From the NCBI GenBank assembly GCA_014377015.1, contig JACMQL010000040.1, forward strand, positions 1 to 38,635: DNA of 38,635 bases, read 5' to 3'. Below the pieces are notes generated by a model that was given only the letters and a program-made list of their open reading frames with translations, was not told the origin of the DNA and did not search any database. Shown here in pieces: positions 1 to 38,635 of the stretch. Source of the DNA: Actinomycetota bacterium. Its GTDB lineage: Bacteria > Actinomycetota > Actinomycetes > Nanopelagicales > Nanopelagicaceae. A program made the translations under genes and the position numbers. Numbering within the stretch: position 1 is the first letter of the stretch; every line of letters starts with the position of its first letter.

Positions 1-547
1 GGGTGCGGTAGGCAAGCGTTCCTGGAATGGATGTGCTCAATTCCTTCCCATCTATGGATGCTGCAATGGTGTCTTTCGGTTTAGTCGGTGTGGATGCTCC
101 CGCAGCAAAACTGATCGGAATCAGTTGGTCTTCACTTCGGTCACGCGAATTGGTGTGATCGAAAGTTAGGAAGATAGAGCACTTATTGACTCCACAATCT
201 GTACCTGCCACATTTCCCGTCACGGCTAGAACAATGTCGGCCGTAGGCGCAAAAGATGCTCCAGGTGAAGTCGAGATCCAGAGCTGACGCGCAGTGTCGC
301 AGAAGTCCTTGGTGTTGCCAGCGCTGACGCCATTAAGACATTGCAAGATGTATAGACCTACGCCAGTCGGGGCAGTGGGAAATGACGAGAGCGCTAAATG
401 AATTTTGGCGCCCGCTGGGTCTAGATTTGCAAGCGGCCCACCATCTGCACGTGTTTTTGCAAAAGCGCTGGTTGGCGAGAGCAGTACTGCTACCAGTGAT
501 AACACAACAAATGCGCGAGTTACTTGTCCAACACGAGATCTTTTCAT
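1..547 (-). CDS. Secreted protein, paralogue of the next gene; C-terminus outside the window
   Basis: The reading frame opens with ATG at 547 and runs off the left edge, so 182 codons are visible. Residues 1-30 form a typical Sec signal peptide: basic MKRSR start, hydrophobic core, and an AFA cleavage site before KTRADG. The mature part holds a segment GVGLYILQCLNG, a WISTSPG motif, and then CGVNKCSIFLTFDHTNSRD followed by LIPISF. The same pattern (GIYLAFC, YWISSNPP, CRKIRCAI, RADHTRDTD, VPIKF) occurs in the protein encoded just upstream, so the two are tandem paralogues. They are divergent from a haem ABC importer, where actinobacteria often carry secreted HtaA-type or related beta-sandwich proteins. 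A role in haem capture is inferred from that context only. The paired cysteines suggest disulfides. Confidence 0.72.
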   Translation of the reverse strand, partial: MKRSRVGQVTRAFVVLSLVAVLLSPTSAFAKTRADGGPLANLDPAGAKIHLALSSFPTAPTGVGLYILQCLNGVSAGNTKDFCDTARQLWISTSPGASFAPTADIVLAVTGNVAGTDCGVNKCSIFLTFDHTNSRDRSEDQLIPISFAAGASTPTKPKDTIAASIDGKELSTSIPGTLAYRT

Positions 548-578
548 TGATAACTCTCCTTGTTTGATTCTTCGTTGA

Positions 579-1088
579 CTACTTGAATTTGATTGGCACG
601 AACATGTCATACGCGCGGTCCGTGTCACGAGTGTGATCGGCTCGAATAGTGATTGCGCATCGGATTTTGCGACAGTCGATCTTTCCGATCACGGGCGAAA
701 TGTGCATTATGTAACTGAAGCGACCCCCAGGCGCAAATTCCTGCGCGACTCCGATTCCGTAGGGTGGCGGGTTGGAGGAGATCCAATAAGACGAATCGCC
801 AACAGCCTCTTTGTTGATTCCTCCACCACAAGGGGTAGGTAGTTCACCCTTTTTAGGTAGCACACAGAATGCTAGGTAGATCCCGATAGTTTCATCAAAG
901 CGTTGTCCCACCACTCGTATCGCCGTGCCCGGCGCTATGACGGTCCTAGACACGGTGAGGATTTCACCGTGGCTTCCTTTAACGTTGATCTGGGTGGATT
1001 TTGTTGCTGCCAAAGCCGCCGCGGAACTTCCCAGCGTCATTGCGATCACGATCACAAACCCAATCCCGATCTTTTTGCGCATTTTCAC
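579..1088 (-). CDS. Secreted beta-rich protein next to haem importer genes
   Basis: 169 residues starting at GTG 1088; an ATG two codons in (1082) is an equally good start. Residues 1-27 are a signal peptide with a KMRKK n-region, a hydrophobic core and ALA before ATKST. The mature domain begins with a strand-rich part (TVSRTVIAPGTAIRVVG) and continues with GIYLAFC, a SSYWISSNPPP motif and a C-terminal CRKIRCAITIRADHT segment. This arrangement resembles small secreted domains found with HtaA/Hmu haem genes in actinobacteria, possibly of neocarzinostatin-like fold; I recognise the pattern but cannot name a family with certainty. It lies 31 bases upstream of its paralogue at the left edge, so the two are probably one operon, and it is divergent from hmuT. 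Function is inferred from this context. Confidence 0.75.
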   Translation of the reverse strand: MKMRKKIGIGFVIVIAMTLGSSAAALAATKSTQINVKGSHGEILTVSRTVIAPGTAIRVVGQRFDETIGIYLAFCVLPKKGELPTPCGGGINKEAVGDSSYWISSNPPPYGIGVAQEFAPGGRFSYIMHISPVIGKIDCRKIRCAITIRADHTRDTDRAYDMFVPIKFK

Positions 1089-1117
1089 ACTCTAGGGCAG
1101 CGGCGCGCAAACCTTGT

Positions 1118-1148
1118 CCGACAGCTTTTTACGCACTGTCGGCATAAT
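1118..1148. promoter_or_regulatory. Inverted repeat plus -10-like box between the haem genes
   Basis: CCGACAG at 1118-1124 and its exact complement CTGTCGG at 1136-1142 are separated by 11 bases in the gap between the divergent secreted gene and hmuT. A CATAAT hexamer at 1143-1148 lies 18 bases before the hmuT ATG and could be its -10 box. The repeat may be an operator for a metal- or haem-responsive repressor, or just a hairpin. It does not match the DtxR/IdeR iron box. Confidence 0.35.
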
Positions 1149-1166
1149 CTTTGGCACACTACGAAA

Positions 1167-2108
1167 ATGCGATCAGCACGCGTGAAACAGATTCTGTCAG
1201 TGGTCCTTGCGACCGCCTTGCTGACCGGGTGCGCGTCAATCTCTACTACGAATTCGGCCACGGCTGAAATCAACATCAGCCAATCTGATGTTGAGGCCAT
1301 ATTCGTCGCTCCTGCGAAAGTTCCCAAGCAACTCAGAATCATTGCCCTGGCAAACGGGAGTGCGGAGATTGTTGCCGCGATGGGAATGCGCGATTTCTTG
1401 GTCGGACGCGATGTCGCAAGTTCGGAGAAATTCCTGGAGCGGGTTCCTGTGGTGACATCGGGACACCAAGTAATTCCAGAGCGGGTGATTGCACTTCGCC
1501 CCGACGTAGTTTTGATTGACTCCGCAACGGGCCCGGCAAGTGCAATTGATGTACTCAAAAAGAGCAAAATTAAACTGAGCATAATTGATGATGCATGGAC
1601 ACTTGCAGATATCTCGAAAAAAATCATGGCCATCGGAGGCGCGATTGGTGAAGTTGAGACAGCGCGTGTGCTAAATCAAAAGATTTCGCAATCAATTTCG
1701 AATGCACAGTTAAAAACAGATGTGCATCCGAGAATTGCCTTCCTTTATTTGCGCGGGACGAGCTCCATCTACCTAATGGGTGGTCCGGGATCAGGTGCAG
1801 ATTCTTTGATACGTGCAATTGGGGCTATCGATGTCGGCGCCGATTCGCTGCCGCACGCCTTCAATTCCCTTACCAGCGAGGCCCTCGTAAAAGCTCGGCC
1901 AGATATCCTCTTGGTTATGACAAAGGGACTTGGATCTGTTGGCGGTATCGATGGATTAATGTCATTGCCAGGGGTGGCTCAGACTCCGGCGGGGAAATCC
2001 CGCCGAGTTATTTCCGTGGACGATTCTCTTTTACTTTCATTCGGACCGAGAACTCCAGCACTGTTATCGCGGTTGGCCGTGGATGTATCCCGCGCGATGA
2101 ACTCGTGA
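1167..2108 (+). CDS. hmuT: Haem-type ABC importer, substrate-binding lipoprotein HmuT
   Basis: 313 residues from ATG 1167. The frame stays open upstream to about 903, but only this start gives a lipoprotein signal: MRSARVKQ, a hydrophobic stretch, then lipobox LLTGC with the lipidated Cys at about residue 20. The rest is a class III periplasmic-binding fold: an N-terminal lobe beginning RIIALANGSAEIVAAMG, a long linking helix near the middle, then FLYLRGTSSIYLMGGPGSGA and LVMTKGLGSVGGIDGLMSL. The last two stretches and the near-terminal LLLSFGPRTPALL are strongly reminiscent of HmuT proteins that bind haem at the actinobacterial surface. It overlaps hmuU by four bases, indicating translational coupling, and heads a three-gene operon. 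A corrinoid or siderophore substrate cannot be excluded. Confidence 0.88.
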   Translation: MRSARVKQILSVVLATALLTGCASISTTNSATAEINISQSDVEAIFVAPAKVPKQLRIIALANGSAEIVAAMGMRDFLVGRDVASSEKFLERVPVVTSGHQVIPERVIALRPDVVLIDSATGPASAIDVLKKSKIKLSIIDDAWTLADISKKIMAIGGAIGEVETARVLNQKISQSISNAQLKTDVHPRIAFLYLRGTSSIYLMGGPGSGADSLIRAIGAIDVGADSLPHAFNSLTSEALVKARPDILLVMTKGLGSVGGIDGLMSLPGVAQTPAGKSRRVISVDDSLLLSFGPRTPALLSRLAVDVSRAMNS

Positions 2109-3139
2109 AAACTTCACGGTCGACTAACCGGAGGCGACCAGCGGTAGCGTGGTTGACGGTTGGCTACTCCATCGCCGTAACGTTCTCAATCATCGTCGCC
2201 TTGAATTTCGGAGCCGCGCATCTGGATCATTTATGGCATGTTCTCCTGCACCCGAATGATGGTGCTTTCGCCGCCGAACGCGACATCTTGTGGCAGATAC
2301 GAATCCCGAGAATTATCACGGCACTATTCATAGGTGCCGCACTCGGAGTCGCTGGAGTGATGGCACAAGGTGCGGTTAATAATCCATTGGCGGAACCGGC
2401 AATCTTGGGCACATCGGCGGGTGCGGCATTCGGGGTGCTTATCGGGCTGCTTTTCAATTTAGCCACGATCGGTTCCATTTCCGCGATTGTCTTTGGAATA
2501 GTCGGCGGGGTCGCTGCGTCATTTATTACTTTTTATTTATCAAAATCTCGCGACGGGCAAGCCTCTGTGGTTCTCATAATTGTCGGAATTGCAGTATCAG
2601 CCTCAATTTCTGCTTTCGTGGGCATCACTACTTCGATGGTTTCCCGCCCCGATGCACGTTCTGTTTCATTTTGGACATGGGGTTCGCTGGCTCTTACAAC
2701 TAACGACAATCTCAAGGTGCTGATTCCGATTGTCATCGCGGGAGTCGTTATCGCATGGGCATTTGCCCCTCGTCTTGACTTGCTTTCTCTCGGTGATTCG
2801 ACCGCACGCAATATCGGTCTGGACCCACGTCGAGTACGCCGGGTCGCAATTTTCACGCTCTCTATCTTGGTTGCAGCTTCCGTGAGCACTGTCGGATTTA
2901 TTGCCTTTCTCGGACTGGCAGCTCCACACATTGGTCGACTTGGATTCGGACCGCGACATCGTCCGCTTGTATTGCATAGCGCCCTGATCGGCTCACTTAT
3001 TCTGCTGGTGGCAGATACTGGAGCACGCACGCTTGCCGCACCGCAAGAGCTTCCCATCGGGCTGATCACGGCTTTGATCGGCGCCCCGATATTAATTCTG
3101 CTGGTGCGAAGGAATCTAGAGTTATGGCGGCAACAATGA
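2105..3139 (+). CDS. hmuU: Haem-type ABC importer, FecCD-family permease HmuU
   Basis: 344 residues starting at GTG 2105, whose GTGA overlaps the hmuT stop. It is a multi-helix membrane protein of the FecCD/BtuC permease family (usual length about 330-350). Family marks are WQIRIPRIITALFIGAALGVAG near residues 44-66, QGAVNNPLAEPAILGTSAGA near 88-107, and FIAFLGLAAPHIGRLGFGP near 265-285, which includes the coupling region that contacts the ATPase. Hydrophobic helices fill most of the remainder. It should form the transmembrane dimer that takes substrate from HmuT. Substrate identity rests on HmuT and the neighbouring secreted proteins. Confidence 0.9.
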   Translation: MKTSRSTNRRRPAVAWLTVGYSIAVTFSIIVALNFGAAHLDHLWHVLLHPNDGAFAAERDILWQIRIPRIITALFIGAALGVAGVMAQGAVNNPLAEPAILGTSAGAAFGVLIGLLFNLATIGSISAIVFGIVGGVAASFITFYLSKSRDGQASVVLIIVGIAVSASISAFVGITTSMVSRPDARSVSFWTWGSLALTTNDNLKVLIPIVIAGVVIAWAFAPRLDLLSLGDSTARNIGLDPRRVRRVAIFTLSILVAASVSTVGFIAFLGLAAPHIGRLGFGPRHRPLVLHSALIGSLILLVADTGARTLAAPQELPIGLITALIGAPILILLVRRNLELWRQQ

Positions 3140-3756
3140 TCTCCGCCCACGGCATCACACTGAAAAGAAATGACAAGACAATTGCCGAGAAATTTTCGAT
3201 AGACATTTTGGCGGGCAAAATTCAAGCACTTATCGGCCCAAACGGTTGTGGTAAGAGTACGGCCCTGTCAGCGATCGCGGGGGAGAGAGACTTATACGCC
3301 GGTGATATTTCTTACGATGGGCTTGATTTGAAGGCATTGTCGATCGAGCAACTCGCACAAAGGCGTTCTGTGGTGGCGCAGAGCCAGCGTTATTCCTTAG
3401 GTTTCAAAGTGAACGAAATCTTAGAGATGGCCACTTTGGTCTCTGGAACAGCGCACGACATTGAAACTTCAATAGCGGCACTCGACATCGCCTCTCTTCT
3501 GGATCGCAAAGTTACATCTCTTTCAGGAGGCGAACAGCAACGCGTATCCATCGCGATGGGGCTGGCGCAAGGCACTCCATACTTCTTGTTGGACGAGCCC
3601 TTTTCTGCGCAAGACGTTGAAAGCGTAAGTCGTATTTGCAACCACCTGCGCAAACTGGCCGACAGCGGTAAAGGTATTCTCGTAGTAGCTCATATGCCTG
3701 ATTCTGATTTGAGGTGGTGTGACGAAATTGTGCGGTTCCCAACCATGCCAAACTAA
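3124..3756 (+). CDS. hmuV: Haem-type ABC importer, ATP-binding protein HmuV
   Basis: 210 residues; ATG 3124 lies inside the end of hmuU, a 16-base overlap. All ABC ATPase motifs are present in order: Walker A GPNGCGKST at residues 38-46, signature LSGGEQQR, Walker B YFLLDEP, D-loop SAQD and H-loop VVAHMPD. It powers the HmuU permease. At 210 residues it is shorter than most HmuV/FecE proteins (about 250-270); the part missing is the C-terminal tail after the H-loop, not a catalytic motif, so it should be active. Its stop codon overlaps the stop of the convergent Nudix gene. Confidence 0.88.
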   Translation: MAATMISAHGITLKRNDKTIAEKFSIDILAGKIQALIGPNGCGKSTALSAIAGERDLYAGDISYDGLDLKALSIEQLAQRRSVVAQSQRYSLGFKVNEILEMATLVSGTAHDIETSIAALDIASLLDRKVTSLSGGEQQRVSIAMGLAQGTPYFLLDEPFSAQDVESVSRICNHLRKLADSGKGILVVAHMPDSDLRWCDEIVRFPTMPN

Positions 3757-4223
3757 GTTTCAGTAGCCAACTGCGTTTGAATAATTTCGTAAACTGAGGG
3801 CCACGACTTAGCAAAACTTGGATGTAATAACATCGAATCTATTTCTGACCAACGGACCCAGCGAAGTTCTTGGGATTCATCGTTCATGTTGTGCGGAATA
3901 AGCTCTGGCTTGGCCGTAGCAATGACCGTGTCATAACGCCAATCCAGATGGTCGTCCGTGTGAATTTGTACCGGAGTCATAAGTTCAGCTTCAATGCCAG
4001 TTTCCTCGATTGCCTCACGTACTGCGGCGTCAATCATGCTTTCGTGGGAATCTCGCGCCCCGCCGGGAATTCCCCATGTGTTTCCGTTGTGCACCCACTC
4101 TGCTCGATGTTGCAATAGAAGCGTGTCCTCTCGAACTAACAGCAATCCAGCCGCTCCGTTGAGTCCCCAATGTTTGTTACCGCATCGACACTGAACCCAC
4201 CCGTCTCCGTCACGATGCACCAT
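3753..4223 (-). CDS. Nudix hydrolase
   Basis: 156 residues. A complete Nudix box (G-x5-E-x7-RE-x2-EE-x-G-hydrophobic) spans residues 55-77 with REAIEETGI at its end; the glutamates coordinate the metal that hydrolyses nucleoside-diphosphate-linked substrates. The N-terminus carries CRCGNKHWG (12-20) leading into the first Nudix strand, an arrangement seen in a common actinobacterial subgroup. The substrate cannot be told from sequence; candidates are oxidised dNTPs, ADP-ribose or NADH. The gene is convergent with hmuV, sharing four bases, and is divergent from the PKD-like gene. It shows no functional link to the haem genes. Confidence 0.88.
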   Translation of the reverse strand: MVHRDGDGWVQCRCGNKHWGLNGAAGLLLVREDTLLLQHRAEWVHNGNTWGIPGGARDSHESMIDAAVREAIEETGIEAELMTPVQIHTDDHLDWRYDTVIATAKPELIPHNMNDESQELRWVRWSEIDSMLLHPSFAKSWPSVYEIIQTQLATET

Positions 4224-4311
4224 GAGCTCACTCTATGACTCCACCTGACCACTTTCCACATGAGAGGACTAAGCGAGCATTGGCGTTGTGCCGAACTTTT
4301 ACTCTGCTTTC

Positions 4312-5106
4312 ATGCGAAATGAATTTAAAGCTCCGTCTACATTGGTATTTTTCACAATACTTACCTTTTCCCTCTCTGTGTTTGGTCCGCTGGCGACGGC
4401 CGACGCGCAAGATTGTGTCGCTTCGGCTTGTATCTCCGTCTATACACAGGATGGTCAAATAGTTATTGAGGGTAAAAAGAACGCCCCCGCCCGCGTAGTG
4501 CGCACACAACCTCGGGCGACTCGAAAACGTACGCCGACTTCAACTTCAACACACCGGGCGACTCCAACACACCGGGCAACACCTACGCCGAAAATCTCGT
4601 TACGGGCAAGGTCGCGCACGATACCGCGCACGATACCGCGCGTTGCTCGTAAGTCTGTGATCCGTAAAGTGATTCGCACCGCAGTAGAGTCGGTGAGTTT
4701 AAATGACAGATTGGTGAAGTTGCTGCCTACCGCAAATATTTCACAGCAACCAGACACTGGCGCGGTGATCGGCGTTCCCGTTATTTATTGGTGCAACCTA
4801 CCCGGCGTATTTAGTTCGAAAGTTTCTATCATCGGCGAAGTTATTGACGTAACTATGCGGCCAACATTTTTCTGGAGTTTTGGCGATGGATCGATCAAGT
4901 TGACAACAGAATCCGGGGCGCCGTATCCAAGCATGGATATTGCGCACGTTTATTCACGAACTGGGATCTATCCAGTCGTCTTGGTTTCGGTCTGGGCCGG
5001 CACATGGGTTCACAATGGAGTGGCCCGCGCGATCACTGGCCAAATTCGCAAGACCTCAGTGGCTTTTGTGCAGGTGGGACCAGCGCCCACTATCTTCAAA
5101 AGGTGA
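4312..5106 (+). CDS. Secreted PKD-like protein with basic Thr/Pro/Arg-rich linker
   Basis: 264 residues from ATG 4312; a GTG eight codons upstream (4288) is an alternative and neither has a clear ribosome site. A signal peptide (MRNEFK start, hydrophobic core, end near ATADA) is followed by a short Cys-containing segment, then a very basic Thr/Pro/Arg-rich stretch at about residues 60-123 with internal repeats. The C-terminal half includes FFWSFGDGS (about 185-193) and HVYSRTGIYPVVL, the two hallmarks of a PKD beta-sandwich. Such proteins are usually exported and involved in wall or surface binding. The basic linker could bind teichoic acid, peptidoglycan or DNA; that is inference. No operon partner is evident. 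Confidence 0.75.
   Translation: MRNEFKAPSTLVFFTILTFSLSVFGPLATADAQDCVASACISVYTQDGQIVIEGKKNAPARVVRTQPRATRKRTPTSTSTHRATPTHRATPTPKISLRARSRTIPRTIPRVARKSVIRKVIRTAVESVSLNDRLVKLLPTANISQQPDTGAVIGVPVIYWCNLPGVFSSKVSIIGEVIDVTMRPTFFWSFGDGSIKLTTESGAPYPSMDIAHVYSRTGIYPVVLVSVWAGTWVHNGVARAITGQIRKTSVAFVQVGPAPTIFKR
4547..4637 (+). repeat. Short tandem repeats in the linker of the PKD-like gene
   Basis: CAACACACCGGGC occurs at 4547-4559 and again at 4565-4577 (period 18), encoding repeated HRATPT. GCGCACGATACC occurs twice back to back at 4614-4637, encoding repeated RTIP. These are in-frame (18 and 12 bases), so copy-number change by slippage would alter linker length without a frameshift. Confidence 0.75.
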
Positions 5107-5185
5107 TTAGCACATCAACTCGGCCATCCACAGTCACTTTGTAAAGTCGTCATCAGGGTCGTATGCAGAGTGAAATCTTGCGCCT

Positions 5186-6202
5186 ATGACAACACTTACA
5201 TCACCTCATGATTTACTTGCGGCAGTTCCATTTCTGATCGGCTATCACCCTACTGACTCACTTGTCCTAGTTTCGATCAAAGAGGATTCGGTAGGAATGG
5301 CCATGCGTGTCGATTATCCAATTATCGTCGACTCTGAATTTGCGACCGCAGCTGATCTTCTGGTCGCGCATCTTGCGAAGGAGGAATCCGGGAGCGCTCT
5401 CCTTATTGCTTATGTTCCAGATGAACGCGAGGATGGCGAAAGGGTCCTCATCGAATTATCACTTTCACTCGAACGCGCTGGCATTGCGCTTCAAGAGGCA
5501 CTTCTAATTTGGCGTGGGCGTTGGCGATCCACGCTATGCGAAGATTGCCTGTGCTGTCCGCCCGAGGGACGGGCGCTTCCTGAAATCTCAATGTCGCGAA
5601 TAGCCGTCGAACAAGTGGCGCAAGGTCGGCTAATGCCATTCACTAATCTCAAGGACTTAACAGATTCAATCTCCAGTCTGCCGCTCTCCCTCGACCTGGA
5701 ATTCATCGGAAGTGTTGAAGAATCGTGCTTCAACGACGATTGTGACAATCTTCAGGAACGTCAAAGGGAAGGCGCCGTTGGCGTCATTGATCTGATCTCC
5801 AGGTTTATTGCTGGCTCTCTCGGAGAGGATTTCACGCACGAGCAAGCGATCTGCGCCAGAGTCATTGGGCGAATGTCGGATATTCAGGTCCGTGATTTCG
5901 CGCTCGGCTCGCACAATGAAGCGACGTTGGATATCTACTGGAGCATGTGGCGTTACCTGACGAGAATCGCCCCCGTTGGTCGGGTAGCTCCGCTGGCATC
6001 TCTACTTGCTGCTGTCTCGTATGAAAAAGGCGATGGCGCCCTTGCGCACCGCGCCTTGGATAGAGCCCTCGAAGACGACCCTGCATATTCATTAGCATTG
6101 TTGTTGCGCCGTGTTTTTAGCGCGGGTTGGCCACCCGAGTCTTTCGCTCAGATGCGCAGGGACCTCCATCCCAAAGTATGCGAGGCAATATTCGGCACCT
6201 GA
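5186..6202 (+). CDS. DUF4192 family protein
   Basis: 338 residues from ATG 5186. The N-terminus LLAAVPFLIGYHPTDSLVLVSI is the recognisable start of DUF4192, an actinobacterial family of unknown function. The usual family features follow: an alpha/beta domain with LLIAYVPDERED, a WRGRWRSTLCEDCLCCP segment carrying three close cysteines, and an all-helical C-terminal part with WRYLTRIAPVGRVAPLASLLAAVSYEKGDGALAHRALDRALEDDP split over two helices, typical of a TPR-like end. No catalytic motif is visible. DUF4192 genes are often found near sigA/parE in actinobacteria, as here. It is followed by the metX regulatory region and probably ends its own transcript. Confidence 0.85.
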   Translation: MTTLTSPHDLLAAVPFLIGYHPTDSLVLVSIKEDSVGMAMRVDYPIIVDSEFATAADLLVAHLAKEESGSALLIAYVPDEREDGERVLIELSLSLERAGIALQEALLIWRGRWRSTLCEDCLCCPPEGRALPEISMSRIAVEQVAQGRLMPFTNLKDLTDSISSLPLSLDLEFIGSVEESCFNDDCDNLQERQREGAVGVIDLISRFIAGSLGEDFTHEQAICARVIGRMSDIQVRDFALGSHNEATLDIYWSMWRYLTRIAPVGRVAPLASLLAAVSYEKGDGALAHRALDRALEDDPAYSLALLLRRVFSAGWPPESFAQMRRDLHPKVCEAIFGT

Positions 6203-6234
6203 ATTTAAAGTATCTCGGGAGGAAAAAGTGCTTT

Positions 6235-6262
6235 TTGAGTCATGAGACAAGTACCGTAGAAT
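6235..6262 (+). promoter_or_regulatory. Predicted promoter of metX
   Basis: TTGAGT at 6235-6240 and TAGAAT at 6257-6262 are separated by 16 bases, a good match to a principal sigma factor promoter. Transcription would begin near 6269, exactly where the SAM-IV aptamer begins, which supports both calls. Confidence 0.6.
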
Positions 6263-6268
6263 CCGACG

Positions 6269-6382
6269 CAGGTCATGAGTTCCAGGTACAAGCCCCGGCT
6301 AACTGGACGGCAACCCTCCATCGCGGTGGGGTGCTCCGGGTGAAGACCTGGTCGGCGCGTTATGTGCCGACAAGCGCGGAGG
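6269..6382 (+). ncRNA. SAM-IV riboswitch in the metX leader
   Basis: The leader matches the SAM-IV class, an actinobacterial S-adenosylmethionine aptamer. Closing helix P1 is CAGGTC 6269-6274 with GACCTG 6345-6350. P2 is TCCAG 6281-6285 with CTGGA 6303-6307. The family core AAGCCCCGGCT and GGCAACCCTCC is present, and CCCGG in the P2 loop can pair with CCGGG 6336-6340 as the first pseudoknot. A downstream hairpin pairs GTCGGC 6351-6356 with GCCGAC 6366-6371. The 3' CGCG at 6375-6378 can pair with the P3 loop and touches the ribosome site GGAGG 6378-6382. SAM binding is therefore expected to hide the ribosome site and reduce MetX translation when methionine is plentiful. Confidence 0.9.
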
Positions 6383-6388
6383 TCTAGT

Positions 6389-7465
6389 GTGACATTACAA
6401 GGAGTAGGCACAACAGGTGCGTGGTTGGAAAGCCATGACCGTGGCGAGCGCACATTTGTCAGCATCGGAGATCTAGTTCTAGAAAACGCAGAAATTTTGC
6501 GCGACGTGACTATTTGCTATCAAAGTTGGGGCACAATCAATCAGGCTCGCGACAATGTGATTTTAGTTAATCATGCATTGACGGGATGGTCGGATGTTCC
6601 AGGTTGGTGGCCGTCAATGGTCGGGCCCGGGCTACCGTTTGACACTAATAAATATTTCATCCTCTGCCCCAATGTCATCGGCGGCTGCCAAGGCAGCACT
6701 GGACCTTCAAGTGTGGCTCCGGACGGTCGCCGTTACGGGTCGAGATTTCCTGCAATCACAATTCGCGACATGGTCGCAGCGGAGTTAGCTTTCAGCGATG
6801 TATTAGGAATTAAAAAATATCGCCTAGCCGTGGGACCTTCGTTGGGGGGGATGCGCTCGCTTGAATGGGCTGTTCAGCACCCCGATCGAGTAGATGCCAT
6901 CTGTACCATCGGATCGTCGGCAGTTGCCACGGGAGACCAAATTGGAACCGCTTCGATTCAGATTCGTGCAATTAAGTCCGACCCACATTTTCTGGCTGGC
7001 GATTATTACGAGCAAGCCTTGGGACCGCACGAGGGGATGGGGATTGCACGTCGAATTGCCCACCTCACCTACCGCACTGAAGCAGAGATGGATGTTCGAT
7101 TTGGGCGTGAATTGCAAGGTGATGAGACTGGTCGATACGCGGTGGAATCGTACTTAGACCACCAGGCAGCGAAATTGGCGCAGCGTTTCGACGCTAATAC
7201 CTATATCGCTCTCACCGAAGCAATGAACTCACATGACATCGGACGCGAGCGCGGGGGAGTTGCCGTTGCACTAGCTGGCATCACTATCCCCGTCAGCGTC
7301 GTTTCCATCGACACTGACCGACTCTTTCCGCCCCGCCTGCAAGCCGAAATTGCCGATCTAGTACCGAAGTCTGTTCTGACGACCATCAGTTCGCCCTTTG
7401 GCCACGATGGTTTTCTTGTGGAAGTTGAAGCGGTTGGCGCAGCTATCACTCACGCTTTGACGTGA
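6389..7465 (+). CDS. metX: Homoserine O-acetyltransferase
   Basis: 358 residues starting at GTG 6389, chosen because GGAGG lies six bases upstream; a longer frame from ATG 6362 would run through the riboswitch. MetX transfers acetyl from acetyl-CoA to homoserine in methionine synthesis. It is an alpha/beta hydrolase: oxyanion region NHALTGWSD, nucleophile motif GPSLGGM with Ser151, then IDTDRLFPP with the catalytic Asp and FGHDGFL with the catalytic His near the C-terminus. Length fits the family (350-380). No metY partner is in the window; the gene stands alone under the SAM-IV riboswitch. An O-succinyltransferase activity, found in some MetX proteins, cannot be excluded. Confidence 0.93.
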   Translation: MTLQGVGTTGAWLESHDRGERTFVSIGDLVLENAEILRDVTICYQSWGTINQARDNVILVNHALTGWSDVPGWWPSMVGPGLPFDTNKYFILCPNVIGGCQGSTGPSSVAPDGRRYGSRFPAITIRDMVAAELAFSDVLGIKKYRLAVGPSLGGMRSLEWAVQHPDRVDAICTIGSSAVATGDQIGTASIQIRAIKSDPHFLAGDYYEQALGPHEGMGIARRIAHLTYRTEAEMDVRFGRELQGDETGRYAVESYLDHQAAKLAQRFDANTYIALTEAMNSHDIGRERGGVAVALAGITIPVSVVSIDTDRLFPPRLQAEIADLVPKSVLTTISSPFGHDGFLVEVEAVGAAITHALT

Positions 7466-7538
7466 TCTCTCAGGTAGCGGTCGAGGGTTTGCCCACGGTT
7501 AGCGTGGCGCGGATGTGCATTTATGCCTGTGGATAAAT

Positions 7539-7544
7539 TATAAT
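7539..7544 (+). promoter_or_regulatory. Perfect -10 box (TATAAT) of sigA
   Basis: A consensus TATAAT directly abuts an ATG at 7545. Transcription would begin near 7551, after that ATG, which argues that the sigA start is the downstream GTG 7605. No strong -35 is visible. Confidence 0.6.
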
Positions 7545-7604
7545 ATGGATATCGCTTCTTCGCGGTCGAGGGTTCGATCAGCGAAGTCAAAACAAAGGAC
7601 TGCT

Positions 7605-9278
7605 GTGACTCCTACGAGTGCGCTCAAAAACAAGACAAAAGTTGCTCCTAAAAAGAGCGTCGTAAAGTCAGTTGAAGTTAAGAAGGCAGTCACGAAAAAG
7701 GCAACGGCGAAGAAGGCGCCCGTCAAGGTGGCCAAGGTGGCCAAGAAGGCAGTTGCGAAAAAGATACCGGCGAAGAAAGTGGCTCCGGTCAAAGTCCCGC
7801 TGAAAAAAGAACTTACTGTTGCAGATATCAAACTCATTATCATTGCAAAAGAAAAAGTGCAGCGCTTCCATGAAGTCCTTGCAGATTTAGAAGCGCGCGG
7901 AGTGAATCCGCATAAGATCGTTAAGAATATTGATCGCCCAATGTGGGAAGAAGCGCGCGCCCTTGAGGCGGAAATTCCGGTGATTACGGAAAAACTCCGC
8001 AAACAAGGTTTAGGCACGCCAAGCAGAATTCTCAAGAAGTCCGAGTACGCGATGGTTGCACCAGTTGCGGTTGTCCAAGTCGTTGAAAAAGCTGTTGCCG
8101 AAGTGGACGTTGCCCTTCCTGCTAAGGGCGACAAAGTCTCCGCAATTGCAAAGATTGATGGCGAAGAAGTCGAACTTGAAGAAGTCGAACTTGAAGACCT
8201 CGAAGCTTTGGTCGCGGAAGTCAGCGTTGAAGAACCCGTTGAGGACAAGGCAAATGCGCCGCGCGTTGTAAATCTCACCGATGAAAGTAGTGGCAACGAA
8301 GAAGATGCCTTCACGCTCAAGGCATCCGAAGAAGATGATGCCCCAGCGCAGACGGTAATGACCGCAGGTGCAACTGCAGATCCGGTCAAGGATTACTTGA
8401 AGCAAATTGGTCGCGTTGCACTCTTGAATGCTGAACTCGAAGTTGAATTGGCCACTCGAATTGAGGCGGGATTATTCGCCGAAGAGAAGTTATCAACGGA
8501 TAAGAAGATGGATAAGAAACTCAAGCGGGAACTTGAGTGGATTTCCGAAGACGGTCGCCGTGCGAAAAATCATCTTCTTGAAGCTAACTTACGCCTCGTT
8601 GTATCGCTGGCAAAGCGTTACACCGGACGCGGTATGTTGTTCTTGGATTTGATTCAGGAGGGAAACCTTGGTTTGATTCGTGCAGTTGAAAAGTTTGACT
8701 ACACAAAGGGTTACAAGTTCTCCACTTATGCAACTTGGTGGATTCGCCAGGCGATCACTCGTGCAATGGCAGATCAGGCGCGCACGATCCGCATACCCGT
8801 GCATATGGTTGAAGTAATTAACAAGTTGGCTCGTGTTCAGCGACAGATGCTCCAAGATCTTGGCCGCGAACCTACGCCGGAAGAATTGGCTAAAGAACTT
8901 GATATGACTCCCGAGAAAGTCGTAGAAGTACAAAAGTATGGTCGCGAGCCGATCTCACTTCATACCCCACTTGGAGAAGAGGGCGATTCGGAATTTGGCG
9001 ATCTGATTGAAGATTCCGAAGCCGTAGTGCCGGCAGATGCAGTCTCATTTACTCTTCTGCAAGAGCAACTTCACGCTGTGCTTGATACGTTATCCGAGCG
9101 CGAAGCAGGAGTCGTATCGATGCGCTTTGGTCTGACAGATGGTCAACCGAAAACTCTTGATGAAATTGGAAAAGTTTACGGTGTTACCCGTGAGCGTATT
9201 CGTCAGATCGAATCCAAGACGATGTCGAAACTTCGACACCCATCGCGTTCGCAGGTTCTGCGCGACTACCTCGATTAA
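7605..9278 (+). CDS. sigA: Principal RNA polymerase sigma factor (sigma-70 group 1)
   Basis: 557 residues from GTG 7605, preceded by AAAGGA at 7594-7599. An in-frame ATG at 7545 was not chosen because it follows a TATAAT box immediately. The N-terminal 200 or so residues are not conserved: a Lys/Ala-rich stretch with PAKK/KKA repeats, a helical segment, and an acidic part with [13 protein letters not shown]. From [11 protein letters not shown] onward it is a standard sigma-70: region 1.2, region 2 with [12 protein letters not shown] and [14 protein letters not shown] for -10 melting and recognition, region 3, and region 4 with [15 protein letters not shown] and [13 protein letters not shown], the -35-binding helix-turn-helix. 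It directs housekeeping transcription. A basic N-terminal extension is usual in actinobacterial SigA/HrdB. Confidence 0.95.
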
Positions 9279-9325
9279 TTCAAGTTCAATTTTCATTTTC
9301 AATTACCCCAAAGGGAGTGTCGGCA

Positions 9326-9553
9326 ATGAGCGAAAATACCCGAATGCAGGTACGAGCCAACGGATCGATTCGTGTTACAGGCACGGTTGATTTTGTAGAT
9401 GCAGAAGGAAACGTCTTCAGGACGGATAGTGATTTCTCACTTTGCCGTTGCGGTCACTCCAATGACAAGCCTTTTTGCGACGGCTCCCACAGGAGCAACA
9501 ATTTTCAGGCGCCTGCTTTTGATACTCCCAAAGAGGATGCACCCAATAATTAA
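9326..9553 (+). CDS. CDGSH-type iron-sulfur protein
   Basis: 75 residues from ATG 9326; GGGAG eight bases before it supports this start over GTG 9317. Residues 40-55 read CRCGHSNDKPFCDGSH, the exact CDGSH motif in which Cys40, Cys42, Cys51 and His55 bind a redox-active [2Fe-2S] cluster, as in mitoNEET. Small single-domain versions like this are common in actinobacteria, with roles in redox or iron handling that are mostly undefined. It follows sigA by 47 bases and may be read through from it. Its stop overlaps that of the convergent DUF7455 gene. Confidence 0.9.
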   Translation: MSENTRMQVRANGSIRVTGTVDFVDAEGNVFRTDSDFSLCRCGHSNDKPFCDGSHRSNNFQAPAFDTPKEDAPNN

Positions 9554-9765
9554 CTTGAAGCAACCTCAATGAGTTTGTCGGTTTCATCCTGAATGTGCGC
9601 CACGATTGGCTTGAGGCTCACTGAGTATTCTTTGGCATGGTGGCCACAGAAGAGCAACTCTCCGCCGGACAGGAGCACAGCACGAACGTATGCCTGAGCG
9701 CCGCAACGATCACAGCGGTCAACGGCGTTAAGGGGAGTGGCTTGCAGCATTACCTGATCGGTCAT
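9550..9765 (-). CDS. DUF7455 small zinc-binding-like protein
   Basis: 71 residues. The sequence DRCDRCGAQAYVRAVLLSGG with ELLFCGHH is the signature of DUF7455, a small actinobacterial family. Cys18, Cys21, Cys40 and His42 or His43 form a likely zinc site. The tail IQDETDKLIE is also conserved as I recall the family. Function is unknown. The gene sits between the sigma factor and parE in many actinobacteria, matching its place here. It is convergent with the CDGSH gene and shares its TTAA with that gene's stop. Confidence 0.87.
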   Translation of the reverse strand: MTDQVMLQATPLNAVDRCDRCGAQAYVRAVLLSGGELLFCGHHAKEYSVSLKPIVAHIQDETDKLIEVASS

Positions 9766-9896
9766 TTCTCTCTCCTATCGTTCTTCCCAAGACGGGTACC
9801 TAAGGGGAACATCAAAGCACCTCTTGATTATTCCCCGCTCACAATAATAAGAGAGATTTGTTACGTGTCGTGTGTCATGCAGGTTAAATCTCAATT

Positions 9897-9927
9897 TATG
9901 AACATATTCCCAGCGTTCATACATAAT
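9897..9927 (+). promoter_or_regulatory. Possible parE promoter overlapping an inverted repeat
   Basis: TGAACA at 9899-9904 and CATAAT at 9922-9927 have a 17-base spacing. TATGAAC 9897-9903 and GTTCATA 9915-9921 form a perfect 7-bp inverted repeat filling the same space, so a repressor site is possible. The region 9766-10004 otherwise contains no gene that I can support. A second -10-like TAGCCT at 9991-9996 would give a near-leaderless message beginning at the parE GTG. Confidence 0.35.
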
Positions 9928-10004
9928 CGCATGGCAAGAATCGCAGAGCAGAGGTCGGCGCGCTTACCAACCCATGTTGCATTATCTCGCTAGCCTTTGC
10001 GCCC

Positions 10005-12077
10005 GTGACGACCAAAGCAAATTCCGCCGAAGCAAGTTATACCGCCAAGGATTTGGCGGTGCTTGAAGGGTTGGATGCGGTTCGCAAACGTCCGGGAATG
10101 TATATCGGCTCTACTGATTCGCGCGGATTACTGCACTGTCTTTGGGAGATCATCGATAACTCAGTTGATGAAGCTTTGGCGGGTTACTGCAAGAAAATCG
10201 ATATCAACCTGGAAAATGATGGCTCTGTCGAGGTGCACGATGATGGACGCGGAATTCCAGTGGATAAGGAACCTAAGACGGGTCTGACGGGGGTTGAAGT
10301 AGTCCTCACGAAACTCCATGCAGGCGGAAAGTTCGGCGGGGGATCCTATGCGGCCTCGGGAGGACTCCACGGTGTCGGCGCATCTGTGGTGAATGCCTTG
10401 GCCTCGCGATTGGACGCCGAAGTCGACCGTGACGGAAAGATTTATTGGATGTCTTTTCAGCGTGGCGTGGCCGGGATTTTTGACGGAGATGGACCCAAGG
10501 CTGCCTTTAAGCCGTCCTCCGGATTGCGCAAAATCGGCACAGTGCCGCGCAAGGTAACCGGAACTCGCATCAAATGGTGGAGCGATAAAGAGATCTTCCT
10601 TAAAGAAGCTGAGTTGGATCTGGAAGAAATCTACTCGCGAGCACGTCAAACTTCTTACCTGGTGCCGGGACTGACTCTGATCGTCAACGACAATCGTGGC
10701 AAAGTAAAGACTTCGGAAACTTTTTATCACAAAGGCGGAATCGCTGAATATTGCACATTCCTGCAGCCAGATGAAGCCGTAGGCGATGTCATCCGCCTCA
10801 GTGGTGGCGGACATTACTCCGAGACTGTTCCTGTTCTTGATGACCAGGGACACATGGTCTCCACCGAAGTCGAACGCGACATGGGGGTGGACGTTGCTAT
10901 GAAGTGGGGCAACGGATTCGATACAACATTTCGTTCCTTCGTCAACATCATCGCCACACCTAAAGGCGGAACTCATGTGCAGGGATTCGAACGAGCAATC
11001 ACGAAGGCATTCAACGAGGCGCTGCGCGCGACGAAGACACTCAAGAACAACGAGGCTGATGTTATAAAGGACGACATTATGGAGGGGCTAACCGCCGTCA
11101 TTACCGTGCGGATGTCAGAGCCCCAGTTCGAGGGCCAGACCAAGGAAGTCCTAGGCACCGCCGCTGCGACAAGAATTGTTTCTGCCGTTGTGGCCGAAGA
11201 AATGAAAGCTTTCTTTTCCACGACTAAACGCATTGACAAAGCCAACGGCAGGCTCATTCTCGAGAAGGTTGTTGCCGCATCGCGAACGCGAATCTCGGCC
11301 CGTGCTCATAAAGACTTGCAACGACGTAAGAATGCTCTCGAAAGTTCATCACTGCCGACCAAGCTCTCCGACTGTCGATCCGAAGATGTTTCACGCACCG
11401 AACTTTTTATTGTTGAGGGAGAGTCCGCGCTAGGAACGACCAAGGCTGCGCGAAATTCAGAATTTCAGGCGATATTGCCGATTCGTGGCAAGATCCTAAA
11501 CGTCCAAAAAGCATCACTTTCACAGATGCTCGACAACACCGAGTGCGCATCAATAATTCAAGTGATTGGGGCTGGTTCTGGCAGGTCATTCGAACTCGAT
11601 GATGCGCGATACGGAAGAATAATTTTGATGTCTGATGCAGATGTCGACGGAGCTCACATCCGCTGCCTTCTACTCACTCTGTTGTATCGCTACATGCGCC
11701 CGTTAATTGATGCAGGTCGCGTTTTTGCTGCGATTCCCCCCTTGCATCGAATTGAAGCCACCGGATCGGGCGGCAAGAAGGGCGACTTCTACTACACATA
11801 CTCGGATGAAGAGATGCACAAAGTCCTCGCTAATCTCACCAAGGCGGGCAAGAAGTGGAAAGAACCTTTGCAGCGTTACAAGGGTCTAGGAGAGATGGAC
11901 GCAGATCAATTGCGTGAGACGACGATGGATCCCGATCACCGTACTCTTCGTCGCGTCACCGTTACGGACGCTGCTGGAGCAGATGCCATGTTTGAACTTT
12001 TGATGGGAAACGAAGTCGCACCACGAAAAGACTTTATATCCAACGCTGAAATTGACCGTGATCGGATTGACGCTTAA
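10005..12077 (+). CDS. parE: DNA topoisomerase IV subunit B
   Basis: 690 residues from GTG 10005, with no visible Shine-Dalgarno. The GHKL ATPase domain shows EIIDNSVDEA, DDGRGIPVD, a TKLHAGGKFGGG lid and GGLHGVGASVVNAL. The TOPRIM domain has IVEGESALGTTKAARNSEF and the metal-binding MSDADVDGAHIR, and the C-terminus has QRYKGLGEMDADQL. The ALGTTKAARNSE sequence after the first TOPRIM motif resembles ParE rather than GyrB, which usually has SAGGSAKQGRD there. It supplies ATP-driven strand passage for chromosome decatenation with ParC, whose gene is convergent with an 87-base gap. Position after sigA and DUF7455 matches the actinobacterial parE locus. Confidence 0.92.
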   Translation: MTTKANSAEASYTAKDLAVLEGLDAVRKRPGMYIGSTDSRGLLHCLWEIIDNSVDEALAGYCKKIDINLENDGSVEVHDDGRGIPVDKEPKTGLTGVEVVLTKLHAGGKFGGGSYAASGGLHGVGASVVNALASRLDAEVDRDGKIYWMSFQRGVAGIFDGDGPKAAFKPSSGLRKIGTVPRKVTGTRIKWWSDKEIFLKEAELDLEEIYSRARQTSYLVPGLTLIVNDNRGKVKTSETFYHKGGIAEYCTFLQPDEAVGDVIRLSGGGHYSETVPVLDDQGHMVSTEVERDMGVDVAMKWGNGFDTTFRSFVNIIATPKGGTHVQGFERAITKAFNEALRATKTLKNNEADVIKDDIMEGLTAVITVRMSEPQFEGQTKEVLGTAAATRIVSAVVAEEMKAFFSTTKRIDKANGRLILEKVVAASRTRISARAHKDLQRRKNALESSSLPTKLSDCRSEDVSRTELFIVEGESALGTTKAARNSEFQAILPIRGKILNVQKASLSQMLDNTECASIIQVIGAGSGRSFELDDARYGRIILMSDADVDGAHIRCLLLTLLYRYMRPLIDAGRVFAAIPPLHRIEATGSGGKKGDFYYTYSDEEMHKVLANLTKAGKKWKEPLQRYKGLGEMDADQLRETTMDPDHRTLRRVTVTDAAGADAMFELLMGNEVAPRKDFISNAEIDRDRIDA

Positions 12078-12164
12078 GTAGGATTTTTCGCATCGCGATC
12101 TGAAAGCACTCGCCGATAGCGGATGTGATCTTTGTCTTGTACTGAGCGCCGAGCACGTACCTAT

Positions 12165-13697
12165 TTAGGACGCAGGCAAAATCACAGTTTTTCGCGGAGT
12201 GGCAAAAGCCTTACCAACCGCGACAAGTTCAACAGCAACTTGTTTTCGAATACGCTCCTCGCTGCTAAGCAGGATCCGCAATTGCTCAATGGCGGAGGAA
12301 AGTTCTTTCTGCTCACTCTCAAGCTCGAGTTTGGACATCTTGGTCAAGCGGCGAAGGGGCATGTCGAGGATATATGTCGCTTGCTCGTCGTTGAGTTTGA
12401 AATTCTTCATTAACACCTCTTTGGCAATTGCTGCATCATCGCTGTTTCTGATGATCTTGATTACTTTGTCTATATCAATAATTGCTTTAAGGAGTCCATC
12501 AACCAAAGTGAGGCGCGCGTTTGCCTTTGCTTTTCGAAATTCAGATCTGCGACGTACCACTTCGATGCGGTGAGAAATAAAAACCTGCAGAAGTTCTTTC
12601 AATCCGAGAGTTTGAGGTCTGCCGTTCACGAGCGCAACTGCGTTGATCGAGAAGGCATCTTCCATCGGAGTTAGTTTGTACAACTGCTCGAGGACTTGTT
12701 CAGGTTCAAAGCCATTCTTGAGTTCGATAACGACGTTCGTACCTGTCTTGCCGTCAGTTAGATCGATAATGTCGGAAATGCCTTGGATCTTCTTCGCCTT
12801 TGCAAGATCGGCGATTCGCTCGACCACTTTTTCTGGTCCAATTGTGAAGGGAAGTTCCTTGATGGTGATGCCCATTTTTCGCGAGGTTATTTTGGTGATC
12901 TCCACCGTTGCGCGGACCTTAAAACTTCCCTTTCCTGTTGCATATGCCTCTCGCACACCCTCAGATCCGACCAATTGGCCGCCGGTAGGAAAGTCTGGAC
13001 CGGGGATATATTTCATAAGTTGTTTGAGCGATGCGCCAGGATTCTCGATTAGGAACTTCGTTGCGGCAATAACTTCTCCCAAATTATGAGGTGCCATGTT
13101 GGTGGCCATGCCAACTGCAATACCGGAACCGCCGTTGACTAGTAAGTTGGGGTATGCCGCGGGCAAGACGAGCGGTTCGAGGATCTGTCCATCGTAATTG
13201 GGGCTGAAGTCCACGGTGTTTTCATCGGCTTCGGCAACCATAGCCATCGCAGATTGAGCCAGACGGGCTTCGGTGTAGCGCATCGCCGCTGGGCCAGAAT
13301 CGAGTGAGCCGAAATTTCCGTGTCCATCGATAAGTGGCAACCGCATCGAGAAGGATTGAGCCATGCGCACTAAGGCGTCATAGATCGCGGTGTCGCCGTG
13401 TGGATGTAATTTACCCATGACCTCACCGACGACTCGCGCACTCTTAACGTGCCCCTTTTCAGGGCGAAGTCCCATATCCGCCATCTGATGCAAGATGCGG
13501 CGGTGGACGGGTTTTAATCCGTCACGGGCATCAGGCAGGGCGCGCGAGTAAATCACCGAATAGGCGTACTCCAGAAATGAGCCCGCCATTTCAGAGGAAA
13601 CATCAATGTCGATGATTTTGCCGGGAAATTCACCCGGCTTGGGCCCGACGGACTTTTTTCCTTTTGGTGACTTTGTTCCTGATGTATTCGATGCCAT
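12165..13697 (-). CDS. parC: DNA topoisomerase IV subunit A, lacking the C-terminal propeller
   Basis: 510 residues from ATG 13697. A basic N-terminal tail precedes the winged-helix breakage-reunion domain: [17 protein letters not shown], the quinolone-region [15 protein letters not shown] (Thr103 and Asp107 at the usual resistance positions), and catalytic Tyr141 in AMRYTEARL. The tower and coiled-coil domains follow, up to [14 protein letters not shown] and a stop. Actinobacterial ParC is normally around 800 residues because a beta-propeller DNA-wrapping domain follows this point; here it is absent. Only 87 bases separate the stop from parE, too few to hide it. The enzyme should still cleave DNA and decatenate, with altered substrate preference. 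Confidence 0.9.
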
Positions 13698-13723
13698 GGC
13701 GGCGATTATGCCAAGTCAATCCT

Positions 13724-14617
13724 TCAAAGTGCGGGAGTGACGTGCGGGCGGGCCCCAATCAATGAAACACATTTGGCTGCGGTTTGTGAGCCAGCGATCA
13801 AAGATTCATGCAGTGATCCTCCTTGCAGCCAGTTCGCGATGAAACCACCCGCAAACGAGTCGCCCGCACCGGTGGTATCGATAACCGTGGTGGAAAGAGC
13901 TGGCACGCTAATTGACTCTCCATTTCGGACCTGTGCGACAGCCCCGTTTGAGCCACGCTTTATCAACGCGAGGGGAGATGAAATCAAGAGAGAATCCAGG
14001 GCTTTGGCGACATCCGTTTGTCCCGTCAGAAAAGTGGCTTCCTCCTCATTCATAAACAGTCCACTCATCAGGGGGAGCCAGCTTCGAACTTCATCAATAT
14101 TTACTTCACTCATGCCCCCGACAGTTGCGGGATCGAAGAAAATCGGGATGGCTGCTTCGTTAATGCGCGAGATCATTTCTAAAACTCCAGGACGTGAAAT
14201 CGGATCCAGTAGGGCGTACCCAGAAAGGTAAACCACACTGAAATCTTTCAAATTTGGGAGTTCATCAAGTTTTAGTCCCGAATTAGCTCCAGTCTCGGGG
14301 AACATAGTGCGCTCGCCGGTGGGATCGACTAAAACCACTACCACCCCAGTAGATACGCCGGGAATTATTGAACGATCATGTGTAATTCCTTGCGAATCAA
14401 ATTCAGAAAGAACTGCGACACCAGCAAAGTCATCTCCTACACGGGCCACGATATGTGTTGGGGCTCCACTTAACTTGGCCCAAGCTGCGACATTTCCGGC
14501 GGCTCCACCTCCGTGCGTAGATATCTTCGATGGAGTGTCACTACCGTAATTGATCTTGTCTCTAATGATCGCTACAACATCCAGCATCACGTCGCCGATA
14601 CAAAGCAAACGTTTCAT
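13724..14617 (-). CDS. PfkB-family sugar/nucleoside kinase, probable pseudouridine kinase
   Basis: 297 residues. It is a ribokinase-fold enzyme: CIGDVMLDVV at the N-terminus, the GGGAAGNVAAWAKLSG signature, LSGYALL, and near the C-terminus DTTGAGDSFAGGF, containing the anion hole and catalytic Asp. Substrate cannot be read from sequence, but the gene lies seven bases downstream of psuG in the same direction. This suggests PsuK activity, phosphorylating pseudouridine to the 5'-phosphate that PsuG splits. Ribokinase or another nucleoside kinase is the alternative. The pair is divergent from the phosphodiesterase-like gene. Confidence 0.85.
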   Translation of the reverse strand: MKRLLCIGDVMLDVVAIIRDKINYGSDTPSKISTHGGGAAGNVAAWAKLSGAPTHIVARVGDDFAGVAVLSEFDSQGITHDRSIIPGVSTGVVVVLVDPTGERTMFPETGANSGLKLDELPNLKDFSVVYLSGYALLDPISRPGVLEMISRINEAAIPIFFDPATVGGMSEVNIDEVRSWLPLMSGLFMNEEEATFLTGQTDVAKALDSLLISSPLALIKRGSNGAVAQVRNGESISVPALSTTVIDTTGAGDSFAGGFIANWLQGGSLHESLIAGSQTAAKCVSLIGARPHVTPAL

Positions 14618-14624
14618 GTATTAG

Positions 14625-15578
14625 CTAACGTCCTGCTCGCGCTACCGCAATATCGGCGGCAAGGGCAGCATTGGATTTGATAATTTCTATATTGACGCGG
14701 AGAGATTCGCCTGCGCTGGAGGAGTGAAAAAATTCCAGTAAGAACGGAGTCACTGACTTTCCGGTGATCCCTTGTGAAGCAACTGCTTTGAGTCCTGCTT
14801 GGAGAATTTTTTCATGCAGCGCAGGATCCATTTGGTTTAATACTGGGTTTGTTACAAGAAGTGCTGCATTGTTTGTTTTGAGAATGGATCGGGCGGCGAG
14901 GATATCCGCAATTTCATCTGCACTCTCGACACAATGCTCGAGCAAAAACCCGGAGTCAGTCAGGTAAAAGCCTGGGAAATGAAGAGTTTTGTAACCCACG
15001 ACGGCAATTGCAAGGGTCTCCAAGCGCTCAAGAGTCGCCCCTACATCTAAAATGGATTTAACTCCTGCGCAGACAACCGTTATATCCAATCCAGATAGAG
15101 CCGTGAGATCTGCCGACTCGTCATAAGTTTCGAACGCCCCGCGGTGGACACCACCTAAACCACCCGTTGCAAATACTGGAATTCCCGCCGCGACCGCTAA
15201 GTGGGCAGTGGCTGCAACCGTAGTCGCGGCGCTCATTTTATTTGCAACCGCGATTGCAAGATCTCGACTTGACGCTTTGACGATGTCGTCTCGATTGGCT
15301 ATCGCTGCTAGTTCTGCGGGGTCCAAACCAATAGATACCGTGCCGTCGATGATTGCAATTGTTGCGGGAGTCGCGCCTCGCGAACGGACGATCGCTTCGA
15401 CCTCTTGCGCCACTTTCAAGTTCTGTGGTCGTGGCAATCCGTGGCTAATAATTGTTGATTCCAGTGCCACCAAGGGGGATCTTGCGTCAAGTGCGGTGCG
15501 TACTTCATCGGAGTACTTAATGTCGTCGATTTTTCTTGCCACATGCACACGATAGTGGATTTGATGAGAGGATTGCAT
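14625..15578 (-). CDS. psuG: Pseudouridine-5'-phosphate glycosidase
   Basis: 317 residues from ATG 15578, close to the 312 of the E. coli enzyme; the frame is open to 15983 but that would run through the divergent gene. PsuG cleaves pseudouridine 5'-phosphate reversibly to uracil and ribose 5-phosphate. Family marks are VALESTIISHGLPRPQN, IDGTVSIGLD, SSRDLAIAVANK (catalytic Lys region), FATGGLGGVHRG and GFYLTDSGF. A GTG at 15542 is another possible start. Together with the downstream PfkB kinase it makes a plausible two-gene salvage operon for pseudouridine released from RNA turnover. Confidence 0.93.
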   Translation of the reverse strand: MQSSHQIHYRVHVARKIDDIKYSDEVRTALDARSPLVALESTIISHGLPRPQNLKVAQEVEAIVRSRGATPATIAIIDGTVSIGLDPAELAAIANRDDIVKASSRDLAIAVANKMSAATTVAATAHLAVAAGIPVFATGGLGGVHRGAFETYDESADLTALSGLDITVVCAGVKSILDVGATLERLETLAIAVVGYKTLHFPGFYLTDSGFLLEHCVESADEIADILAARSILKTNNAALLVTNPVLNQMDPALHEKILQAGLKAVASQGITGKSVTPFLLEFFHSSSAGESLRVNIEIIKSNAALAADIAVARAGR

Positions 15579-15579
15579 C

Positions 15580-16689
15580 GTGCACTTGGCAGACCTGACT
15601 CCGTCAATCTTCGCGGGTCTCGGGTTGGAAGACTCACGGCAGAGAATGAAATTCGGAATTTCACCCCATGGCCGGGAATGTCTTTTACTAATTGATGGCT
15701 TAGGTCGTGATTCATTAGCCAAGTATTCAGACCATGCGCCGACGTTATCGAGTATGACCCGAATGGATGATGTAGAGACCGCATTCCCATCTACAACTGC
15801 AACGAGTCTCACCACTTTGATGACGGGGGAGCATCCAGGAGTACATGGAATGCTCGGATACACAGTAAGGGTCCCACGAAGTGGTGGCAGAGTTTTGAAT
15901 TCCCTGAAGTGGGACGAGCGAGTAGATCCCGTTAACTGGCAATCCGTTCCAACACTTTTTGAACGTGCCGCACTAATCGGCATTAATGTTTCTCATGTTG
16001 CTGCCAAGCGATACGAATCCACGGGATTTACTAAGGCAGCATTTCGTGGCGCGAAGTATCTTGGCGCAAATGTCCTGCCTGACATGGTCGAAATGGCCCG
16101 CGCATCACTGAGTAAATCGCCAGCATTTACTTATGTATATGTAAACGAGCTGGATGTGGCCGGACACAGTGACGGAGTTGGATCTGAGAAATGGCTTCTA
16201 GCGCTATCCCATGTGGACCATGTGGTTGATTCGTTGCGCAACTCTTTACCGCGCGGTACTCGGTTCTGGGTTACCTCTGATCATGGAATGGTCAATGCTG
16301 GTGAAAAAATTGTTATCGGTAAAGGAAATTCGCTGCTTGAAGGCGTTGCAACAATTGCAGGAGAGCCGCGCGCCCGACATATTTATCTAGACGACATGCA
16401 CGTGCAAGGTTCTGGACCAGACGACATTGCTGCCAGCTGGAGGGAATTTCTTGGTGAGCGGGCAACGGTGCTGACAAAGAATCAGGCAGAAACTGGCGGG
16501 CTATTTGGCGGTACGCTCACTCGCGATGCGCAAGATCGAATGGGGGACATCATCGCCATTTCTAGCGGTGACATGGTTTTGATCGATGCAGCCCGAGAAA
16601 ATCTAGAATCAATGATGATTGGGCATCACGGCGCTCAAACTGAGAGCGAAAGATTTGTTCCACTACTCATGGATGTTATTGAAGGTTAA
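15580..16689 (+). CDS. Alkaline-phosphatase-superfamily phosphodiesterase / nucleotide pyrophosphatase
   Basis: 369 residues from GTG 15580, supported by GAGAGG six to seven bases upstream. The fold is shown by LLLIDGLGRDSL (first metal-binding Asp), the Thr-rich nucleophile segment FPSTTATSLTTLMTG near residues 69-83, NELDVAGHSDGVG, WVTSDHGMV (Asp-His metal ligands) and HHGA near the end. There is no signal peptide, so it acts in the cytoplasm. Relatives hydrolyse nucleotide or phosphodiester bonds; the substrate is unknown. The family is regularly found near sepH and the sigA region in actinobacteria. Its start is one base from that of psuG on the opposite strand, and its stop overlaps that of sepH. 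Confidence 0.87.
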   Translation: MHLADLTPSIFAGLGLEDSRQRMKFGISPHGRECLLLIDGLGRDSLAKYSDHAPTLSSMTRMDDVETAFPSTTATSLTTLMTGEHPGVHGMLGYTVRVPRSGGRVLNSLKWDERVDPVNWQSVPTLFERAALIGINVSHVAAKRYESTGFTKAAFRGAKYLGANVLPDMVEMARASLSKSPAFTYVYVNELDVAGHSDGVGSEKWLLALSHVDHVVDSLRNSLPRGTRFWVTSDHGMVNAGEKIVIGKGNSLLEGVATIAGEPRARHIYLDDMHVQGSGPDDIAASWREFLGERATVLTKNQAETGGLFGGTLTRDAQDRMGDIIAISSGDMVLIDAARENLESMMIGHHGAQTESERFVPLLMDVIEG

Positions 16690-17495
16690 TTGCCTGAATC
16701 GGGATTTTCGTCGCGCGGCTTGCTGCCACCGAACATGATTTCATCCCAGGAAGGGACTTTCGCGCGTGCAATCACACCATCTTGGGCCGCCTCTGCATCC
16801 GGCAGTTCACGAATTGAAACTAAGCGAGGAGGCTCGTGCACTTCAAAGTTCGACCGCGACTCGGTGAGACGTCCAGCTGGATGATTTCCGTAGACGAGAC
16901 CATGTTCACTTACTGGACGTTCGCGACTCTCGGCAGGTTCTCCAATGATCCAGCGAGCAGCATCATCGAGGGCGGATAACGAGCGTCGGTTCATATCGAA
17001 ATTCCACTCCGCAATGCCCCGACCTTCTCGGTTCGGGTAGCCGATTCGAATAAGCCATGATCCGTCTTCAAGTCTCCAGCAATTCCACTCCACGTCATCC
17101 ATATCGACTTGCCGAGGAGCGAGTCGGGATTCAACAATCTCAGCGAAGTTAATCGGTTCATGACCGCTCTCCTTGCGAACTACTACATCTTGAGCCAAGC
17201 CAATTACGTAACTTCTTTCTTGTAAAATTGGTCCTGCAAATCGTTCAACCTTTTCCAGACTCCACTGTGATTCGCGCGCGAGGTTTTCAATGGATTCCCC
17301 TGAACGAAGACGCGCTTGAATTTCCTTGACCGTAAGCGAACTATTTTCCTCCACATTAACAGGCACTAATCGTGGCTGATTCACTGTCGCGCGCAAGGTG
17401 TCGCTTATTCGTAAAAAATATTCTTGACCCTCGTGGTCAACTAAACTCAAATTCGCACCATCAGGGGTCTTACCATTCAATCGAAGCTCGGTCAC
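16686..17495 (-). CDS. sepH: Septation protein SepH
   Basis: 269 residues starting at GTG 17495. The N-terminal two thirds match DUF3071, the SepH domain: it opens MTELRLNGKTPDGANLSLVD, and LTVKEIQARLRSGESIENLA with WSLEKVERFAGPILQER form a helix-turn-helix-like motif. The C-terminus carries the short conserved VPSWDEIMFG after a variable linker. In Streptomyces and mycobacteria SepH binds FtsZ and promotes filament assembly at division sites. It is the clearest lineage marker in the window because the family is restricted to Actinobacteria. It is convergent with the phosphodiesterase gene (four-base overlap) and divergent from the inositol phosphatase gene. Confidence 0.92.
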   Translation of the reverse strand: MTELRLNGKTPDGANLSLVDHEGQEYFLRISDTLRATVNQPRLVPVNVEENSSLTVKEIQARLRSGESIENLARESQWSLEKVERFAGPILQERSYVIGLAQDVVVRKESGHEPINFAEIVESRLAPRQVDMDDVEWNCWRLEDGSWLIRIGYPNREGRGIAEWNFDMNRRSLSALDDAARWIIGEPAESRERPVSEHGLVYGNHPAGRLTESRSNFEVHEPPRLVSIRELPDAEAAQDGVIARAKVPSWDEIMFGGSKPRDENPDSGN

Positions 17496-17594
17496 ATCGA
17501 TGAGCGTAATGGATTGATCCTCGAGAATCGGTCAAGTGAGCAGAATGGTCGGATATTTGCCCGACCACAAGAGTTATCGATCGAATCTTTCTAT

Positions 17595-17600
17595 TAGGAT
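17595..17600 (+). promoter_or_regulatory. -10 box TAGGAT giving a probably leaderless message
   Basis: TAGGAT ends six bases before the ATG at 17607, and there is no Shine-Dalgarno. Transcription would begin at or next to the A of the start codon, as in leaderless actinobacterial messages. Confidence 0.5.
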
Positions 17601-17606
17601 TCTGCT

Positions 17607-18386
17607 ATGCCCGAGCAACAGGATCCGAATTCTCTTCTCGAATTGGCAACTAGAATCGCCCTAAAAGCTGGCGTGATGTTGATGGATCGGCCGGCGACAT
17701 TTGAGATTTCTGCTAAGTCCACTGCGATAGACATTGCCACGCAGATGGATCGAATTAGTGAGAAATTCATTGTGGATTCCATTCTCACCGCCCGGCCCGA
17801 TGACGGCATTGTGGGCGAAGAAGGAGCCGCGCGTCCCAGCAAGTCGGGAATCACGTGGGTGATAGACCCGATCGATGGGACCGTTAATTACTTGTATGGA
17901 CTTCCAGGTTGGAATGTCAGCATCGGGGCTAGGGATGACATGGGCTCACTTGTCGGAATCGTGCACGCGCCCACAATATATTCGACGTGGACGGCGGTGC
18001 GCGGCGGCGGATCCTTCTTTAACGGAAAGCGGATTTACTGCAACGATCCGGTCACTCTGGACAAGGCGCTCGTCGGGACTGGGTTCTCCTACGACGTACG
18101 TAAGCGCGTAGAACAGGGTCGAGTGATTTCCGAGTTGCTGCCCCAAATTCGCGATCTTCGCAGGATGGGTTCTTCCGCCGTGGACGTTTGCTACGTGGCC
18201 ACGGGAGCCTTTGACGGCTATTTTGAATCTGGCCTATTTGAATGGGATTACGCGGCTTCCTCGTTGGTCGCCAGCGAGGCTGGAGCGCTATTTAGGATCA
18301 ATCCGGTAAATGACATTACGGTCTGTGCCGGCCCCAGCCTCTATCCGGCCCTGGCGGTGGCAGTCAACGGGTTAGCCATTCTGTAG
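17607..18386 (+). CDS. Inositol monophosphatase family protein
   Basis: 259 residues from ATG 17607. Metal-binding motifs of the IMPase family are in place: GEEGA (first Glu), WVIDPIDGTVNYLYGLPGW (Asp-Pro-Ile-Asp-Gly-Thr) and FEWDYAASSLVASEAGA near the C-terminus. It dephosphorylates myo-inositol 1-phosphate or a related sugar phosphate in the cytoplasm. In actinobacteria this feeds inositol into phosphatidylinositol or mycothiol, but FBPase, histidinol-phosphatase or PAP-phosphatase activities are also found in this family. The gene is divergent from sepH and stands alone. Confidence 0.88.
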   Translation: MPEQQDPNSLLELATRIALKAGVMLMDRPATFEISAKSTAIDIATQMDRISEKFIVDSILTARPDDGIVGEEGAARPSKSGITWVIDPIDGTVNYLYGLPGWNVSIGARDDMGSLVGIVHAPTIYSTWTAVRGGGSFFNGKRIYCNDPVTLDKALVGTGFSYDVRKRVEQGRVISELLPQIRDLRRMGSSAVDVCYVATGAFDGYFESGLFEWDYAASSLVASEAGALFRINPVNDITVCAGPSLYPALAVAVNGLAIL

Positions 18387-18493
18387 TTGAACCCAGGGTC
18401 GGCTCGATTTAGGGTATCGGCCCCAAATATGGCAGGATAGGCGCCTTACGCCACTTGCACTTGCATTAGTTGACATGAAAATGAGGATCCACA

Positions 18494-18937
18494 ATGAACG
18501 TTCTTGATGCGGTAGACGCTGCTTCCCTTCGCTCGGATATCCCAACCTTCCGCGCCGGAGATGAACTCAAAGTTCACGTCCGAGTCATTGAGGGCAGCAA
18601 GAGCCGTATCCAGGTTTTCCAGGGAATTGTCATCCGTCGTCAGGGCGATGGGGTTCGCGAGACTTTTACCATTCGCAAGGTTTCTTACGGGGTCGGCGTG
18701 GAACGTACCTTCCCAGTCCATACTCCAGTGATTGAGAAAATCGAAGTAGTGCGTCAGGGCGATGTGCGACGCGCCAAGTTGTACTACCTCCGCGATCTGC
18801 GAGGTAAGGCGGCCAAGATTCGTGAGAAGCGCGGGGCGCAGGAGGCGGCACAATCTGCTCCCAAGGTTGCTCCAGTAGAAGTTGCGGAAGTCGTTGCCGC
18901 GGCAGTGGAGGCTGAAGTAGACGTCGAGCAGGCGTAA
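18494..18937 (+). CDS. rplS: 50S ribosomal protein L19
   Basis: 147 residues from ATG 18494. The L19 core is complete: [40 protein letters not shown] and [19 protein letters not shown]. It binds 23S rRNA at the interface of the subunits. The core ends near residue 118; a further 30 residues rich in Ala, Val and Glu form an acidic tail beyond the usual length of about 115. The 107-base gap upstream carries a small GGCG/CGCC hairpin near 18437-18449 but no recognised leader. lepB follows after eight bases, as in many actinobacteria, and probably shares the transcript. Confidence 0.96.
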
Positions 18938-18945
18938 CTTCTTCA

Positions 18946-19599
18946 ATGAGACGCAAGGGCTCGGTCCTTCGGGAATTTCCAGCGCTGATATTTTTCGCCT
19001 TATTAGTCTCACTTATCATCAAAAGTTTTCTTATCCAGTTTTTCTATATTCCCTCGGGCTCCATGGAAAACACCTTGCAAGTTAAGGACCGGGTAGCCGT
19101 TAATAAAGTTCCTTTCATCTCCAAATCGATTAGACGCGGAGATATCGTGGTGTTTCGTGATCCCGATAAGTGGCTTTCCGAGCCTGACACTTCTGATTCG
19201 CAAGTCGTGATTGCGAAAATCAAAGAGGGTTTGATTGCGGTCGGTATTCTTCCCAACCCGGCGAAACAGCATCTTGTTAAGCGCGTAATTGGAGTTGCAG
19301 GAGACCACGTGGTCTGTTGTGATAACAATAAGAAGATTACGGTAAATGGAAAGCCGCTCAAAGAACCGTACATTTATAAAGGCGACGTCCCGAGCGATAT
19401 GAATTTCGATGTCACCGTGCCCGCTGGGAAAATTTGGGTAATGGGAGACCATCGCGCTGCAAGTGCAGATTCTCGGTATCACACCGATGACATCAACAAA
19501 GGTATGGTGCCGACAGATAAAATAGTCGGGCGAGTTGTTGCGGTGATATGGCCGCTGAAGAACGCCAAGCTAATTCGCCATGTTGACGCTCTGAAATAA
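18946..19599 (+). CDS. lepB: Signal peptidase I
   Basis: 217 residues from ATG 18946. One N-terminal membrane helix (about residues 9-32) anchors the enzyme with its active site outside. Catalytic Ser39 lies in IPSGSMENTL and the general-base Lys112 in LVKRVIGVAGD; the later boxes are VTVNGKPL and VMGDHRAASADSR. It removes Sec and Tat signal peptides, including presumably those of the secreted proteins in this window. It follows rplS closely and precedes rnhB by 23 bases, an order conserved in actinobacteria. Confidence 0.95.
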   Translation: MRRKGSVLREFPALIFFALLVSLIIKSFLIQFFYIPSGSMENTLQVKDRVAVNKVPFISKSIRRGDIVVFRDPDKWLSEPDTSDSQVVIAKIKEGLIAVGILPNPAKQHLVKRVIGVAGDHVVCCDNNKKITVNGKPLKEPYIYKGDVPSDMNFDVTVPAGKIWVMGDHRAASADSRYHTDDINKGMVPTDKIVGRVVAVIWPLKNAKLIRHVDALK

Positions 19600-19622
19600 C
19601 TCCATTCTGCTTCCTTGCGGAT

Positions 19623-20243
19623 GTGTCGATTATGGAGATTGAACAGATCCTCCACCACGCAGAACTTTTTCCATTGGCAGGAGTAGACGAAGCGGGCAGA
19701 GGTGCTTGTGCAGGACCCCTGGTTGTCGCTGCGGTGATACTACGAGACCCATTTTCACCCGCGCTAGCGCGTGTCAAAGATTCCAAGGAGATTAGAGAAG
19801 TCGAACGCGAATCCTTATTCGACATTGTTATCGAGGAGTCATTAGCTCATTGCATTGTTGAAATATCACCTAACGAGATCGACGAACGCGGCGTGCATGC
19901 CGCCAATATCGACGGGATGCGACGCGCTGTATTGGGGCTGGCTCTCGCTCCTAGGTTTGTGCTCACCGATGGCTACGCCGTCCCCGGGCTGGCAATTCCT
20001 TCACTCGGAGTGTGGAAGGGCGATCAAGTTGTACATTGCATCAGCGCTGCGTCGATTCTGGCCAAAGTGACGCGAGATCGAATTATGCGCACTGTGGACT
20101 CTGTGCATCCGCAGTACGGATTCGCAAAGCATAAAGGTTATTCGACGCTTCAACATATGAATGCAATCCGCGAATTCGGCCCTAGTCAGTTGCACCGACG
20201 ATCTTTTGCAAATGTCGCGACGATTATCAACATCACCGAATAG
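19623..20243 (+). CDS. rnhB: Ribonuclease HII
   Basis: 206 residues from GTG 19623; ATG 19632 is an equally plausible start. The first active-site block AGVDEAGRGACAGPLV includes Asp22 and Glu23, and later blocks are VLTDGYAVPG (catalytic Asp) and AASILAKVTRDRIM. The C-terminal GFAKHKGYSTLQHMNAIREFGP matches the family. It removes RNA from RNA-DNA hybrids and single ribonucleotides from DNA. It lies in the lepB-rnhB-yraN-comM-dprA order typical of actinobacteria. Confidence 0.95.
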   Translation: MSIMEIEQILHHAELFPLAGVDEAGRGACAGPLVVAAVILRDPFSPALARVKDSKEIREVERESLFDIVIEESLAHCIVEISPNEIDERGVHAANIDGMRRAVLGLALAPRFVLTDGYAVPGLAIPSLGVWKGDQVVHCISAASILAKVTRDRIMRTVDSVHPQYGFAKHKGYSTLQHMNAIREFGPSQLHRRSFANVATIINITE

Positions 20244-20302
20244 AGCACACGTCCTTTAGCGTCCTGTTTCGAAGTCAGTGCTCACTTTTACCCTGACGCA
20301 CT

Positions 20303-20683
20303 ATGAGTGAAGCAGCGCGAATCAAATTAAGCAACAAAACGCTCGGTGCCTTTGGCGAGCAGACGGTGGTCGACTACCTACTCGGGCGTCATATTTTGAT
20401 TGTGGATCGAAATTGGAGGATCAGGGAAGGCGAAGTAGACATCATCGCTCAACACCTGAGTGGAAGGTATGCATTTGTCGAAGTGAAGACGCGGCGCTCA
20501 CTTGCATTTGGTCATCCATTCGAAGCGATCTCGCGCGAAAAGGCGTATCGACTGCAACGTCTATCTCTTGCGTGGTTGGCTATTAATCACGCTTTCGGAG
20601 AACCGTTCACAATCGACTGTGCGGCAGTGCTCATCTCACCAACCGGGCAGGCCAACGTTGAATACCGAGAAGCGGTTCTATGA
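20303..20683 (+). CDS. yraN: YraN family (UPF0102) nuclease-like protein
   Basis: 126 residues from ATG 20303. Motifs LGAFGEQTVVDYLLGRHI, NWRIREGEVDIIAQ and FVEVKTRRSLAFG are those of UPF0102. The E-x-D and E-V-K residues resemble the active site of restriction-endonuclease-like or Holliday-junction-resolvase folds. Cellular function is not well established; its constant place beside comM and dprA suggests a role in DNA processing. It ends 16 bases before the comM start. Confidence 0.92.
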   Translation: MSEAARIKLSNKTLGAFGEQTVVDYLLGRHILIVDRNWRIREGEVDIIAQHLSGRYAFVEVKTRRSLAFGHPFEAISREKAYRLQRLSLAWLAINHAFGEPFTIDCAAVLISPTGQANVEYREAVL

Positions 20684-20699
20684 AGACAGCAATGGCAAC

Positions 20700-22217
20700 A
20701 TGCTAGGCCAGTGTCTTGGCATAGCGCTGCTGGGTCTTGATGGACAGTTGGTCAGCGTCGAAGTCGATATCGCGGACGGATTGCCGGGCTATACCCTGCT
20801 AGGACTTCCAGACACGGCCCTCACCGAATCAAAAGATCGCGTGCGATCGGCTCTGGTGAACAGTGGCGAAATATGGCCGAATAAGAAAGTCACAGTTTCA
20901 CTCTCGCCAGCATGGTTACCAAAAAGCGGATCGGGTTTTGATCTGCCGATCGCCATCGCTCTTCTGAGTGCCCATGGGGGCATTCCAGAGGGGAGATTAA
21001 ACAAGACTCTTTTTATTGGCGAACTTTCCCTTGATGGACGAGTTCAAGGAGTGCGCGGAGTATTGCCTTCTTTGATTGCCGCGTATAAGTGTGGAATAAC
21101 GGTCGCAGTGGTGCCGTTGGCAAACCGTCTAGAGGCAGAGTTGATGACAGAGATGAAAATTATATCGGTGGGGCATCTTCGCGAAGTTCTAATGTGGTTG
21201 CGTACTGGCGAGAGCCTGCGCAATGAAAATCTTGAATGTGAGTATGCGCCAGAAGATGAAGGTTTTGATTTTAGTGACGTTGCTGGGCAACCACACGCCA
21301 GACTTGCCGCAGAAGTTTCCGCGGTGGGCGGACATCACTTGCTGTTGATCGGTCCGCCAGGTGCAGGTAAAACCATGATCGCGCAGAGGTTGCCCGGAAT
21401 CCTGCCGCGATTGAGTCGCGCGGAAGTCTTGGAAGTTAGCGCAGTTCATTCACTTTCGCGCAGTCACAACAATCGCTCACCACTTTCTTCAGTTGCACCA
21501 TTTGTAGCGCCACACCACACCGCAACGCGTGTCGCAATGGTGGGCGGAGGCAGCTCCACGATTCGCCCGGGGGCATGCTCGCTCGCCCACCGAGGGGTGT
21601 TGTTCATCGACGAAGCCCCCGAGTGTGGCGCGGGTGTTTTAGACGCCCTTCGCCAGCCCCTGGAAGCGGGATCGATTTCAATTGCTCGCTCAATCGGGAG
21701 CGTTTCATACCCAGCCCAATTCATTTTGATACTTGCTGCCAATCCTTGCCCGTGCGGAAAGTTCTCGGGCAGGGGGCGCGGCTGTACCTGCAGTTCGTTG
21801 CAAGTACGACGCTACTTGGGCAAATTATCGGGGCCACTTATGGACCGAATCGACTTGCGTGTTGAAGTTGAGCCACTGAGTCGGCTTGAATTAGTGAAAT
21901 CAGAGTATGGCGATTCCAGCGCGACCATCGCGGAGCGAGTGAGCAAGGCTCGTTCAGTGGCGGCCCATCGGTTTAATCATGAGCCATGGTCTCTCAACGC
22001 CCAGATTCCAAGTCGAGCCTTGCAAAAGAAATATGTGTGCGAAAAATCGGCAATAAGTTTCCTACATACCGAACTTGATGCCGAGCGATTAACTGGTCGA
22101 GGGCTGCACAAAGTCATGCGCATTGCTTGGAGTCTGGCCGATTTGGCACTTCATCCGATTCCCACCTTAGGCGATATACGTACCGCGCTTCGATTGCGTG
22201 AGGGCTCAACTTTATGA
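20700..22217 (+). CDS. comM: ComM/YifB family AAA+ ATPase (Mg-chelatase-like)
   Basis: 505 residues from ATG 20700; the frame is open further upstream but that part overlaps yraN. An N-terminal Lon-like domain begins with LGIALLGLDGQLVSVEVDI and holds GLPDTALTESKDRVRSAL. Walker A GPPGAGKT is at about 218-225, Walker B VLFIDEAPE near 300, and a CPCG / CTCS cysteine cluster follows. The C-terminal part ends in the typical arginine-rich sensor helices (LHKVMRIAWSLADL). In naturally transformable bacteria ComM is a helicase that aids branch migration during recombination. The stop overlaps the dprA start in ATGA. Confidence 0.92.
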   Translation: MLGQCLGIALLGLDGQLVSVEVDIADGLPGYTLLGLPDTALTESKDRVRSALVNSGEIWPNKKVTVSLSPAWLPKSGSGFDLPIAIALLSAHGGIPEGRLNKTLFIGELSLDGRVQGVRGVLPSLIAAYKCGITVAVVPLANRLEAELMTEMKIISVGHLREVLMWLRTGESLRNENLECEYAPEDEGFDFSDVAGQPHARLAAEVSAVGGHHLLLIGPPGAGKTMIAQRLPGILPRLSRAEVLEVSAVHSLSRSHNNRSPLSSVAPFVAPHHTATRVAMVGGGSSTIRPGACSLAHRGVLFIDEAPECGAGVLDALRQPLEAGSISIARSIGSVSYPAQFILILAANPCPCGKFSGRGRGCTCSSLQVRRYLGKLSGPLMDRIDLRVEVEPLSRLELVKSEYGDSSATIAERVSKARSVAAHRFNHEPWSLNAQIPSRALQKKYVCEKSAISFLHTELDAERLTGRGLHKVMRIAWSLADLALHPIPTLGDIRTALRLREGSTL

Positions 22218-23074
22218 ATCTCTTTGAATCTCAGTTGGTCCTCTTTGCGGCGGTAGAAGGCGGGAGCCCTTTTTGGGCGAGTGAAGTCAAAACATTCGGT
22301 GCGCAGGAAGTCATTCGCAAAGCCAAGAGGCAGACATACGACCCGACGAAGTACGAAAAGGCGGTCGCGCGTATGTGCACACTTGATCCATCAACGCTGA
22401 TTCGTGAAATAGAAGGGGCCGCAGCAATCTTCATCACCAAGGAAGACCCTCTTTGGCCCATGGGTTTGAATGATCTCGTTGCACCGCCGCATGGACTCAT
22501 TGTTAAAGGAAACGCGCAGGCACTCACGACGCAATCCTTGGCAATCGTAGGCACGCGAAATCCGACAAACTACGGAGTTCGAATTGCAGGTGAATTTGCC
22601 GCGGGATTCGCAGATCGTGATTGGACGATCATCAGTGGCGGCGCCTATGGAATAGATGCAGCAGCGCATCGGGGAGCTCTCATTGCAGAAGGCGTCAGCA
22701 TTGCGGTGTTGGCGTGCGGAATAAACGTGAATTACCCCGCGGGCCATGCACGACTCTTTGCAGAACTGTGCGAATCCGGCGCTCTTATTTCGGAAGTCAT
22801 GCCAACTGTTTCGGCGATTCCAGCTCGCTTTCTTACTCGCAATCGCCTGATAGCAGCGATCTCTCGTTCAACGTTGGTCGTGGAAGCAGCCTTTAGAAGC
22901 GGCTCACTTCGCACCGCGCGAGATGCTGCCGAGATATTTCGACCGGTGATGGCAATTCCTGGACCCATCACGTCGCCGACAAGTGAAGGCTGCCATCGCC
23001 TTATCGGTGAACGGGCCGCCGAGATCGTCACCTCAGTTACAGATGCCGTGGAGTTCATTTCTACTTTCAAGTGA
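22214..23074 (+). CDS. dprA: DNA-processing protein DprA/Smf
   Basis: 286 residues from ATG 22214. The Rossmann-like core is clear: LAIVGTRNPTNYGVRIAGEF, IISGGAYGIDAAAHRGAL, SIAVLACGINVNYP and FLTRNRLIAAISRSTLVVEA. DprA binds single-stranded DNA and loads RecA. The protein ends soon after the core; the C-terminal winged-helix domain found in many longer homologues is absent, as in B. subtilis. It is translationally coupled to comM. With yraN and comM it forms a DNA-uptake or recombination cluster, but no pilus or channel genes are in this window. Confidence 0.93.
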   Translation: MNLFESQLVLFAAVEGGSPFWASEVKTFGAQEVIRKAKRQTYDPTKYEKAVARMCTLDPSTLIREIEGAAAIFITKEDPLWPMGLNDLVAPPHGLIVKGNAQALTTQSLAIVGTRNPTNYGVRIAGEFAAGFADRDWTIISGGAYGIDAAAHRGALIAEGVSIAVLACGINVNYPAGHARLFAELCESGALISEVMPTVSAIPARFLTRNRLIAAISRSTLVVEAAFRSGSLRTARDAAEIFRPVMAIPGPITSPTSEGCHRLIGERAAEIVTSVTDAVEFISTFK

Positions 23075-23086
23075 GAGACTGGCCCC

Positions 23087-24004
23087 GTGAATATATTTCG
23101 ATCGGGGTTCGTGGCAATCGTCGGCAGGCCCAATGTCGGTAAATCTACGTTGGTAAATGCTTTAGTGGGTTCCAAAATTGCGATTACCTCGCCGCACCCC
23201 AACACAACGAGAAAAGCGATCAGGGGAATAGTCAACGCTACCGATTTTCAGGCCATCCTGGTTGACACACCAGGTATTCATAAGCCTAAAACCTTGTTGG
23301 GCAACCGATTGAATATGGTCGCCGGACAAAGCCTGGATTCAGTAGATGTCATCGTGCTCTGTTTGCCTGCTGATGAAGAATCGCGAGCCGGTGATGAATT
23401 TATTATTCAAGAAATTAGCAAGCACCCAAGAGCGAAAAAGATAGCGGTCATAACAAAGACCGATCTCGTGGGAAAGGGAGATCTAGCAGTTCGGCTGTCA
23501 GGAATTGTGGCGCTGGCAAAAGATTTTTCGTGGGATGAGATTATTCCCGTCTCCGCCGCAATTCACGATCAAGTCGAGTTACTTCGAGATCTGATTGGTC
23601 GACTTCTACCACCCGGTCCCGAATTTTACCCCTCGACCACAGTGAGCGATCAAGGGAGCGAACAGTGGATATGCGAACTTATTCGCGAAGCTGCGCTGCG
23701 GGATGCCCGAGAAGAACTTCCTCACTCAATCACTGTGACCATTGATGAAATGTCAGAGCGCCCGCAGAAGGGTCCGCAGAAGTTTTACGATATTCACGCC
23801 ACGATTCACGTAGAACGTGACACCCAAAGAGCAATACTTCTCGGACATCAAGGGGAGAGATTGAAAGACGTTGGGATCCGCGCAAGAGTTGACATAGAGA
23901 GAATTCTGAATTCGCGCGTGTACTTAGGGTTGCACATAAAAGTGTCTAAAGATTGGCAACGCGATCCAAAACTTCTGGAGAAATTAGGGTTCGGCGAGAA
24001 TTAG
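23087..24004 (+). CDS. era: GTPase Era
   Basis: 305 residues from GTG 23087. GTPase motifs are in order: G1 GRPNVGKST at 13-21, G2 threonines in PNTTRKA, G3 DTPG at 60-63, G4 TKTD and G5 SAA. The C-terminal KH domain shows GHQGERLKDVGIRARVDIERIL split by the GXXG-like loop. Era binds the 3' end of 16S rRNA and helps mature the 30S subunit. In most bacteria it lies after ybeY; here it follows dprA by 12 bases and probably ends the rplS-to-era transcript. Confidence 0.95.
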   Translation: MNIFRSGFVAIVGRPNVGKSTLVNALVGSKIAITSPHPNTTRKAIRGIVNATDFQAILVDTPGIHKPKTLLGNRLNMVAGQSLDSVDVIVLCLPADEESRAGDEFIIQEISKHPRAKKIAVITKTDLVGKGDLAVRLSGIVALAKDFSWDEIIPVSAAIHDQVELLRDLIGRLLPPGPEFYPSTTVSDQGSEQWICELIREAALRDAREELPHSITVTIDEMSERPQKGPQKFYDIHATIHVERDTQRAILLGHQGERLKDVGIRARVDIERILNSRVYLGLHIKVSKDWQRDPKLLEKLGFGEN

Positions 24005-24016
24005 ACGGGGAGTGTT

Positions 24017-24640
24017 CTACCTGCAGGATGTGAGCGCGGCAAATTTTGGTGTGGTCCTGCTCTTTATTTCACTACTCGCAGGTGCGTGAAATTTAACGCC
24101 AAAGAATTGAATGTAAGTCGCATCGAGGGCTTTTTGCACCTCACTTGGCGCGGAAGATCGGTACGAGATGTACTCAGATCCACTTGATATTGCACGGTAG
24201 GAAACTTTCTCATTACCGGCCTCGACCCACAACGGCGCCGAAAATCCAGAACACGTGGATGTTGAGTTTTTCAAGGTACGAAGTTCTAACTTCTGCATGG
24301 CATTGCACGTTATCCATACATACAGACCCTCGTTGCCATTGCGAACACCTTGCCCATAAACGGTTGGGTGGCAGTAGAGTTTTGACTCAGTTGAGGAGAG
24401 GAAATTTAGACTACGAGCATTGCTTAGTTCAATTTGGGTGGCAACAGTTTGCACGTAGGAATTTACTTGATTTTGCGAGAAATGACCTCCGGCTGCATTT
24501 CCAACTGGAGCAAAGGTTGCGCCGATTGCGATGGTTAGGACTGTCAGCACGGCGACGCTTGCAAAAGAAAAAGCCGACCTCTTTGTCGGCCTTCTCATTC
24601 CCGAAGCGATGCTTGTCGGGATTGTCCGCACGTGCACCAT
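24017..24640 (-). CDS. Secreted protein of unknown function next to a peptide-regulator pair
   Basis: 207 residues from ATG 24640, preceded by AGAGG at a seven-base spacing; ATG 24598 is an alternative. A signal peptide runs from the basic MRRPTKRS through a hydrophobic stretch to GNAA near residue 50. The mature part shows no family I know. It has five cysteines (KLYCHPT, VWITCNAM, TSTCSGFS and the terminal LTSCR among them), a WITCN motif and many Ser/Thr, as expected for a disulfide-stabilised exported protein. It lies 69 bases downstream of the 45-residue secreted peptide gene on the same strand and could share its transcript. A terminator-like hairpin sits inside its first codons. It may be the output or target of the peptide system; that is inference. 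Confidence 0.7.
   Translation of the reverse strand: MVHVRTIPTSIASGMRRPTKRSAFSFASVAVLTVLTIAIGATFAPVGNAAGGHFSQNQVNSYVQTVATQIELSNARSLNFLSSTESKLYCHPTVYGQGVRNGNEGLYVWITCNAMQKLELRTLKNSTSTCSGFSAPLWVEAGNEKVSYRAISSGSEYISYRSSAPSEVQKALDATYIQFFGVKFHAPASSEIKSRTTPKFAALTSCR
24563..24593 (-). terminator. Terminator-like hairpin inside the start of the secreted gene
   Basis: Read on the minus strand, GCCGAC and GTCGGC pair across a six-base loop (24573-24590) and are followed at once by TTTTTCTTTT (24572-24563). This is the form of an intrinsic terminator. It lies about 120 bases beyond the stop of the peptide gene but within codons 17-26 of the downstream secreted protein, so it could attenuate expression of that gene unless ribosomes follow closely. 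Confidence 0.55.
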
Positions 24641-24709
24641 ATCTAAACCTCTGTCTCTCGGTAGAACTGGTAACTCACTCAGCGAAATCTCGGATGGGGA
24701 AGACCGAAA

Positions 24710-24847
24710 TTAGCAGCAGCCGTTGAGTCCAGGGATGCTCGCAAGCAGGGTGTATGACACTGAAGTTTTTGACTTCGAAGCCGCTTCTGCAGGAACCACG
24801 GTGGTGGTTAAGAAAAGTGCGGTCAGGGTGATTGCAATCAACTTCAC
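24710..24847 (-). CDS. 45-residue secreted peptide ending in Cys-Cys (candidate signalling peptide)
   Basis: GTG 24847 is preceded by a perfect GGAGG at 24853-24857, five bases away, the strongest ribosome site in this part of the window. The frame is open further upstream but that part overlaps the regulator's promoter region. The product has a textbook signal peptide: MKLIAITLTALFLTTTVVPA then EAA, with likely cleavage after Ala22 or Ala23. This leaves a mature peptide of about 22 residues, SKSKTSVSYTLLASIPGLN plus GCC. The C-terminal double cysteine has no nearby partner enzyme for modification. The gene is divergent from an HTH-TPR regulator with a shared palindrome between them, as in Firmicute pheromone-regulator pairs. 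That it signals is inference; a small structural or toxic peptide is possible. Confidence 0.7.
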   Translation of the reverse strand: MKLIAITLTALFLTTTVVPAEAASKSKTSVSYTLLASIPGLNGCC

Positions 24848-24864
24848 AATATCCTCCAAATGGT

Positions 24865-24894
24865 CTTTACTATTTGTAAAGAGTGATAGTAAAG
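24865..24894. promoter_or_regulatory. Perfect 9-bp palindrome between peptide and regulator genes
   Basis: CTTTACTAT at 24865-24873 and its exact complement ATAGTAAAG at 24886-24894 flank a 12-base spacer that holds a third copy of the core, GTAAAG at 24876-24881. It lies 18 bases upstream of the peptide GTG and 47 bases before the regulator ATG, where it would cover -10-like boxes of both: TACTAT on the minus strand and TAAAGT (24890-24895) on the plus strand. This is the expected place for the regulator's own operator. Confidence 0.6.
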
Positions 24895-24941
24895 TATCCG
24901 AAGATTCAACGATTAGCAAGATCCTTTGAGAGGGTAGATAT

Positions 24942-26240
24942 ATGGAATTCGGAAAGCGACTCAGAGAACTTCGCGAGAGAGCCGGATACACCCAAGCCGA
25001 GCTCGCTGAAGGTATAGCAGCATCGAGTTACATTTCGTTGCTGGAAGCAGGCAAACGAAAGCCAAAGTTGGATCTAGTCATCAAATTATCGGATCGATTG
25101 GGAGTTTCATCAGATGAGTTGCTCGTCGACTCAAGCATGCAGGAAATTTCTCTGAACCTGAACACCGCCAAAGTAGCGTTGAGTTCAGGTGATCTCGAGA
25201 TTGCAAAAGAGTACGCAGAGCGGGTGCTCTCATCTCGCGGGGTACAGCATAGTTTCGTACTTGCCGCCTCGGTAGTTTTATTGCAAGTGAAGGCGCGCCA
25301 AGGTTCATTTGACGGAGTGCTAGACAAGTTGGAAATACTTTTTAAAGATAACTTTCACGCTGAGCCGGATGTGCTTGCCCGAATTGGCAATGAAATAGTT
25401 CGGGTCTGTTTTAGATCGGGAAATTTAGGCATGGGCGTACAACGTGGCGAAGAGTTTTTGCGCAATTACTCCTCTCGTTGGCCTGACAATGAAGTTGTTG
25501 AACTTCTGTGCCAGCTCGGCAATTGTCATTTTCATCGCGGTGATACAGCGCGGGCAGGTGAGATTGTCACGCGTGCCTTACAACTCGCCGAGAAATGTAG
25601 ATCCCCGAAAGCTATGGTTCAGTCCTATTGGCAGTCCTCTGTCCTAGCCGAGAGTCGGGGGGATCTGACACTTGCGCTAAGCCAAATAACGCAGGCAGTG
25701 CACTGGTCCAAGATTGCAGAACTGCATCAAGTCTTGCCGATTCTCAATGACAACGCGGCAAAGATCATGCTCGACCTTCCGAATCCAAATTACACACTCA
25801 TTAAAGATCTAGCAGAGTCGGCGTATCTCGATTTAACCGCACAGAACAATCCCGGTCACGCCGCCTATACATGCATCACTCTTTCAGAAGTTGCATTCCG
25901 CGAAGGCAATATGGACAAGGCCCTTGCCTACGTTCAACAAGGATTGGCAGAATTGCCAAAAGGAATTCCGGGACCAAAAGCCAGCCTGTACTCGCAGGAA
26001 GCGAAAGTACTTTTCCGACTTGGTCGGGTAGAAGAGTCCAAGGCGCAATTGGAGAACGCAATTTCGCATATGAGTGACATGGCGCCATCGAAAGAATTAG
26101 CGATTTACTGGGGCGAAGTAGCTCGCGTTTATGTTGAAATAGGCTTGCCGGATAAGGCGATTTACGCCTATGAGCAAGCAATTTCTGTGAAAGCTGCCTC
26201 TCAAGCAGAACAAGAGTTCTTTGCAAACGCCAGCCTTTAG
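24942..26240 (+). CDS. XRE-type HTH regulator with TPR-like repeats (RRNPP-like)
   Basis: 432 residues from ATG 24942, with GAGAGGG seven bases upstream. Residues 1-61 are a Cro/C1-type helix-turn-helix (FGKRLRELRERAGYTQAELA, YISLLEAGKRKPKLDLVIKL). The rest is all-helical with repeated pairs typical of TPRs, for example LGNCHFHRGDTARAGEIVTR, LSEVAFREGNMDKALAYVQQ, AKVLFRLGRVEESKAQLENA and VARVYVEIGLPDKAIYAYEQ. This architecture and length match NprR/PlcR/Rgg-type regulators, whose TPR domain binds an imported peptide and so controls DNA binding. The divergent small secreted peptide and shared palindrome strengthen the comparison. It could instead bind a protein or small ligand; XRE-TPR regulators of unknown ligand are common in actinobacteria. 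Confidence 0.85.
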   Translation: MEFGKRLRELRERAGYTQAELAEGIAASSYISLLEAGKRKPKLDLVIKLSDRLGVSSDELLVDSSMQEISLNLNTAKVALSSGDLEIAKEYAERVLSSRGVQHSFVLAASVVLLQVKARQGSFDGVLDKLEILFKDNFHAEPDVLARIGNEIVRVCFRSGNLGMGVQRGEEFLRNYSSRWPDNEVVELLCQLGNCHFHRGDTARAGEIVTRALQLAEKCRSPKAMVQSYWQSSVLAESRGDLTLALSQITQAVHWSKIAELHQVLPILNDNAAKIMLDLPNPNYTLIKDLAESAYLDLTAQNNPGHAAYTCITLSEVAFREGNMDKALAYVQQGLAELPKGIPGPKASLYSQEAKVLFRLGRVEESKAQLENAISHMSDMAPSKELAIYWGEVARVYVEIGLPDKAIYAYEQAISVKAASQAEQEFFANASL

Positions 26241-26264
26241 CCCGCTTACCTAATCTAATGAATT

Positions 26265-27131
26265 TTAGATAGCCGACGAACGTCGGGTCGCAAAGTATGA
26301 CCCGACGAGCACGAGCGGTAGTCCGATGACAATGCCAACCGTAACGGGTTCGCCAAGAATGAGGACCCCGAGGACGACCGCAAAGCCAGTATTTAAATAA
26401 GTTATGAATGAGGTACGCGCCGGACCAATCTCGTACATTATCTCGAAGAACAGAATAAAGGCGAGGGCCGTGCACAGTGCGCCGAGTCCAACAACTGCCC
26501 AAATACTTTTTGCCGAAACATTGTGCGTCGGCCACTGTTGAAGTGCGAAAGGTGCGTAGACGATTGCACTTATTACCAACGCAATCGCATTTATGGCGAT
26601 TCCACTCACTTCGGGCAACTTCTTTCGAATCATTATCACTGCATATGCGTACCCAACGGAGGAAAGTAGCACCGAACCAATTGCCCAGGGTGCGCTATGG
26701 CCAGTCAGACTCTCTAGACCAACCAGACTTACGACACCGATGAAACCAACAATTAAGCCGAGTAGTCGTGTTCTATGCCAAACCGTTTTGTCGCCGGCAA
26801 CAGAGGTGAAAATCACCGACCAGATGGGGACGGTTGCCAAGAGTAAACCAGTTAATCCAGAGGTGAGATTTCTTTCGGCATTTGTAATGAGAAACCAAGG
26901 TCCGATAATTTCCAAAACTGAATAAAGCGCGATGAATTTGTATGCTGTGCGTGGAACGGTGAGCGTTTTTCGGTGGATTGCGATCGGCATCAAGATAAGA
27001 GCACCTATGCACAAGCGGAGAAAGACCAAAGTGGCAGGTGTGAACTCTTCCACTGCAACGCGAATAAGTAGGTACGGAATTCCCCAGATAAACCCAAGCA
27101 AGAGAAAGAACAACCAACTTCTACGCGACAT
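26265..27131 (-). CDS. EamA-family (DMT) transporter
   Basis: 288 residues from ATG 27131; TTG 27140 is an alternative. About ten hydrophobic helices arranged as two EamA halves: LLLGFIWGIPYLLIRVAVEE opens the first and GSVLLSSVGYAYAVIMIRKK the second, each with the usual small-residue-rich helices, and the end is YFATRRS. The family exports amino acids, nucleosides or other metabolites and direction or substrate cannot be told here. It is convergent with the HTH-TPR regulator (24-base gap) and lies 15 bases downstream of the glycogen-synthase-like gene on the same strand, possibly as a second cistron. Confidence 0.88.
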   Translation of the reverse strand: MSRRSWLFFLLLGFIWGIPYLLIRVAVEEFTPATLVFLRLCIGALILMPIAIHRKTLTVPRTAYKFIALYSVLEIIGPWFLITNAERNLTSGLTGLLLATVPIWSVIFTSVAGDKTVWHRTRLLGLIVGFIGVVSLVGLESLTGHSAPWAIGSVLLSSVGYAYAVIMIRKKLPEVSGIAINAIALVISAIVYAPFALQQWPTHNVSAKSIWAVVGLGALCTALAFILFFEIMYEIGPARTSFITYLNTGFAVVLGVLILGEPVTVGIVIGLPLVLVGSYFATRRSSAI

Positions 27132-27146
27132 GTTGCGCAATAATAT

Positions 27147-28313
27147 TCATCGAACTTTAAGTACTTTTTTATAAAGTGCGAGAGTCTTTTCTGCGACTGC
27201 ATCCCATCCAAATTCATCCCTTGCCCGCGCACGTCCTGCGTCGCCATACGAAGCAAGCAGATCAGGTTGAGCCATCAATCGCGAAATTGATCGCGCAAAT
27301 GCTGTTTCAAACTCTGCGCTATCAAGTGAATATTCAACAAGTTCACCAGTGACTTTATTTGCAACTACTTCGGGAATTCCGCCCACTTTGGATGCAAGTA
27401 CCGCAGTTGCGCAGCCCATCGCCTCTAAGTTGACGATACCCAATGGCTCATAGATTGAGGGACAGAGAAAAAGGTCAGATTGCGTGAGGACCGCGGTGAG
27501 TTCATCATGCGCAAGCATCTCCTGAATCCACCAAATGTTGGATCGGGACTCCTGGAGTTCGGCAATCAGGTCAGCGATTTCTTGGCCAATGCGTGGTTCA
27601 TCTGGACTGCCCGCCGCAAGCACCAAGCCGTATTCGGCAGGGACATCCTTCCAGGCTCGAAGTAGGTGAGCCAAGCCTTTCTGACGAGTGATTCGTCCGA
27701 CATAAATTGCATATCTTCCCGAAATTCCATACTTTCCTAACACCGCTGGGTTGCGATTAGGAGCAAACTTGTCGGTATCCACACCGTTGCGGATAGTCAC
27801 GACTCGTTCAGGATCAACACTTGGGTAAGCATCCAAAACATCGGCCCGCATGCCTTCACTCACCGCAATGATTGCGGATGCACTTTCGACCGCAGTTCTT
27901 TCGATCCAAGAGGAGAGTCGATATCCGCCACCCAATTGTTCTGATTTCCACGGCCGCAACGGTTCTAACGAATGTGCGCTCATGACATGCGGAATACCGT
28001 GAAGCAGTCCTGCCATATGACCGGCCATATTGGCATACCAGGTATGGGAGTGGACTAAGTGGACTTCGCCTAACTCCGCTGCCATAACTAAGTTCGTGGC
28101 CAAAGCTTGCACCGCAGGATTTGCCCCCAGGAAATCTATCGGGGTCGAGTAGCCATTTGCATCAGTTCGCTCGCCTCCGAAGCAATGTACGGAGAGTTCA
28201 ATTTCGGATATTTTTTGCAGTGCTTCCGCGAGTTGGACTACGTGTACTCCGGCGCCGCCATATACCTGCGGGGGCCATTCCTTTGTGACCATTCCAACTT
28301 TAATTGCAGTCAC
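27147..28313 (-). CDS. glgM: ADP-glucose glycosyltransferase, GlgM/GlgA type
   Basis: 388 residues from GTG 28313. It is a GT-B glycosyltransferase: KEWPPQVYGGAGVH nucleotide-sugar loop at the N-terminus, HSHTWYANMAGH, IRNGVDTDKFAPN, YVGRITRQKGLAHLL and the donor-binding CPSIYEPLGIVNLEAMGC with its paired glutamates. Length and the divergent glgC match Mycobacterium tuberculosis Rv1212c/Rv1213, where this enzyme (GlgM, formerly GlgA) makes maltose 1-phosphate from ADP-glucose and glucose 1-phosphate. Direct glycogen synthase activity is the alternative. No glgE or treS is in the window to settle it. It acts in the cytoplasm. Confidence 0.9.
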   Translation of the reverse strand: MTAIKVGMVTKEWPPQVYGGAGVHVVQLAEALQKISEIELSVHCFGGERTDANGYSTPIDFLGANPAVQALATNLVMAAELGEVHLVHSHTWYANMAGHMAGLLHGIPHVMSAHSLEPLRPWKSEQLGGGYRLSSWIERTAVESASAIIAVSEGMRADVLDAYPSVDPERVVTIRNGVDTDKFAPNRNPAVLGKYGISGRYAIYVGRITRQKGLAHLLRAWKDVPAEYGLVLAAGSPDEPRIGQEIADLIAELQESRSNIWWIQEMLAHDELTAVLTQSDLFLCPSIYEPLGIVNLEAMGCATAVLASKVGGIPEVVANKVTGELVEYSLDSAEFETAFARSISRLMAQPDLLASYGDAGRARARDEFGWDAVAEKTLALYKKVLKVR

Positions 28314-28413
28314 AGTTGCTCCTCAAGGATGCTCATTTAGGTCGATTTCCAACGATGTCACCTTATCTATCGCCACGCGAAAACGTACTAACTTCCCCGC
28401 TTACAGAGAGAAG

Positions 28414-28419
28414 TATATT
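28414..28419 (+). promoter_or_regulatory. -10-like box TATATT just before glgC
   Basis: TATATT ends eight bases before the glgC ATG and there is no Shine-Dalgarno between them, so the message may be leaderless. A convincing -35 is not visible. The 114-base gap shared with divergent glgM holds no gene. Confidence 0.4.
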
Positions 28420-28427
28420 GTTGCGCC

Positions 28428-29651
28428 ATGTTGCGACGTGAGGTTCCACTTTCGATAGTTCTCGCGGGTGGAGAGGGCAAACGATTGATGCCCCTCACGG
28501 CTGATCGAGCAAAGCCCGCTGTTCCTTTCGGGGGCTCATACCGACTCGTAGATTTCGTCCTCTCGAATTTAGTGAATGCCCAAATGCTGAAAATTGCGGT
28601 TCTAACTCAATATAAATCGCACTCACTTGATCGTCACATCACGACAACCTGGAGAATGTCAACTCTGTTAGGAAACTTCATTACTCCGGTCCCTGCTCAA
28701 CAGCGGCTCGGACCACGTTGGTATACCGGAAGTGCTGATGCGATCTTGCAAAACTTCAATCTAATTCAGGACGAAAATCCCAAACACATTTTGGTATTTG
28801 GCGCTGATCACGTATATCGAATGGATCCAGACCAGATGTTTGACCATCACCTGAGAACGGGTGCTGGTGTGACCGTTGCGGCAATCCGTGTTCCACGATC
28901 TGAGGCAAGTGAGTTTGGAGTAATTGAACTTGCGCCCGATGGAGTGACTATCAAAGCATTTCATGAGAAACCATCAGACCCTCCTGCGATGCCCGGATTT
29001 CCTGATCTCTGTCTTGTCTCGATGGGAAACTACATTTTCCGGCGCGATGTATTAGAAGAGTCGCTTATCTTGGATTCGGAAGATTTGGAAAGCCGTCATG
29101 ATCTTGGCGGCAATATTATTCCGATGCTTACTAAAGAAGGTTCAGCAAAAGTTTATGACTTTGCCAACAATGTTGTGCCTGGTGAAACAGAGCGAGATCG
29201 AGGTTACTGGCGAGATGTTGGTTCAATTGATGCATATTTTGATGCCCATATGGACTTGGTCTCAGTCCATCCGATATTCAATCTCTACAACCGCGATTGG
29301 CCGCTGCTGACAAATCCTCCATCTTTGCCTCCAGCAAAATTTAGTGAAGGCGGCTTTGCGCAAGATTCGATCGTGGGAGCCGGCACCATCATTGCGGGAG
29401 GACATCTCAACCGCACCGTGGCTTCATATGATGTAGTCGTTTCAAGCGGCGCTTTCGTTGATGGTTCAGTATTGATGCCTTCTGTGAAAATTGGCGATCG
29501 CGCGGTTGTACGTGGGGCGATTCTGGATAAGAACGTCATCGTTGAACCGGGTGCACAAATCGGAGTTGATCGCGAGCGCGATTTGGCGCGATTTACTATC
29601 TCACCGAGTGGAATCGTTGTTGTAGGTAAAGGCGTACGAGTAACCGCCTAA
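28428..29651 (+). CDS. glgC: Glucose-1-phosphate adenylyltransferase
   Basis: 407 residues from ATG 28428, the family's usual length. The N-terminal nucleotidyltransferase domain opens with [25 protein letters not shown], continues with [12 protein letters not shown] and [14 protein letters not shown], and has the sugar-binding FHEKPSDP and [16 protein letters not shown]. The C-terminal part is a left-handed beta-helix with hexapeptide-like repeats ([29 protein letters not shown]). It makes ADP-glucose from ATP and glucose 1-phosphate, the donor for the divergent GlgM/GlgA, and is the committed, usually allosteric, step of glycogen synthesis. Confidence 0.96.
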
Positions 29652-29782
29652 GTGCCTGGCCTGCGCACGCTCAAATATTCAGCAAATTCCGCACGGTCGG
29701 ATAGACTGCGTTCTGTCAGCGTGGACGCATAATTGGGCGGTAACTGTCCCATTTTCTCATAAATTAGTGTAGGAGTGTTGCG

Positions 29783-30808
29783 ATGCGTATAGGTGTTCTT
29801 ACAGGTGGTGGAGATTGTCCGGGACTTAATGCGGTAATTCGAGCCGTAGTCCGCAAAGGCGTCAAAGAGTACGGTCACGAGTTTGTCGGCTATCGCGATG
29901 GATGGAAGGGGCCGCTCGAAGGTTTGACAATGCCGTTGGACATCGCTTCAACCCGCGGAATTCTGCCACGTGGCGGAACCATTTTGGGTTCCTCTCGCAC
30001 CAATCCGTTCAAAATTGAAAACGGAATCGAGCGAATCAAAGAAAATCTGGCAGCCGCTGGAGTTGATGCATTGATTGCGATTGGGGGAGAAGACACGTTG
30101 GGTGTTGCGACAAAGTTGAATGCCCTAGGAGTCAAAGTCATCGGTGTACCAAAGACGATTGATAACGATCTCAATAACACCGACTACACCTTTGGATTTG
30201 ATACTGCGGTTAATACCGCCGTTGAGGCGATCGATCGACTTCACACGACTGCCGAATCTCATCACCGGGCGTTGGTTGTAGAAGTCATGGGTCGTCACGC
30301 CGGCTGGATTGCTTTGCATTCTGGTCTTGCTGGGGGTGCGACCTGCATTTTGATTCCGGAACAACCCTTTTCTATTGAGCAAGTCTGCCGTTGGGTGGAG
30401 TCGCGTTTTGAAGTGAACTATTCGCCGATCATCGTTGTTGCCGAAGGAGCGATGCCACAAACTGGAGATATGGTGACGAAGGATCAGACTCTTGATGCCT
30501 TTGGACACGTCAAACTTTCGGGTATCGGCGAGTGGCTGGCAACTGAAATTGAAGCCCGTACTGGAAAAGAGGCGCGAAATACGGTTTTAGGTCATATTCA
30601 GCGGGGTGGAACTCCCACCGCATTTGATCGCGTCCTGGCTACACGCTTTGGCCTGCACGCTATTACGGCCGCCCATGAAGGGGACTGGGGCAAGATGGTG
30701 GCTTTGCACGGGACCAATATTGTGCGCGTCCCGCTGGAATCCGCCACCGCTAGTCTCAAAACTGTTGACCCGTCCTTTTATGAAGAGGCGCAGATTTTCT
30801 TCGGCTAA
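29783..30808 (+). CDS. pfkA: 6-phosphofructokinase, predicted PPi-dependent
   Basis: 341 residues from ATG 29783, with AGGAG at 29771-29775. The PfkA fold is shown by MRIGVLTGGGDCPGLNAVIR, PKTIDNDLNNTDYTFGFDTA with the catalytic Asp, MGRHAGWIALHSGLAGGA and GHIQRGGTPTAFDR. The nucleotide loop reads GGEDT with Asp at 104, and Lys is at 124 (PKTIDND). ATP-dependent enzymes have Gly at 104; Asp104 with Lys124 is the pattern of pyrophosphate-using enzymes such as that of Amycolatopsis methanolica. It is therefore predicted to phosphorylate fructose 6-phosphate reversibly with PPi. It stands alone between glgC and the DAHP synthase gene. Confidence 0.93.
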   Translation: MRIGVLTGGGDCPGLNAVIRAVVRKGVKEYGHEFVGYRDGWKGPLEGLTMPLDIASTRGILPRGGTILGSSRTNPFKIENGIERIKENLAAAGVDALIAIGGEDTLGVATKLNALGVKVIGVPKTIDNDLNNTDYTFGFDTAVNTAVEAIDRLHTTAESHHRALVVEVMGRHAGWIALHSGLAGGATCILIPEQPFSIEQVCRWVESRFEVNYSPIIVVAEGAMPQTGDMVTKDQTLDAFGHVKLSGIGEWLATEIEARTGKEARNTVLGHIQRGGTPTAFDRVLATRFGLHAITAAHEGDWGKMVALHGTNIVRVPLESATASLKTVDPSFYEEAQIFFG

Positions 30809-30877
30809 TCGCTCACTTCACTTATCCGTCGGGGCTGGACATTTTTTATCATGGCACGTGAGCTGCAGATAATTGTT

Positions 30878-30883
30878 TAGACT
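30878..30883 (+). promoter_or_regulatory. -10-like box TAGACT before the DAHP synthase gene
   Basis: TAGACT lies eight bases upstream of the ATG at 30892 with no Shine-Dalgarno in between, again suggesting a leaderless or near-leaderless message. Confidence 0.4.
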
Positions 30884-30891
30884 AGGACACT

Positions 30892-32235
30892 ATGACAAAA
30901 CTAGATTCGCTTTTCACCCCCGGCTTAGTGGCCGCCCAGCAGCCGAATTGGCCCGGTGGCCCCGAAGGCGAACCAATTCGTGCCGCCGTTGCAGAACTCA
31001 AGTCCTTCCCTCCTCTGGTGTTTGCCGGTGAATGCGATAACTTGAAGGCGCGTATCGCTGATGCAGCCGCTGGCAAAGCTTTCTGGTTGCAAGGAGGGGA
31101 TTGCGCCGAGACTTTCGCGGCGGCGACGGCGGATTCGATTCGAAATCGCATCAAGACTATTTTGCAGATGGCCGCGGTTCTCCAGTATTACTCGAGCCTG
31201 CCGGTCATAAAGGTCGGCCGCATGGCGGGTCAGTTTGCGAAACCCCGTTCCAATGACACTGAGACTCGTGGCGAGGTCACGCTTCCTGCCTATCGCGGCG
31301 ATGCCGTCAATGATCTGGAATTCACGCTAGCGGCCCGAACGCCAGATCCGCAGCGTCTCTTGAAGGTCTACCACACTTCGGCATCCACCTTGAATCTTGT
31401 TCGCGCCTTCACACAAGGCGGCTTTGCAGATCTTCGCCAGGTGCACGAGTGGAACAAAGGATTCATTCGTGACTCCTCGGTTGGTGAGCGCTATGAGGAT
31501 ATGGCGAAGGAAATTGGACGTGCCTTGGAATTCATGTGTTCGGCCGGCGTCGATCCTGCCGCATTTAAAACTGTCGATTTTTTTTCCAGTCATGAAGCTT
31601 TGATTCTGGAGTACGAGAAGGCGCTCACTCGCATTGATTCGCGAACTGATACTCCCTATGACGTTTCGGCGCACTTCATCTGGATCGGAGAACGCACCCG
31701 TCAGCTCGACGGAGCGCATGTGGAGTTTGCGGCAAAGGTACGGAACCCAATCGGGGTAAAACTCGGGCCAAAGTCCACCGTTGCTGATGCGCTTGCGCTC
31801 ATCGACAAATTGGATCCGGATCGTGAGCCTGGTCGTCTCACATTTATCACTCGTATGGGAGCGGCCAAGATCCGCGAGGCGCTTCCCGCCCTCGTTGAAG
31901 GCGTGCAGAAGTCGGGGTCTCAAGTCCTGTGGGTGTGCGATCCTATGCACGGCAATACGTACGAGGCTCCGTCGGGTTATAAGACTCGAAGATTTGAGGA
32001 TGTGCTAGATGAGGTGAAGGGCTTTTTTGAAGTCCACAAGTCATTGGGCACGCACCCAGGAGGAATTCACATTGAACTCACTGGCGACGACGTTACCGAA
32101 TGTGTTGGCGGGGGCGAGCAGATTTCGCACGACGACTTGGCTACCCGTTATGAGAGCGCCTGCGATCCGCGCCTTAATCATGCGCAGTCTCTGGAGTTGG
32201 CCTTCCTCGTAGCGGAGATGTTGCGCGATCGCTAA
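30892..32235 (+). CDS. aroG: Class II 3-deoxy-7-phosphoheptulonate (DAHP) synthase
   Basis: 447 residues from ATG 30892. Class II marks are WLQGGDCAETF (metal-binding Cys), KVGRMAGQFAKPRS, SSHEALILEYE, HFIWIGERTRQLDGAHVEF, GVKLGP and CDPMHGNTYEA. It condenses phosphoenolpyruvate with erythrose 4-phosphate, the first step of the shikimate pathway for aromatic amino acids. The M. tuberculosis and corynebacterial enzymes are the same class and lie close to the kinase PknL, and a PASTA kinase is likewise present a few genes downstream here. Confidence 0.95.
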   Translation: MTKLDSLFTPGLVAAQQPNWPGGPEGEPIRAAVAELKSFPPLVFAGECDNLKARIADAAAGKAFWLQGGDCAETFAAATADSIRNRIKTILQMAAVLQYYSSLPVIKVGRMAGQFAKPRSNDTETRGEVTLPAYRGDAVNDLEFTLAARTPDPQRLLKVYHTSASTLNLVRAFTQGGFADLRQVHEWNKGFIRDSSVGERYEDMAKEIGRALEFMCSAGVDPAAFKTVDFFSSHEALILEYEKALTRIDSRTDTPYDVSAHFIWIGERTRQLDGAHVEFAAKVRNPIGVKLGPKSTVADALALIDKLDPDREPGRLTFITRMGAAKIREALPALVEGVQKSGSQVLWVCDPMHGNTYEAPSGYKTRRFEDVLDEVKGFFEVHKSLGTHPGGIHIELTGDDVTECVGGGEQISHDDLATRYESACDPRLNHAQSLELAFLVAEMLRDR

Positions 32236-32244
32236 TCTATCTGC

Positions 32245-32739
32245 GTGGCTCTACTTCTTACTTCGACGAAAACGCCGGTCGGTAATCTATTTCTGGTCGC
32301 TGACCAGCACGTGCTTTTAGGAGCAAATTTCTCGGGCTTTGAATCAGTGATGCAATCCTTAGAGATCGAATTCGGTCACCAAGATGTGTCAAAAGTCAAA
32401 AATATTCCAGTCATTTCGGATCTGATTAGCGACTATTTCGATGGAGATGTTGAAGCCATCAACGCGATTGCAGTTCGCCAATCTGGGGCAAGTTTTTCAC
32501 AAGCCGCATGGAAGGCGATGCGTAAAGTGAAGGCAGGAAAAACATTGTCGTATGCAGAATTAGCTCAAAGGGCGGGTTCTCCTGCAGCGGTGCGCGCAAG
32601 TGGAAGCGCCTGCGCAAAAAACGCAGTCGTGATTGTGGTTCCATGCCACCGAATTGTGAAAACCGGGGGAGCGCTTGGCAATTATGCCTACGGCCTTGAT
32701 ATAAAGGAGTGGCTACTTCGACATGAAAGCGCGCTGTAG
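32245..32739 (+). CDS. ogt: Methylated-DNA--protein-cysteine methyltransferase
   Basis: 164 residues from GTG 32245, nine bases after the DAHP synthase stop. The C-terminal DNA-binding domain has SFSQAAWKAMRKVKAGKTLS, a YAELAQRAGSPAAVRASG helix-turn-helix with its arginine finger, and the active site VVPCHRIV with Cys134. It repairs O6-alkylguanine by irreversible transfer to Cys134. The N-terminal domain is short and degenerate, as in Ogt/MGMT proteins without a regulatory Ada part. The last 27 bases overlap the 3' end of the convergent threonine aldolase gene. Confidence 0.92.
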   Translation: MALLLTSTKTPVGNLFLVADQHVLLGANFSGFESVMQSLEIEFGHQDVSKVKNIPVISDLISDYFDGDVEAINAIAVRQSGASFSQAAWKAMRKVKAGKTLSYAELAQRAGSPAAVRASGSACAKNAVVIVVPCHRIVKTGGALGNYAYGLDIKEWLLRHESAL

Positions 32740-33762
32740 CGAGAGTTTAATTACTTCGCTGGCGTAGTTAATTTGTTCGTCATTGATATCTAGGTGCGTC
32801 ACGGCGCGCACCATCCTTGGTCCAAGTGCGCTGATAAGCACTCCTTCTGTTTTAACCATTTCGGCAAATTCAGTTGCACTTAAATCAGTTTGACTTAGAT
32901 CAAGGCAGACAATGTTTGTGTCCACATGATTTGGATTGACAATGGAAGCATCAATTCTCTGACATTCTTGGGCTAAGAAGCGTGCACGACGATGATCATC
33001 TGCCAGCAATCCCAGATTGGTGTCGAGGGCAAAATGGCCGGCCGCGGCAAGAATTCCAATCTGGCGCATTCCCGCCCCGTAACGTTTTCTCCAGACGCGC
33101 GCACCAATAATCCGCTCCTTTGTCGAAAGGAGTAAAGATCCGACAGGAGCTCCTAAGCCTTTCGAAAGACAGACGCTCACCGTGTCAAAATATTTCGCAT
33201 ACTCGTGAAGGGCGACACCACTTGCGATGTGGGCATTCCATATTCGCGCACCATCTAGGTGCATTGTCAGGCCACTTTCAGTGGCCAGCTTGGAAAGCGC
33301 CGCAATTTCCGCAATGGGTTGTACGGTTCCTCCGCCAAAATTATGCGTGTTCTCAACGGCGATTGCTGCAGTCGAGACCAAATATGGACCTGAGTTTGGA
33401 CGCGCAATCTCCATTGCATCGGCAGCTCTGAGAAGTCCGCGTTCGGCCCTCCAGGTTCTAGTAGTAATTCCACTGAACACCGCAGCTGCGCCAAGTTCGG
33501 CGCGCACGATGTGTGAGTTTTCTTCAGTGATCAACTCTTGTCCTGGACTCACCAATGACCGAATGCCAAGTTGATTGGCGAGTGAACCTGAAGGGGTAAA
33601 TACTGCTGCCTCCTTGCCGAAAAGTTCTGCGATCCTCTCTTCTAGCGAATTTACGGTGGCATCTTCGCCGTAGACATCATCTCCTACGGGCGCTTGGGCC
33701 ATAACTTCTCGCATGTCGGCGGATGGTGAAGTGACGGTGTCAGAGCGGAGGTCTACGCGCAT
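32713..33762 (-). CDS. ltaE: Low-specificity L-threonine aldolase
   Basis: 349 residues from ATG 33762. It is a fold-type I PLP enzyme opening with VDLRSDTVTSPSADMREVMAQAPVGDDVYGED split over the first 30 residues, followed by FTPSGSLANQLGI, IAVENTHNFGGGTV, MHLDGARIWNAHIASG and the PLP lysine in SVCLSKGLGAPVGS. It cleaves L-threonine or allo-threonine to glycine and acetaldehyde. RVWRKRYGAGMRQIG also matches the family. The 3' end overlaps ogt by 27 bases. It is followed on the same strand by nothing in operon spacing; the EamA gene lies upstream by 12 bases. Confidence 0.93.
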   Translation of the reverse strand: MRVDLRSDTVTSPSADMREVMAQAPVGDDVYGEDATVNSLEERIAELFGKEAAVFTPSGSLANQLGIRSLVSPGQELITEENSHIVRAELGAAAVFSGITTRTWRAERGLLRAADAMEIARPNSGPYLVSTAAIAVENTHNFGGGTVQPIAEIAALSKLATESGLTMHLDGARIWNAHIASGVALHEYAKYFDTVSVCLSKGLGAPVGSLLLSTKERIIGARVWRKRYGAGMRQIGILAAAGHFALDTNLGLLADDHRRARFLAQECQRIDASIVNPNHVDTNIVCLDLSQTDLSATEFAEMVKTEGVLISALGPRMVRAVTHLDINDEQINYASEVIKLSLQRAFMSK

Positions 33763-33774
33763 GCCTTAATCCTC

Positions 33775-34617
33775 TCATGCTTCCTGAATGACCATCATGT
33801 ACATGGCAATGACCACCAGAATTCCGCCGATGCTTAGTTGGAACGTGAGGCGTTCGCCACCAAACCAAATAGCGAAGCCGGCGGCGAAAAGAATTTCTGT
33901 TGTGAGGATTACCGCGACGCGGGTAGGAGTCATGTGAGCTTGTGACCAGGTTTGCACCATGAATGCAAGCGCAGTTGCAAAAACTGCAGTAAAGATAACC
34001 ACCCCCCAGACCCCGATATCTGGAGGTGGCTGGTAGCCCTGTCCAAGTGAGATAACACCAGTTATCAGTGCGCACGTGGCCAGTTGAATGATTGTCATTG
34101 CATAGGCGTCCCGACCTGAACTCCATTGCCCTAAAGAAATGAAATGGGCTGCGTAAGCAATTGCGCTGAGCAGAACTAGAAGTTCACCGGGTCCGATTGA
34201 CCATCCGTGAATTGAAAGAAATCCCAATCCGATAGTTGCAATTGCAACGATGAGCCACGTCCGAATGGTAATTTTATGGCGCAAGAGAACGGCTGCAATC
34301 AGGGGAGTAAATATCACGTATAAACCCGTCAGGAAGCCCGTGACGGCAGCAGTTGTCCGCGCCAATCCCAACGTTTGGAAAATGTAACCAGCCGCGAGAA
34401 AACATCCCGCAAGGAACCCCTTGGTTAGAAGATCTTTTGTAATGCGTTTGGAAACCCGAGGATTGATAAGAAACATCACTAACGCTGCAATTAGAAAGCG
34501 AGTGAAAAGAAAACTATTGACTTCCTGCCTCTTGATGGCATCTTTCATGAGAACAAATGATGCTCCCCACATCGCCGCAATCGATAAAAGTGCGATTGGG
34601 GCCAAGCGCAACCGCAC
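33775..34617 (-). CDS. EamA-family (DMT) transporter
   Basis: 280 residues from GTG 34617. Two EamA halves with about ten membrane helices: LLSIAAMWGASFVLMKDAIK opens the first, ARTTAAVTGFLTGLYVIFTP carries the family's conserved segment, and AIAYAAHFISLGQWSSG begins the second. The C-terminus ends in two helices with ILVVIAMYMMV. It is unlike the EamA protein at 26265-27131 in detail, so the two are not a recent duplication. Substrate is unknown. It is two bases from the nfo stop and 12 from ltaE, so these minus-strand genes are probably one transcript from the kinase onward. Confidence 0.87.
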   Translation of the reverse strand: MRLRLAPIALLSIAAMWGASFVLMKDAIKRQEVNSFLFTRFLIAALVMFLINPRVSKRITKDLLTKGFLAGCFLAAGYIFQTLGLARTTAAVTGFLTGLYVIFTPLIAAVLLRHKITIRTWLIVAIATIGLGFLSIHGWSIGPGELLVLLSAIAYAAHFISLGQWSSGRDAYAMTIIQLATCALITGVISLGQGYQPPPDIGVWGVVIFTAVFATALAFMVQTWSQAHMTPTRVAVILTTEILFAAGFAIWFGGERLTFQLSIGGILVVIAMYMMVIQEA

Positions 34618-34619
34618 AG

Positions 34620-35489
34620 CTATCCGCGTATTTTCTTCAGGAGCTCAACTTCCCGCCCATGTTCGGGCTCTTGACCTGGCGTTTCTAATATCAGCGGTAC
34701 GTTCGCAATCGCGGGATGGGCAATTAATTCATGAAACGGATCTACGCCTATTTCGCCTTCGCCGATATTTTGGTGGCGGTCCTTAAGGGCGCCGCATATA
34801 TCCATTGAATCATTCGCATGAACGAGTTGGATGCGATCAGCGCCGGCAATTGAAACCAACAGATCCAGAGTTTTTGTCATGCCACCTTTTATTTTAATGT
34901 CGTGCCCGGCGGCAAACACGTGGCATGTATCCAGGCAAATCCCAACCTTGGGATGATATTCAAGTGCTTCTAAATAGTGAATTAAATCATCAAGTTTCTT
35001 CACCAGCGATTGACCTTGTCCAGCCGTTGGTTCAAGAAGCAAAGTAGGGGAGTCATCGGAAAGTTCCGCCAGAATTGGCATCATTCCATCATGAATTTGT
35101 TTCCATGCCTTGGGAACGTGATTGATGTCCACGGCCGAGCCCGTATGGATGACAACTCCAAGGGCTCCAATATCTTTTCCTCGCGCAAGAGAATATTTTG
35201 TTGAAGCTAGAGAGTTCTCGTAAGTGGAAGGTGTAGGCGAACCTAAGTTGATAAGAAATGGTGCGTGGACATACGTGGCGATATCCAATGCTGCTGCCTT
35301 CTCTTTAAAGGCTTCATCCGCCTCAAAATTTGCCAAAGGCATCGCCCAGCCGCGTGGATTTGAGGCAAAAACTTGAATAGCTTCCGCCGCGATTGTTTGC
35401 GCGTAAGCAATGGAGCGTTTGGCCATCCCGCCGCTAGTTGGTACATGGGCGCCGATACGAGGACCGAAGGGACGAGAGGACGAAGGCAT
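34620..35489 (-). CDS. nfo: Deoxyribonuclease IV (AP endonuclease Nfo)
   Basis: 289 residues from ATG 35489. The TIM-barrel metal ligands of endonuclease IV are all visible in order: RIGAHVPTSGG, YVHAPFLINL, VIHTGS, LLLEPTAGQG, ICLDTCHVFAAGHD, LVHANDSMD, DRHQNIGEGEIG and LILETPG. It cuts DNA at abasic sites in base-excision repair using three zinc ions. Length matches the family. It lies four bases downstream of the PASTA kinase gene, the close spacing pointing to co-transcription. Confidence 0.95.
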   Translation of the reverse strand: MPSSSRPFGPRIGAHVPTSGGMAKRSIAYAQTIAAEAIQVFASNPRGWAMPLANFEADEAFKEKAAALDIATYVHAPFLINLGSPTPSTYENSLASTKYSLARGKDIGALGVVIHTGSAVDINHVPKAWKQIHDGMMPILAELSDDSPTLLLEPTAGQGQSLVKKLDDLIHYLEALEYHPKVGICLDTCHVFAAGHDIKIKGGMTKTLDLLVSIAGADRIQLVHANDSMDICGALKDRHQNIGEGEIGVDPFHELIAHPAIANVPLILETPGQEPEHGREVELLKKIRG

Positions 35490-35493
35490 TTGC

Positions 35494-37407
35494 CTACCCT
35501 ACTGTGATGGTGACGGTGCTGCCACGCTTTACCTGCGTACCCACAGCGGGGGAGACGTCAGTGACCGTTGCATCAACCCTATTCCCGATCTTCTCGACCT
35601 TGACTGTTAACTGTAAATCTTCCAAGAGAGAGGTTGCCTTGTCCTGACTTAGCGAATATACATTTGGAATGAATGCGTTTTCCGAACCTTGTGAAACGAT
35701 AATGGAAATCTTTGTACCTTTAGGAAACGTGCCACCAGCATTTGGCGTTTGCCGGATGACTGCTCCGATGGCGACTGTTTCGCTATAGGCAAACTTCGAA
35801 ATTACCTTGAAGCCTGCATCAGTCATTTCCGTGAGGGCTTGGTCGCTACTTTTGCCTACATAAGAATTAAGAATTAGAAGCTCTGGTCCTTTACTAATTT
35901 TAAGATTTACAACGGTTCCCTTTTTAACTTCGACTCCCGTGGCAGGTGTGGAAGAAATTATCGCTCCCTGGGGTATCGAAGAGTTAGAAACTTGTTTAAT
36001 AGTCCCAAGCACTAAAGAGTTCTTCTCAAGTAGAGCAACGCCTTCATCTTGCGATAATCCCTGCAACGTTGGGATCTGATATTTCTCTGGACCCTTGGAA
36101 ACGATGAGTTCTACGGTTCCACCGCTGCTAACTCGTCCTCCGCCACCCGGACGTGAGAAAATCACGATGCCTTTGTCTATGTCATCATTGAAGACATTAG
36201 TGACGCGGGATTTAATTCCTAGTTCGGAAAGTCTTCCTTGGGCATCGGCAACTGTCATACTCGCCATTGATGGAACCAGCACCTTCGTACCGGTACCGGC
36301 GATGAAATACCACGCGCTGGCAACCAAGACGATGAGAAGCCCAACCGCAATTCGCCGATTCTTGCGAACTCGTGGGCTGGGACTTCGCGCTGATCGCGCT
36401 GGGTTTGGGACGGCCTTCGGGGGGGTCATATCCGACACTGTGCCAGATGCGACTCCCTTTGGCTCTGATAGAAGCGATGAAACTCGCTTGGGTGTCCGTG
36501 ACTTTTCACGAATTGGTGTAGTCGGAATATCCAGTCCCAAACTCATCTGCGGTTTTGTCGGATCCAGGCTCGCTTGAATTGCCAGAAGTTCATCTAGGAA
36601 CATATGCGCATCACGAGGTCTTTCATCCGGATTTACACTCGTAGCGCGCAAAATTAACTGGTCTAAAGCTTCTGGAATATCGGGCTTGAGCGATGATGGT
36701 GGCGGTACGCGATCGTTAACGTGGAGGTAGGCAATTTGAATTGGCGATTCGCCTGCAAAGGGTTTTTCGCCAGTAAGTAATTCATATGCGAGGATGCCAA
36801 CCGAATATACATCGCTGCGGGAGTCGGCCACCCCGCGTTGAATTTGTTCGGGCGAAAGGTAGGAGACGCTTCCCATAATCACGCTTGATTCAGCGGTCAA
36901 TGAATTTCCGATCAATTCACCTCTTGCCAATCCAAAATCGGCAACCTTGACGCGGCCCGTTGCTGAGATCAAAATATTTTCTGGTTTGATATCTCTGTGC
37001 ACTATGCCGATTTTGTGCGCGGCAGCGAGAGCACTGAGGATAGGAATTAGGTGTCGAATGACTTCTCGGACAGAGAGGGAGCCTTGTTCGAAGAGATACT
37101 CCCGAAGAGTGTGTCCGTCCACCAACTCCATAACCAAGAAAACCGCAGGCGACCCGTTCTGATTCCAACCTTGATCTTGTACTGCCACGATATTGGGATG
37201 AGACAGGGCCGCGGCCGCTTTGGCTTCGCGAATAAAACGGGTAACGAATTCCTCGTCGTCGGCCAAGTGCGAATGCATAATCTTCACCGCGACTCTGCGA
37301 TCGAGCCGCGTGTCGAGAGCCTCGTATATGGTTGCCATTCCGCCGCTGGCAACTTGTCGCAAAAGTTGATAGCGGCCGTCGATCAGTTCCCCGGACATAT
37401 CAGACAC
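35494..37407 (-). CDS. pknL: PASTA-domain Ser/Thr protein kinase, PknL/PknB type
   Basis: 637 residues from GTG 37407 (ATG 37398 is possible). The kinase domain fills residues 13-275: glycine loop VASGGMATIY, Lys42 in VAVKIM, HRDIKPEN with Asp139, DFGLARG and SYLSPEQI. A linker leads to one membrane helix at about 350-370 (GLLIVLVASAWYF), then four extracellular PASTA repeats of about 66 residues each, with the usual SPGGG/TPATG turns. Such kinases sense muropeptides or lipid II and control wall growth and division. Location near a class II DAHP synthase matches PknL of Corynebacterium and Mycobacterium, although PASTA number varies, so PknB is the alternative. Confidence 0.92.
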   Translation of the reverse strand: MSDMSGELIDGRYQLLRQVASGGMATIYEALDTRLDRRVAVKIMHSHLADDEEFVTRFIREAKAAAALSHPNIVAVQDQGWNQNGSPAVFLVMELVDGHTLREYLFEQGSLSVREVIRHLIPILSALAAAHKIGIVHRDIKPENILISATGRVKVADFGLARGELIGNSLTAESSVIMGSVSYLSPEQIQRGVADSRSDVYSVGILAYELLTGEKPFAGESPIQIAYLHVNDRVPPPSSLKPDIPEALDQLILRATSVNPDERPRDAHMFLDELLAIQASLDPTKPQMSLGLDIPTTPIREKSRTPKRVSSLLSEPKGVASGTVSDMTPPKAVPNPARSARSPSPRVRKNRRIAVGLLIVLVASAWYFIAGTGTKVLVPSMASMTVADAQGRLSELGIKSRVTNVFNDDIDKGIVIFSRPGGGGRVSSGGTVELIVSKGPEKYQIPTLQGLSQDEGVALLEKNSLVLGTIKQVSNSSIPQGAIISSTPATGVEVKKGTVVNLKISKGPELLILNSYVGKSSDQALTEMTDAGFKVISKFAYSETVAIGAVIRQTPNAGGTFPKGTKISIIVSQGSENAFIPNVYSLSQDKATSLLEDLQLTVKVEKIGNRVDATVTDVSPAVGTQVKRGSTVTITVG

Positions 37408-37460
37408 GGCAAAATCTTAGGCAAGAAGGCTGAGATGCTCTGGTTCGGCGCGCTGATAAA

Positions 37461-38012
37461 TCACTCCGTAGTGAAGATAAAATCGGCGCCCGCGCGGGTA
37501 CCTTCCCGTTGAAAATGCTCTTCTTCCATGAGTTGCCACTGCTTCATTTGGACGGAAATCTCGTCGCCATCACGTTCTAGCACCCTCGCTAAGCCGACTT
37601 CTGGTCCTATGTCCATCCAGATGGTAACTGCCGTGTCTTCTCGGATGGCACTTTGGCCGCTGCCCACGCCTTCGATTATTAGGATTTCCGGGGCAGTGAA
37701 TTTTCGTTGGGAATCAAATTCACCAATGCTCCAGTTGAAAATATTCAATTCAATTGGGTCGCCCTTTTCTAGGCAAACAATAATCTGAGCAAGAGAATTG
37801 GTCAGGTGGGGACCAAGTGCTTCTTCCCAGCCGTTGTAGAGGTCATCGAGGTGAATGACCTCTATTTTTCGTCGACCTGACAAGTGAAGATGGAGATCGG
37901 CTGCCAAAGTAGTTTTGCCAGAACCCGCCCGACCATCAATTGTGATGATGCGTGTTGATCCGCATGCTGGACTCGCTGCCAGAATCTCTTCGATTTGCAG
38001 AAACGGGTTCAT
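37461..38012 (-). CDS. Uridine-kinase-like P-loop NTPase
   Basis: 183 residues from ATG 38012. Walker A is GRAGSGKTTLA near residues 27-37; HLDDLYNGWEEAL resembles the uridine/phosphoribulokinase Asp segment, ILIIEGVGSGQ the Walker B strand, and the C-terminal QWQLMEEEHFQREGTR the acceptor helix. The fold fits the uridine kinase group, short in length (uridine kinases are about 210). Small actinobacterial proteins of this type are usually labelled as ATP-binding proteins; the substrate is not established. It is 53 bases upstream of the kinase gene and 27 bases downstream of pnuC. Confidence 0.75.
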   Translation of the reverse strand: MNPFLQIEEILAASPACGSTRIITIDGRAGSGKTTLAADLHLHLSGRRKIEVIHLDDLYNGWEEALGPHLTNSLAQIIVCLEKGDPIELNIFNWSIGEFDSQRKFTAPEILIIEGVGSGQSAIREDTAVTIWMDIGPEVGLARVLERDGDEISVQMKQWQLMEEEHFQREGTRAGADFIFTTE

Positions 38013-38039
38013 CGAAAGACGCGCAACTTCTGCCTTGGC

Positions 38040-38633
38040 TTAATTGTTCAGTGAGGCTTGCTGCTGCCAGCGCCGCCAGCCGGCAATCGCCAGAGCCACA
38101 AAAAGCAGGTAGAGCAATGAAGTGAGATATTGCCCGCCATGAAAGAACTGATATGCGTAGACAGCATCGACCACGAGCCACAGCGGCCATGCTTCGTATT
38201 TTTGCAACACCATCCAGACTTGTGCGATGGAACTGCCGACGAACCCAAAGGCATCAGTGAGTGAAGCGGCTGCCCCAATTTTCTTTAGAACTGGATACAA
38301 GGCTACCCAAGCGATGACGAAGGCACAGAGCCAGAGCAATCTCTCTTTTGCCTTGAGACGTGCCGGCGTCGCTCCTTTGGATCCCCACCCGAACCATCCC
38401 CAAATTCCACCTGCGATAAAAATGATCTGGAGCGCGGCGCTCGCGTAGTACTTCTCCTGGAGAAATAAGAATCCGTACAGGGCGCTACTAATGTTCCACC
38501 AGTGCCACGTCTTTCGCGGTCCGAAAATTGCGAGGCCGATGGCTACAACTGATGCAAGAAAAGAAATTAACTCAAGAAATGAAAGGTCGTAATCCCAAAC
38601 TGTGAAAACAGTGGCCATGAAATCAATTTGCAC
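38040..38633 (-). CDS. pnuC: Nicotinamide mononucleotide/riboside transporter PnuC
   Basis: Up to 197 residues; the start is either GTG 38633, two bases from the window edge, or ATG 38618, and a longer N-terminus outside cannot be excluded. It is a small membrane protein of seven or so helices. Family marks are YDLSFLELISFLASVVAIGLA split near the start, EKYYASAALQIIFIAGGIWGWFGW, VWMVLQKYEAWPLWLVVDAVY and a final WRRW. PnuC proteins take up vitamins such as nicotinamide riboside (or thiamine/riboflavin in PnuT/PnuX types) by facilitated diffusion driven by a kinase. The neighbouring P-loop kinase could be such a partner, though this is speculative. Confidence 0.88.
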   Translation of the reverse strand: MQIDFMATVFTVWDYDLSFLELISFLASVVAIGLAIFGPRKTWHWWNISSALYGFLFLQEKYYASAALQIIFIAGGIWGWFGWGSKGATPARLKAKERLLWLCAFVIAWVALYPVLKKIGAAASLTDAFGFVGSSIAQVWMVLQKYEAWPLWLVVDAVYAYQFFHGGQYLTSLLYLLFVALAIAGWRRWQQQASLNN

Positions 38634-38635
38634 AA

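Follow-up and report, generated by a model that had tools for sequence, protein, structure and literature searches.

The window analysed here, a 38,635-nt stretch of DNA from an Actinomycetota bacterium, carries three adjacent genes flanked by two others which, going by their translations, we take to be era (23087-24004, + strand) and an EamA-like transporter gene (26265-27140, - strand). The first of the three encodes a 432-residue XRE-HTH/TPR regulator (24942-26240, + strand), the proposed peptide receptor. Its N-terminal helix-turn-helix domain covers about residues 1-61 (24942-25124) and is followed by a predicted TPR superhelix at residues 64-422 (25131-26207; model helices H64-82 to H403-422), which is the proposed peptide-binding part. 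Divergent from it lies a GTG-initiated gene for a putatively secreted 45-residue propeptide, MKLIAITLTALFLTTTVVPAEAASKSKTSVSYTLLASIPGLNGCC (24710-24847, - strand), preceded by a GGAGG ribosome-binding site (24853-24857, - strand). Residues 1-22 of the propeptide (24782-24847) are a predicted Sec signal peptide ending at PAEA/AS, and its C-terminal segment IPGLNGCC (24713-24736) is the proposed mature signal. Downstream of the propeptide, the third gene (24017-24640, - strand) encodes a secreted 207-residue protein with four cysteines, a candidate output gene. The sequence-only reading had described both the divergent regulator and the small peptide with its GGAGG site, signal peptide and Cys-Cys (CC) end, and all were recovered here, secretion being read from the sequence. 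It had also warned that the peptide gene is easily missed, and indeed the mechanical ORF in this frame starts at 24991 and runs to 93 residues.

The domain assignment of the regulator rests on Pfam matches to HTH_3 (residues 7-60, E 1.9e-12) and to several TPR families (TPR_2, E 7.8e-18). Its structural model (mean pLDDT 86.7) shows five N-terminal helices and 18 further helices arranged in nine pairs, and the closest structural matches of this predicted fold were peptide-bound Rap receptors, with NprR close behind. The Pfam matches and the modelled HTH with nine helix pairs agree with the architecture of RRNPP(A) receptors, which the available text of PMC9765709 gives as a TPR domain of five to nine repeats, with an N-terminal HTH in the DNA-binding members. 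Three NCBIfam models stayed below their cut-offs: the FxSxx-COOH system TPR protein (NF040586; 26.2 bits against 300), the RstR family repressor (NF041951; 47 bits against 80, HTH part only) and the NsdA family (NF053720), whose members are also TPR-like regulatory proteins but which matched only weakly (45.8 bits against 75).

We then considered conservation among 21 genomes of the genus (that of the window plus 20 relatives; completeness 74-100%). The regulator was found in 10 of them, including two contig-end fragments (G005, G018) and leaving out an HTH-only match in G020. The secreted 4-Cys protein occurred in exactly the same 10 genomes, and neither was found in the other 11. The p value for this co-occurrence (2.8e-6) overstates the evidence, since the three genes are adjacent and their joint absence from 11 genomes may reflect few events. 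The propeptide was present at all nine loci where it could be read, the one in G018 being unreadable because the contig begins inside the secreted protein. Its profile matched eight of these loci (E 6.9e-24 to 1.8e-13). The ninth, in G005, sits at a contig terminus (peptide end IGGGEWCC, E 0.109); we accepted it as a full-length peptide in the expected position beside the secreted protein.

The eight aligned propeptides (alignment A2) share a signal peptide, followed by a middle part variable in both sequence and length and then by a conserved C-terminus: IPGLNGCC, IPGAQGCCG (twice), IPGAAGCCG, IPGGIWCC (twice), IPGATACCVA and IPGANSCC. I, P, G, C and C are invariant in all eight rows, and the consensus for the genus is I-[PG]-G-x(3)-C-C. 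GGAGG is kept at all eight aligned loci. Among the 11 invariant amino acids after the initial Met, 10 use more than one codon across these orthologues, and the comparison indicates that the propeptide is under purifying selection. The sequence-only reading had staked its proposal on the peptide frame and C-terminus being kept beside the regulator in relatives; they are, at 9/9 readable loci in the genus and also beyond it.

The secreted 4-Cys protein has a narrower distribution. It had been suggested as a possible effector, and a protein with four cysteines is indeed there, but its profile matched only 2/296 class genomes, both of the window genus. The protein is a local addition to the system. 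It had no Pfam match (nor had the propeptide), nothing in NCBIfam above cut-off and no PDB match at E <= 1.

Between the divergent genes, two 9-nt arms, CTTTACTAT (24865-24873) and ATAGTAAAG (24886-24894), are fully complementary and 12 nt apart. The perfect palindrome reported earlier therefore exists at 24865-24894, but relatives keep only its 24865-24881 part, the operator-like element CTTTAC-N5-GTAAAG (CTTTACTATTTGTAAAG); in place of the outer arm the other seven aligned loci have GTAAC or GTAAG. In the window, 17 nt lie between the end of this element and the propeptide start codon. No promoter was recognised in the region by a simple sigma-70 scan. The sequence CTTTACTATYTGTAAAG is identical in all eight aligned, readable intergenic regions, and its exact form has 10 matches in the 21 genus genomes, eight of them at the pair locus, against none for the reversed control pattern. 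Allowing one mismatch gave 13 matches against none: the eight at the pair, two exact tandem copies in G015 and three with one mismatch, one of which lies in G006, a genome without the regulator. At up to two mismatches there were 21 matches against 15 for the control. As 10 of these 21 are the exact ones, the remainder shows no excess and was not counted as targets, and a wider regulon drawn from inexact matches was rejected. Six genomes of another class family, f20, have a different conserved intergenic element, found once each at the pair (up to three mismatches).

Some individual sites may show where the switch leads in other members of the genus. In G015 the tandem exact operators (C2:891135 and 891170, 35 bp apart; L066 5136-6175) precede a 25-codon frame which, by eye, resembles the propeptide signal peptide and stops before any CC end. 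It is followed by a presumed FliA-like sigma factor gene, with genes that we take to be CsrA-, FliW-, FlgL- and FlgK-like beyond it on the other strand. In G005 (C34; L101 1488-1530), a type IV pilin gene is preceded at a distance of about 130 nt by a perfect 17-nt core palindrome with one extra half-site on either side, so that 43 nt contain four CTTTACA/TGTAAAG half-sites; this site was not counted as a target, inexact matches as a group being within chance. In these two relatives the switch may thus reach appendage genes, a flagellar sigma factor and a type IV pilin. In G002 (C62; L068 4354), about 120 nt separate a one-mismatch operator from the gene downstream of it, which encodes a secreted Ser-rich protein.

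The pairing extends well beyond the genus. The first three full-length distant regulators, from three other families of the class, are 24.7-26.9% identical to the window regulator, and their divergent secreted small ORFs end in ..QPQWPGMCC, ..LQHPPTCC and ..YTAACECC. A fourth, weaker homologue (L035) had no divergent CC peptide. A profile of five regulators (A5, E <= 1e-20) found homologues at 133 places in 98/394 class genomes, and 110 of the 133 upstream regions were examined (30 loci and 80 stretches), the 23 omitted being mostly the lowest-scoring. We scored ORFs of 20-90 residues with some Shine-Dalgarno match, a charged-then-hydrophobic N-terminus and CC in the last five residues, a rule formulated after a first listing of ORFs. 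By this rule 41/110 regions were positive, compared with 1/110 on the co-directional strand and 1/2200 dinucleotide shuffles of such upstream regions. Of 1082 segments of other DNA 13 were positive, and 11 of these were the known loci themselves. Secreted-looking mini-ORFs with any ending occurred in 66/110 regions against 161/2200 shuffles. Inspection by eye of the blank regions under relaxed rules added L136, L137, L161 and L203 (L137 and L203 with five residues after the CC) and nothing further to the CC set, so that a short, putatively secreted propeptide with a ribosome-binding site adjoins the regulator in 45/110 class regions, across nine family codes, as well as at the nine genus loci. 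Six of the 110 regions were previously known; without them the count is 39/104.

The CC peptide is unevenly spread among families. It was found at 6/6 loci in f1, 20/21 in f20, 2/3 in f9, 8/36 in f17, 1/1 in f21, 1/1 in f27, 2/5 in f14, 2/12 in f26 and 3/5 in f38, and at 0/20 in a set mostly of family f19. The single f20 and f9 loci lacking it are cut by contig ends. The f20-type peptide has the terminus SPGDFCC. All of the 30 best-scoring regulators have it (28 by the rule; L136 and L137 by eye), and many other regulator homologues have no visible peptide in their upstream regions. Six f17 loci without CC have tails bearing W and P instead, such as ..GWGWPG and ..SPWQWPI. The HTH start is shared by a second group of f17 paralogues (L182, L185, L187-L202), in which 0/18 loci had a divergent CC peptide and whose members are possible orphan receptors. 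In the f19 set, the secreted small ORFs of L208 and L223 contain two copies of DI[EG]WP each, so that one propeptide may hold two signals. In ten further members (L253, L257, L258, L261, L207, L214, L217, L218, L221, L222) the divergent secreted ORFs have ..AAN[AT/I]GPA.. in common close to where cleavage is presumed, and none ends in CC or W-P.

Outside the class, a profile of nine regulators (A4, E <= 1e-30) was applied to 396 genomes of the phylum and found 44 places, 31 of them outside the class, of which 21 were read. A divergent secreted mini-ORF was present at 17/21, and 16/21 end in CC, WP/PW or [FIL]PG within the last eight residues (..GAPWPHCC, ..GAPWPPCC, ..GYPWPK, ..AANWPHH, ..AKWPWG), against 0/21 on the other strand and 3/1050 shuffles. 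These numbers describe rather than test, as the A1 search had already shown six of the 21 and the motif was defined after looking. The motif-bearing families outside the class are f47, f53, f88 and f92. A CC and/or W-P mini-peptide is thus paired with the regulator in 12 family codes beyond that of the genus, four of them outside the class. The outside-class peptides are 28-35 residues long, 12/16 without Cys, and resemble short hydrophobic propeptides whose signal sits right at the terminus. Carriage by phages or plasmids was also considered and set aside on the following searches. On viral contigs the A1 search, which is pattern-based and sees close relatives best, gave 53 pattern matches, none of them a relative. 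One putative phage record (MT836207) holds a regulator homologue, with no clear peptide seen. Regulator homologues occur in 14 Streptomyces plasmid records, and the five examined showed no such peptide.

The best reading of these results, from sequence and predicted fold, is that an RRNPP-like pheromone-receptor pair is widespread in Actinomycetota. For the window we put the probability at roughly 0.7 that the two divergent genes form a self-contained RRNPP-like peptide pheromone-receptor switch; import, peptide and DNA binding, and dependence on density are what we infer for it. The small gene would produce a propeptide exported by the Sec system. Signal peptidase, perhaps with a second cut, would free the mature signal, namely the conserved C-terminus (IPGLNGCC or part of it), which is kept behind a variable linker in alignment A2. 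Uptake would presumably be via an oligopeptide permease: the window genome encodes three SBP_bac_5 proteins, a family also present in 11/14 control genomes. Inside the cell the peptide would dock on the concave face of the modelled nine-TPR superhelix and alter the action of the XRE domain at CTTTAC-N5-GTAAAG, switching the propeptide and the downstream secreted protein with population density. In the window genus the 4-Cys protein is thus a candidate for control by the switch. As the element ends so close to the propeptide start codon, our guess is that repression relieved by the peptide is likelier than activation. The Cys pair could in addition make the signal redox-gated, a disulfide outside the cell and thiols inside.

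The peptide might instead be the product itself, an exported effector that reacts with metals or thiols or acts as an antimicrobial, with the regulator sensing something else and controlling only its own operon. The CC end could bind metal or form disulfides, and exact elements lie almost only in the pair's own intergenic region. At most of the f20 loci listed, the first large gene past the peptide is one on the opposite strand that we take to be histidinol-phosphate aminotransferase-like, so no other output is visible there. With the pair itself as the clear target in both the window genus and f20, this explanation stays alive, but we judge it unlikely. The outside-class peptides run only a few residues past the hydrophobic stretch (NWPHH, YPWPK) and are mostly Cys-free, tails which offer little for an effector and are typical of a pheromone, and the predicted fold of the regulator is closest to peptide receptors.

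Rather less likely still, the small protein is retained in or at the membrane and acts by direct contact on the regulator of the same cell, as an anti-regulator or tether and with no signalling between cells. Its gene adjoins that of the regulator, and some outside-class peptides resemble signal anchors with a very short tail, but the genus peptides, with their Pro-Ala-x-Ala cleavage-like end, variable linker and conserved C-terminus, fit export and release. That the frame is no gene, or merely a chance neighbour of the regulator, is very improbable: it is short, has a GTG start and sits in a longer mechanical ORF, but its frame, Shine-Dalgarno site and C-terminus are conserved with synonymous variation, and this codon pattern, together with shuffle and genomic controls near zero, speaks against a chance ORF, a reading that was rejected.

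The pheromone-receptor reading can be set beside known systems. NprR/NprX and PlcR/PapR also use a secreted propeptide with a C-terminal signal, and NprR and PlcR, like the window regulator, have an HTH followed by a TPR superhelix; PlcR is matched by the regulator profile and NprR by both profile A4 and the fold. We know of no Cys-Cys end among their pheromones. Rgg/SHP genes are often divergent, and the window layout is closer to theirs than to that of NprR or PlcR. Rgg/SHP, ComR/ComS and PrgX likewise combine an XRE-type HTH and helical-repeat receptor with a short hydrophobic propeptide, whereas the pairs described here belong to another phylum and differ from Lactobacillales RRNPP systems in their CC or W-P C-termini. 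The sequence-only reading had equated the arrangement with NprR, PlcR and Rgg pairs. The conserved pairing and the Rap/NprR-like predicted fold support this, but the divergent layout is unlike NprR or PlcR, since Bacillales have the pheromone gene on the downstream side of the receptor gene (PMC9765709, available text). According to the same text Rgg and PrgX are without recognisable TPR sequences, unlike the window regulator, in which Pfam finds canonical TPRs.

Intracellular peptide receptors with secreted propeptides have so far been treated as a Firmicutes trait. Signalling in Actinomycetota is usually told in terms of small molecules such as gamma-butyrolactones. A search of titles and abstracts, covering no preprints and few subscription papers, turned up no account of this kind of system in Actinobacteria, in agreement with the earlier claim of novelty. 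In the text available to us, the RRNPP_detector survey covers Firmicutes and viruses only (PMC10075063), the main text of PMC9765709 contains no word starting with 'actino', and a 2026 review places RRNPP systems in Gram-positive bacteria and 'other Firmicutes', with gamma-butyrolactones for Streptomyces (PMC13220807). The pairing is thus best read as a novel variant of RRNPP-like systems that reaches further than the earlier reading knew. Its recurrence in many actinobacteria may point to Firmicutes-style small-peptide signalling there. The arrangement is probably old, as pairs of this kind, whose peptides end variously in CC, WP/PW or FPG, occur across the phylum. On balance, although with less confidence than for the window pair, we favour the view that Actinomycetota have their own old, phylum-wide class of linear pheromones, with HTH-TPR receptors and divergent propeptides ending in W-P-x or vicinal Cys-Cys.

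If the pairs work, this kind of peptide signalling reaches a second major phylum, one that includes antibiotic producers, and each pair supplies a predicted signal short enough, at a few residues, for direct synthesis and testing. Rap has no HTH and AimR is phage-borne, which sets Rap/Phr and AimR/AimP apart from the window pair. The genus also contains proteins paralogous to the regulator's TPR domain but without an HTH: two intact ones with about 51% identity (L032 in G014:C49; L014 in G012:C64) and broken copies at L034 and L047 (G018). No adjacent peptide was seen beside these paralogues, which adjoin a TetR-like gene and sugar transport/glycosidase genes, and by analogy they recall Rap-type receptors.
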